DNA of 54,308 nt. Source: Synechococcus sp. Tobar12-5m-g (lineage in GTDB: Bacteria > Cyanobacteriota > Cyanobacteriia > PCC-6307 > Cyanobiaceae). Made by a program: the position numbers and the translations under genes. Below the pieces are notes generated by a model, which was not told where the DNA came from, did no database searches, and saw nothing but the letters and a program-made list of their open reading frames with translations. Below, piece by piece: positions 1-54,308 of this stretch. The stretch spans positions 1 to 54,308 of the forward strand of contig NZ_JAGQBB010000021.1 in NCBI RefSeq assembly GCF_024345415.1, given 5' to 3'. Each line of letters starts with the position of its first letter. Position 1 is the first letter of the stretch.

Positions 1-138
1 CGGAGATGGGCAAGATTTCGTGTCGCCGGAAAGAGGTTGTCGTCAAAGGCAACCGCAGAGCAGCTCAGGGGGCCTCACCGGCCAACTTGATTGACGCCAA
101 ACGGCCAAGGGGCTTGACGCGAGACAGGTCGCAGAGCG

Positions 139-207
139 GCGATTCGCTGGCGGCTGCAGCGGGCGATCCCGGCGGCGTTCGTGCCGGAGCTGGCGGTGGC
201 GGTGTGA
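139..207 (+). pseudogene. DUF3427 helicase 3'-tail remnant, copy 1
   Basis: This 23-codon stretch reads in frame to a TGA and matches the end of the longer DUF3427 remnant at 2391-2670: AIRWRLQRAIPAA, then FVPELAVAV and stop. DUF3427 is the C-terminal domain of some DEAD/DEAH helicases. Nothing upstream in the first 138 bases could be recognised, so only the tail of a gene remains. It sits just downstream of, and convergent with, a PIN toxin gene. Four more degraded copies of the same tail follow within 3.5 kb. Confidence 0.6.
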
Positions 208-226
208 GGGGGGAGCGCCCTGCGGC

Positions 227-664
227 TCAACGTGCCGTAGATCCCCCTGATTCCCGAAGAATCCTCATCGCATCGTGGGCAACGACAATCGCAATCCCCT
301 TGTGGCTGCCCAAGACCAGCAGGTCGTCATCGCCGGAGACGATCAGATCAGCATGTCCGGCGATGGCCGCAGCCAAGACCTGATCGTCGTCCGGATCCCG
401 GCTGACGGTGCCCCCTAGATCAGCAGGGTCCACGCGCTCCACCAGAGCGGCATAGCCATCAAACAGATCGGCAACCGACACGCCAAGTCGCTGAATCAGT
501 TCCCTGAACTTTCTGCGCTGCAGAACACCTTCCAACTCGGCGAGCAAAGGAACGGTGCTGATCAACTGAACCCGCCCCAAGACGGCTGCATCGATGAGCT
601 GCCCGGGGACTCCCTTCCAGATCAGGCCGGAGATGGCCGTGTTGGTATCAAGAACCAGCCACAA
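227..664 (-). CDS. PIN-domain toxin (COG1569-type)
   Basis: A 145-residue protein beginning MWLVLDTNTAISGLIWKG, a typical start of the COG1569/TIGR00305 PIN family of putative TA ribonucleases. The acidic residues expected of a PIN Mg-binding pocket are present: Asp in VLDTN near residue 6, Glu in LLAELE near residue 43, Asp in RDPDDDQVLAAA near residue 92, and the IVSGDDDLL block near 110. The start codon overlaps the end of the upstream antitoxin gene by 17 bases, so the two are co-transcribed. Length is normal for the family and no damage is seen. The predicted role is RNA cleavage in the cytoplasm, held in check by the partner. The specific RNA target cannot be read from sequence. Confidence 0.85.
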   Translation of the reverse strand: MWLVLDTNTAISGLIWKGVPGQLIDAAVLGRVQLISTVPLLAELEGVLQRRKFRELIQRLGVSVADLFDGYAALVERVDPADLGGTVSRDPDDDQVLAAAIAGHADLIVSGDDDLLVLGSHKGIAIVVAHDAMRILRESGGSTAR

Positions 665-890
665 GCCGCTGACCCTTGCGGTACGCGCTGATCTGCTGGT
701 TGATCTCCTCCCGTGTCATGGCCTCGGGTGGCTTGGTGGCAAGAGCAGCCCTGGCTTCGACAAAGCGAGAGAGTCGGTCAGCGGCCAGCTTGTCCCGCAG
801 CAGGCGCTCGATCGCCTCGGGCGCCAACAGACCAGCTCCGCTGGCCTCCGCCGCCAGCGCATCAGGGAGATTGATCTCGATGGTGGTCAA
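648..890 (-). CDS. Antitoxin partner of the PIN toxin
   Basis: An 80-residue protein. I chose a TTG start at 890 because the conserved-looking N terminus is TTIEINLPDALAAEA; the reading frame continues upstream to 1019, but that extension is a low-complexity run encoded by GC-rich sequence and is unlikely to be protein. The first strand-like segment (TIEINLP) followed by helices resembles small antitoxins with an N-terminal DNA-binding segment, and the C-terminal half (EEINQQISAYRKGQR) would bind the toxin. It overlaps the PIN toxin start by 17 bases, the usual antitoxin-toxin order. The family assignment is by context, not by a diagnostic motif. Confidence 0.65.
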   Translation of the reverse strand: MTTIEINLPDALAAEASGAGLLAPEAIERLLRDKLAADRLSRFVEARAALATKPPEAMTREEINQQISAYRKGQRLVAGS

Positions 891-1145
891 GGGTGCACCC
901 CAACCATGGATCGCTCTGAGGTTAGCCGGCATCTCCACCCAGAGGCCGCACCTGAGGCCATCGCCGCCGCCACCACCGCCGCCGCGTCCCCCCACCGGCC
1001 AGAGAACCGTCCACAACAAATCGTGCGGCTCCCGGGTGTTGCTCTACCGCTGAGGGGAAGCCTGCGGCTACCTGCGGAAATACCGCTGGCTCGCCTTTGC
1101 CCGCTAAGGGAGCCACGAGAGCGAGCGGGTCTGGTTCGCCTGAGA

Positions 1146-1176
1146 ATGGCGATCAGCTGGCGGTGGCGGTGTGAGG
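1146..1176 (+). repeat. DUF3427 tail remnant, copy 2 (internally deleted)
   Basis: ATGGCGATC, matching the beginning of the tail seen at about 2599, is joined directly to AGCTGGCGGTGGCGGTGTGA, matching the end of copy 1. The roughly 45 bases that separate these blocks in the full tail are missing. A weak match to the preceding SHEGER segment lies just upstream. The remnant precedes the hicB gene. Confidence 0.5.
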
Positions 1177-1250
1177 AGGCCGCGAAGCTTCGTCACAGAG
1201 GCCAGCTCCATGCCGCCTAGCCTGAACGCAGGTGAGGGAGTGAGACCGGG

Positions 1251-1448
1251 ATGAGCTACCGCATCCGGCTGATGGAAACGGAAGAAGGCTGGTCGGTGAG
1301 CTGTCTTGACCTGCCCGGCTGCCACTCCAAGGGAGCCAACAGGGACGAAGCACTGGCGAACATCCGCGAAGCGATTGCCCTCTGGCTGGAAGTGGAAGCG
1401 GAGGAGGGTGGCGTGCGCAGCGTAGAGACGATGGAACTCGCCATCTGA
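1251..1448 (+). CDS. hicB: HicB-family antitoxin
   Basis: A 65-residue protein starting MSYRIRLMETEEGWSVSC with the HicB partial RNase H-like fold signature: the GWSVSCLDLPGCHSKG strand-turn and the helix NRDEALANIREAIALWLE. HicB binds and silences the HicA mRNA interferase and often represses its own operon. The short length lacks a separate C-terminal DNA-binding domain, as in many stand-alone cyanobacterial HicB proteins. It is followed with a one-base overlap (TGATG) by a hicA frame that has lost its active-site segment, so this antitoxin may now be an orphan. Confidence 0.85.
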   Translation: MSYRIRLMETEEGWSVSCLDLPGCHSKGANRDEALANIREAIALWLEVEAEEGGVRSVETMELAI

Positions 1449-1619
1449 TGCCGCGGCTGCCGGGAATCAGCCAGAAGGAGGCCGTGAGGGTGTTTCTGAA
1501 GCTGGGGTATCGAATTGTCCGCGAGTCAGTCCAGGCATGACCCCATCAACGCCATCACCATGGGCGCGATTGCGCGCGATGCAGGACTGACCCCTGCTCA
1601 GTTCCGTGAGCTTCTGTGA
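1448..1619 (+). pseudogene. hicA: HicA toxin pseudogene (active-site deletion)
   Basis: The N-terminal part MPRLPGISQKEAVRVFLKLG is a good HicA start, followed by YRIVRES. The frame then runs into a TGA. In another frame the C-terminal part of HicA resumes: RHDPINAITMGAIARDAG, then LTPAQFRELL and stop. The missing segment of roughly twenty residues is where HicA proteins carry the GSH motif with the catalytic histidine. The loss explains both the frameshift and the loss of function. The hicB stop overlaps this start by one base, so the operon layout is preserved. The deletion is seen directly; inactivity is inferred. Confidence 0.8.
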
Positions 1620-1640
1620 GCCTTCAACGGTGCACAATCC

Positions 1641-1664
1641 GGACTGGAGGTGGCGGTGTGAGGG
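1641..1664 (+). repeat. DUF3427 tail remnant, copy 3 (short)
   Basis: The segment GGAGGTGGCGGTGTGAGGG resembles the last bases and stop codon of copy 1 (GAGCTGGCGGTGGCGGTGTGAGGG). It lies between the hicA pseudogene and the first MntA gene. It is short and GC-rich, so it is only convincing in the context of the other copies. Confidence 0.3.
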
Positions 1665-1691
1665 AAACCAGGGCTCCGTTAGCCTGACCCC

Positions 1692-2018
1692 ATGGACACT
1701 GTTGCCCCGCTGCTGCCCTTGCTGGCCGATCGGCTGGAGCCGCTCAGCCACCTGTGCGACCGCTTCGGCGTCGATCGGCTGGAAGTGTTCGGCTCGGCGG
1801 CGAAGGGCCTGTTTGACCCTGCCAGCAGTGACCTGGACTTCATCGTGCAGATGACGGGCCAACGGGAACCGGGCTACGCCAGGCGCTTCTGTTCCTTCGC
1901 CGATGAATTGGAAGCCCTCTTCGGCCGTCCGGTGGATCTCTTGACGGAATCCATGATCCACAATCCCTATTTCCGCAAAGACGTGGACGCCTCACGCCGG
2001 CTTCTCCTGGAACTCTGA
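1692..2018 (+). CDS. mntA: MNT-domain nucleotidyltransferase antitoxin
   Basis: A 108-residue minimal nucleotidyltransferase. The catalytic pattern GS-x-DLD is visible as FGSAAKGLFDPASSDLDFIV near residues 37-56, with a further acidic residue in RPVDLLTE near residue 88. In the MntA/HepT TA system this protein AMPylates a Tyr next to the HEPN active site of its partner and so neutralises it. The gene ends one base before the HepT-like gene, as expected for an operon. All core residues look intact. The start at 1692 gives the usual family length and is preceded by TTAGCCTGACCCC, with no strong ribosome binding site. Confidence 0.85.
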   Translation: MDTVAPLLPLLADRLEPLSHLCDRFGVDRLEVFGSAAKGLFDPASSDLDFIVQMTGQREPGYARRFCSFADELEALFGRPVDLLTESMIHNPYFRKDVDASRRLLLEL

Positions 2019-2019
2019 A

Positions 2020-2373
2020 ATGCAAAGGGAGGCGCTGAAACGCCTGCTTGACGCCTTTGAGGCCATCGAGGCGATTGAGCGCTTCATCGAGAACTGCACG
2101 CTTGATCACTACCTGGGCAATGATCTGATCCAATCAGCCGTGGAACGTAAGTTCGAAATCATCGGAGAGGCTCTCAAGCGGGCCCTTGAAGCTGATCCCA
2201 GTGTGCTCGCTATCATTCCCGATCTACGCCGCATCGTTGGAACATGGAACAGAATCATCCATGTGTACGAAGCCGTGGATCAGCTGATTCTCTGGGATTC
2301 GATCCAGAATGACCTGCCTGGCCTGAGAAGCTCTCTATTGGCTGCGTTGGACAAGGATCCTCCCATTCCTTAG
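2020..2373 (+). CDS. hepT: HEPN toxin HepT with substituted catalytic Arg
   Basis: A 117-residue all-helical HEPN protein of the HepT (COG2361-like) type. It is recognised from AVERKFEIIGEALKRALE and the C-terminal block IIHVYEAVDQLILWDSIQND. Active HepT proteins carry R-x4-H-x-Y, usually as GxRNxxIHxY. Here the block reads GTWNRIIHVY: the His and Tyr are kept, but the Arg position is Trp. The codon is TGG, one C-to-T change away from CGG (Arg). The toxin is therefore probably a dead or weakened ribonuclease although the frame is full length. It follows mntA immediately. What is seen is the residue change; loss of activity is inferred from the family mechanism. Confidence 0.8.
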   Translation: MQREALKRLLDAFEAIEAIERFIENCTLDHYLGNDLIQSAVERKFEIIGEALKRALEADPSVLAIIPDLRRIVGTWNRIIHVYEAVDQLILWDSIQNDLPGLRSSLLAALDKDPPIP

Positions 2374-2390
2374 CCATTGAGCTGTACTCA

Positions 2391-2670
2391 TCCAACGCCT
2401 CGATGTGTTTCTCCACCCGCTACAATGGGTACGCCATCTCCCCGCTGGAGTTCCACTGGGCAGCGCTACATCCACTACGCCGAGCGCGGCAGCAAGGTGC
2501 TTTTCTTATTTCGTGAGGAGAACAAGCGCTGCGGGGTGACGCTGCCCTTTCTGTGCCTGGGCTTTGCCGAGTATGTGAGCCACGAAGGCGAGCGTCCGAT
2601 GGCGATCCGCTGGCGGCTGCAGAGGGCGATACCTGCGGCGTTCGTTCCGGAGTTGGCGTTGGCGGTTTAG
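2391..2670 (+). pseudogene. DUF3427 domain remnant, copy 4 (longest)
   Basis: Two pieces of a DUF3427 domain lie in different frames. First comes CFSTRYNGYAISPLEFHW, which matches the family pattern ending in FHW. After a deletion, the second piece begins RYIHYAERGSKVLFLFREEN and continues through LGFAEYVSHEGERPMAIRW to the tail FVPELALAV and stop. DUF3427 follows the helicase core in some restriction- or defense-associated helicases, but no helicase core is present here. It lies between the first and second MntA/HepT modules, on the same strand. Interpretation as a gene remnant is strong; the biological role of the parent is unknown. Confidence 0.65.
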
Positions 2671-2712
2671 CGTGTGCGGAACTCCTCAGCGCACGACAGG
2701 CCTGGAGTGCCC

Positions 2713-2999
2713 ATGCGTCTTGCCGAGCTGCAGCAACTGGCCCCCAGCTCCATAAGCTGCTCGCTCGCCATGGCGCCAGTAATCCGGCGGTGTTCGGCTC
2801 CGTGGCGCGGGATCAGGCTTCGCCCAGCAGCGATGTGGATCTGCTCGTGGACCTTCCGGCCGGCGCCAGCCTGTTCGACCGTGTCGAGCTGAAATCGGCT
2901 CTGGAGGATCTGCTGCTGACCCGGGTGGATCTGATCCGCCGCCGCAACCTCAAGCCCGAACTCAAAGCCACGGTGGAAGCCGAAGCCATCCCCCTGTGA
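2713..2999 (+). pseudogene. Second MNT antitoxin, frameshifted near its start
   Basis: The body of a minimal nucleotidyltransferase is clear: VFGSVARDQASPSSDVDLLV carries the GS and DVD catalytic residues, followed by LFDRVELKSALEDLL and TRVDLIRR. The expected start, MRLAELQQLAP, is at 2713 but in a different frame. A one- or two-base change in the C-run near 2741-2745 separates it from QLHKLLARHGA. No ATG, GTG or TTG lies suitably placed in the main frame. Either the gene is broken or the run contains a sequencing error. It overlaps the start of a HepT pseudogene (TGATG). Confidence 0.65.
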
Positions 3000-3331
3000 T
3001 GGACGCGAGAGATCGCCAGGCTCTGATCGATATCAGGGATGTGCTGGATCGGGCTCACGGGTACCCGATCAACAACGAAGAGACATTCCTCGCAAAGGAT
3101 TAGCTCCAGGATGGCGTGATCCGTTGTCTTGAGATTCTTGGCGAGGCCACCAAGCGTCTCAGCCCCGAATTCCGTCGTCTTCACCCCGATCTGCCCTGGC
3201 GGGCCATGGCAGGGATGCGAGATGTGTTGATTCACGCCTACGACCAGGTGGATCTCGAAGAGGTCTGGAAGGCCTAACAGCGCTTCGCGGAGATCCGTCG
3301 CAAGATCGACGGCATCCTCAATCAGAGCTGA
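2999..3331 (+). pseudogene. Second HepT toxin with two in-frame stops
   Basis: The frame starts MDARDRQALIDIRDVLDRAH, is interrupted by TAG at about codon 35, then continues DGVIRCLEILGEATKRLS and LPWRAMAGMRDVLIHAYDQV. A second stop, TAA, follows VWKA, and the frame ends QRFAEIRRKIDGILNQS. The HEPN motif R-x4-H-x-Y is intact here (RDVLIHAY), unlike in the first HepT. This toxin has therefore died by nonsense mutation rather than by active-site substitution. It begins on the last base of the partner gene, as expected for the operon. Confidence 0.8.
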
Positions 3332-3344
3332 GGACGCCAGCCAC

Positions 3345-3522
3345 CGCGAAGGCGTGCTCTGGCGCCAGCCCAGTGCCACCGATCTTCTGTTCATCACCCT
3401 GCGCACAAGCGAAGCCCTCTTCTCCCCCTCCACCCACTCCCGCGACCTGGCCCTCGGCCCCTCCCTGTTCCACTGGGAGAGCGGCAGATGGCGATCCGCT
3501 GGCGGCTGGGGCGGCAGATTCA
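3345..3522 (+). pseudogene. DUF3427 domain remnant, copy 5
   Basis: The translation GVLWRQPSATDLLFITLRTS, then EALFSPSTHSRDLALGPSLF and HWES, matches the middle of a DUF3427 domain. It is then joined to QMAIRWRL, the beginning of the tail seen in copies 1 and 4, so the intervening section is deleted. This copy therefore preserves a part of the domain that copies 1-3 lack. Its end overlaps the 3' end of the convergent vapC gene. Confidence 0.6.
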
Positions 3523-3927
3523 GGCGGCCCAGTCCACCAGTTGCAGCCCATCGACGCGGCTGAACTCGCTGACGTTGTGGCTCACCACGGTGGCGCCGAT
3601 CGCCAGGGCGTGACAGGCGATCCAGAGGTCGTTGGCGCCGATCGGTGTGGCACGGCGCTTCAAGGCGGTGGCCTGATCGGCGTAGTGCTCGCAGACTCCC
3701 GGTCCCCGGGGATAGAACACCTGCACCAATCGCGTCAGGGCCTCCAGCTGCTGCAGGGTGGCCTCCCGCCGCTGACTGCCCTCTGCCCCACGCAGCAACT
3801 CGGCCCAGGTGATGAACGACATGGCGATGGTGTCTTCATCGCTGAGGGAATCGATGCGCTCGGCCACCTGGGGCGGACGGTTCTTGCTCAGAACGATGAG
3901 GATGTTCGTATCGAGCAGGTAGATCAC
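3520..3927 (-). CDS. vapC: VapC-type PIN ribonuclease toxin
   Basis: A 135-residue PIN protein, MIYLLDTNILIVLSKN at the start, with the four acidic positions expected: Asp in LLDTN, Glu in WAELLRG, Asp in ANDLWIACHA, and the SHNVSEFSRVDG block where many VapC proteins have TRNxxDF. The length is normal. VapC toxins cut RNA (often tRNA) in the cytoplasm when free of VapB. The gene overlaps the upstream vapB by four bases, which implies translational coupling. No damage is seen, in contrast to the HicA and HepT toxins nearby. Confidence 0.88.
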   Translation of the reverse strand: MIYLLDTNILIVLSKNRPPQVAERIDSLSDEDTIAMSFITWAELLRGAEGSQRREATLQQLEALTRLVQVFYPRGPGVCEHYADQATALKRRATPIGANDLWIACHALAIGATVVSHNVSEFSRVDGLQLVDWAA

Positions 3928-4193
3928 AGGGCTTCCCGTTCCTGCACCTGCAGCTTGTCGGCCTGCTGTTGCTCCAGCGCCTCCAGGAAGTCGGCATCAA
4001 ACCCACTGAGCGCCTGCAACAGGGCTTGTCCCCGCTGGCTGGGACAGGGGTGAATGAGCAGATCACCCTCCGGAGTGCGGCTGATATGCACGCGATCGGT
4101 GCCGAGGCGAAACTCCGCGGGAATGCGAACGGCCTGGCTGTTGCCGTTCATGAACACGCGGCTGGGCAGGACGTCCACAGGACAACTCCTCAC
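3924..4193 (-). CDS. vapB: VapB antitoxin (AbrB/SpoVT type)
   Basis: An 89-residue antitoxin. The swapped-hairpin AbrB-like DNA-binding segment is recognisable as VFMNGNSQAVRIPAEFRLGT near residues 13-32, the hallmark of the VagC/VapB group. The C-terminal tail with ALLQALSGFDADFLEALEQQ would wrap the toxin. The ATG at 4193 was chosen because it follows GAGG-like bases (CGTGAGGAG upstream on the coding strand) and gives the usual length. Upstream, at 4195-4216, the bases GTGTAC and GTATAC repeat around CATAGT, a plausible autoregulatory operator overlapping the promoter, but this is not proven. Confidence 0.85.
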   Translation of the reverse strand: MRSCPVDVLPSRVFMNGNSQAVRIPAEFRLGTDRVHISRTPEGDLLIHPCPSQRGQALLQALSGFDADFLEALEQQQADKLQVQEREAL

Positions 4194-4224
4194 GTGTGTA
4201 CGCCATAGTGTATACGGAGTCGGC

Positions 4225-5943
4225 TCAGGACGAACAGCTGTAGTGGGACACCCCTCCAGCGTTGAAGAATTCCCTGGGCTTCAGACGGCCGTACGTCGTC
4301 TTCACCTCCGCTGATGGCTCGTCGTAGGGATGGCTGAACACCTCCTGCAGCTCCCTGACCAGGCTGGTATCCCCTTGCGCAGCCCGTTCATAGGCCGGTG
4401 CGATCAGCCATTCGCGCCAGGTGATGGCTGGATTTACGCGTTTCAGCGCTGCGGAGGTCTTGCGGGGGTCGCCGCTGCTGGTGACCTGATTGCGCCAGCG
4501 CTCCAACCAGTGAGTCCATTGCCCATCGAGCTGCTCTGAGCTGGGCACGTAGAAGCTCTCTTTCATGGAAGAGAGTTGCTCGGGGATGTCCGACAACCTG
4601 CGGAAGAAGATCGTGTAGTCCACCTTGGAGAGCACCATCAGCTGCAGCAGCTCGTTCACCAGCGTGGCGTCGTAGTGGCTGAGGCCGAGCTTGCTGGCCC
4701 ACATCGCCTCGATCTCCTGCTGCATCGCGCCTGCGAAGCCGTCCCGGATCTGATCCAGCTGAGCCAGGGCCTCTGTGTTGTCCTCGAGCAGCAGCCGGAG
4801 GGCGGCTAAGAACATCTGGTAGTTGGCTTCAGCAGCAGCCGGTTGGTTGAAGAAGCAGAAATGCTCGCCGCCCCCGGTCCAGGGCTGAAACCGGGGATCG
4901 AACATTTCGCAGAATCCGAAGGGGCCGTAGTCGAGGGTGTAGCCCCCTGCCGCACAGTTGTCGCTGTTGAAATTGCCCTGGCAGTAGCCAACCCGCATCC
5001 AGTTCGCCACCAGTGCGGTGAGCCGCGTGCGGAACAATCCCGCCAACTCCACCACCTGATCGCTGAACTCCAGTCCCGGGTCAATCTCCGGCCGGTAGTT
5101 CCGCTCGATCAGGTGCGCCGCGATCATCTGCAGCTCGTTCAGCGCACCCGGATGGGCATCGCTGCGGGCGCGACGGGCAAACAGCTCCAGCTGGCCGACC
5201 CGCAGAAAGGACGGCGCCACCCGTGTGGTGATCGCCGCAGGGTTGTCCACCAGGATGTCGGGATCGAACGACCTGGAGTTCGGGGAGTACCAGGGCCTGC
5301 GGACGGTTTCGGATCGGGACACATAGAGGGTCAGGGAGCGTGAGGTGGGAACCCCCAGGGCGTGCATGAACTCCTGCGCCAGAAACTCACGCACGCTGGA
5401 GCGGAGCACGGCGCGTCCATCGGCCCCGCGGCAGTAGGGCGTCGGGCCACCGCCTTTGAGTTGCATCTCCCACCGCTTGCCGTTGAAGACGCCTTCGAAG
5501 ACGGAAATGGCCCGTCCATCGCCGTAGCCGTTGCCGGTGCCGAACGGGCACTGCTGGTTGTATTCGGTGCCGTAGATCGAGAGGGCATACCCGGTGGCCC
5601 AGCCATACGGTCGCATCGGCTCCCGCGCCACGCTGATGTCGCCTGAAAACAGACGGCGGAACTGGTCGCCATGGGCCAGCTCATCGCTGAGGCCCAGTTC
5701 GTTGAACAAGGTTCTGCTGTGCGCCACGACCTCCGGCGCTGGAATCGGGGTTGGCGTCACCGGCACGTAATGACCGGAGAACACCTGGCGGGGCTGGTGA
5801 TCGTGGCCATCGCCGGTTGCCTGAGGATCCGCATTCAGCGAATCCATCAGCGAATAGTCGGCCCGTTGGGCAAACTCAGCGAAGCTTGTGGTTGTGGGCG
5901 ATTCGAACGCACTGGAGGTGGCTGGCATGGGGCCGATCGTCAC
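4225..5943 (-). CDS. selO: Protein adenylyltransferase SelO (YdiU family)
   Basis: A 572-residue member of the SelO/YdiU pseudokinase family, which transfers AMP from ATP to protein hydroxyl groups. Seen in order: a variable N terminus of about 50 residues; the nucleotide-binding block [11 protein letters not shown] at 135-145; [20 protein letters not shown] near 161-180 with the ATP-binding Lys; [20 protein letters not shown]; and the catalytic-metal region [10 protein letters not shown] followed by [16 protein letters not shown] near 320-350. The protein ends YSCSS, with Cys where animal SelO has selenocysteine. The first ATG (5943) is used; a slightly later start is possible. It is a single gene, probably linked to redox stress responses by family knowledge. 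Confidence 0.93.
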
Positions 5944-6094
5944 GGGTCTCTCGGGTTCTGGGCTTGCCGGGGCATGGCCCTGACGCTTAGGTCATCATCC
6001 CTACCTTGGGGGTTACCCCGATTCCGTGGACAGCAGCCAGGTGGGAACATCCCATTTCGCTCTGCAGATCTGGCCGCCCCTGTCGTCTGACCCC

Positions 6095-6235
6095 ATGGGC
6101 TTCCGCTTTCGCCGCTCCGCCCGCCTGGGCCCGCTGCGCTTCAACGTCTCTGGCGCTGGGCTGCTGTCTCGTGCCCTGCAGCATCACTGGGCCTGGATTG
6201 TTGATCGCTCATCCCTGATCCGACGCTCCGCCTGA
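6095..6235 (+). CDS. Short DUF4236-like protein, probably truncated
   Basis: A 46-residue frame starting MGFRFRRSARLGPLRFNVSG, which matches the beginning of DUF4236 proteins (typically MGFRFRKSxKLGPGxRLNxSKSG). After about residue 25 the sequence no longer follows the family (LLSRALQHHWAWIVDRSS), so the gene seems truncated or rearranged. Its function is unknown. It stands alone between selO and a VOC-like frame. A start at 6026 is possible in the same frame, but the extension has no family resemblance. Confidence 0.45.
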   Translation: MGFRFRRSARLGPLRFNVSGAGLLSRALQHHWAWIVDRSSLIRRSA

Positions 6236-6403
6236 ATCCTGCTGCGGGGTCGCTCAGCTTGACCCTGCCCTTCCGCATCACAGCCCCGACCCTGGACGAC
6301 CTTCAGCACGAGGCCCGCGAGGCCCGGATCGAGCACCTGGGACCGGCCCATTGCACCGATCGGGCGCGGGTGCGCCGCTGCCCAGGCCCTGCGCTGAGCT
6401 GGG

Positions 6404-6691
6404 ATGCCCAAGCCAGAGGTCACGGCCACGACAGGTTCGATTGTGCTGGTCGCCGATGATCCGGCCGCACTGGCTCGGTTCCACGGCGCTCTGCTCGACG
6501 TGGAGCCGCAGCCGGGTTCCAGCAGAACGCACTGGCGCGTGCCATGGCCTGCCGGTGGTTGGCTGGAGGTCTACGCCCCTGGAGCTGGGCGCCTCCGAGC
6601 AGGATGCACGCGTCAGGAACCATTCGGGGCAGAAGCCTGGTTGCTGGATCCGGAGGGCAACCGCCAGCTATTGCTGTTGCCTGCAGGGTGA
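6404..6691 (+). CDS. Short VOC/glyoxalase-like protein (copy 1)
   Basis: A 95-residue protein with SIVLVADDPAALARFHGALL near the start, RTHWRVPWPAGGWLEVYAP in the middle and AWLLDPEGNRQLLLLPAG at the end. These are the N- and C-terminal strands of a VOC-fold domain. Family members are usually nearer 115-120 residues, and the middle strand region here (GAGRLRAGCTRQEPFGAE) appears shortened. It may be a relic. It closely resembles the frames at 7632-7925 and 19798-20000, so a family of such genes has been copied in this region. No substrate can be predicted, and metal ligands are not obvious. Confidence 0.5.
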   Translation: MPKPEVTATTGSIVLVADDPAALARFHGALLDVEPQPGSSRTHWRVPWPAGGWLEVYAPGAGRLRAGCTRQEPFGAEAWLLDPEGNRQLLLLPAG

Positions 6692-6724
6692 AGCACCCCC
6701 CTGCCCCTGGTTCGGCACCACGGC

Positions 6725-6919
6725 TCAGCCCAGGCCACCCAGACGGATCAGGGCACCCACCACCACAAAGGCGATCGCCAGGGCGGTGAGGCCCAGCGGC
6801 TCGAAGGTTTCTTCAAACGTGCGGATCGCTCCTGCGCTCCGCTCCCGCAGCGCCTTGGGCAGCACCCCCAGGTCGAGCACCAGATTGCCCACCCGTCCAG
6901 TCCGTGGCTGCGAGGGCAT
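6725..6919 (-). pseudogene. CopD-like membrane protein, internally deleted
   Basis: A 64-residue frame containing NLVLDLGVLPKALRER, then TFEETFEPLGLTALAIAFVV and VGALIRLGGLG. Comparison with the longer relative at 25659-26040 shows that the two ends of a CopD-type membrane protein have been joined, with about 60 residues lost in between. The junction falls in CACCGCCCTGGCGATCGCC, a sequence nearly repeated at both deletion boundaries, which suggests slippage or short-homology recombination. It is divergent from the thiamine-binding protein gene, the same arrangement as in the second copy. Confidence 0.65.
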
Positions 6920-7004
6920 GGACGATCACCAGCAGCGGGAAGACGGACACGGCAGCACCGGGGGGATCTCCACCCACGATGGGAGCAATCAAAAGGGGCC
7001 GACC

Positions 7005-7325
7005 GTGAAGGTGATCGTGGATCTCTGTGTGGTGCCGATCGGCGTGGGTGTGCACCTGGCCCCCTACATCGCCGCCTGCGAAACGGTGCTCACCGAGGCG
7101 AGTCTGAAGATCCAGCTGCACCCCAACGGCACCGCCATAGAAGGCGAATGGGCGCCGGTGTTCCAGGCGATCGAGGCCTGCCATCAGGCGGTGCACGCCA
7201 TGGGCTGCCCCCGCGTATACACAACCGTGAAGATCAACACCCGCACCGACAGGGACCAGACGCTGGAGGACAAGGTGGCAAGCGTTGAGGCGCTGCTCCA
7301 ACAACTGCCGGAAAGGGACCAATGA
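7005..7325 (+). CDS. Thiamine-binding protein, MTH1187/YkoF family
   Basis: A 106-residue protein of the DUF77/MTH1187 family (PF01910), whose members bind thiamine-like ligands in a ferredoxin-like fold. The start KVIVDLCVVPIGVGVHLAPY and the following YIAACETVL, KIQLHPNGTAIEGEW and RVYTTVKINTRTDRD are characteristic. The GTG at 7005 is chosen because the family motif begins immediately after it and AAAAGGGGCC precedes it. The gene is divergent from the truncated CopD frame. A 16-codon relic of a second copy is at 26036-26086. Length and motif content look intact, so this is the functional copy. Confidence 0.85.
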   Translation: MKVIVDLCVVPIGVGVHLAPYIAACETVLTEASLKIQLHPNGTAIEGEWAPVFQAIEACHQAVHAMGCPRVYTTVKINTRTDRDQTLEDKVASVEALLQQLPERDQ

Positions 7326-7432
7326 GAAGCCAGGGCTAGGGCCGGTTGCCTTGCTTGTCAGTACGGCAAGCCGATCCAACCCAGCGCCGCCGGCTCCAGA
7401 GTGGGTTCAGTTCCGCTGTGGAAGAAGAGGCC

Positions 7433-7615
7433 ATGACCACGACCCTCGAAAAACCAACTGTTCTGAAGTGCGCCTGCCCAGGGTGCAACTGCACGGTGCA
7501 ACCGGAGACACCTTTCCGCAGCGGCGCTTTGCTGTTCTGCAGCAACGCCTGCGCCAAGGGGCACCCCAATGGCGAGCCCTGCCACGCCGGCTGCGGCTGC
7601 GAATGCCAGGGCTGA
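7433..7615 (+). CDS. smtA: Bacterial metallothionein, SmtA type
   Basis: A 60-residue protein with ten cysteines and two histidines. The clusters are KCACPGCNC near residues 12-20, LLFCSNACAKGHPNGEPCH near 36-54, and GCGCEC at the end. This arrangement matches the PF02069 metallothioneins that bind Zn, Cd or Cu in cyanobacteria. The ATG at 7433 follows GAAGAAGAGG at 7421-7430, a good ribosome binding site. A VOC-like gene begins 16 bases after the stop. The same gene pair with the same 16-base gap is found inverted at 19798-20175. No clear SmtB operator was recognised upstream. Confidence 0.9.
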   Translation: MTTTLEKPTVLKCACPGCNCTVQPETPFRSGALLFCSNACAKGHPNGEPCHAGCGCECQG

Positions 7616-7631
7616 GCCTTGAAGGCCTGGT

Positions 7632-7925
7632 GTGGTGGAGAAGCTGAGCAACTCGATCCTGCTGGCTGCGGCAGATCCAGCTGCCCTTGCAGCGTTCTAT
7701 GCCGCCTTGCTACAGGTCGAGGTGACACCCGGCCTGGGCCCATCCCATTGGCGGGTGCCCTGGCCCGCTGGCGGCCGGCTGGCCCTTTGCCTCCAGCGGT
7801 CCTCGGAGGGGAGAGATCGGTTGGCGGTGCTCAACGCCTGGCTTGAGGCCTCCGCCGGGCTGGGAGCAGAGCTGGTGGATCCGGACGGGAACCGGCTGCT
7901 GCTGCTGCTGCTGCTGGTCAGCTGA
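7632..7925 (+). CDS. Short VOC/glyoxalase-like protein (copy 2)
   Basis: A 97-residue protein starting at a GTG 16 bases after the metallothionein stop. It contains SILLAAADPAALAAFYAALL, then SHWRVPWPAGGRLALCLQR, and ends with AELVDPDGNRLLLLLLLVS. The VOC beta-strand blocks are present at both ends, but the protein is shorter than usual for the superfamily, like copy 1. It is probably co-transcribed with smtA. The terminal Leu run comes from a CTG repeat (7907-7918) and may be a site of slippage. Function is not known. Confidence 0.55.
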   Translation: MVEKLSNSILLAAADPAALAAFYAALLQVEVTPGLGPSHWRVPWPAGGRLALCLQRSSEGRDRLAVLNAWLEASAGLGAELVDPDGNRLLLLLLLVS

Positions 7926-8230
7926 GCCATTCCGCCAGGTTGGAGTAACGCCGGCGGCCCAGGTGGTTCTTCACGGCCATCGCCAGGGCCTTCTCTGGCC
8001 CACCAGATCGCGCTGCAGCATCGCGTCGTGCTGGGTGAGCAGCGGGATCACCACGGCGGGGTATTCGCTGCCCTGGCTCTTGTGGATCGTGCAGGCGTAG
8101 CCGGTCAAGAGGTAGTCGAGTTCGCCCGGGGGTTCTGGGACACGAAAGACACCCCAACCCCCTTGCCAGATCAGGCGGCGGCCTTGGCTGGCCGGCTGCA
8201 CACTGAATGGTGGGCCAGCGGCCCGTGTCG
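7918..8230 (-). pseudogene. RecD2-like helicase C-terminal remnant
   Basis: In one frame the minus strand reads [20 protein letters not shown], then [17 protein letters not shown], which is the conserved C-terminal helicase motif of RecD/RecD2 (superfamily 1B). A second frame continues with [20 protein letters not shown] and EWLS before the stop. Between them the segment that normally includes LYTALTRA is missing, with a frameshift. Only about 80 codons of a normally 700-residue protein remain; upstream sequence is unrelated. It converges on the VOC-like gene. Confidence 0.75.
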
Positions 8231-8244
8231 TACGCCTGAGCCCG

Positions 8245-9861
8245 ATGTCCGCACCGATGGTTGCCGCCAGCACCCCCATCAGCGTGGAGCTGGAGCAGGG
8301 AAAGGAGTACTTCTATTGCGCCTGCGGCAGGTCGGCCGGCCAGCCCTTCTGCGACGGCTCCCATCAGGGCACAGCGTTCAGCCCCCTGGCCTTCGTGGCC
8401 GAAACGAGCAGCAGGGCCGTGCTGTGCCGCTGCAAGCAGACCGCCACCCCGCCCTACTGCGACGGCAGCCACAGCCGGGTGCCGGCCGATCGGGTCGGAA
8501 CGGCCTACAGCGTCGTCTCTGACGCCAACGGGCCCGAACCTGACGACGCAATGCCGACGCCCCATCCCACGCCGGAAGAACCCAACGTGGTGCTGATCCA
8601 CGAGCTGGCCGAACATGGCCTCGATCGGGTGGGCCCCGAGGGGACGCTGGCGGCCATGGGTGTGCCGCGCTCCCAGCTGCCTTGCTGGGATGACATCCAG
8701 ATCCTGGTGGCCCAGCTGGCCCGCCAGCCCCTGCCAAGCGAGGCGGTGGTGGGCACCGAGCTGGTGATCGGCCCCCAGGCACGGCGACCCCTGCGACTGG
8801 AGATCCCCCTGCTGGTCTCCGACATGAGTTTCGGGGCCCTCTCCGAGGAGGCAAAGCTGGCCCTGGCCACAGGAGCTGAGCGAGCCGGGACGGGGATCTG
8901 CTCCGGGGAAGGGGGGATGCTGCCACAGGAGCAGGCCGCCAACCGCCGCTATCTCTTTGAACTGGGTCCGGCCCGGTTCGGCTACCGGGAGGAGCTGCTG
9001 CCTCGCGTGCAGGCCTTCCACTTCAAGGCCGGCCAGGCCGCCAAGACCGGCAGCGGCGGCTACCTGCCGGCCACCAAGGTGACCGCCCGCATCGCCGCGA
9101 TCCGTGGCATCCCCGAAGGCCAGCCGATCCACTCACCTCCCTCGTTCGTCGATCTCCATACCCCGGGCGATTTCCGTGCCTTCGCCGATCGGGTGCGGGA
9201 GCTGACCGGCGGCATCCCGGTGGGTTTCAAGCTCAGTGCCCAGCACATTGAGGCCGACCTGGACTTCGCCCTCGAGGCCGGCGCCGATTACCTCATTCTC
9301 GATGGCCGCGGCGGCGGCACCGGCGCCGCTCCCCTGCTGCTGCGCGATCACATCGCCGTGCCCACCATCCCTGCCCTGGCAAGGGCCCGGGCCCACCTCG
9401 ACCGCCGGGGCGCCAGCGGCCGCGTCACATTGATCGCCACCGGCGGCCTGCGCACCCCGGCCGACTGCGTCAAGGCCCTTGCCCTGGGGGCCGACGGGGT
9501 CGCCCTGGCCAATGCGGCGATCCAGGCGATCGGCTGTGTCGGCGCCAGGATCTGCCACACCAACCGCTGTCCGGCGGGCATCGCCACCCAGGATCCGCAG
9601 CTGCGCCGTCGGTTGGAGGTGGAGCATGCAGCCCAGCGGCTGGAGCGGTTCCTGCACGCGGCGGTGGCGCTGATGCAGGTGCTGGCACGAGCCTGTGGCC
9701 ACGACCATCTGCGCGGTTTCTCCAGGAACGACCTGGCCAGCTGGCACCGGGAGGGGGCGGATCTGGCCGGCATCGCCTGGAGCGGGTCGGCCACCGAAAC
9801 GGCGGCGTCTATCCGCGGATGCATCAGCACCACGGTGGCCTCCAGGGTCCAGCTGGGCTAG
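8245..9861 (+). CDS. FMN glutamate-synthase-like protein with twin CDGSH motifs
   Basis: A 538-residue protein in two parts. The first 80 residues hold two CDGSH iron-sulfur motifs, [16 protein letters not shown] at 25-40 and [16 protein letters not shown] at 61-76; each would bind one 2Fe-2S cluster. The rest is the FMN-binding synthase domain of the GltB family: [65 protein letters not shown], and [19 protein letters not shown]. It lacks the glutaminase domain, so it is not a complete GOGAT. A role as an FMN oxidoreductase fed electrons by the CDGSH clusters is an inference. A strong hairpin terminator follows about 100 bases later. Confidence 0.88.
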
Positions 9862-9962
9862 GCCAGAAGATTATTGGCGGCAAGCTCGAATGACTCGCGG
9901 TAGTCCTCGACCAGGGCCTGGTGGATCTGCGCGAGGTCAGGCATGGGAAAGGGTCTGCACGA

Positions 9963-10006
9963 CAGAGCCCGGTGACAAGGACACCGGGCTCTGAAGGAGT
10001 TTTTTC
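9963..10006 (+). terminator. Intrinsic terminator
   Basis: A 12-bp perfect stem, CAGAGCCCGGTG and CACCGGGCTCTG, closes a seven-base loop and is followed by AAGGAGTTTTTTC. It lies about 100 bases after the stop of the CDGSH-synthase gene and fits termination of that transcript. The 330 bases after it, up to the HD gene, show no supported gene. Confidence 0.8.
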
Positions 10007-10383
10007 ATGGGGGCGGAGTGGCTGACGCTGGCACCTGGGGCCAGGGTTCCAGTGGGGCTTTCCCATGGGTCCGGGGCACCTGAGGCGAGGCCGTTAACGG
10101 TGCAGTGGACGGCGGCGGAACACACACAGCGGTGTCACACGCCAGGGAAGCCAGAGATCCGATGAGAGTGGTGGAGCAGGGGCCGGATCATCAGCGCTCC
10201 TGACGCCTGCCCTGGGGGAGTGTCATCCATCAAAGGGCCTCCGAATCCGGTACCTGAACGATCGGACGGCCAGAGGGCAGGTGCAATCGGGGTTTATGCC
10301 TGAGGGCTTGATGCCGGCGCTGCCTGGTGGAACTGGATCAGCTCAGGCCAACGCCCAACCGTGAAGCGATCCAAGATCTGTTG

Positions 10384-11070
10384 ATGACGAACAAGCCCCC
10401 CACCCACAGCGAGCGCTACGACGAGGCCCTGCTCTGGACCGCCCGGCTGCACCGCAGCCAGGCCCGTAAAGACAAGCCGGTGCCCTACATCTCCCACCTG
10501 ATCGCCGTGAGCGGTCTGGTCTGGGAAGACGGGGGCACAGAAGATCAGGCGATCGCCGGCCTGCTGCACGACTCCATTGAGGATGCCGGCCAGAGCCAGG
10601 CCTCGATCGCCGAGCGCTTTGGGGAAGTGGTGGCCGGCATCGTGGTGGACTGCACCGACACCGCCGAGGGCCTGACCGGCGTAGGCAAAGAACCCTGGCT
10701 GGTGCGCAAGACCCGCTACGTGGCCTCGCTGGAGCACAAGAGTGAGACCTCGCTGCTGGTGACGGCCGCCGACAAGGCCCACAACGCCCGCGACCAGGTG
10801 CTTGATGCCCGTCGAAACGCCCACAGCTGGGATCGATTCAAGGCGGGGCTCGATGGCACGGCCTGGTACCTGCTACGGATCCACCAGACGCTCAGCCACC
10901 GACTGTCCGCCAGCCGCTCCACCGAGCTGCTCGGGGAGGCCGTGAAGGAGATCCTCGCCAGTGAGGCCTACCGGCGGATCGTGCCCAACGGGATTGCCCC
11001 GGCGGTGTGGGCGGCGGGCTATCTGGAGCGCCCGGAGACGCATCGGAGCAGATCGGCTCATGGCGGCTGA
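10384..11070 (+). CDS. HD-domain phosphohydrolase
   Basis: A 228-residue protein with the HD metal-binding pattern: YISHLIAVSGLVWEDGG gives the first His, IAGLLHDSIEDAG gives the HD pair, and SLLVTAADKAHNARD gives the distal Asp. This layout resembles the SpoT/MESH1-like branch of HD hydrolases, which often cleave (p)ppGpp or other nucleotides, but the substrate cannot be fixed from sequence. The ATG at 10384 is preferred over a GTG at 10327, since family similarity starts with HSERYDEALLWTARLHRSQA. The gene overlaps the following hydrolase by 11 bases, so they form an operon. Confidence 0.8.
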   Translation: MTNKPPTHSERYDEALLWTARLHRSQARKDKPVPYISHLIAVSGLVWEDGGTEDQAIAGLLHDSIEDAGQSQASIAERFGEVVAGIVVDCTDTAEGLTGVGKEPWLVRKTRYVASLEHKSETSLLVTAADKAHNARDQVLDARRNAHSWDRFKAGLDGTAWYLLRIHQTLSHRLSASRSTELLGEAVKEILASEAYRRIVPNGIAPAVWAAGYLERPETHRSRSAHGG

Positions 11071-11728
11071 GGCCTCCACCTCCGTGCCGCGGTTGATCGA
11101 CGGTCCAGGCGCCGCGCTTGCGACCGTGCTGCTGGCCCATGGGGCCGGTGCACCGATGGACAGCCCGTTCATGGCGGCGATTGCCGGCGGACTGGCGCAG
11201 CAGGGCTGGCGGGTGGTGCGCTTCGAGTTCCCCTACATGGCTCGGATGCGCGAAACCGGCCGCCGCCAGGGGCCCGACCGGATGCCGGTGCTGCAGGAGT
11301 CGTTCCGCCAGCAGGTGCGGCTGGAGATGGCGGATCAACCGGGCCAACCGGTGTTCATCGGTGGCAAGTCGATGGGCGGACGGGGGGCCAGCCTGCTGGT
11401 TGATGGGCTGAACGCCTGCGATGGGGTGCCCGGCTGTCTGTGCCTGGGCTATCCCTTCCACCCACCTGGCAAGCCATTGCAGATGCGCACCGAGCACCTG
11501 GTCGCCTTGCGGACGCCAACCCTGATCCTGCAGGGGGAGCGGGACAGCTTTGGGCGCCGCGAGGAGGTGGAGACCTACAGACTCTCGCCGCAGGTGCAGC
11601 TGCGTTGGATCCCCAGCGGTGACCACAGCTTCAAGCCCACCCGCAGCTCAGGCCTCAGCGAGGCGGAGAACTGGGCCACGGCGGTGGCCTTGGGCGATCA
11701 GTTCCTGCGGCAGTTGCTCAGCGGCTGA
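11060..11728 (+). CDS. Alpha/beta hydrolase, KANL3/Tex30 type
   Basis: A 222-residue hydrolase. Seen are VLLAHGAGAPMDSPFMAAIA (oxyanion region), FIGGKSMGGRGASLLVDG with the nucleophile Ser in GKSMGG, TLILQGERDSFGRREEVE with the acid, and WIPSGDHSFKP with the catalytic His. The family is usually called an alpha/beta fold hydrolase of the KANL3/TEX30 group, with no firm substrate. The ATG at 11060 was chosen because LIDGPGAALATVLLAHGAG follows at the normal distance and it overlaps the HD gene by 11 bases. A decayed copy of its C terminus lies at 25533-25631. Confidence 0.85.
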   Translation: MAAEASTSVPRLIDGPGAALATVLLAHGAGAPMDSPFMAAIAGGLAQQGWRVVRFEFPYMARMRETGRRQGPDRMPVLQESFRQQVRLEMADQPGQPVFIGGKSMGGRGASLLVDGLNACDGVPGCLCLGYPFHPPGKPLQMRTEHLVALRTPTLILQGERDSFGRREEVETYRLSPQVQLRWIPSGDHSFKPTRSSGLSEAENWATAVALGDQFLRQLLSG

Positions 11729-11829
11729 ACCCTGGCCTCCCACCCACTGCAGCGGCTGGGCCTGGGCAGCTCGATTCACCAGAGGCAACAGCAGAGGCAA
11801 GAGGCGGCCAGACCTGCCATGCTGTCCTC

Positions 11830-11842
11830 AGAGTCAGACTCT
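11830..11842. promoter_or_regulatory. Perfect palindrome, likely VapB operator
   Basis: AGAGTC-A-GACTCT is a perfect 6-1-6 inverted repeat placed three bases before the GGAGGTG ribosome binding site of the vapBC pair. Autoregulation by antitoxin binding to such a palindrome is usual for vapBC operons; binding here is inferred from position only. Confidence 0.5.
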
Positions 11843-11856
11843 TGGAGGTGAAAACC

Positions 11857-12087
11857 ATGAAAGTCACCGTCGAGCTGTCCGAAACGGAGATGGCCGAAAT
11901 CCAAGATCTCACGGGCGAGCGCAAGAAGGGCCCAGCGATCCGCCGGCTGATGGAGGAGGCGTTGCAGCAGCGACGCCGCGCCCAGATCGCCCAGCGCTTC
12001 CTCAGCGGCGAATGGGGCGTGGAGCTGGAGAGCTTTGAGGCTGACCAGGAGCGCGAGCGCCAGCGGGACCAGGCGTTCGCCCCATGA
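11857..12087 (+). CDS. vapB: VapB antitoxin (ribbon-helix-helix type)
   Basis: A 76-residue protein starting MKVTVELSETEMAEIQDLTG. The strand followed by helices, with KKGPAIRRLMEEALQQRRRA, fits a ribbon-helix-helix DNA-binding antitoxin, and the charged tail (ELESFEADQERERQRDQ) would bind the toxin. The ATG at 11857 follows GGAGGTG with a proper five-base gap; an earlier in-frame ATG-like start at 11842 lies within the palindromic operator and is less likely. The stop overlaps the vapC start by four bases (ATGA). Confidence 0.8.
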   Translation: MKVTVELSETEMAEIQDLTGERKKGPAIRRLMEEALQQRRRAQIAQRFLSGEWGVELESFEADQERERQRDQAFAP

Positions 12088-12488
12088 CGCTGCTGCTCGA
12101 CACCAGCCTCTGGGTCGACTTCACCCGGGCCCGCAGCCCGGCCCCGCTGAAGCAGTTCATCGCACCCTTCGTGCTGGACCCCGCGGCCCACCTGGCGGAG
12201 CCGGTGCGCTTCGAGGTGCTCCGCTCCGCCCGGCCCGAGGAGGCCCGCCAGCTGGAGGTGCAATTCGACGCCCTGCCCTGCCTGCCCACCCCCACGGATC
12301 TGTGGCAGCGGGCGATCAGCCTCGGCCAGTCCTGCCGCCAGGTCGGCCGAACCGTGTTGAGCCTGGATCTGCTGGTGGCCGCAGTGGCCCTCCACCACAA
12401 CGCCGTGCTGGTGAGTTTCGACGCCGACTTCGAAGCCATCGCGATGGTGAGCGAGTTGCGCCTGCAGCGTCTGGAGCGCCCCGCTTGA
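12084..12488 (+). CDS. vapC: VapC-type PIN ribonuclease toxin
   Basis: A 134-residue PIN-domain protein. The acidic positions are LLDTSLWVDF near residue 5, VRFEVLRSAR near 46, SLDLLVAAVALHH near 93 and SFDADFEAI near 110. These all look intact and the length is normal. The four-base overlap with vapB implies translational coupling. The predicted role is a ribonuclease held inactive by VapB. It is a second complete VapBC in the window and is not similar enough to the one at 3520-4193 to be a recent copy. Confidence 0.87.
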   Translation: MTLLLDTSLWVDFTRARSPAPLKQFIAPFVLDPAAHLAEPVRFEVLRSARPEEARQLEVQFDALPCLPTPTDLWQRAISLGQSCRQVGRTVLSLDLLVAAVALHHNAVLVSFDADFEAIAMVSELRLQRLERPA

Positions 12489-12513
12489 TCGATGGCCCCG
12501 ACGCCGTGGCTTC

Positions 12514-12777
12514 CTACGCCTTGAGCCAACCCCGGGCCTTCGCCAACCTGGCCGCTTCCTGGGCCGCCTCCTCGCAGCGATGGGCCCGGCGTTTGGCGTC
12601 GTCCTGGCTCTGGGGGCGGAGCTGGTAGGCCTCCATCACTTCCGGCGGTTCGATCACGGCCAGCAGGCCCTGGGTTCGGCTGCCGATGGAGGGATCCGTA
12701 AGCAGGCGAGTGATCAGGTTCAGCTCCCACAGCTGCAGGCCGGCGGAGCCAGGCGCGAACAGCTGCTCCATCAGCAC
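12514..12777 (-). CDS. Hypothetical protein, charged C terminus
   Basis: An 87-residue frame starting MLMEQLFAPGSAGLQLWELN, with LLTDPSIGSRTQGLLAVIEP and a Lys/Arg/Glu-rich tail (AKRRAHRCEEAAQEAARLAK) predicted as a helix. The open frame continues upstream without an ATG (reading GLPNSRRFRPGQLDAFKQG), so this may be the end of a longer decayed gene, or it may start at a GTG two codons before the ATG. I do not recognise a family. The codon use looks like that of neighbouring real genes, which is the main reason to keep it. It converges with vapC. Confidence 0.4.
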   Translation of the reverse strand: MLMEQLFAPGSAGLQLWELNLITRLLTDPSIGSRTQGLLAVIEPPEVMEAYQLRPQSQDDAKRRAHRCEEAAQEAARLAKARGWLKA

Positions 12778-12922
12778 ACCCAGGCACCCCTGCTTGAAGG
12801 CGTCGAGCTGGCCGGGCCGGAAGCGGCGGCTATTGGGCAGACCCTCCGCCCACCGGCTGCTCGGCCGCCAGGCCCAAGCAAGCTGAATGGCGAGCGCGGC
12901 GCTCCGCAGTCTGAACGTCTAC

Positions 12923-13143
12923 ATGAGCAAAGCCGCCGCCCATAATGCCGAGTCCATCCGCCGCCGTCACGCAATGGTGGAACGGCAGATTGCCCATCGC
13001 GGCATCTCTTCCCCACGCGTGCTCGACGCGATGCGCCGTGTGGAGCGCGAGGCCTTCCGGCCACAAGAGCTGCGCAAATTCGCCTACGACGACACACCGC
13101 TGCCGATCGAGGCGGGCCAGACAATCACGCAGCCCTATCCGCG
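12923..13143 (+). pseudogene. Truncated pcm 5' copy
   Basis: The frame starts MSKAAAHNAESIRRRHAMVE and continues RQIAHRGISSPRVLDAMRRV to GQTITQPY, a near-perfect match to the first 74 residues of the PCM part of the fusion gene at 13732. After PY the sequence changes to the 3' end of the convergent hsp20 gene. Bases 12965-13138 are almost identical to 13780-13953. This is therefore a broken duplicate, separated from the complete gene by hsp20. Confidence 0.85.
12965..13138 (+). repeat. 174-bp direct repeat, left copy
   Basis: This segment is repeated at 13780-13953 with only a handful of differences (for example TTCCGGCC against TTCCTGCC, and CAAATTC against CGAATTC). The copies are in the same orientation, 815 bases apart, and flank hsp20 plus a palindrome-rich promoter region. 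Both encode the beginning of protein-isoaspartate methyltransferase. Confidence 0.85.
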
Positions 13144-13148
13144 ATGGT

Positions 13149-13586
13149 TCACTCCACCGGCACCTGCACGGCGTCGCTGGCGGCAGCGGAGGCCGCCTTC
13201 TTGGGGATGGTGACGGTGAGTTGCCCTTCCTTGGCCGCAGCCTTGAGGGCTGTGGCATCGGCATTCTCAGGCAGGGAGAAGCTGCGGGTGAAGCTGCCGT
13301 AAAAGCGCTCGACACGGTGGAAGTGCTTGTTGTCCTCCTCTTTTTCCTGTTTACGATCGCCCTGAACGGTGAGGACGCCGTTCTCGACGGTCACCTTGAG
13401 GTCGTCCTTGGCAACGCCCGGAATGTCCGCCTTGATCACATAGGCCGTGTCAGATTCGCTGATGTCGACGCGGGGGTTCCAGTCAATGGCGCCCAGCAGG
13501 GACTGGGAACGGCTGGACGCCCCGTGAAGGGAGCGGCTGAACAGCTCTTCAATCTCCCTCATGGGGTTCCAATGGATGAGGGCCAT
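13149..13586 (-). CDS. Hsp20 / alpha-crystallin small heat shock protein
   Basis: A 145-residue small heat shock protein. The ATG at 13586 gives the typical start MALIHWNPMREIEELFSR. The alpha-crystallin domain runs from about WNPRVDISESDTAYVIKADI to the conserved block GQLTVTIPKK, with PGVAKDDLKVTVENGVLTVQ and FHRVERFYGSFTRSFSLPEN between. It would hold unfolding proteins in an ATP-independent way. The gene lies opposite to and between a broken and a complete copy of pcm, as if it had been inserted within a duplication. The far 5' sequence carries several palindromes that may serve this gene or pcm. Confidence 0.92.
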   Translation of the reverse strand: MALIHWNPMREIEELFSRSLHGASSRSQSLLGAIDWNPRVDISESDTAYVIKADIPGVAKDDLKVTVENGVLTVQGDRKQEKEEDNKHFHRVERFYGSFTRSFSLPENADATALKAAAKEGQLTVTIPKKAASAAASDAVQVPVE

Positions 13587-13648
13587 GACCAGGTTTGCGG
13601 GTTGACATACAGAAAATCTATGCACACCAGCAGGGGTGGAGGGTCATC

Positions 13649-13726
13649 GTTAACTAATGTGTTGGCCAACCATGACCGGCTGCAAAAGGTTAAGAAAAGC
13701 CAGCTATTGCCGGCAATTGAGTTAAC
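13649..13726. promoter_or_regulatory. Palindrome cluster between hsp20 and pcm
   Basis: Four perfect palindromes lie within 78 bases: GTTAAC at 13649, GTTGGCCAAC at 13661-13670, ATTGCCGGCAAT at 13706-13717, and GTTAAC at 13721. The area is AT-richer than its surroundings and is the shared upstream region of two divergent genes. It could hold operators for a heat or stress regulator; this is an inference from position. Confidence 0.35.
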
Positions 13727-13731
13727 CTGGG

Positions 13732-15762
13732 ATGAAGATGTATTCAGTATCCGCGGCAAACACCGAGTCAACCCGCCACCGTCACGAGATGGTGGAACGG
13801 CAGATTGCCCATCGCGGCATCTCTTCCCCACGCGTGCTCGACGCGATGCGCCGTGTGGAGCGCGAGGCCTTCCTGCCACAAGAGCTGCGCGAATTCGCCT
13901 ACGACGACACACCGTTGCCGATCGAGGCGGGCCAGACAATCACGCAGCCCTACATCGTGGCGCTGATGGCCGAGGCGCTGCTGCTGAAGGGCGAGGAGAA
14001 GGTGCTTGAAATCGGCACCGGATCGGGATACGCGGCAGCGGTGCTCTCAAGGATCGCGAAAACGGTCTACACCGTGGAGCGCTACGGGCAGCTCGCGAGC
14101 CAGGCAGCCGAGACGCTCGCCTCGCAGGGGTTCAGCAACGTGCACGTGCTGCAGGGAGACGGCACGCTCGGCTGGCCCGAGCAGGCGCCGTTCGACGCGA
14201 TCATCGTGGCCGCCGGCGGTCCAGAGGTGCCGCGGTCGCTCAAGGACCAGCTGAAGATCGGCGGCCGGCTCGTGATCCCGGTGGGTGCGGATCGGCGCCT
14301 GCAGGAACTGCTGCGGATCACCCGGCTCTCCGAAACCGACTACACAACCGAGGAGCTGCTCGACGTTCGCTTCGTGCCGCTCGTCGGCGAGCAGGGCTGG
14401 GCGCCCGAGCGGCCTGATCATCAGCCGCTCCCCTCAGGCCGTGCCGATCAGGCGATGGTCGACGACCGCGGGATCACCCGCTTGATCACCGCTGCCTGCG
14501 AACCGTTCACCGACATCGACTCGGTCGACCTGGCGCCGCTGCTCGGACGGATCGGCGAAGCACGGGTCGTGCTGATCGGCGAGGCGTCGCATGGCACCTC
14601 GGAGTTTTACCGCATGCGGGCGCGGATCACGCGGGAGCTGATCGAACGCAAAGGATTTTCGTTCGTGGCGATCGAGGGCGACTGGCCGGATGCGGCCCGC
14701 GTCGATCACTACGTGCGCCATGCGGAAGTTCCGCCCTCGGAGTGGTCCGCGTTTGCCCGCTTTCCCACCTGGATGTGGCGCAACGCCGAGACGCTTACGT
14801 TCGTCGACTGGCTGCGGGCCCACAACGCTGCCTTGGAGCCCGCCCAGCGCGTGGCGTTCCGAGGGCTTGACCTGTACAGCCTCTACAGCTCGATCCGCTC
14901 GGTTCTCGATTACCTCAAGGACATCGACCCACAGACGGCGCAGGTGGCAGAGCTGCGCTACGGGTGTCTGACGCCATGGGAGGCGGAGCCGGCCACCTAT
15001 GGACATGCCGCGATCACCGGCAGCTATCGGAGTTGCCAGGCGCCGGTCGTTGCCGTCCTGAAGGACCTGCTGAGGAAGGAACAGGCCTACGCCGAACACG
15101 ATGGCGAGCGCTTTCTCGACGCCGCCCAGAACGCCCTGCTCGTCTCCAACGCCGAGCAGTATTACCGGATCATGTACTACGGCTCGCGGACATCGTGGAA
15201 CCTGCGCGACCGGCACATGTTCGACACCCTGATGAACCTGCTGCACCATCACGGCCCCGAGAGTCGTGGCATCGTGTGGGCGCACAACTCCCATGTCGGC
15301 GATGCCAGCGCCACCGAGATGTCGAGGCGAGGCGAATACAACATCGGCCAGCTCTGCAGGCAGCAGTTCGGCCATGCCGCCTTTGCCATCGGCTTTGGCA
15401 CGCACGGTGGCAGCGTCGCTGCTGCAACGGACTGGGACGGCCCGATGCTCATCAGGAGCGTGCGTCCGTCGCTGGAGCAGAGCTATGAACGTCTGTGCCA
15501 CGAGAGTGGCGCACCACGGTTCCTGCTGCCTCTGCGGCAGCCCGCCTCCCTGGCGCTGGGCAAAGCGCTGATGAAGCCACGGCTCGAACGGGCGATCGGC
15601 GTGATCTACCGCCCCGAGACTGAACTTCAGAGCCACTACTTCCAGGCCGTGCTGCCGCGACAATTCGACGAGTACATCTGGTTCGACCAGACCCATGCCG
15701 TCACGCCACTCGCAACCGCGGAACTGAAGGGGTTGCCGGACACCTATCCGTTCGGCTTGTAA
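13732..15762 (+). CDS. pcm: Fused isoaspartate methyltransferase - erythromycin esterase
   Basis: A 676-residue two-domain protein. Residues 1 to about 235 are protein-L-isoaspartate O-methyltransferase, which repairs aged proteins using SAM: the substrate segment GQTITQPYIVALMAEAL, SAM motif I VLEIGTGSGYAAAVLS at 91-106, and GRLVIPVGADRRLQEL. From about 245 the protein is of the erythromycin-esterase/succinoglycan-biosynthesis superfamily, with VLIGEASHGTSEFYRMRARI around His287, FVAIEGDWPDA and the conserved FRGLDLYSLYSS. Such fusions occur in other bacteria. No stop or frameshift separates the two parts. The hydrolase substrate is unknown; resistance to a macrolide should not be assumed. 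Start ATG at 13732; 13738 is possible. Confidence 0.9.
   Translation: MKMYSVSAANTESTRHRHEMVERQIAHRGISSPRVLDAMRRVEREAFLPQELREFAYDDTPLPIEAGQTITQPYIVALMAEALLLKGEEKVLEIGTGSGYAAAVLSRIAKTVYTVERYGQLASQAAETLASQGFSNVHVLQGDGTLGWPEQAPFDAIIVAAGGPEVPRSLKDQLKIGGRLVIPVGADRRLQELLRITRLSETDYTTEELLDVRFVPLVGEQGWAPERPDHQPLPSGRADQAMVDDRGITRLITAACEPFTDIDSVDLAPLLGRIGEARVVLIGEASHGTSEFYRMRARITRELIERKGFSFVAIEGDWPDAARVDHYVRHAEVPPSEWSAFARFPTWMWRNAETLTFVDWLRAHNAALEPAQRVAFRGLDLYSLYSSIRSVLDYLKDIDPQTAQVAELRYGCLTPWEAEPATYGHAAITGSYRSCQAPVVAVLKDLLRKEQAYAEHDGERFLDAAQNALLVSNAEQYYRIMYYGSRTSWNLRDRHMFDTLMNLLHHHGPESRGIVWAHNSHVGDASATEMSRRGEYNIGQLCRQQFGHAAFAIGFGTHGGSVAAATDWDGPMLIRSVRPSLEQSYERLCHESGAPRFLLPLRQPASLALGKALMKPRLERAIGVIYRPETELQSHYFQAVLPRQFDEYIWFDQTHAVTPLATAELKGLPDTYPFGL
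13780..13953 (+). repeat. 174-bp direct repeat, right copy
   Basis: Right partner of the repeat at 12965-13138; this copy lies within the intact fusion gene. The left copy ends where the hsp20 3' region begins, so the pair could be the trace of a tandem duplication of the pcm start with the hsp20 locus between. Confidence 0.85.
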
Positions 15763-15859
15763 GGGTCAATCGCCATGGCGCTGGCGAGGCACCCGCTTGT
15801 GCAGGGGATCGTCCCAGGTGAAGGCACCAGGCTCCAGATCGAGGGCGTCGGAGTGGGTG

Positions 15860-16339
15860 TCATCGGGGCTGGGCACGACCGTAGATCCCCGTCAGCACGG
15901 TTTCCGCCAGGGCATGCGTGCCCATGGCGGCACGAACCTCGGGCGCTGTCGCTCCGGCCGGCAAGGCCAACCTGAGATCGAGGGCCCAGAGGGTGAAGCG
16001 GTAGCGATGGGGCGGGCCGGGGGGAGGCATCGGCCCGTGATACCCGAGGCGACTGAAGGAGGTCACGCCCCAGCAGCGGCCCTGCCTGGAGCCTATCTCC
16101 AGGGTTGGGCTGCGGGGGAGGCCCGCTGGGAGCTCGTGAACGTCGGCAGGGATGTCGAACAGCACCCAGTGCACCCAGAGCCCGGCCGGGGCATCGGGAT
16201 CGTCCAGGATCAGCACGTAGGAACGGGTCCCCTCCGGAGCTCCGCTCCAGCGGAGGGCCGGGGAGAGGTCAAGGCCATCCCCGGTGTGGATCTGCGGAAT
16301 CCACTCCCCTTCAACAAAGGCAGGGCTCACCAGGCGCAT
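15860..16339 (-). CDS. YbhB/YbcL family PEBP protein
   Basis: A 159-residue phosphatidylethanolamine-binding/Raf-kinase-inhibitor-like protein. Visible blocks are LSPALRWSGAPEGTRSYVLI, the ligand-site pattern DDPDAPAGLWVHWVLFDIP, and YHGPMPPPGPPHRYRFTLWA, which match bacterial YbhB proteins. The frame is open up to 16378, but the ATG at 16339 (MRLVSPAFVEGEWIP) is preferred because it avoids overlap with the upstream gene that ends at 16347. The molecular role in bacteria is unclear. It is probably in an operon with the acidic protein just upstream. Confidence 0.88.
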   Translation of the reverse strand: MRLVSPAFVEGEWIPQIHTGDGLDLSPALRWSGAPEGTRSYVLILDDPDAPAGLWVHWVLFDIPADVHELPAGLPRSPTLEIGSRQGRCWGVTSFSRLGYHGPMPPPGPPHRYRFTLWALDLRLALPAGATAPEVRAAMGTHALAETVLTGIYGRAQPR

Positions 16340-16346
16340 GGCCAAT

Positions 16347-16550
16347 TCAGTCGATGCGGCCTGGGGGGGACTCGACACCCGAGGCGCTCTCGAGTTCGGC
16401 CTCTGTCAGGCCGGCGGCAACGACCGCTTCGGCATCCTCCAGCGGCGGGGGTTCACCGGTGAGTTCTTCCCTCAGGTCCTGGAGCGTGCGATCCGGCGAC
16501 TCGGATGCGTCCTCGTCTTCGTCGAGGGACCGTGGGAGCGTCGAACGCAT
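16347..16550 (-). CDS. Small acidic hypothetical protein
   Basis: A 67-residue, strongly acidic protein (MRSTLPRSLDEDEDASESPD near the start, then LREELTGEPPPLEDAEAVVA). It has no transmembrane segment and no recognised domain; it is probably disordered with a short helix. It ends eight bases before the preferred start of the PEBP gene on the same strand. It is kept because of this spacing and because its amino-acid composition is not that expected from random GC-rich frames. Confidence 0.4.
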   Translation of the reverse strand: MRSTLPRSLDEDEDASESPDRTLQDLREELTGEPPPLEDAEAVVAAGLTEAELESASGVESPPGRID

Positions 16551-16693
16551 GGCAGGCAGGGGGGGAAGGGGCGATCGGAGGGATCTACCAGAACCGTACC
16601 TACGATGGCCATCCCCGGCAGGGTCCCTGTAGGGATGGCATGCATCCGCCCCATCCTCCTGTGGCTAGGAAAGGGAAGCTTCAGCAGGATGCC

Positions 16694-17365
16694 GTGAACC
16701 ACTCCACCGCTGGCGAAGGGGAGGTCGTCCTCCAGTCAGCTGGCGCGGAGCTGGCCGGCCTCCTGACGCTTCCGGATCCGGCAGCCGGACTGGTGGTCTT
16801 CGCCCACGGCAGCGGCAGCAGTCGCTTCAGCCGCCGCAACCGCTACGTGGCAAGCGTGCTGGTGGAGGCAGGGCTGGCCACGCTCCTGTTCGATCTGCTC
16901 ACCGCAGCCGAGGAGCGGATCGATGAGCTGGACCGGTCGTTGCGCTTCGACATCCCCCTGCTCAGCCGGCGCCTGATCGGGGCCATCGACTGGGTGGGGA
17001 GGCAACCGGAGCTGAACGGCCTGCCGATCGGACTGTTTGGCGCCAGTACCGGCGCCGCTGCAGCGATCGCCGCGGCAGCGGCACGGCCCGATCCGGTGGG
17101 AGCCGTGGTGTCCCGCGGTGGGCGTCCCGATCTCGCCCCCGAGGCCCTGCCGCTGGTGGGCAGTCCAACGCTGTTCCTCGTCGGTGCTCAAGACGTCGAG
17201 GTGCTCCAGCTCAACCGCCAGGCCGCCGCACAGCTGATCGCCCCCCATGCGCTTCAGCTGGTGCCGGGGGCCACCCATCTGTTCGAGGAGCCCGGCACCC
17301 TGGAGCAGGCCGCCCACCTGGCCCGCGACTGGTTCCTCCAGCACCTGGCCGTGGCCAGGCCCTGA
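16694..17365 (+). CDS. Alpha/beta hydrolase (dienelactone hydrolase-like)
   Basis: A 223-residue hydrolase starting at GTG 16694. Blocks seen are AGLVVFAHGSGSSRFSRRNR, with the oxyanion His-Gly, IGLFGASTGAAAAIAAAA with the nucleophile Ser in GASTGA, PTLFLVGAQDVEVLQLNRQA with the acid, and LVPGATHLFEEPG with the catalytic His. This set is typical of the small hydrolases that are often encoded beside, or fused to, a phosphoribosyltransferase in bacteria. Such a gene begins 35 bases later on the same strand. The in-frame sequence upstream of 16694 has no family similarity. The substrate is unknown. Confidence 0.85.
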   Translation: MNHSTAGEGEVVLQSAGAELAGLLTLPDPAAGLVVFAHGSGSSRFSRRNRYVASVLVEAGLATLLFDLLTAAEERIDELDRSLRFDIPLLSRRLIGAIDWVGRQPELNGLPIGLFGASTGAAAAIAAAAARPDPVGAVVSRGGRPDLAPEALPLVGSPTLFLVGAQDVEVLQLNRQAAAQLIAPHALQLVPGATHLFEEPGTLEQAAHLARDWFLQHLAVARP

Positions 17366-17400
17366 GCGGTTCCTGATCCCTCACGCCCACCCTTCAAGCC

Positions 17401-18063
17401 ATGGCTGACAGACCTCCTCTCTGGACCAACCGCCACCAGGCAGGTCTCGCTCTGTCGGACGCCTTCACCGATCGCCTTGGCCTCGGCCATGACACCACCC
17501 TGCTGGCGCTGCCGAGGGGGGGTGTGCCGGTGGCGGCGGCGATGGCCTCCCGCCTGGGGCTGCCACTGACGACCTGGTCGGTGCGCAAGATCGCCGATCC
17601 CGCCTGGCCGGAGCTGGCGATCGGTGCGGTGGCCGCCGGTGGGGTGGTGGTCTGGCGCGACGGGGAGGGCGCCAGCCGTCGGGCGACCACCGCGACGATG
17701 CACGGTTGGCTGCGGGCGCAGCAGCAGGAACTGAGGCGCCGGCAAGTGCTCTTCGGGGACCCGCCGGCTGAGCAGTTGCGAGGCCGTCATCTGATCGTGG
17801 TGGACGACGGCATCGCCACCGGCATGACCGTGAAGGCGGCCCTGCTCTCCCTGCGCAAGCTCGAACCAGCCTCGCTGGGTCTGGCGGTGCCGGTGGTCGA
17901 TCGCAACGTCGCCGCAGAGCTGAGCCCGTTGGTGGATCGGTTCGTGGCCCTGGCCGTCGTCGACGATCTCGAAGCCGTGGGTCTGTGGTACCAGCACTTC
18001 GAGCAGCTAGACGACGAGCAGGTTCTGGCCCTGTTGAACCAGCAGCCCCCTGCAGGGGAATAG
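17401..18063 (+). CDS. Phosphoribosyltransferase-family protein
   Basis: A 220-residue protein with the PRPP-binding loop VVDDGIATGMTVKAALLSL near residues 137-155, where the two acidic residues precede the loop. The N-terminal block LALPRGGVPVAAAMASRLGL and SVRKIADPAWPELAIGAVA are typical of the family found with dienelactone hydrolase-like partners. The partner hydrolase is directly upstream, so the two likely work together, possibly in modifying or cleaving a phosphoribosylated compound. This remains an inference. After the stop there are about 220 AT-richer bases with no supported gene. Confidence 0.87.
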   Translation: MADRPPLWTNRHQAGLALSDAFTDRLGLGHDTTLLALPRGGVPVAAAMASRLGLPLTTWSVRKIADPAWPELAIGAVAAGGVVVWRDGEGASRRATTATMHGWLRAQQQELRRRQVLFGDPPAEQLRGRHLIVVDDGIATGMTVKAALLSLRKLEPASLGLAVPVVDRNVAAELSPLVDRFVALAVVDDLEAVGLWYQHFEQLDDEQVLALLNQQPPAGE

Positions 18064-18285
18064 GTGCTGCCTGATGTCTCCACCAGGACAAAAGAGCAAT
18101 AAGTTGAAATTGAGGAGCGATATCCTAAAGGGTTCTCTCTTCAACAGGAATCCGAGACCATTTCCCGGCAGCACAGAGGAGGTGATGAGATTGGAAATCT
18201 GCCCTACATGGCACCGCACCGTTGCCATCACAAGTGGAAGAATCCTGGGCTGTAGTACCAAGGTGGTGCATGGATGCCGATGAGG

Positions 18286-19752
18286 TCAAGCCTGGAGCAG
18301 CATCGTGGGCGTAGCCGCGGCGGCAGGAAGCGAGGACTGCAGGGAGAAGGAAAGCTCAGTCTTTCTCGCCTGCTTGAAGCTCCATAGGGTTTTACCCGCG
18401 GCGTCCTGCAACAGCAGGCTGTGCTTGTCAATGCTCCAGCGCCGCACCTTTTCAAGTGCCGCTGTAAACCGCCGCCCAAACTCCATCGTTTCGTCAGGGC
18501 AGGCCATCATCGTGGCCGCCACCTTCCCGAACCGGAGCGACTCGCCTTCCAACTGCACAGCGCCCATCAGCCGGTTGCAGCCACCGCTGCCCGAGAAGCG
18601 CGGCTGATCGGGCTCCAGCAGCAGTTCGGCCCCCCGGCCCGATGGCCCATCGGAGGGCACGGTCTGATCCCCGAGGCGCAGCAGCCGCCAGCGGGTTCCC
18701 CGCAAGGGCGAGATGGGGAGACCGGGGGACTGAGCCGTGGCAGTTGGTGGGCAGACTTTGCCGGGCAAGACGTTCACGAATTTCTCCACCACCAGGGTGC
18801 GGCCTGGGGGTTGACCTGCTTCAATCGAAGGCCTCTGGGTGATCAGCCCATCCAGGTGGACCAGAAGCGGTTGGCCGGGCTTGTCGGCCGGACGGGCCTT
18901 CAGGTAGGCCCGCTCCAGGGCGAGGTAGTCCTTCTCCATCGCGACCGGCAGACGCTGGCCGTTGGCGCAGAGGCGGATGGTGGCGGCATCGGCCAGATAG
19001 GTGAACATTCCCTGCAGATGCAGCCTGGGGTCGATCGGCGCAGCCTTGGCCAGTCGGTAGAGGCGGTCGTTGTGGCGTGAATCGATCGGCTTGCTGGTCC
19101 GATCAAGCTTGCGCAGGGTGGCGCCCCCGTCGATCGGCTGCAGGAACAGAGGTGCTTCACGGCCGCCGCGCAGCTCCAGCCGCTTGGTAGGGGTATCCAG
19201 TCGCCAGCGGCCAATGTCATCGAATCGGTTGCGGGGCAAGCGATCCAGGAAGGTCTGCCGCAGCTGGTAGGTGCCGTCGGGCGCCAGGTCCAGGTGCCAT
19301 CGCGTGGCGCCGCCGGCAGCGGGGATGTCGCCCTGCCAGCTGGCCGGCAAGGCACCCAGCGCGGCTGATCTGGAGGCCCCGGCCGCTGAGCCACCGCCGC
19401 CGACCTTCACCATCAGCAGCTCCACCGGCCGGTTGCGGCCATCGAACACCGGAGTGATGCGATCAGTGCTGAACAACAGCTGCTGGCCGCGATCCCGCAC
19501 CGTGGCGCGAACCGTGTAGCGACTGCGTGAGGTCATAGTCCTGTCTGGATCGGTGATCGAGAAGCGGAATGGGGCATCCGCCAGGCTGATGTCTTCAGGC
19601 ACAACCTCGAAGACGGCATCAGGTGGCAGAGCGATCCGCTCGCGGTAGGTGGCGGTGCCTGAGAGGGTGCCCGCCATGGCGGGGGCAGCCAGCATCACCA
19701 GGCTGGCGGCCAGGCCCGCGGGCTCCACAACGAAACGCAGCGGAAACAGCAT
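18286..19752 (-). CDS. YbaY/NlpE/META-domain envelope protein
   Basis: A 488-residue exported protein. The ATG at 19752 gives a signal peptide ending near APAMA (residues 1-27). Next is a YbaY/YscW-like segment (GTLSGTATYRERIALPPDAV, then FRFSITDP and RYTVRATVRD). The middle is an NlpE-like segment (GDIPAAGGATRWHLDLAPDG, then TYQLRQTFLD and GRWRLDT). The C-terminal part is a META domain (LRGTRWRLLRLGDQ, FSGSGGCNRLMGAVQLEG, KVAATMMACPDETMEFGRRF). No lipobox Cys follows the signal, so it may be periplasmic or surface-associated. These domains occur together in envelope or stress proteins. A start at 19797 is possible. Upstream lies a VOC remnant. Confidence 0.82.
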   Translation of the reverse strand: MLFPLRFVVEPAGLAASLVMLAAPAMAGTLSGTATYRERIALPPDAVFEVVPEDISLADAPFRFSITDPDRTMTSRSRYTVRATVRDRGQQLLFSTDRITPVFDGRNRPVELLMVKVGGGGSAAGASRSAALGALPASWQGDIPAAGGATRWHLDLAPDGTYQLRQTFLDRLPRNRFDDIGRWRLDTPTKRLELRGGREAPLFLQPIDGGATLRKLDRTSKPIDSRHNDRLYRLAKAAPIDPRLHLQGMFTYLADAATIRLCANGQRLPVAMEKDYLALERAYLKARPADKPGQPLLVHLDGLITQRPSIEAGQPPGRTLVVEKFVNVLPGKVCPPTATAQSPGLPISPLRGTRWRLLRLGDQTVPSDGPSGRGAELLLEPDQPRFSGSGGCNRLMGAVQLEGESLRFGKVAATMMACPDETMEFGRRFTAALEKVRRWSIDKHSLLLQDAAGKTLWSFKQARKTELSFSLQSSLPAAAATPTMLLQA

Positions 19753-19797
19753 GAAGATGGTCTGTACTGCCGACGGTTTGGGAGTGCAAACTGCCAT

Positions 19798-20000
19798 GAC
19801 ATCTGATGAAAGGGCGAGCGGCTTCCATTCCAGCGATGGGCGCAGCGTTTGGCATCGTCCTGCCCCTTGGCGCGGAGCCAGTAGGCCTCCAGCCCCAGGC
19901 CGGGTGTCGCCGTAACCTCCAGCAGGGCGACTTAAAACGCCGCGAGGGCCGCAGGATCTGCCGCGGCCAGCAGGATCGAGTTGCTCAGCTTCTCCACCAC
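19798..20000 (-). pseudogene. VOC-like gene remnant (copy 3)
   Basis: From a GTG at 20000 the frame reads VEKLSNSILLAAADPAALAA, then F, a TAA stop, and VALLEVTATPGLGLEAYWLR. The first 22 codons are nearly identical to the VOC gene at 7632. After the stop the similarity fades, and only a degraded middle is left, joined to the beginning of the YbaY/NlpE/META gene. It begins 16 bases after the metallothionein stop, the same distance as at 7615-7632. Confidence 0.75.
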
Positions 20001-20016
20001 ACCAGGCCTTCAAGGC

Positions 20017-20175
20017 TCAGCCCTGGCATTCGCAGCCGCAGCCGGCGTGGCAGGGCTCGCCATTGGGGTGCCCCTTGGCGCAGGCGACACTGCAGAACAG
20101 CAAGGCGCCGCAGCGGAACGGTGTTTCCGGTTGCACCGTGCAGTTGCAGCCTGGGCAGCAACAGCCCGAACGCAT
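20017..20175 (-). CDS. Second bacterial metallothionein, Cys-rich variant
   Basis: A 52-residue protein, MRSGCCCPGCNCTVQPETPF at the start, followed by LLFCSVACAKGHPNGEPCH and GCGCEC. From residue 8 on it is almost identical to the metallothionein at 7433, but it carries twelve cysteines rather than ten. The extra ones arise from a CCC start and from Arg-Cys where the other has Arg-Ser. The start may be 20175 or 20202 (MLSTCFINAM); the frame is open further up but without a likely start. The predicted role is metal binding. The orientation is opposite to copy 1, and the downstream VOC gene is broken. Confidence 0.8.
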   Translation of the reverse strand: MRSGCCCPGCNCTVQPETPFRCGALLFCSVACAKGHPNGEPCHAGCGCECQG

Positions 20176-20201
20176 GGCGTTGATGAAGCATGTGCTCAAC
20201 A

Positions 20202-20217
20202 TGTGATCATATTCACG
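20202..20217. promoter_or_regulatory. CRP-like site upstream of metallothionein 2
   Basis: TGTGATCATATTCACG matches the CRP/SyCRP1 consensus TGTGA-N6-TCACA at nine of ten positions. It lies between the 3' end of the cNMP-binding channel gene and the second metallothionein gene, and touches one candidate start codon of the latter. A single match of this length could arise by chance, so it is only a candidate. Confidence 0.3.
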
Positions 20218-20305
20218 ATGATTGTTGGTATTTCCCTCATGAAACTGACACACTTTCTCTTCCCAGAGCTTCGCAGGCGACTGGAGACCGTACCCTATTG
20301 ACTGT

Positions 20306-21853
20306 TCAGTTTCCATGGCGCACATCAACGCGCCATGGGTTAAAGGGGTCGCCAAAGATTTCATCTGGTTTCAGGCCTTGCGGCGTAGATTCATCCTGCT
20401 GGCTTAACTTGTCTTGAAGTTGAGAGGTCTCCTGGATCGCGCGACGTCGAATCTCAAGAATGTGCCCGATTTCACGGGCAAAGCTGGGCTGCCGATCAAT
20501 CATCTGGTTGACAACGTGACCGGATATCTTCATCACTTCAAGGTCAAAAAGGGCCGTTATGGTAACGGAACTCGGGTCGCCTGAGAACAAGGCCATCTCA
20601 CCGAAGAACTCACCAGATCGCAAAGAAAGAACCTCCCGATCCTGGTGACGAGCGTCGGAGGTAGACATCACCGCCTGGCCTGAAACAATGATGAAAAGTG
20701 CATTTCCAGAATGGCCTTGACGCACCACTTTTTCACCAGCAGCAAAATGCTGCAGGGAAATGCCCATAGAAGGGGCCTGCATCATTTCCTGCTCCTTGTT
20801 GAGCGGCACATAAGCTGGAAGAGCCTGTAAGCTTTCTGCGAACTTCTTTGATATCCCCTTCTGCTGAGACGATGGGCCATTGAAGTGGTAGAGAGTCCGA
20901 ATCGGAAAGGGGATTGAAAGGTTATTCCGCTTAGCGGCGTACCATACCCTGGTCATAAATCGTTCGCGTATGTTTTCAATGTCACCATAATCTCGAATGA
21001 AAAACTTCACCTCATAAGTAACCGCTGAATCGGAGTAGTCGAGAGTAAAGACACTGGGTTCTGGATCGGTCAAGACTCCCTTTGTTTCCAAGGCGGTGCT
21101 CTTCAGCACTTGCCGAGCGAGATTAGGTGGATCATTATAAGAGAAGCCCAGCTTGATCCGTTCGGCATGGATTGGGGTTGGCTGGGTGAAGTTGCGGATC
21201 ATTTCACTGCTGATCAGCTTGTGGGGGATCACAACCATCTCTTGTTCAAGCGTCAGGAGTCGGACGGCACGCCAGTTGATGTCAATCACCTGGCCCACAA
21301 CCCCATTCACCTCAAGCCAGTCACCAACGGAAAATGGCCTCTCGAACAGAAGCGCTATGCCCGACATGACACTCCCCAGTGTGTCTTGAAGCGCCAGACC
21401 GATAACGATCGAGCTCACGCCCAACGCCGTCACCAGCCCGGCTAAATCGGCATCCCAGACAGTGGCCAGAACGAAGGCTGTGCCGAGAAGAATCAGAAAC
21501 AGGCGGGCAAGATCCACCAACAACTTGGGGACTTTTGATCTCCATGTATCAGCTTCTGCTTTCTCGAAGAGAGTCAAGTTGAGCAGAGAGAGCGCTGCGT
21601 GAATCATGCAGATCCAGAGGATTGTCTCTCCAGTCTTGAAGATACGGGTGCTGGTACTTAGACCAAGAACATGCTGCAGAAACAACAAGCCAATGAAGAT
21701 TGGAATAATCACATTGCGCAGCAGTCGCAACGATTCAGCCAAGCCTTCTCCATGTCGACGCAGTCGGTGAATCGCTTCGCCGAGCAGAACAGATACCAGC
21801 GGGAAGCCTACTGCCAGTACCGCCGCCCAAAGAATGAAGTTGTTCGTGTTCAT
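20306..21853 (-). CDS. MscS-type channel with cyclic nucleotide-binding domain
   Basis: A 515-residue membrane protein. N-terminal hydrophobic segments include FILWAAVLAVGFPLVSVLLG, IIPIFIGLLFLQHVLGL and TILWICMIHAALSLLNLTLF. The pore helix and beta domain of the MscS family follow: LGVSSIVIGLALQDTLGSVM, LLFERPFSVGDWLEVNGVVG and TLEQEMVVIPHKLI. From about residue 370 comes a CNMP/CAP-type domain: FAAGEKVVRQGHSGNALFII, then LRSGEFFGEMALFSGDPSSV with a phosphate-binding-cassette-like GEMALFSG, though without the canonical Arg after the Ser/Thr. Family members couple cNMP binding to ion flow. The start overlaps the cyclase-like gene stop by one base, so the two are co-translated. Base composition is clearly AT-richer than the flanks. 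Confidence 0.92.
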   Translation of the reverse strand: MNTNNFILWAAVLAVGFPLVSVLLGEAIHRLRRHGEGLAESLRLLRNVIIPIFIGLLFLQHVLGLSTSTRIFKTGETILWICMIHAALSLLNLTLFEKAEADTWRSKVPKLLVDLARLFLILLGTAFVLATVWDADLAGLVTALGVSSIVIGLALQDTLGSVMSGIALLFERPFSVGDWLEVNGVVGQVIDINWRAVRLLTLEQEMVVIPHKLISSEMIRNFTQPTPIHAERIKLGFSYNDPPNLARQVLKSTALETKGVLTDPEPSVFTLDYSDSAVTYEVKFFIRDYGDIENIRERFMTRVWYAAKRNNLSIPFPIRTLYHFNGPSSQQKGISKKFAESLQALPAYVPLNKEQEMMQAPSMGISLQHFAAGEKVVRQGHSGNALFIIVSGQAVMSTSDARHQDREVLSLRSGEFFGEMALFSGDPSSVTITALFDLEVMKISGHVVNQMIDRQPSFAREIGHILEIRRRAIQETSQLQDKLSQQDESTPQGLKPDEIFGDPFNPWRVDVRHGN

Positions 21854-23997
21854 CAGGAGTGCTCGCTTGGCTCGGTTTCCACAGGCATCACGGTACCTTT
21901 CAGCCACCAGGCACTCAGTGTGATCGGCTCATGATCAGGAACCTTGTCGAGTTTTTCGAAGGGATAAAGATCTTCGAGGCGGTGGTGCACGGTCTGCGAA
22001 ACAAGAATTGAGCCTGGTGGACATGCATCCTTCAACTCAACAGCGAGGTTCATGGTTTTTCCCCAGACGTCATAGACGACTTTGCTCTTGCCAACGATGC
22101 CAACGGCGATATCGCCGGAATCAATTCCAATTTTTAGATTGAGATCAAAGTCACGCTCAAAATTGAAACGACGGATGACACCAAACATCTCGATGCCGCA
22201 GTCGACCGCTCGTTTGTCATGGTCGAGATACGGAGCGGATAATCCGCAAACAGCCAGATAGCGATCGCCAATCGTCTTGATCTTTTCGATACCATGACTG
22301 AGGGCAATATCATCAAACGACGCAACCAGGTCATTGAGAATTTCAACAGACTCAAAAGCACTGAGGGAGGCAGCAAGTTCGGAAAAACCTGTAACTTGCA
22401 TGTACAACACAGCTACATTGGAAATATCTTCGGCGATTTGCTTCTCGCCGTGCTGTAGGCGACGTGCAATGGCTGCTGGAAATACACTCAAGAGAAGGCT
22501 CTCATTTTCCTGGCTCTTTTGTTCCACCAGTTCTCGCTGGGAACGCAAGCTATGCAGCATCGAATTGAACGAACGACCGAGTTCACCAAACTCATCTCCG
22601 GTTTCCAGGGTGGGGATCGACTCCAGCTCGCCAGATGCCACCTTGCGGGCACTGATGTTCAGGGCACTGATCGGTTTCACGAAGAAGTGTGCGAGACCCA
22701 TCGCCACCATCGTGGTGAGGAGGATCAAAAGTGTTGCCGAAATCAGTATCTGGCGCTGGAAAGAGTGGATTGGTGCATAGGCCTCGTCCAGGTCCATCTC
22801 GGCAAGGATTACCCAATCCAGATCCTTGATCTTTAGTGGGGCGAATGAGCTAAGAACGGGAATGCTACGATAGTCCTTGATGATTTCTGTTCCCTTTCGT
22901 CCAGCTAGAGCCTGGCTGACTCCCTGTGTTTTTACCCGCAACTGAAGGATTGTGGTATCAAACTGTTGAATTCTTCTTATTATATCTTCATTGATGTTCA
23001 GCGAACGAAGGTTGGCGAAAAAAGCTTTCGGATCTTCGATCAGAAACCTGGAAATTGACCGCATCAGCTGGTCATTGCCGACCAAGTAGGTTTCGCCGGA
23101 GTTGCCGAGACCATCTTCCTTCCAGTTGCGATTACCTGTCATCACATTGTTGATTTCATTCACCGGCATCTGAAAGGCCAGGATTCCTACCAGCTCAGAT
23201 CCTCTATAGATAGGCGCAGCGATGAATGCGGCGGGAGCATCATAAGATGGCGCATAGGGTGCAAAGTCTACAAGCCTGGTGTACTTCTGCTCCTTTGCAT
23301 CCATCACTGTTCGCACAAGATTCGCAAGGTTAGAGCCTTTGTAGGGTCCACTTAAAAGATTGCTGGCAAAGTCAGTTTCCTTGAAAACGGTATAGACGAT
23401 TGTTCCTTCTGGATTGATCAGAAACATGTCATAATATCCGAAACGCTCGATTATGTTACGGAAGATGGGATGGTAGTTGGCATGCACCTTCGAATATGTG
23501 CTGTTGTCAGGAGCTCTGTTGAGAAGTTGTTTCTTGCCAACTGGGTTGGGATTGGCAGCAATGTATTGAAATTGAAGATATTGGGAAGCTGGCGGCTTAA
23601 GTAGATAGGACTGCAGAATCGGTGTTCCCGAGCGGCCCTTCATGAGACGCGGCAGGAAGATCTGAGAGTAGTAGTCTGACAACTTCTTTTCGGCTTCCTT
23701 GGATAATGAGGATCTATCCAGCTGCTTGTGTGCTGCAGTAAACTCCTGAACTGCAGATGTTATCGTTGGGTCTTCGCTGAGAGTCTGAGTATGATTTCGA
23801 ATTGTGTTGAAATAGGCCTCAATCTGGTGTGCTTTAGAGGCCCGCACACTTGTCAGTTGATTGGATACCCGGCTAGTGAGATTGTCCTTGCCGCTCCTAT
23901 AGCCAAGTGCGGCGGTTACAAAGATTGAAAAGCCGCTGACAGCGAGCACCATCAAGATTAGCTTTGACTTGATGCTCAAATGGTTCAGCGAAAGCAT
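21853..23997 (-). CDS. Cache-HAMP-class III cyclase-like sensor (degenerate)
   Basis: A 714-residue membrane sensor. A first transmembrane helix (near 12-32) is followed by a large extracytoplasmic Cache/PDC-type region (to about 400; YYDMFLINPEGTIVYTVFKE, FQMPVNEINNVM). A second helix lies near 405-430, then HAMP (VKPISALNISARKVASGELE), a short coiled coil, and a class III nucleotide cyclase fold. The cyclase fold has KIKTIGDRYLAV (Asp578) and YDVWGKTMNLAVELKD (Asn650). However, the first metal-binding Asp is Gln534 (LYMQVTGF) and the transition-state Arg is Glu654. Catalysis is therefore doubtful, although the adenine-selecting Lys and Asp are kept. It overlaps the cNMP-binding MscS gene by one base. 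Whether it makes, binds or merely senses nucleotide is unknown. Confidence 0.9.
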   Translation of the reverse strand: MLSLNHLSIKSKLILMVLAVSGFSIFVTAALGYRSGKDNLTSRVSNQLTSVRASKAHQIEAYFNTIRNHTQTLSEDPTITSAVQEFTAAHKQLDRSSLSKEAEKKLSDYYSQIFLPRLMKGRSGTPILQSYLLKPPASQYLQFQYIAANPNPVGKKQLLNRAPDNSTYSKVHANYHPIFRNIIERFGYYDMFLINPEGTIVYTVFKETDFASNLLSGPYKGSNLANLVRTVMDAKEQKYTRLVDFAPYAPSYDAPAAFIAAPIYRGSELVGILAFQMPVNEINNVMTGNRNWKEDGLGNSGETYLVGNDQLMRSISRFLIEDPKAFFANLRSLNINEDIIRRIQQFDTTILQLRVKTQGVSQALAGRKGTEIIKDYRSIPVLSSFAPLKIKDLDWVILAEMDLDEAYAPIHSFQRQILISATLLILLTTMVAMGLAHFFVKPISALNISARKVASGELESIPTLETGDEFGELGRSFNSMLHSLRSQRELVEQKSQENESLLLSVFPAAIARRLQHGEKQIAEDISNVAVLYMQVTGFSELAASLSAFESVEILNDLVASFDDIALSHGIEKIKTIGDRYLAVCGLSAPYLDHDKRAVDCGIEMFGVIRRFNFERDFDLNLKIGIDSGDIAVGIVGKSKVVYDVWGKTMNLAVELKDACPPGSILVSQTVHHRLEDLYPFEKLDKVPDHEPITLSAWWLKGTVMPVETEPSEHS

Positions 23998-24107
23998 TGA
24001 TCAGCGAGCTCAAGACAAGGGCATCATTCAAGACTTTATCTAGTTTTTTTGCTGACCACAGGTGAAGACTATAAAAGCCCGAGAGGCACAAAACTGTAGC
24101 GATAGCG

Positions 24108-24521
24108 TCACTTCCCTGGGATGGGGATCAGGTTTGTTGGCACAGCTGCGATCACGGGGTAGTGACAGGGCAGCTTTTCAGTCAGATCTAGGAGGAGCGG
24201 CCTGGAGTCATTGTTGCTAGGAAGGAGCATATCAAGGATGGCGCAGCTTGCGTGAGAAAGCTGCCACTGGACCCTGCAAGGCACTTCTTCCACATGAATG
24301 ATGTGCGCATGTTTCACCAGCCATGCATGGAAGGTAGCGACAGGTGAGGGAGCGTGTTGGTCAGCGAGCTGATTGAAACAGTCCTGGATGACCAGTGCTG
24401 AGTGGACCCCTTCCCCCTCACCGACCAAAGCGAGGGAAGCACCTGTTGCTGATTCCATGGGCGACTGACCACAAGCTCGCCGCAGACTTCGTCGATCCAT
24501 GAGAGCAAACGTGCCCATCAC
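24108..24521 (-). CDS. Hypothetical protein, uncertain
   Basis: A 137-residue open frame, with MDRRSLRRACGQSPMESATG near the start, then VIQDCFNQLADQHAPSPVAT and SHASCAILDMLLPSNNDSRP. No known domain, signal peptide or membrane helix was recognised. It lies upstream of the cyclase-like gene on the same strand, with about 110 bases between. It could be coding, but a competing frame is open over part of the same stretch. I see no ribosome binding site that decides the question. Confidence 0.3.
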   Translation of the reverse strand: MMGTFALMDRRSLRRACGQSPMESATGASLALVGEGEGVHSALVIQDCFNQLADQHAPSPVATFHAWLVKHAHIIHVEEVPCRVQWQLSHASCAILDMLLPSNNDSRPLLLDLTEKLPCHYPVIAAVPTNLIPIPGK

Positions 24522-24539
24522 GGCCTTGTTCCGCTACTT

Positions 24540-24859
24540 GTCCTGCAGGTGCCTCTGGCCTGCATCGCTACGGCCCCACCATGGCGGAACTGATCAGTGG
24601 GGTGACCATCAACCTGGCGATGGTGGAAGACGGCCAGGCGTTTCCCTGCCGCAAGTACCTGGGCGCGTGCATCGCCAGGGAGTATCTGGATGCCGAGTTC
24701 CGGGCTTCCCGCCGCCGTACCTGGGTGTGGCTGGTGCCGGGCGGCATCACCCGCCCGTGGAACTTTCGGCGGGTTCGGCTGCACCAATCGTTGCCCGAAG
24801 CTTCATGGCGCTGCGAAGAATCGCTCAGAGCCAGGGAGTTCAGCCGTGGCCCCTGTTAG
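24540..24859 (+). pseudogene. Thermonuclease (SNase-like) 3' remnant
   Basis: From about 24564 the translation HRYGPTMAELISGVTINLAM, then VEDGQAFPCRKYLGACIARE and VWLVPGGITRPWNFRR, matches the C-terminal half of staphylococcal-nuclease-like secreted nucleases. The usual YGR catalytic Arg (Arg87 in SNase) is a Pro here, and the N-terminal half with the other catalytic residues is absent or unreadable. It is probably a dead fragment. The following 300 bases to the AbrB gene hold no gene that I can support. Confidence 0.65.
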
Positions 24860-25157
24860 GAGGAAGGGACTCCACTGATCCCTGGGTCATGCGAGAGCTC
24901 CATGCACTCGCAGTTCTGGCTTTGTCTGGTGTGGCCTTGTCCCTTGCCTCCGGAGCCGGGGTTCACCCTGGAGCGGGATTCGGGGCACCTGGCGCAGGGA
25001 TGTATCGGCGCGGATGTAACCGGGCGTGTAGATCAGGTCCGTACTGGTGACAGGGAAGCCTGCATAAGCCTCCGCTGAAGGGACGGACATCCGTACCTTC
25101 AAGGCTTGGTCCTGATCGTCTTGTTCGTTACCTTGCCCCTAGACGTACCCCACCAAC

Positions 25158-25529
25158 ATGGCTCTCACCGGTGCGGATCTACTCGCCAAAGTCAAGGAGC
25201 TGGGCGATGCCTCCAAATCGGAGCTGGTGCGGGCCGCCGGCTACCTCAGCACCAAGAAAGACGGCAGTGAAAGGCTGAATTTCACCGCCTTCTATGAGGC
25301 GCTGCTGGAAGCCAAAGGCGTGAGCGTGGGCCATGGCAGCGGCCCAGGCAAAGGCAAGGCTGGCAGCAGCTTGGGCTTCATCACCAAGATTCAGTTCAAC
25401 GGCAACCTGATGGTGGGCAAGGCCTACACCGCCCTGCTGGATCTCAAGCCCGGCGATGCGTTCGAGATCAAGCTGGGCAAGAAGCAGATCCGCCTGGTGC
25501 CCGTGGGTGGGGCTGACGACGAGGAGTGA
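25158..25529 (+). CDS. Cyanobacterial AbrB-like regulator
   Basis: A 123-residue protein of the cyAbrB family, which is confined to cyanobacteria and regulates carbon and nitrogen metabolism genes. The N terminus MALTGADLLAKVKELGDASK, then SELVRAAGYLSTKKDGSERL and FTAFYEALLEAKGVSVG, is the clade-specific part. The C-terminal AbrB DNA-binding half has IQFNGNLMVGKAYTALLDLK, PGDAFEIKLGKKQIRLVPVG. All conserved blocks are present and the length is normal. It stands alone between a dead nuclease gene and the remnants of a hydrolase and CopD gene. It supports a cyanobacterial origin of the window. Confidence 0.92.
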   Translation: MALTGADLLAKVKELGDASKSELVRAAGYLSTKKDGSERLNFTAFYEALLEAKGVSVGHGSGPGKGKAGSSLGFITKIQFNGNLMVGKAYTALLDLKPGDAFEIKLGKKQIRLVPVGGADDEE

Positions 25530-25532
25530 AGG

Positions 25533-25631
25533 TCGCTGGGCTGGATCCCCAGCGCTGATAACGGCTTCAAGCTCACCTGTCGTTCCGGCGTCAGCAAGGC
25601 GGAGATCTGGGCCATCGGAGTGGCGGCTTGA
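25533..25631 (+). pseudogene. KANL3-type hydrolase C-terminal remnant
   Basis: The frame reads LGWIPSADNGFKLTCRSGVS, then KAEIWAIGVAA and stop. It aligns with the end of the hydrolase at 11060-11728 (RWIPSGDHSFKPTRSSGLSE, then AENWATAVA). The catalytic His is Asn here. Only this tail is left, placed directly after the AbrB gene. Confidence 0.65.
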
Positions 25632-25658
25632 AGGCCTGGCCGATCGGGAGCGGGCCTC

Positions 25659-26040
25659 TCAACCCAGCCCGCCCAGGCTGATCAGCGCGCCCACCACCAC
25701 AAAGGCGATCGCCAGGGCAGTGATGCCACGGAGGTGCCAGGCCAGGCCACTGAGGTTGCCGTCTCTGAGGTTGGGGATCAGCCGCAGGCGGGCATGCACG
25801 GCCAGTGCCGCGATACCGACCAGAAGCAGCAGCTTGGTGCCCACCAGCAGGCCGACTGAATGGCGAGGGTGGTGAGGCCCAGCGGCTCGAACGTCTCCTC
25901 GAAGGCGCGGATCGGCGCCGCCCGACCCTCGCGCAGTGCACGGGGCAGCACGCCCAGATCCAGCACCAGCTGGCCGCCGGTCCAGACCGTGGCGGCCAGG
26001 GCATGCACGATGGAGCCCGTTCGGGCTGTCTGACCATGAA
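25659..26040 (-). pseudogene. CopD-like membrane protein, frameshifted
   Basis: Two frames together give most of a small CopD-family membrane protein. The first has IVHALAATVWTGGQLVLDLG, then VLPRALREGRAAPIRAFEET and FEPLGLTTLAI. After a single-base shift near 25855 the second has VGTKLLLLVGIAALAVHARL, then ITALAIAFVVVGALISLGGL. CopD proteins are associated with copper uptake or handling. The conserved His in VHALAATVWTGGQ is kept. It is divergent from a relic of a thiamine-binding gene, as in the copy at 6725-7325. The frameshift could be real decay or a sequence error. Confidence 0.75.
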
Positions 26041-26086
26041 GGTGATCGTCGATCTCTGTCTGGTTCCGTTCATCCTGAGCTGCTGA
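26036..26086 (+). pseudogene. Thiamine-binding protein 5' relic
   Basis: Sixteen codons, MKVIVDLCLVPFILSC and stop, match the start of the intact gene at 7005 (KVIVDLCVVPIGVG). The match ends after about twelve residues. The relic keeps the divergent arrangement with the CopD-like gene. Confidence 0.7.
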
Positions 26087-26107
26087 AGGACGCTGGGCAA
26101 AGCACCG

Positions 26108-26893
26108 ATGACTGTGGGTAGGTGGCTCGGCTGGGCCGGCTTGCTGGCGCTGGGCTACGGCGGTGTCTGCCTGTTGATGTTCCTGGCCCAGCGCTCGTTC
26201 ATCTATTTCCCCCGGCCCGCCGCCGATCCTTCCGGCCGGCTGGAGCTGCAGGTGGAGGGCAAGCGCGTGCTGGTGGCCCACCGCCCCCATCCGGGGCCCC
26301 GGGCGCTGATCTACTTCGGCGGCAACGCCGAGGACGTGTCCCTCACCCGCGCCGAGCTGGCCGCCCTGCTGCCCGACACGGCCCTCTATCTGCTCCACTA
26401 CCGCGGCTACGGCGGCAGCGAGGGCAGACCCAGCGAAGCGGCCCTGCGCGCCGACGCCCGGGCCCTCTATGCCCACGTGGCCGAGCGCCACAGCGCGGTG
26501 ACGGTGGTGGGCCGCAGCCTTGGCACCGGGCCGGCGGTGCATCTGGCTGCCACCCGCACGGTGCAGCGGCTGGTTCTGCTGGTACCTTTCGACAGCCTGC
26601 TGGCGGTGGCCCGCGGCACCATGCCGTGGCTGCCGGTGGATCTGCTGCTGCTCGATCGCTGGGATGCGGCCGCCGAGGCGCCCCTGGTGCGCGCCCCCAC
26701 CACGATCGTGGCGGCTGCCGTCGATCGGGTGGTGCCCACGCGCCACGCCGTCGCCCTGCACCGCGCCTTCCAGCCCGGCGTGGCAGAGCTGATTCTGGTG
26801 CCCGACCTCGACCACAACACGCCGATCCTCAGCTCGGCGGCCTTCCGCGCTGCCCTGCAAGGCCAGGACACTGGCCGTCCCCACAGCCGCTAG
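26108..26893 (+). CDS. Membrane-anchored alpha/beta hydrolase (BEM46/ABHD13-like)
   Basis: A 261-residue protein with an N-terminal membrane anchor (LGWAGLLALGYGGVCLLMFL near 8-27) and the motif AQRSFIYFPRP common to this family. Then come ALIYFGGNAEDVSLTRAEL (oxyanion region), YLLHYRGYGGSEGRPSEAAL, the nucleophile Ser in VVGRSLGTGPAVHLA near 139, the acid in VAAAVDRVVPTRHAVAL, and the His in VPDLDHNTPI. All three catalytic residues are present. The protein is predicted to sit at the inner membrane as a lipase/thioesterase-like enzyme; the substrate is not known. It converges on the CoA transferase gene. Confidence 0.87.
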   Translation: MTVGRWLGWAGLLALGYGGVCLLMFLAQRSFIYFPRPAADPSGRLELQVEGKRVLVAHRPHPGPRALIYFGGNAEDVSLTRAELAALLPDTALYLLHYRGYGGSEGRPSEAALRADARALYAHVAERHSAVTVVGRSLGTGPAVHLAATRTVQRLVLLVPFDSLLAVARGTMPWLPVDLLLLDRWDAAAEAPLVRAPTTIVAAAVDRVVPTRHAVALHRAFQPGVAELILVPDLDHNTPILSSAAFRAALQGQDTGRPHSR

Positions 26894-26974
26894 CAGATCT
26901 GGCTAATCCCGGCTGTTGGCAGCGATGGGGAGTGGGGCTGAGCCTCATGCCGTTGAAACAAAGCAAAGCTCTCT

Positions 26975-28420
26975 TCAGACCCAGCTAAGGGAGGAGGATC
27001 CGAGTGGTTGGGTAGAGCGATCGAAGCCGGGTTTGATGTCCGTCATCTCTAGAAGACTGGGGAGGTAGGTGATCTTGCCAAACGGACCGTCAATCGTCTC
27101 GACCGGAAGCTGTGCTTCTCGAATAAGATCTGCCCATGGACGACTTCCACTGAGAGCGGAAGCGTCTAGCAGGCCAACATCCTGTGCCCACATACACATG
27201 CGAGTAAGTGAGACCCGCACCTGATAGCTGCCACCCTCTTCTGCACGTTTAAGCAATGCCGCAGAAATCGCAGCAGCGCCAACATAACCAGCCAGGTAGT
27301 CAGCGAAGATGTTCTGCACTGGCATCAATGGAGCATCCACGGCCCCTTCCTCGTCCACATAGCCGGAAACAGCTACGGCCAGCATGTCGAAGCCACGGAA
27401 GTCTGCCCACTCCCCTTCAAAATCGAAGCAGCGCAACTCATGAGCGATAATTCCAGGCTTGCTTGTGGCAAGAATTTTTGGAGAAATACCCTTCTTATCT
27501 AGATTTAAGTAGGAACAGGTGAAGACATCGGCGTCCTGCAGCAGACTGAAGAAAGCCTGACGGTCTGCACTGTCACGCAGGTCGCAGTAAGCAGCACGCT
27601 TACCGATATCAGTTTCGAGCCGCCAGTTAAGGTGATCGGGGTAATCGACACGTGAGAGGTGTAGAACATTAGCGCCAAACTCAGCCAGGGTGCGGGCGGT
27701 GATCGGACCGCCAATGACGTGGGTGCAATCCAGGACGTTGATACCGTGCAGTGGGCGACCATCAGATGGAAGATTCGCCGGAAGCGGGATAGGATCACTC
27801 TCGCCAATCTTGATCAGTTCCACTACAGGCTTTGATGCCAGTCGAGCCCCCACAGGATGGCGGCGCCATTCCTCCGCACTGCGCACTACACCAACGGCAG
27901 CACCCTCATCCCGTAGGGCCCGTTCAAGTGCTTCGGCATCCCAAGTGCTGACAACCTGCTCGACAGCTCTTGGGGTCGGGGCGCACTTCAGAACGCGATA
28001 AACAGCATCGTGAAGCCGCGGATACAATGTTTCAAACTTGATAAAGCGGCCGTCACGGGTGGCATAGAACTCGCCACCGACTTCATCGTCGAAGGATCCA
28101 GGTGCGCCGTAATCTGTAAATCCAAGCTCTCTACCGTTTTGGCGAAGATACGCAATTCCATGGTGCTGGTGTACCCCCGCATGGGCATCAGTGGTTACAT
28201 CCTGAACCGGGCCTCCCCGTTGATGCCAGATGTCACCAAGGCACATCCCAAGACTGGCCTGCGCGGCCGCCATCAACTCGCCAAATCGATGGCGGGATGC
28301 GAGCAGCGGATCGCTGTTTCGGATGGTGACCTTGCCTTGGTAGGCGCTCTCTCGACGCCCCAAAGCCTTCTGGATGATATCCAGAGCAAGTTGAACGGAT
28401 TCAGTTTCAACTGAGGCCAT
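26975..28420 (-). CDS. CaiB/BaiF class III CoA transferase
   Basis: A 481-residue member of the class III CoA-transferase family. The C-terminal two thirds carry the family blocks GINVLDCTHVIGGPITARTL, then AEFGANVLHLSRVDYPDHLN and DIGKRAAYCDLRDSADRQAF. FRGFDMLAVAVSGYVDEEG and NIFADYLAGYVGAAAISAAL follow, the latter with the likely catalytic Asp. The first 200 residues look like a second, more divergent half (FTDYGAPGSFDDEVGGEFYA, then DGRFIKFETLYPRLHD), suggesting a two-domain member. It transfers CoA between organic acids; the acids cannot be named. The gene is AT-richer than its neighbours and stands alone, so horizontal acquisition is plausible. Confidence 0.87.
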   Translation of the reverse strand: MASVETESVQLALDIIQKALGRRESAYQGKVTIRNSDPLLASRHRFGELMAAAQASLGMCLGDIWHQRGGPVQDVTTDAHAGVHQHHGIAYLRQNGRELGFTDYGAPGSFDDEVGGEFYATRDGRFIKFETLYPRLHDAVYRVLKCAPTPRAVEQVVSTWDAEALERALRDEGAAVGVVRSAEEWRRHPVGARLASKPVVELIKIGESDPIPLPANLPSDGRPLHGINVLDCTHVIGGPITARTLAEFGANVLHLSRVDYPDHLNWRLETDIGKRAAYCDLRDSADRQAFFSLLQDADVFTCSYLNLDKKGISPKILATSKPGIIAHELRCFDFEGEWADFRGFDMLAVAVSGYVDEEGAVDAPLMPVQNIFADYLAGYVGAAAISAALLKRAEEGGSYQVRVSLTRMCMWAQDVGLLDASALSGSRPWADLIREAQLPVETIDGPFGKITYLPSLLEMTDIKPGFDRSTQPLGSSSLSWV

Positions 28421-28648
28421 GCTTTCTGCGGCTTTGGCGCTTCAATCGCCGCCACCTGTGGAGGACGAATTGATCTTAGCGAGATGCCGTGCGTAGTGTC
28501 CATGGTCAGCACATTCAGAATTGAGCCGCCAGTGTGATAAGAGTCCCATAGATGATCAGCCAATTCTCCGCCCCCTGAGTGTGGACTCCTATAGGTTGAT
28601 CAGGGCTGTAGCGGTAGCTGCCACCAATGATGACGCCTCTGCCGCCCA

Positions 28649-28993
28649 TCAGGGGGCATGGCCAAGGTAGCTGGCTCGGCATCGATTTCTGGAGGCGGTG
28701 GATTGATTCACACCACCCCGGCTAACGCCAGCAGTGGGTCGATCCTGCCCAGCGGCGGGGAGGTCGCTTGGCAATGCCCGCATGTGCATTCCAAGGGTGA
28801 GCAGGATCGGATTGGCGCCGCGGTAGCGATGACCCGAGAGCAGGTTGACGTGGTGGCCACCACCGCTGCCATCCCAGGGCCGCCGCCAGGGGGCTGATCC
28901 GGCCTCCCTTAGCTCAATCAACGAGGCGACGATCTTTTCCTCGGCCGTGGGGCCATCGCAGGATTTGCGTGAGCGGGACATGGACGCGACCAT
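28649..28993 (-). pseudogene. ArdC-like antirestriction protein, truncated
   Basis: A 114-residue frame. The first 70 residues match the N-terminal ssDNA-binding domain of ArdC/DUF1738 proteins, common on plasmids and integrative elements: GPTAEEKIVASLIELREAGS, then APWRRPWDGSGGGHHVNLLS and GHRYRGANPILLTLGMHMR. After that, similarity stops and the metallopeptidase-like C-terminal half is missing. About 110 bases of its 5' end recur at 30631-30745. It suggests a former mobile element in this stretch. Confidence 0.7.
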
Positions 28994-29265
28994 GGCAGGC
29001 AAGGCGCGGGACGCCCGAGTGGTGCCCCAGGGCGGCAAGGGCGGCGACGGCGCCTGCCACCGAGCCGCTCACATCAGCCCTTGCCCGTGGGGCGACCATG
29101 AGGAACCCCGCGCGACGCACCCTTCCTGGCAACAGCTGTTGTTGGCTGGGGTTGGGCATGAACCGTCAGGACCGGGAGCACCTGGCAGCGCTGCTGGAAG
29201 ACGCTCCCGCCGCTCCGGTCCTGCGACCCAGCAGACCCAAGCAGTGGTTGCAACATTGGCTGCCC

Positions 29266-30015
29266 TCAGGCTGCGGCCTGCGGCAGCTCTCCCTCCACCA
29301 GGAACAGCTCCCGGGGGAAGCGATGCACCGTCCCGTCGTCATGACTCAGGAAGGACGCGTGATCGCCGTTGACCTCGCCGGTGATCTCCACCTGATCAAA
29401 AGGCGTGGAGACCAGTGCCGCCGGCGTGAACACCCCCACCTGGACAAGCGACTCACTGGTGCGGGCGCTCAAGTACTCAAACGCCTCGATTCCCACCTCC
29501 CTCATCCAATTCCCCAGCCTTTGGGTGGGTCCGTAGTGCAGTGGATCCCGCAGGCCAGTCTGAGCGGCGGGGTCAGCCACAGCCTGAAGTTGCAGGCCCC
29601 GACTGGTTTGAAGCACCACCGAGAACAGAGTCTGCCGGCGACGGATCGGTGCTTTGGGGGGTTCGCTGAAACCTTCCCAGAACAGCAGCGCGTCGTACGC
29701 CCCCTCCAACAACGAACCGATGCGCGTGCGGGAGCCATAGAACATCCCCCGACTCTCTCGACCCCCGAAGCGGGAGCCATGCCGCAGGGGCGGGTAGCGG
29801 AACGGGGTGGTGAGCAGCGGATGGCTGGTTGCTGGCGCCGGCAGGGAGGGCATCGGCGGCTTGCTGCTTTCCACCAGGACCTCCAGCCGCGCCAGCTGGT
29901 CCAGGTCATCCACCAGAGGGCCAAGCGAATCGATGCCCTGCTGCTGCACAAGCCGCAGCACCGTTCCCACCAAGGGGACCTCCGCTGCGGCCTGCACGAT
30001 GGCGAGCAGATCCAT
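29266..30015 (-). CDS. RES-domain toxin (NAD-degrading type)
   Basis: A 249-residue protein. The RES domain spans roughly 70-235: FRYPPLRHGSRFGGRESRGM with the conserved Arg pattern, then FYGSRTRIGSLLEGAYDALL with the Glu, and the C-terminal region with GVFTPAALVSTPFDQVEITG. RES toxins such as MbcT and ParT degrade NAD+ or modify proteins. The first 60 residues are a helical extension. The gene starts five bases after the stop of an Xre/DUF2384-like antitoxin gene, the standard order. No frameshift or stop is seen, so the module appears intact. Confidence 0.85.
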   Translation of the reverse strand: MDLLAIVQAAAEVPLVGTVLRLVQQQGIDSLGPLVDDLDQLARLEVLVESSKPPMPSLPAPATSHPLLTTPFRYPPLRHGSRFGGRESRGMFYGSRTRIGSLLEGAYDALLFWEGFSEPPKAPIRRRQTLFSVVLQTSRGLQLQAVADPAAQTGLRDPLHYGPTQRLGNWMREVGIEAFEYLSARTSESLVQVGVFTPAALVSTPFDQVEITGEVNGDHASFLSHDDGTVHRFPRELFLVEGELPQAAA

Positions 30016-30020
30016 CGCCG

Positions 30021-30410
30021 TCAGATTCGGGCGCGCATGGCGTCGAGGTAATGCACGATCTCCACCAGATCCTCGGTTCGCTGCACCTGTTCAGCGGGCA
30101 CGCCGCCGGTGTGGCGGTTGGCGGTGTGAAACCAGTGGCGCATCTGCTCGCGGTCATTGCCCACCAGCACCGCCAAGCTCCGGTAAAGACGCACCACCAA
30201 CAGGGCCAGTTCACCGGTCTTGGAGGCAGGGTCGATGCCCTTGCCCCGGGCAAAGAGAGAGCGATCTCGACCCAGCACCCGCGCCAGGGCCGAGCGGCTC
30301 AGCTCCAGCTCATCAGAGGCCCGCAGCAGCGCCTGGATCAGCAGCTGGGCATCCGTGAGCGGAGCCGTTGATGCGGCGAGTGGGGGCGAGCGATCAATAA
30401 CGGCCATCAA
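30021..30410 (-). CDS. Xre/MbcA-type antitoxin (DUF2384)
   Basis: A 129-residue antitoxin. The N-terminal half is a helix-turn-helix of the Xre type (LLRASDELELSRSALARVLG, RDRSLFARGKGIDP). The C-terminal half is the toxin-binding DUF2384 region (ELALLVVRLYRSLAVLVGND, then MRHWFHTANRHTGGVPAEQV and DLVEIVHYLDAMRARI). Such proteins bind the RES toxin and repress the operon. The start at 30410 (MMAVIDRS) or the next ATG three bases later is likely. It is separated from the RES gene by five bases. Confidence 0.85.
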   Translation of the reverse strand: MMAVIDRSPPLAASTAPLTDAQLLIQALLRASDELELSRSALARVLGRDRSLFARGKGIDPASKTGELALLVVRLYRSLAVLVGNDREQMRHWFHTANRHTGGVPAEQVQRTEDLVEIVHYLDAMRARI

Positions 30411-30630
30411 CCTGATGTATTTGCATCAAACATAGATGGTTTGAGAGGAAATCAGCAGTGAAATAGCCAAGGACGTGTCCTGCTCACAGCTGCGGATCGT
30501 CCACCAGGGGCTCCTCCAGGGCACGGCCGGATCACTGAGGTCATGGCTCACCGGATCTGTGGTGATGCCACTGCCGGTGGTGGCAGAGAAGATGGAGCAT
30601 TTCCAGCCCATGGAAGAAGAAGAAAACGAT

Positions 30631-30693
30631 GATCTTTTCCTCGGCTGTAGGGCCTTCATAGCTTTTGCGTGAACGGGACTGGGACGCGGCCAT
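30631..30693 (-). pseudogene. ArdC-like 5' relic (second copy)
   Basis: Twenty-one codons, MAASQSRSRKSYEGPTAEEK and I, match the start of the ArdC-like frame at 28993 (SRSRKSCDGPTAEEKIV). The similarity at DNA level extends upstream through the start codon to about 30745, matching 28930-29045. After the Ile codon the frame changes to unrelated sequence. Confidence 0.65.
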
Positions 30694-30749
30694 GAACGGC
30701 AAAGCGCGGGACGACTGAGTGGTGCCCCAGGGCGGCAAGGGAGGCGAGG

Positions 30750-31235
30750 CACGAGCAGCTCGCGCAGCCCTTGCCCAGGCGGATGATGCGCGATCCCACC
30801 GCAAGCCCCAGATGGGCCAGGCCTGCCTGCCGGCGCCGCTGGGCTGACATGGCGCTGGTGCCCAGCTTTGCGCCGATCTGGCGGAGGCTCTGGCCCTCCA
30901 GGAGCGAGAGCCGAATCACGGCCGCCTGGGCCGCTGGCAGCCGATCCAGCAGGGCTTCCACGTTGGCGGCCTTCCGGCTGATCGATCCAGATGGCGCCAC
31001 TGGGCAAAGGTGCATGCAGGCTCTGGTGGGCCCAGGGGTGGGTGCCTTTCTCGTGCTCCCGCCGCGGGACGCGGACCAGGCGGCCGTGATCGCGCAGGTG
31101 GTGGAGCAGGGCGCCCTTGATGCAGCGCCTGAGATAGACGGCGGCAGAAACGGGCTCGGTGACTTGCCGGCAGGAGAGCCAGAGCTGCATCTGGGCCACC
31201 TGGCGGGCATCCTCCAGCTCGATTGATGCAGGGCG
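30750..31235 (-). pseudogene. Sigma-70 family factor, frameshifted
   Basis: In one frame a region-2-like part is seen (QMQLWLSCRQVTEPVSAAVY, then LRRCIKGALLHHLRDHGRLV and RVPRREHEKGTHPWAHQSLH). In another a region-4-like part follows (LLDRLPAAQAAVIRLSLLEG, then QSLRQIGAKLGTSAMSAQRR). One base change near 30980 would join them. The N-terminal start could not be identified. Small sigma-like genes of this kind accompany ArdC-type genes in some cyanobacterial accessory regions. Here both are damaged. Confidence 0.65.
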
Positions 31236-31255
31236 TTTGACCTGGACGGGCGAGC

Positions 31256-31408
31256 ATGGATGTGATCGCTGTCCACGTGATGACCTCCCGCAACAATCTC
31301 TGGCCACTGCTGGCCTTGGGGGTGCTGCTGGTTGGCCTGGGCTTGCAGGTGGTTCACAGCCTGGGGGGAACCCAGCGGGATCCACGCCGGGAGCTGCGCA
31401 AGTTCTGA
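31256..31408 (+). CDS. Small single-pass membrane protein
   Basis: A 50-residue frame, MDVIAVHVMTSRNNLWPLLA, then LGVLLVGLGLQVVHSLGGTQ and a basic end RDPRRELRKF. It has one clear transmembrane helix of about 20 residues followed by a short charged tail, the pattern of small membrane proteins. A start at ATG 31280 (MTSRNNLW) is equally possible. It is divergent from the sigma-factor pseudogene and converges on the tmRNA gene. Confidence 0.5.
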   Translation: MDVIAVHVMTSRNNLWPLLALGVLLVGLGLQVVHSLGGTQRDPRRELRKF

Positions 31409-31415
31409 AAGGGAT

Positions 31416-31433
31416 GGGGGCCTTCCAGCCCCC
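31416..31433 (-). terminator. Hairpin at the end of ssrA
   Basis: GGGGGC-TGGAAG-GCCCCC forms a six-pair GC stem on the minus strand, directly after the tmRNA coding piece. It is followed by ATCCCTTTC rather than a clean T-run. It may be a terminator or the last hairpin of the RNA. It also overlaps the region just after the small membrane protein gene on the plus strand. Confidence 0.45.
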
Positions 31434-31439
31434 GTGAGT

Positions 31440-31700
31440 CAATTGGGTGATAAGGCTGACTTACCCCATCTCCCTAAGGAGTCAGGCGGCCACAGGGGCG
31501 GGCTGACGGGAGAAAGCAACGATGTTGTTCGCTGTTACGGATTTGCTCTTACCGAGCAGGCTTCAGTCACCCTCCTACTACCCCGTCGAAACCATTGCAG
31601 CCCCTGGATGAACCCGCTGGAAGGCGGGTGAAATGGAGCTGAGCGGAATCGAACCGCTGTCCGAAGCACCGGTGTGAGCCACCTAGTCCGCCCGAGGACG
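31440..31700 (-). ncRNA. ssrA: Two-piece (permuted) tmRNA
   Basis: On the minus strand the acceptor piece comes first: GGTGGCTCACACCGGTGCTT, then the T-arm GACAGCGGTTCGATTCCGCT and CAGCTCCA ending at 31634 with an encoded CCA. A spacer at 31605-31633 follows, then the coding piece from GGGGCTG at 31604 with the typical ATGGTTTCGACG. The 7-bp acceptor stem pairs GGGGCTG with CAGCTCC (one G-U). The tag frame at 31532-31482 reads ANNIVAFSRQPAPVAA and TGA, very near other alpha-cyanobacterial tags. The RNA rescues stalled ribosomes with SmpB. The permuted order requires removal of the spacer to yield two RNA chains. The outer ends are approximate. Confidence 0.93.
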
Positions 31701-31793
31701 GACCTGATGATTGTGGCACCTGTTCCACCTGGCCTTCCACCCGGCAGGGTGAGCATCACCGAACCCTCTCTGCCGCCCCGGCCGATCCCCCCG

Positions 31794-32957
31794 ATGAACG
31801 CCCCGTTTGCCTGCATCGCCGTGGTGCCGCCGGGGCTGGAGGAGCCGGGTGCCGCCGAGCTGGCCGCCCTTGGCGCCGAGGCGGTGCAACCCCTGCGCCG
31901 GGCCGTGGCCTTCCGCTGCGACGACGCCTGCCTCTACCGGCTGCATCTGCGGGCCCGGCTGCCCTTCCGGATCCTGCGGGAGCTGGCCCGCTTCCCCTGC
32001 AACGGCCCGGAGCAGCTCTATGCCGGCGTGCAGGCCTCCGCCGACTGGGACCACTGGCTGCCACCGCAGCGCAGTTTCCGGGTGGAGGTGAGCGGCACAG
32101 CGCCCGGCCTCAGCCATAGCCACTTCACCGCCCTGCAGGTGAAGAACGCCATCGTCGATCGGCAACGGCAGCGTTGGGGCGCGCGCTCCTCGATCGACCT
32201 GGAGGATCCCGACCTCTGCCTCCATCTGCACCTGGGCGCCGCCAAGCGCGGCAGTGAGGCGGTGCTGAGCCTGGATGGCTCGGCCGGCAGCCTGCACCGG
32301 CGCGGCTGGCGGGCCGCCATGGGCCTGGCGCCGCTCAAGGAGAACCTGGCCGCCGGCCTGATCGGTTTCACCGGCTGGGATGGCCGCGTGCCCTTGGCCG
32401 ATCCGCTCTGTGGATCCGGCACCCTGCTGATCGAGGCGGCCTGCGCTGCCCTGGGCCGGGCGCCTGGCCTGGTGGGCCGAGAGCTGGCCCTGCGCCGCTG
32501 GGCCGATTTCGACGCGGTGCTCTGGGAGCGGGAGTCGGCATCGGCGGCCGCCCTGGCCCGTGATGATCTGGCGGAGGGCCTTCCCCTGGCGCCGATCATC
32601 GGCATGGAGCGGGACCAGGCCGTGCTGGAGCAGGCCGCCGCCAACGCCACGGCGGCCGGCGTGGCCCCCTGGCTGGCGTTGCAACACGGCGACTGCCGAG
32701 ACTTCGTGCCACCCCCGCAGCCGGGGGTGATCGTCTGCAATCCGCCCTACGGCGAGCGCCTCGGCGCCGGAGAAGACCTCGAGCAGCTCTACGGCGATCT
32801 CGGCGCCATGGTCAAGGCGCGCTGTTCCGGCTGGACCCTCTGGCTGCTGAGCGGCAACGCCGAGCGCACCGGCGCCCTGCGAATGAAAGCCAGCCGCCGC
32901 ATCCCCGTGAGCAACGGCGGCATCGATTGCCGCTGGTTGAAATACGAGATCCGTTGA
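31794..32957 (+). CDS. THUMP-domain class I SAM RNA methyltransferase
   Basis: A 387-residue enzyme of the RlmL/Trm14-like group. A THUMP-containing N-terminal half (ARLPFRILRELARFPCNGPE, then SFRVEVSGTAPGLSHSHFTA and LHLGAAKRGSEAVLSLDGSA) is followed by a Rossmann methyltransferase. Its blocks are LKENLAAGLIGFTGWDG, PLADPLCGSGTLLIEAACA, GMERDQAVLEQAAANATAAG, and the N6-guanine/adenine-type NPPY motif at 316-319 (VIVCNPPYGERLGAGEDLEQ). The ATG at 31794 starts the family similarity (MNAPFACIAVVPPGLEEPGA). It likely methylates guanosine in 23S rRNA or tRNA. A decayed copy of its last 25 codons lies at 35703-35781. Confidence 0.9.
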   Translation: MNAPFACIAVVPPGLEEPGAAELAALGAEAVQPLRRAVAFRCDDACLYRLHLRARLPFRILRELARFPCNGPEQLYAGVQASADWDHWLPPQRSFRVEVSGTAPGLSHSHFTALQVKNAIVDRQRQRWGARSSIDLEDPDLCLHLHLGAAKRGSEAVLSLDGSAGSLHRRGWRAAMGLAPLKENLAAGLIGFTGWDGRVPLADPLCGSGTLLIEAACAALGRAPGLVGRELALRRWADFDAVLWERESASAAALARDDLAEGLPLAPIIGMERDQAVLEQAAANATAAGVAPWLALQHGDCRDFVPPPQPGVIVCNPPYGERLGAGEDLEQLYGDLGAMVKARCSGWTLWLLSGNAERTGALRMKASRRIPVSNGGIDCRWLKYEIR

Positions 32958-33017
32958 TCGGGTGTTAACCCGGATCTCCAGAACGCCGATAGAATGCGCC
33001 CGGCAATTCCCTACAGC

Positions 33018-34652
33018 ATGGACCCCATCTTCACTGAGCTGAGAGATCTGGTTCTCGAGGCCGAGCGCGACCCGGCGCAGGATACGGCCGAGGCCGCCAT
33101 CGCCCTGCTGAAGGACTGGCTCGCGTCCCACACCGACGATCTGCTCAGCAAGAAGGGCGTTGGGGAATACAACGGCACGATGATGCAGTGGTTCCATTGG
33201 TACACCCCGGCCGATGGCCAGCACTGGAGGCGATTGCTGGCGGAAACACCCGCCCTGGCCAAGTTGGGCATCACCGGCCTCTGGCTGCCGCCGGCCAACA
33301 AGGGCATCGGTGGCGCCAACGACGTGGGCTATGGCACCTACGACCTCTTCGACCTGGGAGAGTTCGACCAGAAGGGCACGGTGGCCACTAAATATGGAAC
33401 CAAAGATGAGTATCTGGCCGTGATCAAGGCCTGCCATGACCACGGCATCCAGGTGTATGCCGATGCGGTGCTGAACCACAAGATGGCGGCTGATTTCGAG
33501 GAGGATTTCGAGGCCATCCCTTTCAACCCCTCCAACCGCTACGAACCCCTGGGAGAAGCACGGACGATCCGCTCCTGGACGGGATACAACTTTCCTGCAC
33601 GCAACAAGCTCCACTCCAGCATGGACTGGCACTGGTGGCATTTCGATGCAGTGGATTACAACAGCCTCGACCCTGGTTTCAAGGCGATCTGGCGCATGAA
33701 GGACAAGCAGTTCGAAGGCAACGTCGATCTGGAGAGTGGCAACTACGACTATCTGATGGGGTGCGATCTTGACATCAACCATCCTGAGGTGCGTGGGGAG
33801 CTAAAACACTGGGGCGAGTGGATGCTGGATCATGTGGGTGTCGATGGCTTCCGCCTCGATGCGATCAAGCACATCAGCAGCGATTTCTTCGGCGAATGGG
33901 TCCAGCACCTGGAGGACTACGCGAAGCGTGATCTCTTCATTGTGGGCGAGTACTGGACCTACAACCTCGCCACCTTGAGCTGGTATGCCGCGAACACCGG
34001 CGGTAAGCTCAGCCTCTTCGATGCACCTCTCCACAACAATTTTCACCAAGCGAGCCGCAACGGTGAGGGCTTCGACATGCGCACCATTCTCGATGGCACG
34101 CTGATGAAGGAGATGCCACTGCTGGCGGTGACGATTGTGGAGAATCATGACACCCAGCCATTGCAGGCCCTGGAATCGGTGGTGGAGGGCTGGTTCAAGC
34201 CCCTGGCCTACGCAATCATTTTGTTGCGGCGGGAGGGCTACCCCTGCATCTTCCATCCCGATTACTACGGCGCCCACTACATCGATAAGGGTCGCGATGG
34301 CAACACCTACGAAATCTGGCTCAACAGCCATCACGCCATCCTCGACAAGCTGCTGCTGGCTCGCAACCTGTTCGCCTACGGCGACCAGTACGACTATTTC
34401 GATCACGTTCACACCATCGGTTGGACGCGGCTCGGCAGCACTGAGCATCCCCACGCCATGGCGGTGCTGCTCAGCGCTGGTCCGGGAGGGAGCAAGTGGA
34501 TGGAAGTGGGCAAGCCCCACACCCTGTTCCGCGATCTCACCGGCCACCTCAGTGATCCGATCACCACCAATGAGCACGGCTGGGCGGAGTTCCGCTGCCA
34601 GGGCGGCTCGGTTTCCGTCTGGGTGGAGGAGGCTGGCCTCCCGCAGGATTGA
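33018..34652 (+). CDS. Cytoplasmic alpha-amylase (GH13)
   Basis: A 544-residue GH13 amylase without a signal peptide, so it would act on internal glycogen or maltodextrins. The four conserved regions are visible: VYADAVLNHK, GVDGFRLDAIKHI with nucleophile Asp281, FIVGEYW with acid/base Glu311, and TIVENHDTQPL with Asp378. The barrel begins NGTMMQWFHWYTPADGQHWR and the protein ends with an all-beta C domain. The N-terminal 50 residues form a helical extension. The ATG at 33018 is preferred to 32994. A TAGAAT-like -10 lies at 32991, and the gene follows the RNA methyltransferase by 60 bases. A broken paralogue lies at 35850. Confidence 0.93.
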   Translation: MDPIFTELRDLVLEAERDPAQDTAEAAIALLKDWLASHTDDLLSKKGVGEYNGTMMQWFHWYTPADGQHWRRLLAETPALAKLGITGLWLPPANKGIGGANDVGYGTYDLFDLGEFDQKGTVATKYGTKDEYLAVIKACHDHGIQVYADAVLNHKMAADFEEDFEAIPFNPSNRYEPLGEARTIRSWTGYNFPARNKLHSSMDWHWWHFDAVDYNSLDPGFKAIWRMKDKQFEGNVDLESGNYDYLMGCDLDINHPEVRGELKHWGEWMLDHVGVDGFRLDAIKHISSDFFGEWVQHLEDYAKRDLFIVGEYWTYNLATLSWYAANTGGKLSLFDAPLHNNFHQASRNGEGFDMRTILDGTLMKEMPLLAVTIVENHDTQPLQALESVVEGWFKPLAYAIILLRREGYPCIFHPDYYGAHYIDKGRDGNTYEIWLNSHHAILDKLLLARNLFAYGDQYDYFDHVHTIGWTRLGSTEHPHAMAVLLSAGPGGSKWMEVGKPHTLFRDLTGHLSDPITTNEHGWAEFRCQGGSVSVWVEEAGLPQD

Positions 34653-34737
34653 GCCAGCGCTGAGCCACCCCAGGGTGAACATGCTCTGGGTGCAACATCC
34701 CATTTCCTGATCCTCCCAATTCCCCGACAGCTCATCC

Positions 34738-35511
34738 ATGGGTTTCCGCTACCTCGACGCCATCGCCACCCAGGCCAATCTGAAGCAGTTTCTTGAGCTG
34801 GCAGATCTGGCCGTGGGCAGCGGGGCCGACGCCGGCAATGCGTTCCTGCTCTCCCACCGGCTGCGTGACTCCAAGCCGATGAAGCTCTGCACCACCTTGC
34901 TCCAGCGTGATCCCGCCGCGTCCGCCCTGATCAAGGAACGGCGGCTGTGTGGTCCCTACGACGCCGAAGCCCTCAAACGCCTGCCCAAGGGAAGCCTCGG
35001 TCACACCTATGCCACCGCCTTGGGTGCGCTCGGTTACGACATCAACTTCTTCCCGGAGCCGTCGTTTTACAACGACCTGGAAACCGATGCCGATTACATC
35101 AACTACCGGGTCTACGCCACCCATGACCTCCATCACATCATCAGTGGCTTCAGCCTCGACGGCCGCGGCGAAATCGGTGTCATCAGCATCAGCGTGGGTC
35201 AGTTCAACCACCCCGGCCTCGGCTTCCTTGATCTGGTGCTCCTGCTGATGACCTGGTTACGATCCGATGTTCCCTTCGATGCGATCGAGGGCGCCGAGCA
35301 GCAGGCCCGCACCGCCCGCTACACCCTCGGGATGATACTCAAAGGCCTGGAGATGGCGGAGAAGGCCAAGCCCCTGTTCCCGGTGCTCTGGGAGGAGCGC
35401 ATGGACCAGAACCTCGAGGAGCTGCGGGCTGAGCTGGGGATCGAGGCCGTGAAGGAGGGGCCGATGAGCTGGTACAGCAACCCCTCCATCACTGCGGCGC
35501 TGGCAGCCTGA
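34738..35511 (+). CDS. Coq4-family protein
   Basis: A 257-residue protein with the metal-binding signature HDxxHx11E of Coq4: His129, Asp130, His133 and Glu145, seen as THDLHHIISGFSLDGRGEIG. Other matching segments are LKRLPKGSLGHTYATALGAL and the helical C terminus LGMILKGLEMAEKAKPLFPV. In eukaryotes Coq4 acts in ubiquinone synthesis. In cyanobacteria, which make plastoquinone, the role is unclear and may be in another prenyl-lipid step. It follows the amylase gene by 85 bases on the same strand. Confidence 0.85.
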   Translation: MGFRYLDAIATQANLKQFLELADLAVGSGADAGNAFLLSHRLRDSKPMKLCTTLLQRDPAASALIKERRLCGPYDAEALKRLPKGSLGHTYATALGALGYDINFFPEPSFYNDLETDADYINYRVYATHDLHHIISGFSLDGRGEIGVISISVGQFNHPGLGFLDLVLLLMTWLRSDVPFDAIEGAEQQARTARYTLGMILKGLEMAEKAKPLFPVLWEERMDQNLEELRAELGIEAVKEGPMSWYSNPSITAALAA

Positions 35512-35527
35512 GTGAACCGCCGCAGCT

Positions 35528-35662
35528 TCAGCGGCCCAGAATGGCTCGGGGGGTGCGGCTGATCAGCCGCCGCTTCTCACTGTCGGCCTCCTGCAGGGCG
35601 ATGCGCACATGCAGATCCTTCACCGAGGTGACCAGGGCGCTCACCAGGCTCGCCGCGATCCA
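35528..35662 (-). pseudogene. Holin-like gene 5' remnant
   Basis: The minus strand encodes ASLVSALVTSVKDLHVRIAL, then QEADSEKRRLISRTPRAIL, which matches the start of the holin-like protein at 44588 (ISSVIDLHVRIALQEADKEK, RRLVGG). The rest of that gene is absent. The DNA similarity is strong over about 80 bases (CTCCTGCAGGGCGATGCGCA in both). Confidence 0.7.
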
Positions 35663-35702
35663 GCCGGTGCTGCGGCCCTCCCTGTCGCCCTCACGAGTGC
35701 TC

Positions 35703-35781
35703 TGCGCATGAAGGCAGCCGCCGGGTGCCGGTGAGCAACGGCTGCATCGACTGCCGCTGGCTCCGCCACGAGATCCGCTGA
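35703..35781 (+). pseudogene. RNA methyltransferase 3' remnant
   Basis: The frame gives RMK, then after a one-base shift SRRVPVSNGCIDCRWLRHEI and R before TGA. This matches the end of the RNA methyltransferase at 32957 (RIPVSNGGIDCRWLKYEIR). It lies just before the second amylase copy, exactly where the intact gene lies before the first amylase, so a tandem duplication is likely. Confidence 0.75.
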
Positions 35782-35849
35782 GGCCCGCCACGGCAACTCC
35801 GGGCCAGCACTGCTAGCGATGGGTCCTGCCTACGCCGCCTCCAGCTCCC

Positions 35850-37499
35850 ATGGCCTCACCTTTTGAAGCGCTCAAAGGGCAGGTTCTCGCCGTGGAGAGG
35901 GATCCGGCCCTCGGCACCGGCACGTCGACGGTGGCCCTGCTGCAGCAGTGGCTGGCCAGCCACGAAGCCGAAATCAGCGCCCGCAAGCTGGCGGCACCCA
36001 CGGAATTCAACGGCACGCTGATGCAGTGGTTCCACTGGTGGACCAGCGAGGGCGACGGCAGCCACTGGCGGCGGCTCAAGGAGGAGGCACCGGCCCTGGC
36101 CAAGGCCGGCATCACCGCCCTGTGGTTGCCCCCGGCCTACATGGGCGGCAGCGTGTGGGACGTGGGCTATGGCACCTACGACCTGTTCGATCTGGGCGAG
36201 TTCAACCAGAAGGGCACGGTGCGCACGAAGTACGGCACGAAGGATGAATACCTGGAGGCGGTGAAGGCCTGCCGAGGGGCGCGAATCCAGGTGTACGCGG
36301 ATGTGGTGTTCAACCACAAGATGAATGCCGACGAACAGGAGGAGTATCCAGCCACGCCCTACGACCCCTCCGACCGCAACAGGCCCCTTGGCGATGAGCG
36401 CTCGATCGGCGGCTGGACCCGTTACCGCTTCGACGGCCGCGCCAACAAGTACTCCACCATGCAGTGGCACTGGTACCACTTCGACGCCGTCGATTTCAAC
36501 GGACTCGATCCTGGCTGCAAGGCCGTGTGGCGCTCCCACGGCGCCGCCTTCGAACACAGTGTGGATCTGTAGAAGGGCAATGACGACTTTCTGATGGGCT
36601 GCGACTCAACGTGAGCCATCCCGAGGTGCGCGGCGAACTGAAGTACTGGGGCCAATGGACCCTGGGAACCGTGGGGGTGGATGGCTTCCGGCTCGATGCG
36701 ATCAAGCACATCGCCAGCAACTTCTTCCTCGACTGGATCACGGAGCTGGAAGACCACGCCCAGTGCGATCTGTTCGTGGTGGGCGAGTACTGGAGCTACA
36801 ACATCGAAACCCTCCACTGGTACGCGGCCAACAGCGGCGGGCGCATGAGCCTCTGCGATGCGCCGCTGAACATGAACTTTCACCAGGCCAGCCACAGCGG
36901 CGGCAACGACGACATGAGCCGCCTCCTCGACGGCACCTTGATGCAGCAGATCCCCCTGCTGGCAGTGACGCTGGTGGACAACCACGACACCCAACCGCTG
37001 CAGTCGCTGGAATCGGTGGTGGAGGCCTGGTTCAAACCCCTCGCCTTCGCCGTGATCCTGCTGCGTGACCAGGGCTATCCGTGCATCTTCCAGGCCGATT
37101 ACTACGGCGCCGATTACACGGACAGCAAAAACGGCCACGACTACAGGATCCTTCTGCCCAGCCACCGCTTCCGGATCGACCGCTTCCTGCTGGCCCGCGG
37201 CCACTGCGCCTACGGCCCCCAGTACGACTATCTCGACCACTTCAACAGCATCGGCTGGACCCGACTGGGGACCCCCGGGTCACCCGCACGCCATGGCGGT
37301 GCTGATGAGCGACGGGCCCGCCGGCAGCAAGTGGATGGAGGTGGGGAAGCGAAACACCACCATCCGCGACCTGACCGGGCACATTCAGGCGTCGATCACC
37401 ACCAACGGAGATGGCTGGGCGGAATGGCTCTGCCCGGGGGGCTCGGTGTCGGTGTGGGTGGAGGAGGCGGCCCTGGCGGAGATGGGAGTGACGCTCTGA
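35850..37499 (+). pseudogene. Second alpha-amylase, disrupted
   Basis: This copy aligns along its full length with the amylase at 33018, starting MASPFEALKGQVLAVERDPA. Three lesions are seen. An in-frame TAG at 36570-36572 sits where the other gene has a Glu codon. A one-base deletion near 36606 lies between FLMGCD and NVSHPEVRGELK. Another shift near 37277 lies between GWTRLGTP and HPHAMAVLMSDGPAG. The catalytic blocks GFRLDAIKHI, VVGEYW and LVDNHDTQPL are still present, so decay is recent. A product could arise only through several recoding events, which is unlikely. Confidence 0.88.
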
Positions 37500-37533
37500 A
37501 GGGCGCTGGGCCCCGGCGGCGCAGGTTCTGCTG

Positions 37534-38025
37534 GTGGTCGTCCTGCTCCTGGTCAGCCTGGCCGTGCTGATGCCGTCGCTGCTGGTGCGTGGGGTGGTGG
37601 CCCGGCTGGTGCCTGGGGTGATGTTCTGTGCGCCCACCAGGGAACCCCTGCTCGCCCTCACGATCGACGACGGGCCTGGCCCAGGCTCAGACGCCCTGCT
37701 GGACCTGTTGCGGAGATTGAACGTGCGGGCCAGCTTCTTTGTGATCGGTAGCCACCTGGAGAGGAACCCAGGTTTCGTCGCGCGGGCCCTGGAGGAGGGC
37801 CACGAGGTGGGCAACCACCTCTGGCGGGATGGGCGCGCCGCCGGCCTGTCGAAGGCCGACTTCCTGCGCCAGTTGCTGGCAACGGAGCGGGCGATCCAGC
37901 AAGCCGCCCCATCGGGATGGGCAGCCTTGCGCTGGTTTCGCCCAGGCGGCGGCTGGTTCCATCCCGCCATGCCACAACTCCACAACGGCAACGAATTCCG
38001 CTGCGAGCCCAGGCACCGCCCTTGA
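37534..38025 (+). pseudogene. Polysaccharide deacetylase, C-terminally truncated
   Basis: A 163-residue frame starting at GTG 37534, with a hydrophobic anchor (VVVLLLVSLAVLMPSLLV). The NodB-type start follows: LLALTIDDGPGPGSDALLDL, then RASFFVIGSHLERNPGFVAR and EEGHEVGNHLWRDGRAAGLS. The metal-binding Asp pair is kept, but the second His of the usual HxxxH is Asp (NHLWRD). The RFRPGGG motif is present (RWFRPGGGWFHPAMPQL), after which the frame ends; the last third with the catalytic His is missing. It is therefore probably inactive. It follows the amylase pseudogene closely. Confidence 0.7.
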
Positions 38026-38044
38026 TCTGAACACGGAAGCAGGT

Positions 38045-38311
38045 ATGGCCGCCCTGACCCGGTCGATCGATGATCAATTGGCGATCCTCAACAGGCCCAC
38101 CTTCCAGATCGACGATAGGTTCGCCAGAAGTTCCTCCCAGAAGCTGAACCAGCTGCTCAACGCCCAGCCCGTCTCCCCAGCCGAGCCCGCCAGCAGCAAG
38201 ACGAAGAAACCAATCGCCCGAGCCTCATCACTCCAGGGGGAGGCCGCTAGCGGTGGACCCTCTGCATCAACAATTGCGGCTCGACACGTTCCACCGCAGC
38301 GATGGCTCTGA
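38045..38311 (+). CDS. Hypothetical protein, low confidence
   Basis: An 88-residue frame, MAALTRSIDDQLAILNRPTF, then QIDDRFARSSSQKLNQLLNA and a Pro/Ser/Lys-rich tail. No domain is recognised. It overlaps the 3' end of the convergent exported protein by 65 bases, so at least its end is doubtful. The first 60 residues have a plausible amphipathic helix. The alternative is that it is the decayed end of the deacetylase region. Confidence 0.25.
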   Translation: MAALTRSIDDQLAILNRPTFQIDDRFARSSSQKLNQLLNAQPVSPAEPASSKTKKPIARASSLQGEAASGGPSASTIAARHVPPQRWL

Positions 38312-38831
38312 GCCTGGAAACACCGTCCAGGGCCCCGGCGATGCTGCCCGAACGGGCACGCAGCCAGGCAGCCTCAGGCGCGTAATCGAGCTCCTGCGCA
38401 ATGGCGTAGCCCGCCTGCTCCAGTTCGGCGCGGTGGGCTGACAGGGTGGCTCCTTGTCGGAAACGGATGAAGAGTTGCCCGGTGGGAACGGCCAGGGACT
38501 CGCCCCCTTTCGGGGCATAGACCGGGCTGATGGCCTGGGTTGGGGCGAGGGGCGGCGAAGGAGATCCCTGCAGCACGGCAATCCGTTCGGGCTCGAACAA
38601 CAGAACAGCTTTCTCCCTCGGCAGGGGCTCACCATGGAGGGCGAAATAGCCGGGCTTCTGCTCAACGACCAACGCCGTCGATCCTCCCGTGGAGATCTGC
38701 TGCGGGAACCCATCAAACAATTCATTCGCCAGGCTCATGTCACAGACAGTGAGCAACAGAACGACCAACCACAACCCTGGCAACCAACGCGCGATGGGCA
38801 GCAACAGGGAATGGTTGGATGTCCTTCTCAC
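38247..38831 (-). CDS. Exported subtilase-prodomain-like protein
   Basis: A 194-residue protein with an N-terminal signal (MRRTSNHSLLLPIARWLPGL, then WLVVLLLTVCDMSLA) and no protease domain. Residues about 115-190 (GQLFIRFRQGATLSAHRAEL, then EQAGYAIAQELDYAPEAAWL and VSRLRAIAAVERVEPQLL) have the alpha/beta pattern of a fervidolysin-like subtilase prodomain. They align with residues 110-185 of the S8 protease encoded divergently at 39154 (LFVKFEDDEDDEACQGLLQQ). The preceding 80 residues also parallel the N terminus of that protease. It may be an inhibitor or folding helper for a protease; that is inference. Its start is 322 bases from the protease start. Confidence 0.65.
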   Translation of the reverse strand: MRRTSNHSLLLPIARWLPGLWLVVLLLTVCDMSLANELFDGFPQQISTGGSTALVVEQKPGYFALHGEPLPREKAVLLFEPERIAVLQGSPSPPLAPTQAISPVYAPKGGESLAVPTGQLFIRFRQGATLSAHRAELEQAGYAIAQELDYAPEAAWLRARSGSIAGALDGVSRLRAIAAVERVEPQLLMQRVHR

Positions 38832-39153
38832 TCACACCATGACCCAACAACCCATGAGTTTCAAGCTACCACGCGGGACGAAGATCATGACGGATGCCGC
38901 AGCATCGATCTGCCTGCTACCGGGGCACCACGATCACCCAGGATGCAGCTGAAGAAGCATGAAGATTTTCTGGGCTCATGAAGCCTGATCAAGACATGTC
39001 GAGACGGCTCAACTCCGGCTCGCTCCTGAAGGAGCATGAACGCTTGAAGGCCAATCCACGCCGTTGGCAACCCTGCTGCAGCCTCGCAGCTCCATAGCAG
39101 CGACCTAGCTGCAGCAAAGCAATTCCATCCGTTGTTCCCAAGGAGATCGTCCC

Positions 39154-41142
39154 ATGGTCCAGGTTCGCTACGGCGGCAATAATGGCGCCCCCTATGAACT
39201 GGAGATCAGCACCAATCACCTCGTCGTCCGCACCCAGAGCCGCCAGGCGGTGATGCCGGAGCGGGCCTTCGAAGTGTCTCCGCTCAGCGCTGAAACCCGC
39301 CGCGTCCTTGATCAGTTCCAGACCATCACCCGTTTCCGGGAGGCGGGGGTTGAACTGCTGAGCACGAAAAACACCCAGGCCGATGGCGGGCTGCGCGACA
39401 ACGCCCGCCGCCTGCTCAAGGCCGAACCGGAGGTGGCCTTCGCGGGAAGGGTGCTGGTGGATGCATTCGCCAAGCCGTTGGTCTACACGGAGAACCTGTT
39501 CGTCAAATTTGAGGATGACGAGGACGACGAGGCCTGCCAGGGCCTGTTGCAACAGCACGGACTCAGCGTGAAGCGAGCCCTCGATTACGCCCGCCAGGCC
39601 TTCTTCGTGGCGGCTCCCCCGAATTGTGGTCTCACGGTTTTCGAGATCGCCGCCACCCTGCTGGCTGATGAGCGCGTGGAGCTTTGTCATCCCGAACTGG
39701 TGGGCCTGAGCCGAGAGCGCCGGCAGGCCTTTCCTCCCCAGTGGCATCTCAAGGCCACCACGCTGAACGGCCGGCTCGTCGATGCCCACGCCGATGTGGA
39801 AGCGGCCTGGCAACTCAGCGACGGCAGCGGGGCGATCGTGGCAGTGGTGGACGATGGCATCGACATCGACCATGAGGAATTCCGCTCCTCGGGCAAGATC
39901 ATTGCCCCGCGGGACGTGACGCGGCAGAGCAGCGATCCCCGCCCAGGCCGGGGTGACGACCACGGCACGGCCTGCGCGGGGGTGTCCTGCGCGAACGGTC
40001 AGTTCGGCGCCGCAGGGGTGGCCCCCGGAGCTCGACTGATTCCGATCCGGCTCGCCTCTGGCCTGGGCTCCCAGGCGGAAGCGGAGGCCTTCGTGTGGGC
40101 GGCCCGAAACGGCGCTGATGTGATTTCCTGCAGCTGGGGACCGGCCGATGGCGCCTGGTGGGACCCGAACGATCCGGCTCACCGGCAGGTGGTGCCGTTG
40201 CCGGATTCCACCCGGCTGGCGATGGACTTCGCCACCAACCAGGGGCGTAGCGGCAAGGGATGCGTGATCGTGTTCGCGGCGGGCAACGGCAACGAGAGTG
40301 TCGACAATGACGGCTATGCGAGCTATTCCAAGGTCATTGCCGTCGCCGCCTGCAACGACCAGTCGAAACGCAGCGCCTACAGCGACTTCGGCCGGGCCGT
40401 GTGGTGCAGTTTCCCCAGCAACGACGGCAGGCCCTCGCTGACGCCCGGCATCTGGACCACCGATCGGTCCGGCGTGGCCGGCTACAACCAGGGCAGCCTG
40501 CAGAAGGGCGATGGGGCGGGCCACTACACCAATTCCTTCGGCGGCACCTCCAGCGCCTGCCCCGGGGTGGCCGGTGTGGCGGCCCTGATCATTGCCCGCA
40601 ATCCAGCCCTGCGCTGGGATCAGGTGCGGGAGATCCTGCGCCAATCCTGCGTCAGGATCGATCCGGCTGGCGGCAACTACGACGCCAGTGGGCGCAGCCC
40701 GTTTTATGGCTACGGGCGGGTGAGTGCCCGCAAAGCGGTGGAGCTGGCCTTACCGGCCCAGCCGCTGCCGGCGATCATCTTCAAGGTGGTGCAGGATGTG
40801 CCGATCAACGACTTCCAGACCTCCCGGCTGACGCTGCCGGTGGCCGGCCAGGGGGCGCTGAAGTCGATCAAGGTGGCGGTGGATCTCGATCACACCTACA
40901 GCGGCGATCTGGTACTCACGTTGATCCCACCGCCGGCCATGGGGGCCGCCCCACTGCTGCTGCACGATCGCACTGGCGGCAGCACGGACAACATCAAGAC
41001 CACCTACGACGAGGTGAACAAACCGGCGCTGAGCAACCTGAAGGGCAAGGATCCTTCCGGCACCTGGACCCTGGAGGTGGCCGACAAGGCCGGCCAGGAC
41101 ACGGGCACCCTGCGCAGCCTGCGGCTGGAGATGACGTTCTGA
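39154..41142 (+). CDS. S8 subtilisin-like protease with P domain
   Basis: A 662-residue protein in three parts. Residues 1-195 are a prodomain-like region without a signal peptide. The S8 catalytic domain follows, with the triad Asp233 (AVVDDGIDIDHEEF), His270 (GDDHGTACAGVSCA) and Ser466 (FGGTSSACPGVAGVAAL), plus the oxyanion region VIVFAAGNGNESVDNDGY. The last 110 residues are a proprotein-convertase P/HomoB domain (SIKVAVDLDHTYSGDLVLTL, then GKDPSGTWTLEVADKAGQDT). The combination resembles kexin-like bacterial proteases. The start follows CAAGGAGATCGTCCC. Export by a non-Sec route or a cytoplasmic role remains open. A secreted prodomain homologue is encoded divergently. Confidence 0.92.
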   Translation: MVQVRYGGNNGAPYELEISTNHLVVRTQSRQAVMPERAFEVSPLSAETRRVLDQFQTITRFREAGVELLSTKNTQADGGLRDNARRLLKAEPEVAFAGRVLVDAFAKPLVYTENLFVKFEDDEDDEACQGLLQQHGLSVKRALDYARQAFFVAAPPNCGLTVFEIAATLLADERVELCHPELVGLSRERRQAFPPQWHLKATTLNGRLVDAHADVEAAWQLSDGSGAIVAVVDDGIDIDHEEFRSSGKIIAPRDVTRQSSDPRPGRGDDHGTACAGVSCANGQFGAAGVAPGARLIPIRLASGLGSQAEAEAFVWAARNGADVISCSWGPADGAWWDPNDPAHRQVVPLPDSTRLAMDFATNQGRSGKGCVIVFAAGNGNESVDNDGYASYSKVIAVAACNDQSKRSAYSDFGRAVWCSFPSNDGRPSLTPGIWTTDRSGVAGYNQGSLQKGDGAGHYTNSFGGTSSACPGVAGVAALIIARNPALRWDQVREILRQSCVRIDPAGGNYDASGRSPFYGYGRVSARKAVELALPAQPLPAIIFKVVQDVPINDFQTSRLTLPVAGQGALKSIKVAVDLDHTYSGDLVLTLIPPPAMGAAPLLLHDRTGGSTDNIKTTYDEVNKPALSNLKGKDPSGTWTLEVADKAGQDTGTLRSLRLEMTF

Positions 41143-41255
41143 ACCTGGGGGAGGCGGAACATTCCGGGGCGCCTTGCGGCGCCTCCCCCAACAGCCAGCA
41201 GCCGCAATCCAGCAGCCAAGGGAAGAACAACGGCCAGAGAAAAGGGACCGAGGGA

Positions 41256-42157
41256 CTAAGGGTCAAGAACAGGGCCCTGGGGGAGGCAACAAACGCGGAA
41301 CCCGATGCTGATGTTGGTGACGTCGGGGAGGTTGAGGTAGAGCGGTAGGCAGAGCGGCAGTTCCTGGGGAAGTCGTCCCACGAACCGCCGCGAAGCAGCC
41401 TGCGTTCAATTTCTACGGCGGTCTGCTTGATCCAGGCGGAGCCATCCGTGGGAACTTTTTCATCCACCTCCACATAGCTTCCGTGCCAATGATCCAGGCA
41501 CCATTCCCACACATTGCCGTGCATATCCTGCAGGCCCCAGGCATTGGCTGGGAAGTTGGCCACCCCCGTGGTCTGTTCTCGATACTCCCCTGTGGGGCTG
41601 CCCGCGTAGCTGGTGGAATCGTTGTAGTTGGCCAGCTCCGGGCTGATCGTGGCGCCGAAATGGAACGGCGTGGCGCTGCCCGCCCGGCAGGCGTATTCCC
41701 ACTGAGCTTCGCTGGGCAGGGGCGTAGTTCCTTTCCGTTCGCTTTTCCATGCGGCGGCAGAACTCCATGGCGTCGTGCCAGCTCACGTTCTCCACGGGCC
41801 AATCATCCCCTTTGAAGTGGGAAGGATCCGGCTTCAGCTCCCGCTCCCAGGAGATTCTCCCTCCAGCGGCTGCCAACCCGCCACCGCCCTCCACTGGGCC
41901 TGGGTGATCGGCATGCGCCCCAGAAAGAAGCCCTGCAGCTACACCAGATGCTGAGGGCCTTACGATTCCTCCCGCTCGGGTTCCTCCGGGGGGGAACCCA
42001 TCCAGAAACGCCCCGGTGGGATCCACACCAGCTCGAGTTCGAGATCCTCTCCCAGCGGCTCGCGGAACAACTGGCACTGGCCGGGGCGCCGGATCAGGAA
42101 CCTCTGGCGCGGCGGGCTGCTGCTGACCATGGGGAGATAAAAGCTGCGCTTCAGCAT
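41256..42157 (-). pseudogene. Formylglycine-generating-enzyme-like pseudogene 1
   Basis: Pieces of a SUMF1/EgtB/PvdO-type protein are spread over three frames. First, [20 protein letters not shown], ended by TAA. Then [20 protein letters not shown] and [18 protein letters not shown], then [20 protein letters not shown]. Then [32 protein letters not shown] and LRGGSWDDFPRNCRSAYR. Finally, after another shift, [16 protein letters not shown]. At least two in-frame stops and two frameshifts occur. Such proteins modify Cys or act on ergothioneine-like substrates; this copy cannot. A second damaged copy lies at 42920-43779. Confidence 0.82.
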
Positions 42158-42212
42158 CGCGCTAGAACAGGCCCATCGCACCTAACGTCAAATCACCCCT
42201 GCCGGGGAGCCC

Positions 42213-42788
42213 GTGACCCTCACCCTGCCCTCCGATCTGCGGCTCTCCCCGGACCAGTTCGCGGCCGTGTGCGCCGCCAATCCGGAGGCGGTGCTGGAGC
42301 TTGATGCCGATGGCCACCTGATCACGATGACCCCCACCGGCGGCGACACCAGCACCCGCAACCAGACCCTGGGAGCCCTGCTCTGGCTGGCCGTACGCCG
42401 CAGCGGACTTGCCCTGAAGGTGTTCGACAGCTCCGGCGGCTTCCTGCTGCCCGATGGTTCGGTGCGCAGCCCCGATGCCAGCCTGGTGCGGCTGGAACGC
42501 TGGCAAGCGCTGAGCGGAGAGCAGCGGCGCGGCTTTCCGCCCCTGTGCCCCGATCTGGTGGTGGAACTAGCCAGCCCCAGCGACCGCGCGGCCGACCTGC
42601 GCCGCCGCATGGCGGCCTATCAGGCCAATGGCGCCAGCCTCGGGTGGCTGCTCTTCCCTGACGAGCAGGCCGTGGAGGAGTGGGGACCGGCCGGCAACGG
42701 CCGCAGGATCGAGGCGGCGGAGCGGCTCGACGCCGGCACCGTGTTCCCCCGGCTAGATCTCGAGCTGGCGGAGATCTGGGAGGGATGA
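42213..42788 (+). CDS. Uma2 family (DUF820) endonuclease-like protein
   Basis: A 191-residue protein of the Uma2/DUF820 group, which has a PD-(D/E)XK nuclease fold and is highly expanded in cyanobacteria. Seen are RLSPDQFAAVCAANPEAVLE near the start, the catalytic-type segments GSVRSPDASLVRLERWQAL (Asp) and CPDLVVELASPSDRAADLRR (Asp, Glu), and the C-terminal EEWGPAGNGRRIEAAERLDA. The start is GTG 42213 (GTGACCCTCACCCTGCC). The gene is intact, although both neighbours are pseudogenes of another family. The biological role of Uma2 proteins is unsettled. Confidence 0.88.
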   Translation: MTLTLPSDLRLSPDQFAAVCAANPEAVLELDADGHLITMTPTGGDTSTRNQTLGALLWLAVRRSGLALKVFDSSGGFLLPDGSVRSPDASLVRLERWQALSGEQRRGFPPLCPDLVVELASPSDRAADLRRRMAAYQANGASLGWLLFPDEQAVEEWGPAGNGRRIEAAERLDAGTVFPRLDLELAEIWEG

Positions 42789-42919
42789 GGGAAGGGTTCC
42801 GGGACGGAAGCCCCAGAACCACCCACCTGGGGATGTGTGGATCACCGATCAGGGCGATCACCGGAGCGGGTCTGGACCCCTCGTGCGCTCCCGGCCGATG
42901 ACCATCGGCCAGCTCGGAC

Positions 42920-43779
42920 GTGGAAGGGTGCTGGGGGAGGCAACAGACGCGGAACCCGATGTTGGTGTTGTCGGGGTGGTGGTTGTTGCGGTAGGCCCAG
43001 CGGCAGTTCCTGGGGTTGTTGTTCCACGAACCGCCGCGCAGCCGCCTCAGTGCATGCTGGTCTCTCTCGGAATCGATCCAGGCGCTCCCATCGTTCGGAC
43101 CCTTCCTGCCATCCACTTCCTAGCTCGGGATGCCAATGATCCAGGCACCATTCCCACACATTGCCGTGCATATCCTGCAGGCCCCAGGCATTGGCGGGGA
43201 AGTTGGCCATATTCGGTGGTGAACTCTCGATTCTCTCCCGTCGCCCCCCCTGAAGCTGTTTGAGGCATCGTAGTTCGCCGGATCCAGGATGATCATGGCT
43301 CCGACATGTAACGGTGTGGTGGTACCCGCCCAGCAGGTGAATTCCCAGCTGGCTTCGCTGGGCAGGACGTCATTTCTGCCCGTGCGCTTGAAGAAGAGCC
43401 TGCAGAACTCCATGGCGTCGTTCCAGCTCTCCTGCTTCAAGCGGCCGCTGATGACCCCTGAACCCCAGGGGTCTGGGTTGAGTTCCATCTCCCACGGCAG
43501 CTCCCCAACCAGGGGCCGCCAGCTGGCCACCGGACGCCACTAGGCCTGGGTGGTCGGGGTGCGCCTGCGCCCCAGCAGGAATTCCTGGAGCGTCCCCCGA
43601 TGCACGGGTCTCTCGACCTTCTCAGTCTCTGCTTCCCCTTCCAGCGCTCCCATCAGAAAAGTCCCCGTCGGGATCCTCATCAGGGTGAGATCGAGCTCAT
43701 CCAGGTTCTTCGTGCCATCCAGCTTCTCCACAAAAGCCTGGTGGCGACTTCGCCAGGGCAGCGCCCGACTTCGGAACAA
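42920..43779 (-). pseudogene. Formylglycine-generating-enzyme-like pseudogene 2
   Basis: A second SUMF1-type remnant: LDELDLTLMRIPTGTFLMGA near the start, a TAG at 43540-43542, then [40 protein letters not shown] and [20 protein letters not shown] in the same frame. After a shift near 43210 comes [20 protein letters not shown], and after another shift [20 protein letters not shown] with [14 protein letters not shown]. The segment at 43149-43210 is nearly identical to 41507-41568 in pseudogene 1. The 3' end is not certain because the frame runs on toward the Uma2 gene. Confidence 0.8.
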
Positions 43780-43844
43780 CGATCCAGAAGCGCTTTAACT
43801 GATGCCTAAACAGATGCAGCCAAAGCGCGATGCCCTGCTCCTCC

Positions 43845-44033
43845 ATGCGCACCACCGTCACCCTCGATGACGACCTCCAGCGCCTGGCGCAGGATCTCAC
43901 CGGAGTGAGCGAGCGCAGCCAGTTGCTGCGGCAGGCCCTGGTGGAACGGGAGAGCGCCCGACCACACGCGGCCCTCGGAGCCTGCGAGCCCCAGCTGCAG
44001 GCCATCCCCCGCCGCCGCCCGCCAGCGCCGTGA
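43845..44033 (+). CDS. vapB: VapB-type antitoxin (orphan)
   Basis: A 62-residue protein starting MRTTVTLDDDLQRLAQDLTG, typical of the ribbon-helix-helix VapB family (DUF2191-type), then VSERSQLLRQALVERESARP. The C-terminal LGACEPQLQAIPRRRP is a common ending in this group. The ATG at 43845 is used rather than 43830 because the family begins with MRTTVTL. Its last four bases (GTGA) overlap the start of a vapC frame that has lost most of its middle, so the antitoxin is effectively an orphan. Confidence 0.8.
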   Translation: MRTTVTLDDDLQRLAQDLTGVSERSQLLRQALVERESARPHAALGACEPQLQAIPRRRPPAP

Positions 44034-44220
44034 TCCTTGTCGACACCTACGCCTGGGTGGAACACCTGATCGAAGGGCGGGCCCTGATGGGCGTGGCATC
44101 GGCTACCTGGACGCCCACCTGCTGGCCTCCACCCTGATCGGCTGGGCCCGGCTCTGGACGCGGGATAGGCGCCTGCGGCAAGTCGCCTCCGAACTGGCCG
44201 TGGGCTGCGGCTGGACCTGA
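44030..44220 (+). pseudogene. vapC: VapC toxin pseudogene (large internal deletion)
   Basis: The GTG start gives ILVDTYAWVEHLIEG, a normal VapC beginning with the first Asp, and then the frame fails. A second frame has GIGYLDAHLLASTLIGWARL, then WTRDRRLRQVASELAVG, a normal VapC ending with the third and fourth acidic positions. Roughly half the protein, including the conserved Glu, is missing between. The overlap with vapB is preserved. Confidence 0.82.
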
Positions 44221-44222
44221 GC

Positions 44223-44588
44223 TCAGAACTTCCCAGTCAGCGCCCGGGTGGTGCGCATCAGCCCGGCGGTGGTTTCCGGCAGGTAGGGGCCCTTGAGCAT
44301 CTGGCCGCCGATGCGCAAGCTGATGCCGGCCAGCACCAGGTCGATGGCGGCCAGGGCCGCCGCGGCCTGCAGCCAGCTCAGGGCAAAGACCCCCTGGATC
44401 CAGAGCAGCAACACCAGCTCGGCCGCCACCAGCGCCAGGGTCATCAGGGTGAGGCCCATGCCGAGCATCACCCCTCCGCCCACCAGGCGCCGCTTCTCCT
44501 TGTCGGCCTCCTGCAGGGCGATGCGCACGTGCAGATCAATCACCGAGCTGATCAGCGCCGTGACGCGGCCAAAATTCTGGCCCTTCAT
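44223..44588 (-). CDS. Phage-holin-like membrane protein (PF07332 type)
   Basis: A 121-residue protein with an amphipathic N-terminal segment (ALISSVIDLHVRIALQEADK) and two transmembrane helices (GGVMLGMGLTLMTLALVAAE, then SWLQAAAALAAIDLVLAGIS). This layout fits the phage holin family that is common in bacterial genomes outside prophages, usually beside a DUF883/YqjD-like gene. Its start overlaps the stop of that gene (44585-45001) by four bases. It likely sits in the inner membrane with an envelope-stress role; there are no phage genes nearby. A 5' remnant of a duplicate is at 35528. Confidence 0.78.
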   Translation of the reverse strand: MKGQNFGRVTALISSVIDLHVRIALQEADKEKRRLVGGGVMLGMGLTLMTLALVAAELVLLLWIQGVFALSWLQAAAALAAIDLVLAGISLRIGGQMLKGPYLPETTAGLMRTTRALTGKF

Positions 44589-45001
44589 GCCGAACGCCGA
44601 CCCGACGACAGCAGCAGACCCACCACCACCCCCACCCCGGCGGCGATGCCGAGGGCCATCAGGGGCCGCTCCCGCACCGGCTTCTCGATGCGGGGGCGCA
44701 GGGTGGTGTTGAGCTCGTCGAGCAGGTTCTCCAGCTGCTCCTCCAGGGGACCGATGCGGTCGGCCAGGTGGCGGGTCTGGTCGGTGGCCACCTTCAGCAG
44801 CTCGCCAAGCTGGTGCTGCACCCCCGAGGCCGTGCGGCCCGTTTGCTCGGCGATCACCGCTACCACGTCATCGAAGCTGCCGCGGGTGGCCTCCAGGGTT
44901 TCGCGGGCCACCTGGGGCCATTCCCTTTGGATCGTGGGGAGCAGGGTGTCGAACCGCTCCCGGAAGCGGTCGTGGTTGACGGTGGAGGGATCCGGTTCCA
45001 T
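44585..45001 (-). CDS. DUF883/YqjD-like membrane-anchored protein
   Basis: A 138-residue protein. It is mostly helical (RFDTLLPTIQREWPQVARET, then LGELLKVATDQTRHLADRIG and LEEQLENLLDELNTTLRPRI), with one C-terminal membrane helix followed by a basic end (LMALGIAAGVGVVVGLLLSS, then GRRSA). The motif EKPVRERPLMALGIAAGVG is typical of ElaB/YqjD proteins. Those proteins bind ribosomes or stabilise the envelope in stationary phase in enterobacteria; the same role here is an inference. It overlaps the holin-like gene by four bases. It is divergent from smc with a short 96-base interval. Confidence 0.8.
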   Translation of the reverse strand: MEPDPSTVNHDRFRERFDTLLPTIQREWPQVARETLEATRGSFDDVVAVIAEQTGRTASGVQHQLGELLKVATDQTRHLADRIGPLEEQLENLLDELNTTLRPRIEKPVRERPLMALGIAAGVGVVVGLLLSSGRRSA

Positions 45002-45097
45002 GGCGCGAGGGAGTTCGCTTGGCTGCCCTCAAGCTAGGGAAGGGGTTGAGCTTCTGCCCAGGTCGGCTAAATTGAAATTGCTCGGCGCGCGGGCCTG

Positions 45098-48000
45098 TTG
45101 GTTCACATCAATCAGGTCGAGCTCACCCATTTCAAGTCGTTCGGCGGATCGATGGCGATCCAGCTTGAGCCCTCCTTCACGGTGGTCACCGGTCCGAATG
45201 GCTCGGGCAAGAGCAACATCCTCGATGCGGTGCTGTTCTGCCTGGGCCTGGCCACGAGCCGGGGGATGCGGGCGGAGCGCCTGCCCGACCTGATCAACAG
45301 CGCCATGGTGCGCCAGGGCAAGGCCGCCGAAACGGTGGTCACCGTGCGCTTCGACCTCGGCGACTGGCGGCCCGACCCCGCCGAGCAGGGCCTGGAAGCC
45401 CCGCCGGAAGGGCCCTGGATTCAGAATGGCCAGCGGGAATGGAGCGTGACCCGGCGGCTGCGGGTGGCCCCTGGCGGCACCTACAGCACCAGCTTCAGTG
45501 CCGACGGCGTCCCCTGCAACCTGCAGCAGGTGCAGGGCCAGCTGCGGCGGCTGCGGGTGGACCCGGAGGGCAGCAACGTGGTGATGCAGGGCGATGTCAC
45601 CCGCATCGTCTCGATGGGGGCGCGGGAGCGCCGCGGCCTGATCGATGAACTCGCCGGCGTGGCCCTCTTCGATTCGCGCATCGAGCAGACCCGCTCCAAG
45701 CTCGATGAGGTGCAGGAGCGTCAGGAACGCTGCCGCATCGTCGAGCAGGAGCTGCGCGCCAGCCGCGTCAAGCTGGAGCGCGACTGCGCCAAGGCCCGCA
45801 CCTACCAGGAGCTGCGCCAGCGCCACCAGGAGGGTCGGCTCCAGCACCAGGTGCTCAGCTTCGAGCTGGCCAAGCACCAGCACACCGAGCTGGGCAGCCG
45901 CCAGCAGGCCCTTAGCCGCCAGCGGGACACCGCTCGCGCCGTCATCACCACCGCCGAGGCGGCGTTGAAGGAGGACTCACGGCGGCTGGAGGTGCTCCAG
46001 GCGGAGGTCAAGGCCCTCGGCGAGGACAGCCTGCTGGCGGTGCAGGCGGAACTGGCCGGGCTCGACGCCAGCGGCCGGGAGCTGGCCCGCCAGGCCGAGC
46101 GCCATCAGCAGGAGGCCGAGCAGCTTCAGCAGCGGCGCCGGAGCCTGCAGCAGCAGAAGGATGAACTGCGCAGCCAGCAGCAGGCAGGCAGCACTGCAGG
46201 CGAGAACGACGGCGAGGCGCTGGAGCGGGCCGAGCAGGGTTGCCGCAGCGCCGAAGTGGCCGTGGAGCTCTCCCGGCGCCGGCTGGGCGAGGTGGCCGGT
46301 CGCTCCAGCAGCTGGCTGGAGGAGCAGAAGCAGCGCAGCCAGCGGCGCCAGGCGCTGCAGGGGGAGCTCGGGCCCCTGCTCGCTGAGCAGCAGCAGCTGG
46401 CCGAGCGGCTGCGGCAAGACCAGGAACGCCTCGCTGAGCTCGGCGCCGAGCTGGCCCTGGGCGGCAGCAGCGACCAGGAGGCCCAGGAGGGCTTGACGAA
46501 GCTGGAGGCCGAAGCCCAGAGCCTCGAAGCGGAGCTGCAGCGCGATCAACGGCTGGCCCAGGAGCAGGCCGAAGCCCTGGCCCTGCAGCAGCGCACCCGC
46601 TCCCGGCTGGAGCAGGAGCAGGTGGGGCTGGAGCGGGAGATCGCCCGGATCGAGAGCCGCCGCGACACCCTGCAGGAAAGCCGCGGCACCGGCGCCCTGC
46701 GGCTGCTGCTGGAGTCGGGGTTGGGGGGCATTCACGGCCCGGTGGCCCAACTCGGCGATGTGGAGGAGCGGCTGCGGCTGGCCCTGGAGGTGGCGGCCGG
46801 CGGCCGGCTCGGCCAGGTGGTGGTCGATGACGACCGCATCGCCGCCCGGGCGATCGAGCTGCTGAAAACCCGCCGGGCCGGGCGGCTCACCTTCCTGCCC
46901 CTCAACAAGATCCGCGGCGGGGGCGGCAGTGGCGGTGGAAGCGGCGGTGCCGCCCTGGAGCGGGGGCGGGGCGGGGCGGCCGGCAGCGGTGGCGGCCTGG
47001 TGGGCCGGGCGGTGGAGCTGATCCGCTTCGAGCCGGTGTACGGCGAGGTGTTCCGCTATGTGTTCGGGGACACCCTCGTGTTCGAGGATCTGGCCAGTGC
47101 CCGCCGCGAACTCGGCCGCTGCCGGGCCGTCACCCTGGAGGGGGAGCTGCTGGAGCGCAGCGGTGCCATGACCGGGGGCAGCCTGCAGCAGCGCAGCGGC
47201 CAGCTCGGCTTCGGCAGCGGCGCTGAGCAGGACGAGGCCGAACCGCTGCGGCGGCGGCTGCTGGAGCTGGGCGAAAGCCTGGCCGCCTCCAGGCGGCGGG
47301 AGGCCGAGCTGGGGCGTCAGCTGGAGCAGCTGCGGCCCGTTCTCCAGCAGCGACAGCAACGCCAGGCCGCCCTGGCGGCCGAACGGAGCGCCGCCCAGCG
47401 GGCCCTCGGCCCGCAGCTGCAGCGCCAGCAGCAGCTCCAGCACAGGCTCGGCCAGATCCAGGCAGCCCTGCTGGCCGACCAGCGACGCCTGGACGAACTG
47501 GCTGCCGTCGTGGGGCCCGTGAACCAGCAGCTGGCCAGCCTCGAAACCGAGGAGGCCGGCGCCCAGGCTTCCGGCGACAGCGGCCGCTGGCAGGGGCTGC
47601 AGCAGGATCTTGAAACGGCCGATCAGCTGCTCAGCGAGGCCCGGCTCCACCGCGACAACCTGCTGGCGGTCCGGCGGGAGCGGGCCCTGGCCACCGAGCG
47701 GTTCAGCCACCAGCTCGAGGCCCTGGCCGTTGAGGAGCAACGGCTGCAGCAGGCTGTGGCGGCCCTGGCGGAAGCCCACGGCCACTGGCGCCAGCAACAG
47801 CGACAGGAGCAGGAGCGCCGAGCAGTCCTGGACATTCAGCACCAGGAGCTTCAGGAACGCTTCGGGGAACGGCGCCGCGCCCGGGACGGGGCGGAAGCCC
47901 AGCTCGCCGCCGGGCGCCTGGCCCTGCAGCAGAGCCAATGGGAGTTGCAACGGCTCGGTGAGGAACTGCTGGCCCTCGCCGAGCAGGAACGCAACCTGCA

Positions 48001-48721
48001 GCTCCGGCTCGAAGCGATGGCGCGGGAGTTGCCCGACCCCCTGCCGGAAGTCCCCGAAGCGGTGCGGCAGGACGGCCTGGAGGCCCTGGAGCAGGCGTTG
48101 CGCCGACTGCAGCAGCGCATGGAAGCCTTGGAGCCCGTCAACATGCTGGCCCTCGAGGAACTCGAGCAGCTCGAGCAGCGGATCGGCGAACTCGAGGGGC
48201 GCCTCGAGGTGCTCAGCAAGGAGCGCGAAGAGCTGCTGCTGCGGATCGAAACCGTGGCCACCCTGCGCCAGGAGGCCTTCCTCGAAGCCTTCCAGGCGGT
48301 GGACGGCCATTTCCGCGAGATCTTCGCCGGCCTCTCCGAGGGGGAGGGCCACCTGCAGCTGGAGAACCGTGAGCAGCCCCTGGAGGGTGGCCTCACCCTG
48401 GTGGCCCACCCCAAGGGCAAGGAGGTGCGGCGGCTGGCCTCCATGAGTGGGGGGGAGAAATCCCTGACGGCCCTGAGCTTCCTGTTTGCCCTGCAGCGCT
48501 TCCGCCCCTCCCCCTTCTATGCCCTCGACGAGGTGGACAGCTTCCTCGATGGCGTCAATGTGGAGAGGTTGGCGGCCCTGATCGCCAGCCAGGCCGACCA
48601 GGCCCAGTTCCTGGTGGTCAGCCACCGCCGGCCGATGATCGCCGCCGCCACCCGCACGATCGGCGTCACCCAAGCCCGCGGCTCCCACACCCAGGTGGTC
48701 GGTCTGCCCACCGCCGCCTGA
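45098..48721 (+). CDS. smc: Chromosome segregation ATPase SMC
   Basis: A 1207-residue SMC protein starting at TTG 45098 (VHINQVELTHFKSFGG). The Walker A loop GPNGSGKSN is at 32-40. Long coiled coils, very rich in Gln/Arg/Glu/Leu, flank a hinge (GGIHGPVAQLGDVEERLRLA to about GAMTGGSLQQ). The ABC signature SMSGGEKSLTALSFLFALQR and Walker B FYALDEVDSFLDG are near the C terminus. It loads onto DNA and compacts chromosomes with ScpAB. The hinge contains a Gly-rich insertion at about residues 607-637 (GGGGSGGGSGGAALERGRGG and more). The length is near the bacterial norm. It is followed after 13 bases by a PRC-barrel gene. Confidence 0.96.
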   Translation: MVHINQVELTHFKSFGGSMAIQLEPSFTVVTGPNGSGKSNILDAVLFCLGLATSRGMRAERLPDLINSAMVRQGKAAETVVTVRFDLGDWRPDPAEQGLEAPPEGPWIQNGQREWSVTRRLRVAPGGTYSTSFSADGVPCNLQQVQGQLRRLRVDPEGSNVVMQGDVTRIVSMGARERRGLIDELAGVALFDSRIEQTRSKLDEVQERQERCRIVEQELRASRVKLERDCAKARTYQELRQRHQEGRLQHQVLSFELAKHQHTELGSRQQALSRQRDTARAVITTAEAALKEDSRRLEVLQAEVKALGEDSLLAVQAELAGLDASGRELARQAERHQQEAEQLQQRRRSLQQQKDELRSQQQAGSTAGENDGEALERAEQGCRSAEVAVELSRRRLGEVAGRSSSWLEEQKQRSQRRQALQGELGPLLAEQQQLAERLRQDQERLAELGAELALGGSSDQEAQEGLTKLEAEAQSLEAELQRDQRLAQEQAEALALQQRTRSRLEQEQVGLEREIARIESRRDTLQESRGTGALRLLLESGLGGIHGPVAQLGDVEERLRLALEVAAGGRLGQVVVDDDRIAARAIELLKTRRAGRLTFLPLNKIRGGGGSGGGSGGAALERGRGGAAGSGGGLVGRAVELIRFEPVYGEVFRYVFGDTLVFEDLASARRELGRCRAVTLEGELLERSGAMTGGSLQQRSGQLGFGSGAEQDEAEPLRRRLLELGESLAASRRREAELGRQLEQLRPVLQQRQQRQAALAAERSAAQRALGPQLQRQQQLQHRLGQIQAALLADQRRLDELAAVVGPVNQQLASLETEEAGAQASGDSGRWQGLQQDLETADQLLSEARLHRDNLLAVRRERALATERFSHQLEALAVEEQRLQQAVAALAEAHGHWRQQQRQEQERRAVLDIQHQELQERFGERRRARDGAEAQLAAGRLALQQSQWELQRLGEELLALAEQERNLQLRLEAMARELPDPLPEVPEAVRQDGLEALEQALRRLQQRMEALEPVNMLALEELEQLEQRIGELEGRLEVLSKEREELLLRIETVATLRQEAFLEAFQAVDGHFREIFAGLSEGEGHLQLENREQPLEGGLTLVAHPKGKEVRRLASMSGGEKSLTALSFLFALQRFRPSPFYALDEVDSFLDGVNVERLAALIASQADQAQFLVVSHRRPMIAAATRTIGVTQARGSHTQVVGLPTAA

Positions 48722-48734
48722 GCCGTGGGTCACA

Positions 48735-50024
48735 ATGACCTCTACCCTTCCTCTTCGCCGACACCCCCACGGGATCAGGCCATTGACCTCCTCCGTCCCC
48801 CCTTCAGCCGACCCCGCCAGGGCCGTTCCCAGCGACAGGCTCTGGTTGCGCTCCGAGCTGATGGGCACCCAGGTGATCACCCGTGACACCGGCCGGCGGC
48901 TGGGGGTGGTCGGGGAAGTGGTCGTGGACATCGACCGCCGTGAGGTGATGGCCCTCGGCCTGCGCGACAATCCCCTCACCCGCTTCCTGCCCGGCCTGCC
49001 CCGCTGGATGCCCCTGGATCGGATTCGCCAGGTGGGGGATGTGATTCTGGTGGACTCGGCCGATTCGCTCACCCAGAGCTTCAATCCCGAGCGCTACAGC
49101 AAGGTGATCAACTGCCAGGTGGTTTCAGAAGCCGGGGAGCAGCTCGGCCGGGTGCTGGGCTTCAGCTTCGACATCGAAACCGGCGAACTCACCACCCTGG
49201 TGCTCGGTGCCCTGGGCGTGCCCCTGCTGGGTGAGGGGGTGCTGAGCACCTGGGAGCTTGCGGTGGACGAGATCGTCAGCAGCGGCCCCGATCGGATCAT
49301 CGTCTACGAAGGCGCCGAGGAGAAACTCAAGCAACTGGGCAGCGGCCTGCTTGAAAAGCTCGGCATCGGCGGGCCCAGCTGGGAGCAGGAAGAGCGTGAC
49401 CGCTACCGCCAGTCGATGGTGCCGGTGGAGAACCAGCTGGCCTCTGGCCAGGCCACTCCCCAGGAGCAGCGCCGCATCCAGCCCGCCACCAGCCGCGCCC
49501 TGGCACCCCAGCAAGACGAAGAACTGGAGTACGTCGAGCTGGAGCGGCGGCGGCAGGAACCCATGCGCCAACGCCGCTACCTCGATGAAGAAGAGGACCG
49601 CGGTGCGCCCGGTTGGAGCGGGCGGGATTCCAGCCGCCCCGAGCCGCGCCGCTTCGAGCCACGAACCCCCGAAGAGCGCTTCACCGAAGAGCGTTTCCCC
49701 GACGACCGTTTTCCAGACGACCGTTTCCCCGAAGAGCGCCGGTCACAAGAGAGGCAGCTTGAAGCCCGGCAAACCCCAGCCCGGCAGCCCGCGGACAGGG
49801 AGCAGCCGCCATCGCCCCCGCGGGAGGATCCGCTGGTATCGGAGCGGTCGGAGTGGTCAGAGCGGTCTGACCGCCCCCTGCCCCGGCCCGCCCAGCGCCG
49901 GGCTCCCCAGGATCGCCAAGAACCCCTGGACGTTGATCCGGAGCCCTACAACGGCGCCTACGCCGAAACAGAACCGCTCCAGCCCGAGCGGCCCGAGCGG
50001 GCCGGCTTTGAGGATCCCTGGTGA
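48735..50024 (+). CDS. PRC-barrel protein with disordered charged tail
   Basis: A 429-residue protein. Two PRC-barrel domains are visible: near 35-110 (LMGTQVITRDTGRRLGVVGE, then VVVDIDRREVMALGLRD) and near 120-200 (YSKVINCQVVSEAGEQLGRV, then LGFSFDIETGELTTLVLGAL). From about 220 to the end it is low-complexity and disordered, rich in Arg, Glu, Pro and Gln, with a short tandem repeat (FPDDRFPDDRFPEER near 318-333). The gene starts 13 bases after smc, a linkage I recall from other cyanobacteria, so a role in chromosome or division functions is plausible but unproven. Confidence 0.88.
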   Translation: MTSTLPLRRHPHGIRPLTSSVPPSADPARAVPSDRLWLRSELMGTQVITRDTGRRLGVVGEVVVDIDRREVMALGLRDNPLTRFLPGLPRWMPLDRIRQVGDVILVDSADSLTQSFNPERYSKVINCQVVSEAGEQLGRVLGFSFDIETGELTTLVLGALGVPLLGEGVLSTWELAVDEIVSSGPDRIIVYEGAEEKLKQLGSGLLEKLGIGGPSWEQEERDRYRQSMVPVENQLASGQATPQEQRRIQPATSRALAPQQDEELEYVELERRRQEPMRQRRYLDEEEDRGAPGWSGRDSSRPEPRRFEPRTPEERFTEERFPDDRFPDDRFPEERRSQERQLEARQTPARQPADREQPPSPPREDPLVSERSEWSERSDRPLPRPAQRRAPQDRQEPLDVDPEPYNGAYAETEPLQPERPERAGFEDPW

Positions 50025-50116
50025 GCCGTGCCTGCAGTGCAAGCGGCTCTGCTCCCGGACGCTTGGCCTGGCTTGGCTCACGCAGGCCTGATGGCGAGAG
50101 AGGCCAAGCGCTTCGT

Positions 50117-51584
50117 CTAAGGCGACAGGGCCGCTGCGGCCGGCCCGGCCGTCACAAGATGCGGCAGATAGAACACTTTGGCGACCAGGAACAGGAGGGT
50201 GATACCGAGCAAATCGTTGACCGTGGTGATGAAGACGCCGGTTCCCACGGCCGGATTGAACTTCAGCTTCGACAGCCCCAGTGGCACCAGGACGCCCACC
50301 GCCGCCGCCTGCACAGTGATCAGCAGCAGGGTGATGGCTGCCGTTAGGCCCAGCCAGAGCGGGGCCTCGATAGCGGTGAACAGCGACAGAACTTGAATGC
50401 CGACCAGGGTTAGCAGACCCACCGCCACGCCATTCAGGACTGCGCCGCCGATCTCGCGAAGGAATCGCCCCCGGATGTCGCCGCGCCAGAACGACGCCCC
50501 GGCCATCGCTTCAATCGTCACGGTGGACGATTGGATACCGGCATTGCCCGCCATGTCCATCACCAGCGGGATCAGGCTCGCGAGGATCACCGCTTCTTCC
50601 AGCGCCTCTTCGAACGAGCCGACGATCAGGCCTGCAGCGAGTGCCCCGATCAGCGCCGAGGCAAGCCATGGAAAGCGGCGCTGCAGGATCGTCATCGGCA
50701 GGTCGAGCGGGTCGGAATCGGGCGCGACGCTCGAGAGCTGCTTGAGGTCTTCGGCGATCTCCTGCTGACCGATGTGGCGCAGTTCCTCGGCGCCGATGAT
50801 GCCGACAAGACGGCCACGGGTGTCGGTCACAGGAACCACCGGCAAGCGACGCTGATCGGCGATCCGGGCAACGACCTCGTCGTCCGCGTCGGCTCACCGC
50901 CACCGGATCGACGTGCATGATGTCGCCGACCCGGGCATCGGGCGGTTGCATCAGCAGGTCGCCAAGGTTCAGATAGCCCCTCAGTCGATAGGCGTCATCG
51001 ACCATGAAGACGGCATGGAGCCGTCCGATATCCCCTGACCGGGCGCGGATTTCCGTGATCACCTGCGCGACCGTCCAGTCCTGCGGTGTGGCGATCAGGT
51101 CCCTCCGCACCATCGCCGCGCCCGCCGTGCCTTGGGCGTGGATCACCCCCGCAAGAATGTCGTCGGCATGGGCATGACCGGCCACCGCTCGCGCGATCAG
51201 GGCATCGGGAAGGCCGGCGAGCAGATCGGCGGCCGAGGCGGGGTCAAGCTTGGCGACCAGACGGGTAAGGCGTTCCTGACTGTCGCGATCGACGAGCCGC
51301 CCGCGGACCATCGGATCGAGCTGGTTCAGCACCGCAAGGTTCGGTGCATCCGGCAGGATCTTCAGCATGTCACGCGCCCGTTGCGGGCTCAGCTGCAGAA
51401 CAAGTGCCGCGGTCTGGGCGGCAGGAAGCTGAAGCAACGCCCCAAGCCCCTCCCGATTCCCTCGCTTCAGGGCGCCCGCGACCTTCGCCAGCGGCGCAGC
51501 AAGGCCCCGGGCTGCGCCGAGCAGATCGTCAACGGTCAGGACGGTTTTGCCGCGGCGCTTCGTCTCTGCTTTGGTCATGGCCAC
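50117..51584 (-). pseudogene. mgtE: Magnesium transporter MgtE, frameshifted
   Basis: Two overlapping frames form a complete MgtE. The first (from 51584) has the N-terminal domain LLQLPAAQTAALVLQLSPQR, then VLNQLDPMVRGRLVDRDSQE, and the first CBS domain to GDIMHVDPVAVS. A single-base deletion near 50893 follows, after which the second frame runs through the second CBS domain (RRLPVVPVTDTRGRLVGIIG) and five membrane helices, including LIPLVMDMAGNAGIQSSTVT and the end VFITTVNDLLGITLLFLVAK. All domains are otherwise intact, so this could be a very recent mutation or a sequencing error. The codon use looks unlike that of the neighbours and suggests transfer from a proteobacterium. Confidence 0.85.
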
Positions 51585-51853
51585 CCTTGTCGATGAAGTG
51601 CGGCCCGGACAACCGGATCGTCGTCGATAGGGTATTGCGTCCGGGCGCTATGGCTATGAAATCTTGCGGCCGTTAGAAGCGGCCAGCCGCACCCATACGA
51701 GGTTAAGATCTGATTAGCATTTTTCTAACATTTCGTTCTTTCAGGTGTTCTTCTTTTGGTATTGGTGTAATCACTCATGCGCGTGACCACTGCACAGCGC
51801 GAAGCAGTGCAAAGCGGTGACTTTCGGGGAGGATGTCACTCCTTGGCTGCCAC
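51585..51853. other. AT-rich intergenic stretch between mgtE and IS remnant
   Basis: This 269-base region contains a strikingly AT-rich segment (51705-51780, with TAGCATTTTTCTAACATTTC) in an otherwise GC-rich window. An imperfect dyad (CACTGCACAGCGCGAAGCAGTG) lies near 51786-51808. It holds the upstream region of mgtE and possibly the outer end of the IS3 remnant. No coding frame is supported. Confidence 0.4.
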
Positions 51854-52390
51854 TCAGTCGGCCTGGATCAAGGGTACCGCGAGGATCGGTTCGGGCTCCT
51901 CTGGTTGCTGGTTGATCCACACTTCTTCGGGTTGACTCCAGCCGGTGGTTCAGTTCCAAAATTCTGGATGGGCTTGACGGACTGTCTCTTAGACATCGGC
52001 CCGCTGCTCGCAGATTGTGGTGGCGGCTCCGCTGTGACGTTGATGGGGCACGACGAATTTGATGCCGCTATGCCGATGCCGTTGGTTGTACCAATCCACA
52101 AACGCCGCCACCCACTCGCATGCCTCGTCTTTGCTGGCGAATGGCCGGCTGGGGTAGTCGGGCCGGTACTTGACCGTTCGGAACAGTGATTCTGAGTAGG
52201 GGTTGTCGTTGGAGACCCTTGGCCTGGAAAAGGACCTGAGCACACCCATCTCCTCCAGCCATGATTCCAGCGTGGCCCCTCGCATGGTATTGCCGTTGTC
52301 GTCGTGGAGGACCAGTGGCGGCTGGTAGCTCTGACGGCTGCCATAGCCGCTGGGCCAGCGGTAGCGCTCCCTGAGATAGGCACGCTGCAC
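51854..52390 (-). mobile_element. IS3-family transposase remnant
   Basis: The frame starting at 52390 encodes the C-terminal half of an IS3-type transposase catalytic domain: LVLHDDNGNTMRGATLESWL (with the second Asp of DDE), then GVLRSFSRPRVSNDNPYSES, LFRTVKYRPDYPSRPFASKD (the Glu region) and WYNQRHRHSGIKFVVPHQRH. The same frame runs past a TAA after EQRADV and a TGA after PEFWN, and ends EEVWINQQPEEPEPILAVPL, IQAD. The first half of the element is absent; its place is taken by the 3' flank of the porin gene. No inverted repeats were identified with certainty. Confidence 0.85.
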
Positions 52391-52425
52391 CAGATCAGCC
52401 GAAAACCAGGTTGGAACTCAGGCGA

Positions 52426-54105
52426 TCAGAACTTGAAGGTGGTCTTGAGCAGGCCGCCAAAGTTACTGAAATCATCAGAGCCACCACCACCTCTCTGGAG
52501 CTGACCCAGGGGAGCACTGAGGTAATAGATCGCAGGAGTCACACTGATGTTGTCGGTGACCTGGAACTTGTACCACCACTCCCAGGCGTACTGGCCATCG
52601 TTGGCATTGATGTTGGCGTTATCACCGGCCTTCGTGAGAAAGGTGGACTGACCGACGGCCATGCCTGCGGAGTTACCTTTGATAAAGACGTCGGTCCACT
52701 GCAGGCCGACATACCAGGACTGGCTCTGGGCCCCATCGAAATCGGGGAGTTTGAAACTGGTACTGCCAGAAATGCTGATAGTTGTAACAAAGATCGGTGA
52801 ATAGGTGTAACTGTTGAGCCCCCAGCCAAGGCTGATGGAAGGGATCCAGCCAGAATTGGAAGGTTGCCAGTAGGCGCTGATGCCAACGGAATTGACGCTA
52901 TTCGCGCCAAGAAAAAGATCTACAGCGAGTGGAGTGCCATTGCCAAAGTAGAGGCCAGATACCCCGTTAGGGGTTGAATAGGTGTAGGCAGCGGCAATAC
53001 CGAAGTTGGTGCCCGTGTAGGCAATCTGGGCAGTGCCGGTTTGCTGTGAGCAATTGTTGCCGATGCCGCCACAAACGGAGGAGGAATCAAGGTTTGTTGG
53101 GCTGCCTACGTTGCCGTTGGCAGCCACGTAGTTAATGCTTGCACTGAAACCGCCGCTCTTCCACCACAGACCACCACCAGCGCCGAGGTTGAGGCTGTAG
53201 GTACCGGGAGCACCGGCGTAGGTGAAGATGTCGAGCACCGTGTCAGCGGGGTACACACTGGGCCAAACGGCCAGCATGTCGTCCTGACGAACCCGTCCAC
53301 CGATGGTGGCCGTGAAACTGCTACCGACCGGGAACTGGTAGAAGAGGCGGTTGACCATCACGCTGTCAGCACCGGGAGGACCCTCGAAGCCCACTTCCAG
53401 AGCATTCAAGCCAACGATCGGCTGGCCGAAGGGGCTTTTGCCGAAGTTTCCGGCCCGCAGGCGGGTGCGCAGCAGGTCCTTGCCGGTGAAGCTGGTGTCG
53501 AAATCGATCCGCAGGTCGTAGTTGAAGGCGGTGGCACCCTGCTGAGCAGCCGCAAGATCTGCCCACTTGGGATTAAGGGAATTAGGGATTCCTAAGTTTG
53601 GACCGAATTCCCGTCGATCACCGCCGTAGGCGTTGGCGCCGATCACGAAGGTGGCCTGACCCTTCAGCTTGGTGGTGGTGGAGAACTGATTCGCCTCCAG
53701 CTCACCCACCTTGGCTTCGAGGCCATCAACCCGGCCCTTGAGCACCGCAAGCTCGGTTTCGAACTCCTTGATCAGGCGACGGAGTTCATCGGTCACCTCG
53801 GTGATCCGGTCGAGGCAGGCGTTGAGCAGGGCGGCGGCTTCCCAACGGCTCAGTGGCCTCTTGCCACGGAAGCTGCCATCTCGGTAGCCGGCGACGCAGC
53901 CGTAGCGCTCCACCAGGTTGGAGAGAGCCTGGTAGGCCCATTCGGTGGGCTGTACGTCGGAGAACTGGGTGATGCTGGTGACCTGCTCTTTAGAGCCGGC
54001 GTACTTGTTGACGCCGTCGATGTTGAGCTCTGAGGCGGAAACGGCCATTGGAGCCAGCAGACCAAGCGCTGCAGGCGCCAGCAGCAATTGCTTGAGAAGT
54101 TTCAT
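52426..54105 (-). CDS. Cyanobacterial outer-membrane porin (SLH-OprB type)
   Basis: A 559-residue porin with a signal peptide (MKLLKQLLLAPAALGLLAPM, then AVSASELNIDGVN), an SLH domain near 45-100 (FSDVQPTEWAYQALSNLVER, then YGCVAGYRDGSFRGKRPLSR), a coiled coil near 100-140 (RITEVTDELRRLIKEFETEL) and a beta-barrel ending in Phe (FGGLLKTTFKF). This is the SomA/SomB, or iron-uptake porin, architecture of cyanobacteria. It would span the outer membrane and attach to peptidoglycan-linked polymer through SLH. The gene is intact. The start follows GAGAGGTCCCGAGCC. Its leader contains a perfect 18-base tandem repeat, and an IS5-family element begins 80 bases upstream. Confidence 0.93.
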   Translation of the reverse strand: MKLLKQLLLAPAALGLLAPMAVSASELNIDGVNKYAGSKEQVTSITQFSDVQPTEWAYQALSNLVERYGCVAGYRDGSFRGKRPLSRWEAAALLNACLDRITEVTDELRRLIKEFETELAVLKGRVDGLEAKVGELEANQFSTTTKLKGQATFVIGANAYGGDRREFGPNLGIPNSLNPKWADLAAAQQGATAFNYDLRIDFDTSFTGKDLLRTRLRAGNFGKSPFGQPIVGLNALEVGFEGPPGADSVMVNRLFYQFPVGSSFTATIGGRVRQDDMLAVWPSVYPADTVLDIFTYAGAPGTYSLNLGAGGGLWWKSGGFSASINYVAANGNVGSPTNLDSSSVCGGIGNNCSQQTGTAQIAYTGTNFGIAAAYTYSTPNGVSGLYFGNGTPLAVDLFLGANSVNSVGISAYWQPSNSGWIPSISLGWGLNSYTYSPIFVTTISISGSTSFKLPDFDGAQSQSWYVGLQWTDVFIKGNSAGMAVGQSTFLTKAGDNANINANDGQYAWEWWYKFQVTDNISVTPAIYYLSAPLGQLQRGGGGSDDFSNFGGLLKTTFKF

Positions 54106-54126
54106 GGCTCGGGACCTCTCAGAAAA

Positions 54127-54162
54127 TTAGTTCACTCGGGGTACTTAGTTCACTCGGGGTAC
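54127..54162. repeat. Two perfect 18-base tandem repeats in the porin leader
   Basis: TTAGTTCACTCGGGGTAC occurs at 54127-54144 and again at 54145-54162 without any mismatch. The block lies 22 bases upstream of the porin start, where it may be transcribed or serve as a double operator. After it, TGAGTG forms a small dyad with CACTC in the repeat. The function is unknown. Confidence 0.75.
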
Positions 54163-54181
54163 TGAGTGGAGCACCACCATT

Positions 54182-54308
54182 CTAAGGAGACTCTGGAAAA
54201 CCCCACCACCCTGCGCGAGAATGGCCGTGTGATCGCAGGCGTGAACAGGGTTCATGGGCATCAAGCAGCTCGGCTTTGGTGATTACGAGCAGTCCACGGC
54301 CAAAAAGC
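54182..54308 (+). mobile_element. Left end of an IS5-family element
   Basis: CTAA at 54182-54185 fits the CTAR/YTAR target of the IS5 group and is followed by GGAGACTCTGGAAAACCCC, a plausible left terminal repeat. The transposase starts at 54254. The right end is outside the window, so the repeat and target duplication cannot be verified. Confidence 0.55.
54254..54308 (+). CDS. IS5-family transposase, 5' part (cut by window edge)
   Basis: The 18 visible codons, MGIKQLGFGDYEQSTAKK, match the characteristic start of one IS5 transposase subgroup, in which the motif GFGDYE-STAKK-TKRE is conserved. No damage is seen in this short part. The gene is divergent from the porin gene and its insertion may have separated the porin from its original upstream region. 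Confidence 0.85.
   Translation, partial: MGIKQLGFGDYEQSTAKK

Follow-up and report, generated by a model that had tools for sequence, protein, structure and literature searches.

A degenerate cyclase-like sensor encoded with an MscS-type channel in cyanobacteria points to signalling other than ordinary cAMP synthesis

The window, a stretch of 54,308 nucleotides from Synechococcus sp. Tobar12-5m-g, harbours two overlapping genes encoding a membrane sensor with a cyclase-like domain and a channel with a cNMP-binding domain (CNBD). The question raised by this locus is how a sensor lacking catalytic residues of a cyclase could control a channel that lacks the usual Arg in its phosphate-binding cassette. 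The features of the locus are the following:

20192 to 24274, no strand assigned: operon-sized cassette in which the window DNA matches L168 at 88% (blastn)
20306 to 21853, minus strand: channel of 515 amino acids counted from the ATG (ORF; Pfam)
21851 to 21855, minus strand: TGATG stop/start junction with a 1-base overlap, the sensor stop overlapping the channel ATG
21853 to 23997, minus strand: sensor of 714 amino acids (ORF; Pfam and homologue alignments)
Sensor, about 9-34: transmembrane (TM) helix (low-confidence model)
Sensor, between this helix and TM2: dCache-like extracytoplasmic region
Sensor, about 408-435: TM2 (low-confidence model)
Sensor, 435-485: HAMP, then a linker helix
Sensor, 523-687: degenerate class III cyclase domain with Q534, K574, D578, D643, N650 and E654
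Channel, in order: N-terminal helical extension, MscS pore, beta and C-terminal domains, CNBD
Channel, 368-454: Arg-less CNBD, with Ser428 at the phosphate-cassette Arg position

As proposed in the sequence-only reading, the two genes overlap by one base, in the TGATG junction at 21853. An identical overlap was found in L001, where the sensor ORF ends at 8145 and the channel ATG starts from 8145. An alternative channel start in the ORF listing is an upstream GTG at 21907. The proposed low G+C content of the operon was also borne out, with 0.476-0.530 across the four 1-kb bins between 20 and 24 kb compared to 0.557-0.750 in the remaining bins of the window. When the 16-kb locus of L168 was compared with the window by blastn, no match was found beyond 20192 to 24274. 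The low-G+C sensor-channel segment was probably acquired. A scan for promoters and terminators counted 4 where shuffled sequence gave a mean of 3.4, and 7 where it gave 4.7.

The HAMP (3e-12) and Guanylate_cyc (PF00211; 7.1e-37, 127.2 bits, cut-off 21.9) parts of the sensor score above their Pfam cut-offs, as expected for the Cache/HAMP/cyclase architecture that had been claimed. The Cache part did not reach this level: dCache_1 scores 34.4 bits, and its cut-off is 45. Five globin-bearing relatives (L073, L155, L158, L159 and L161) score 45.1-46.4 bits, and the extracytoplasmic region of the window sensor is probably a Cache domain, though one below the Pfam threshold. In homologue alignments, Q534, K574, D578, D643, N650 and E654 stand opposite D, K, D, D, N and R, which agrees with the substitutions and retained residues read from the window itself. 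The metal Asp pair is incomplete (Q534 in place of the first, D578 kept) and the transition-state Arg is absent (E654), while the adenine-selecting pair K574 and D643 is present. Class III membrane adenylyl cyclases (Rv1625c/Cya, CyaC, mammalian C1/C2) share the PF00211 domain and the fold with the sensor, but the window sensor lacks their first metal Asp and transition-state Arg. The AlphaFold models of both proteins were each built from a seven-row alignment and were poor (mean pLDDT 52.8 and 53.4 for the two). Foldseek searches with the sensor model returned the cyclases 7yz9, 5oyh and 1azs, which reflect its cyclase part; a reading of pockets and interfaces was dropped, since both models were too weak.

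The sequence-only reading had suggested looking for the same pair in other operons and comparing the six catalytic positions. We obtained 112 deduplicated sensor ORFs including the window's own. Eight were left out of the tree and the counts, namely two MCP-output proteins (L170, L078), two partial copies (L157_3815, L005_3898), the split L166, the truncated L052, and L112 and L129, both interrupted by stops. Six further matches (G861:C8, two in G877, two in G850:C62, and G822:C24) lie outside this set. Among the resulting 104 cyanobacterial homologues, 96 of the 99 assessable sensors are followed by an MscS-CNBD channel on the same strand; L130, L153 and L162 have no channel nearby. All six catalytic residues are kept in only 8/104 sensors and at least one is missing in 96/104 (counting L129, whose fragment reads DKDDNR, would give 9/105 canonical). 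The transition-state Arg is kept in 15/104. Both metal Asps are found in 46/104, and 12 of those 46 also have the Arg, including the eight with all six residues. The idea thus survived the comparison, as sensors with the canonical Asp and Arg are not the majority.

The window's clade comprises 38 sensors. In this clade R654 is found in 0/38, D534 in 25/38 and N650 in 23/38, while K574, D578 and D643 are present in 38/38 and G537 and F538 are also invariant. Two close relatives match the window's substitutions fully (QKDDNE in L169) or nearly so (QKDDNA in L168). In a group of ten HNTSYS-like sensors, neither metal Asp is left, nor D643, nor the Asn; the remaining catalytic residues are lost as well, except for the Lys in L073 and the Arg in L158. 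A C-terminal globin is present in all ten of them, and the channel is kept beside all ten.

The channel is above the Pfam cut-offs for MS_channel_2nd (7e-20), MS_channel_3rd (7.1e-12) and cNMP_binding (3.1e-18). The bCNG channels, said to have been described by Caldwell in 2010 and Malcolm in 2012, reportedly belong to the MscS superfamily and have a C-terminal CNBD. The window channel shares with them the MscS pore, the beta and C-terminal domains and then the CNBD. Unlike bCNG channels, sensor-linked channels stand in a near-constant operon with a Cache-like/HAMP/cyclase-like sensor, and they carry Ser, Ala or Ile instead of the cassette Arg in 89/89 readable CNBDs. The lack of the Arg noticed earlier in the window, where Ser428 occupies this position, extends to every readable linked channel. 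These 89 are 86 from the 94 linked channels, of which eight end before the cassette, plus three added later; the 94 include those of L112, L129 and L166, and L107 was counted as linked, with L073 as its partner sensor. Outside this channel family, the Arg is present in seven of eight MscS-CNBD proteins, found by a search that was seeded with an Arg-type protein and favours such relatives; the eighth, L176, has no recognisable cassette motif and no demonstrated Arg. Glu419 is retained in about nine in ten cassettes.

The linked channel is Arg-less in 11 of the 12 sensors with both metal Asps and the Arg; the remaining one, L150, runs into a contig edge. Likewise, seven of the eight fully canonical sensors adjoin a readable channel, which is of the same Arg-less type. 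The family channels L163 and L188 are Arg-less without an adjacent sensor, and we rejected linkage to the sensor as the cause of the loss. Since Arg-less channels are found beside canonical cyclases or with no sensor at all, the loss of this Arg is a family trait and not an effect of sensor decay.

Two known systems resemble the pair in part. Pycsar defence consists of a PycC cyclase and a CNBD effector, PycTIR or PycTM, and there too a class III-like cyclase gene adjoins a CNBD effector gene. In contrast to Pycsar, the window pair has a transmembrane Cache-like/HAMP receptor, a degenerate catalytic site, an Arg-less CNBD and an MscS channel as effector. With weak, domain-level matches (best 1.7e-8 for the sensor and 2e-10 for the CNBD part of the channel), we did not assign the pair to Pycsar. 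Kinetoplastid PKA regulatory subunits, according to the available text of one report (PMC10959531), likewise have a polar residue in place of the CNBD cassette Arg; their ligand became a nucleoside, and an Ala-to-Glu change binds the ribose hydroxyls. This Glu is absent from the family channels. The position equivalent to PKA Ala202/326 is A421 in the window and A, S, V, T, G or L in the aligned channels, which led us to reject a nucleoside pocket of the kinetoplastid type.

The degenerate cyclase domain of the window sensor is under purifying selection, with dN/dS values of 0.037 and 0.040 against two relatives that are partly due to a higher dS in this domain. Nine other pairs were compared, and three of them (L031/L032, L038/L039 and L065/L067) show a higher dN/dS in the cyclase domain than in the Cache region. 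The sensor and channel trees correlated with r = 0.947 over 89 pairs (0/1000 permutations), and where a genome had at least two usable pairs, the true pairing was best in 10 of 11 cases. Cyclase-domain distances correlated more strongly with those of the CNBD (r = 0.843) and the TM extension of the channel (0.852) than with those of the Cache region of the sensor (0.625). Among the 44 pairs without the Arg and the metal pair, these values were 0.714, 0.772 and 0.509, with partial correlations of 0.27 for cyclase-CNBD and 0.54 for cyclase-TM extension. In this subset the Cache region tracks the CNBD no less closely than the cyclase domain does (r = 0.738, partial 0.44), and all of these sensor-channel correlations may stem from shared rate changes and relatedness.

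A decaying copy without function would explain two lost catalytic residues in a low-G+C, probably acquired segment. The open frame, the dN/dS of about 0.04, the patterns of L168 and L169 and the family-wide losses led us to reject a single decayed copy, and we consider this explanation very improbable. Alternatively, the sensor could give half a site to another cyclase, like mammalian C1/C2. The many sensors with both metal Asps and no Arg would fit such a heterodimer, as would L134 and L139, where three tandem sensors with differing residues precede one channel. In the window sensor, however, each half-site is short of one residue (the metal Asp in one, the Arg in the other), and pairing with a normal cyclase would presumably still leave no site complete. 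The paralogue on contig C36 of the same genome reads N,R,S,E,N,Q and cannot complement it, which rules out that heterodimer; we regard this mode of action as improbable.

It is unlikely, though less so, that cAMP still arises near the channel, from the sensor or a partner cyclase, with the missing residues merely lowering the activity and the Arg-less CNBD reading a high local level at low affinity. The 12 sensors with both metal Asps and the Arg, 11 of them with readable Arg-less channels, and the retention of Glu419 are in favour of it; in addition, natural class III cyclases tolerate loss of the Asn, according to the available text of two reports (PMC4215837, PMC4886424). Because eight sensors are fully canonical, cAMP is possibly relevant in part of the family. 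Against local cAMP in the window stand the two missing residues, the absence of R654 from the whole clade and the HNTSYS-like sensors, which keep the channel with almost no catalytic residue. Moreover, this genome has three Guanylate_cyc matches besides the window sensor and the C36 paralogue, and they lie on other contigs. We give a similarly low probability to a pseudo-cyclase that reads ATP, ADP or AMP, and thus energy state, via the Lys/Asp pair and relays it to the channel, with the Cache region secondary. The five invariant residues K574, D578, D643, G537 and F538 suggest such a sensor, as does the Lys/Asp pair kept in 57/89 Arg-less sensors, but 37 of the 170 cyclase-domain positions are invariant in the clade and this conservation may be structural. 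Arg579, the neighbour of D578, is confined to sensors without D534 (13/48 vs 0/56); with one or two informative independent pairs, a replacement of the lost metal by Arg579 is a lead. Other clades without Lys/Asp still keep the channel, which speaks against nucleotide sensing.

That the window pair signals by some means other than ordinary cAMP synthesis has good support from the conserved pairing, the purifying selection on the domain and the family-wide lack of the Arg in the CNBD. The means may be a fold that only binds, an unusual chemistry or direct contact. This proposal of the sequence-only reading gained from the small number of canonical sensors and the low dN/dS; the Arg-less channels beside canonical cyclases qualify it. 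The likeliest reading, at about an even chance, is that the pair is a cyanobacterial receptor-channel system in which the pseudo-cyclase acts on the channel by contact and not through cAMP. The conserved pairing, the lost catalytic residues, the kept adenine-selecting pair, the Arg-less CNBD, the purifying selection and the co-divergence are observed; for contact control we infer nucleotide binding, physical contact, gating and a loss of cyclase activity. An extracytoplasmic signal would pass from the Cache-like domain through the TM helices and HAMP to the dimeric cyclase-like domain, which would make no cAMP. This domain would shift its shape, probably with an adenine nucleotide, the ligand we infer, still bound in the window's clade. 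It may then directly contact the MscS-type channel through the ring of Arg-less CNBDs, the N-terminal TM helices or both, and ion flow would depend on the receptor, in addition to membrane tension or in its place.

Tentatively, and at somewhat below even probability, we extend this to a widespread receptor-gated MscS family, in which the pseudo-cyclase would be a conformational relay that gates by contact via a CNBD blind to cyclic nucleotides. Such a family would descend from an ancestral cyclase-channel operon in which the enzyme died repeatedly, one branch adding a globin for gas or redox input. bCNG channels are already known, and it is their pairing with pseudo-cyclases that is new; in the titles and abstract openings covered, with few subscription papers, we found no description of the sensor-channel operon, which does not establish its absence from print. 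Beside one channel type, the cyclases form a natural graded series, with intact members at one end and almost completely degenerate ones at the other. It makes the passage from an enzyme-based to a contact-based signal testable, together with the ligand of the Arg-less CNBD. If true, bacteria would have a channel complex that senses a ligand and uses a pseudo-cyclase in place of a second messenger. The recurrence of the pair in many cyanobacteria suggests that bacteria have given a signalling enzyme without activity a second use in the control of an ion channel.

The sensor and the channel are encoded by a pair of genes:

23997-21853, minus strand, sensor, 714 aa, upstream gene of the pair
21853-20306, minus strand, channel, 515 aa, downstream gene of the pair

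The junction between them reads TGATG. Pfam recognised HAMP and Guanylate_cyc in the sensor, with the dCache-like region scoring under the cut-off; in the channel it recognised a cNMP-binding domain (CNBD) along with two MscS domains, beta and C-terminal. The G+C content of the four 1-kb bins of the operon is 0.476-0.530, against 0.557-0.750 elsewhere in the window. DNA similarity to L168, a 16-kb locus of a close relative, spans only 20192-24274, and the DNA of a second close relative, L169, matches the operon and three separate short stretches. As similarity is confined, or nearly so, to the operon, the pair looks to have been acquired as one unit. A 115-aa ORF (20017-20364, minus strand) adjoins the operon and has a sub-threshold match to prokaryotic metallothionein (PF02069, 26.7 bits; cut-off 33).

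With the sensor alone as query, relatives turned up in 23 of the 399 genomes searched from the window's order (E <= 1e-80), and, in genome sets that overlap, in 28 of 386 genomes of the phylum and 56 of 243 genomes of a second order (both E <= 1e-60). A further collection of genome contigs gave six sensor loci. Duplicates were removed, as were eight rows that were fragmentary or off-type; the 104 sensors that remained, including that of the window, were aligned. A channel lies downstream on the same strand in 96 of the 99 assessable sensors (94 by script, the window's, and L073, whose channel was read in L183); five sensors at contig ends (L046, L047, L119, L144 and L150) were excluded from this count. 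For L130, L153 and L162, no channel was found in the stretch read around the sensor. Measured to the open frame of the longest channel, the gap was below 300 bases in 84 of the 94 scripted pairs and above 1 kb in eight, among them four upstream sensors of tandem arrays and L152, which has a nearer second channel. Two tandem Arg-less channels follow the sensor locus in L152 and L157. The window's sensor is therefore not a single decayed copy.

The sequence-only reading had Gln534 and Glu654 replacing the first metal Asp and the transition-state Arg, with Asp578, Asn650 and the adenine-selecting Lys and Asp remaining; alignment with the homologues bore out all these identities, the Lys and Asp being K574 and D643. 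PMC4215837 and PMC4886424 explain what the metal Asps, Lys/Asp pair and Asn/Arg pair do, and describe activity as compatible with loss of the Asn alone. In the dimer modelled in PMC4886424, the two Asps come from one subunit and the remaining residues from the other. The window chain is short of a residue for each side, so a standard site would form neither in a homodimer nor in a heterodimer containing it. Arg579 (codon at 22261-22263) adjoins the remaining metal Asp578; an Arg at 579 occurs only where D534 is lost (13/48 versus 0/56), with too few independent events to test. A second pair in the same genome, L167 (G000:C36:5622-9282), is 38% identical. Its sensor reads N,R,S,E,N,Q, while its channel also lacks the cassette Arg.

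Across the family, all six residues (D,K,D,D,N,R) are intact in eight of the 104 sensors; the Arg is kept in 15, both metal Asps in 46, and these three together in 12. The window sensor falls in a supported clade of 38, in which the Arg is always absent, D534 is kept in 25 and N650 in 23, while K574, D578 and D643 are kept in all 38; 37 of 170 cyclase-domain positions are invariant in this clade. At least 12 changes at D534 and nine at the Arg were counted on a quick tree with long branches, without inferring direction. Since the eight intact sensors are confined to one related 11-row branch, the pattern fits repeated loss of catalytic residues from an active ancestor. In L134 and L139, one channel is preceded by three tandem sensors (DKDDSR, DKDDTR and DKDDSA), possibly reflecting division of labour or heterodimers.

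Purifying selection was compared using L168 (its values equal those of locus L001, seemingly the same record) and L169. Against L168 and L169 respectively, dN/dS was lowest in the pore region (0.019, 0.013), followed by the cyclase domain (0.037, 0.040) and the CNBD (0.060, 0.053), and highest in the Cache region (0.128, 0.095); a raised dS of the cyclase domain accounts for part of that difference. Nine other family pairs gave cyclase values from 0.023 to 0.272, which exceeded the Cache value in three (L031/L032, L038/L039 and L065/L067).

In ten HNTSYS-like sensors both metal Asps are gone, along with D643 and the Asn, and hardly anything remains beyond the Lys in L073 and the Arg in L158. 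All ten, and also L153, carry a C-terminal globin (PF00042), in the order Cache-like, HAMP, pseudo-cyclase, globin:

Globin-bearing sensors: L074, L159, L158, L075, L073, L151, L154, L155, L161, L076, L153

An Arg-less MscS-CNBD channel adjoins ten of these 11 sensors, L153 being the exception. That all ten of these degenerate HNTSYS-like sensors still have their channel points more strongly than any other finding to a cyclase fold kept for a purpose other than catalysis.

In the channels, the phosphate-binding Arg of the CNBD cassette (Ser428 in the window) is absent in all 86 readable ones of the 94 that are linked (80 Ser, five Ala, one Ile). Ser is also found in the linked channel of L073 and in the second channel of both L152 and L157, giving 89 of 89. 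Seven of these channels have a neighbouring sensor in which the six residues are intact. For comparison outside the family, an Arg-type MscS-CNBD protein from the same genome was used as query; eight such proteins without a sensor homologue in the available flanks were recovered, of which seven have the Arg and the eighth, L176, showed no recognisable cassette. Two family channels without an adjacent sensor are also Arg-less, namely L163 (a lone sensor, L162, lies on another contig of its genome) and L188 (no sensor within 13 kb). Loss of the Arg is thus a feature of the channel family rather than of adjacency to a sensor as such. The same Arg is lost in kinetoplastid PKA, where, according to PMC10959531, nucleosides bind with help of an Ala-to-Glu change; that change is absent in the channels aligned here.

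Sensor and channel distances were correlated (0.947, 89 pairs; 0 of 1000 permutations, uncorrected for species relatedness). Eleven genomes have two or more usable pairs, and the true pairing was best in ten of them, the exception being L142/L143. Distances of the cyclase domain agree more closely with those of the channel's CNBD and TM extension than with those of the sensor's own Cache region. The ranking was the same in 44 pairs lacking the Arg and metal pair, but in these the Cache region follows the CNBD just as closely. Shared rates may lie behind part of these correlations.

MscS-CNBD (bCNG) channels are an already known kind. The candidate new elements are that such channels are consistently paired with degenerate cyclases, that the Arg is missing across the family, and that one branch carries a globin; none of these appeared in searches of an open-access library, which cannot prove absence from print.

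In L170, Pfam shows the Cache-HAMP module joined to a methyl-accepting chemotaxis output, which fits a conformational relay; L077 and L078, candidates for the same arrangement, align to the sensor over residues 1-484 only. On the best reading, a signal would pass from Cache through HAMP to the pseudo-cyclase dimer, and, as we infer for the steps beyond HAMP, this dimer would gate the channel by contacting its CNBD ring or TM extension. In the window's clade, an adenine nucleotide probably occupies the old active site.
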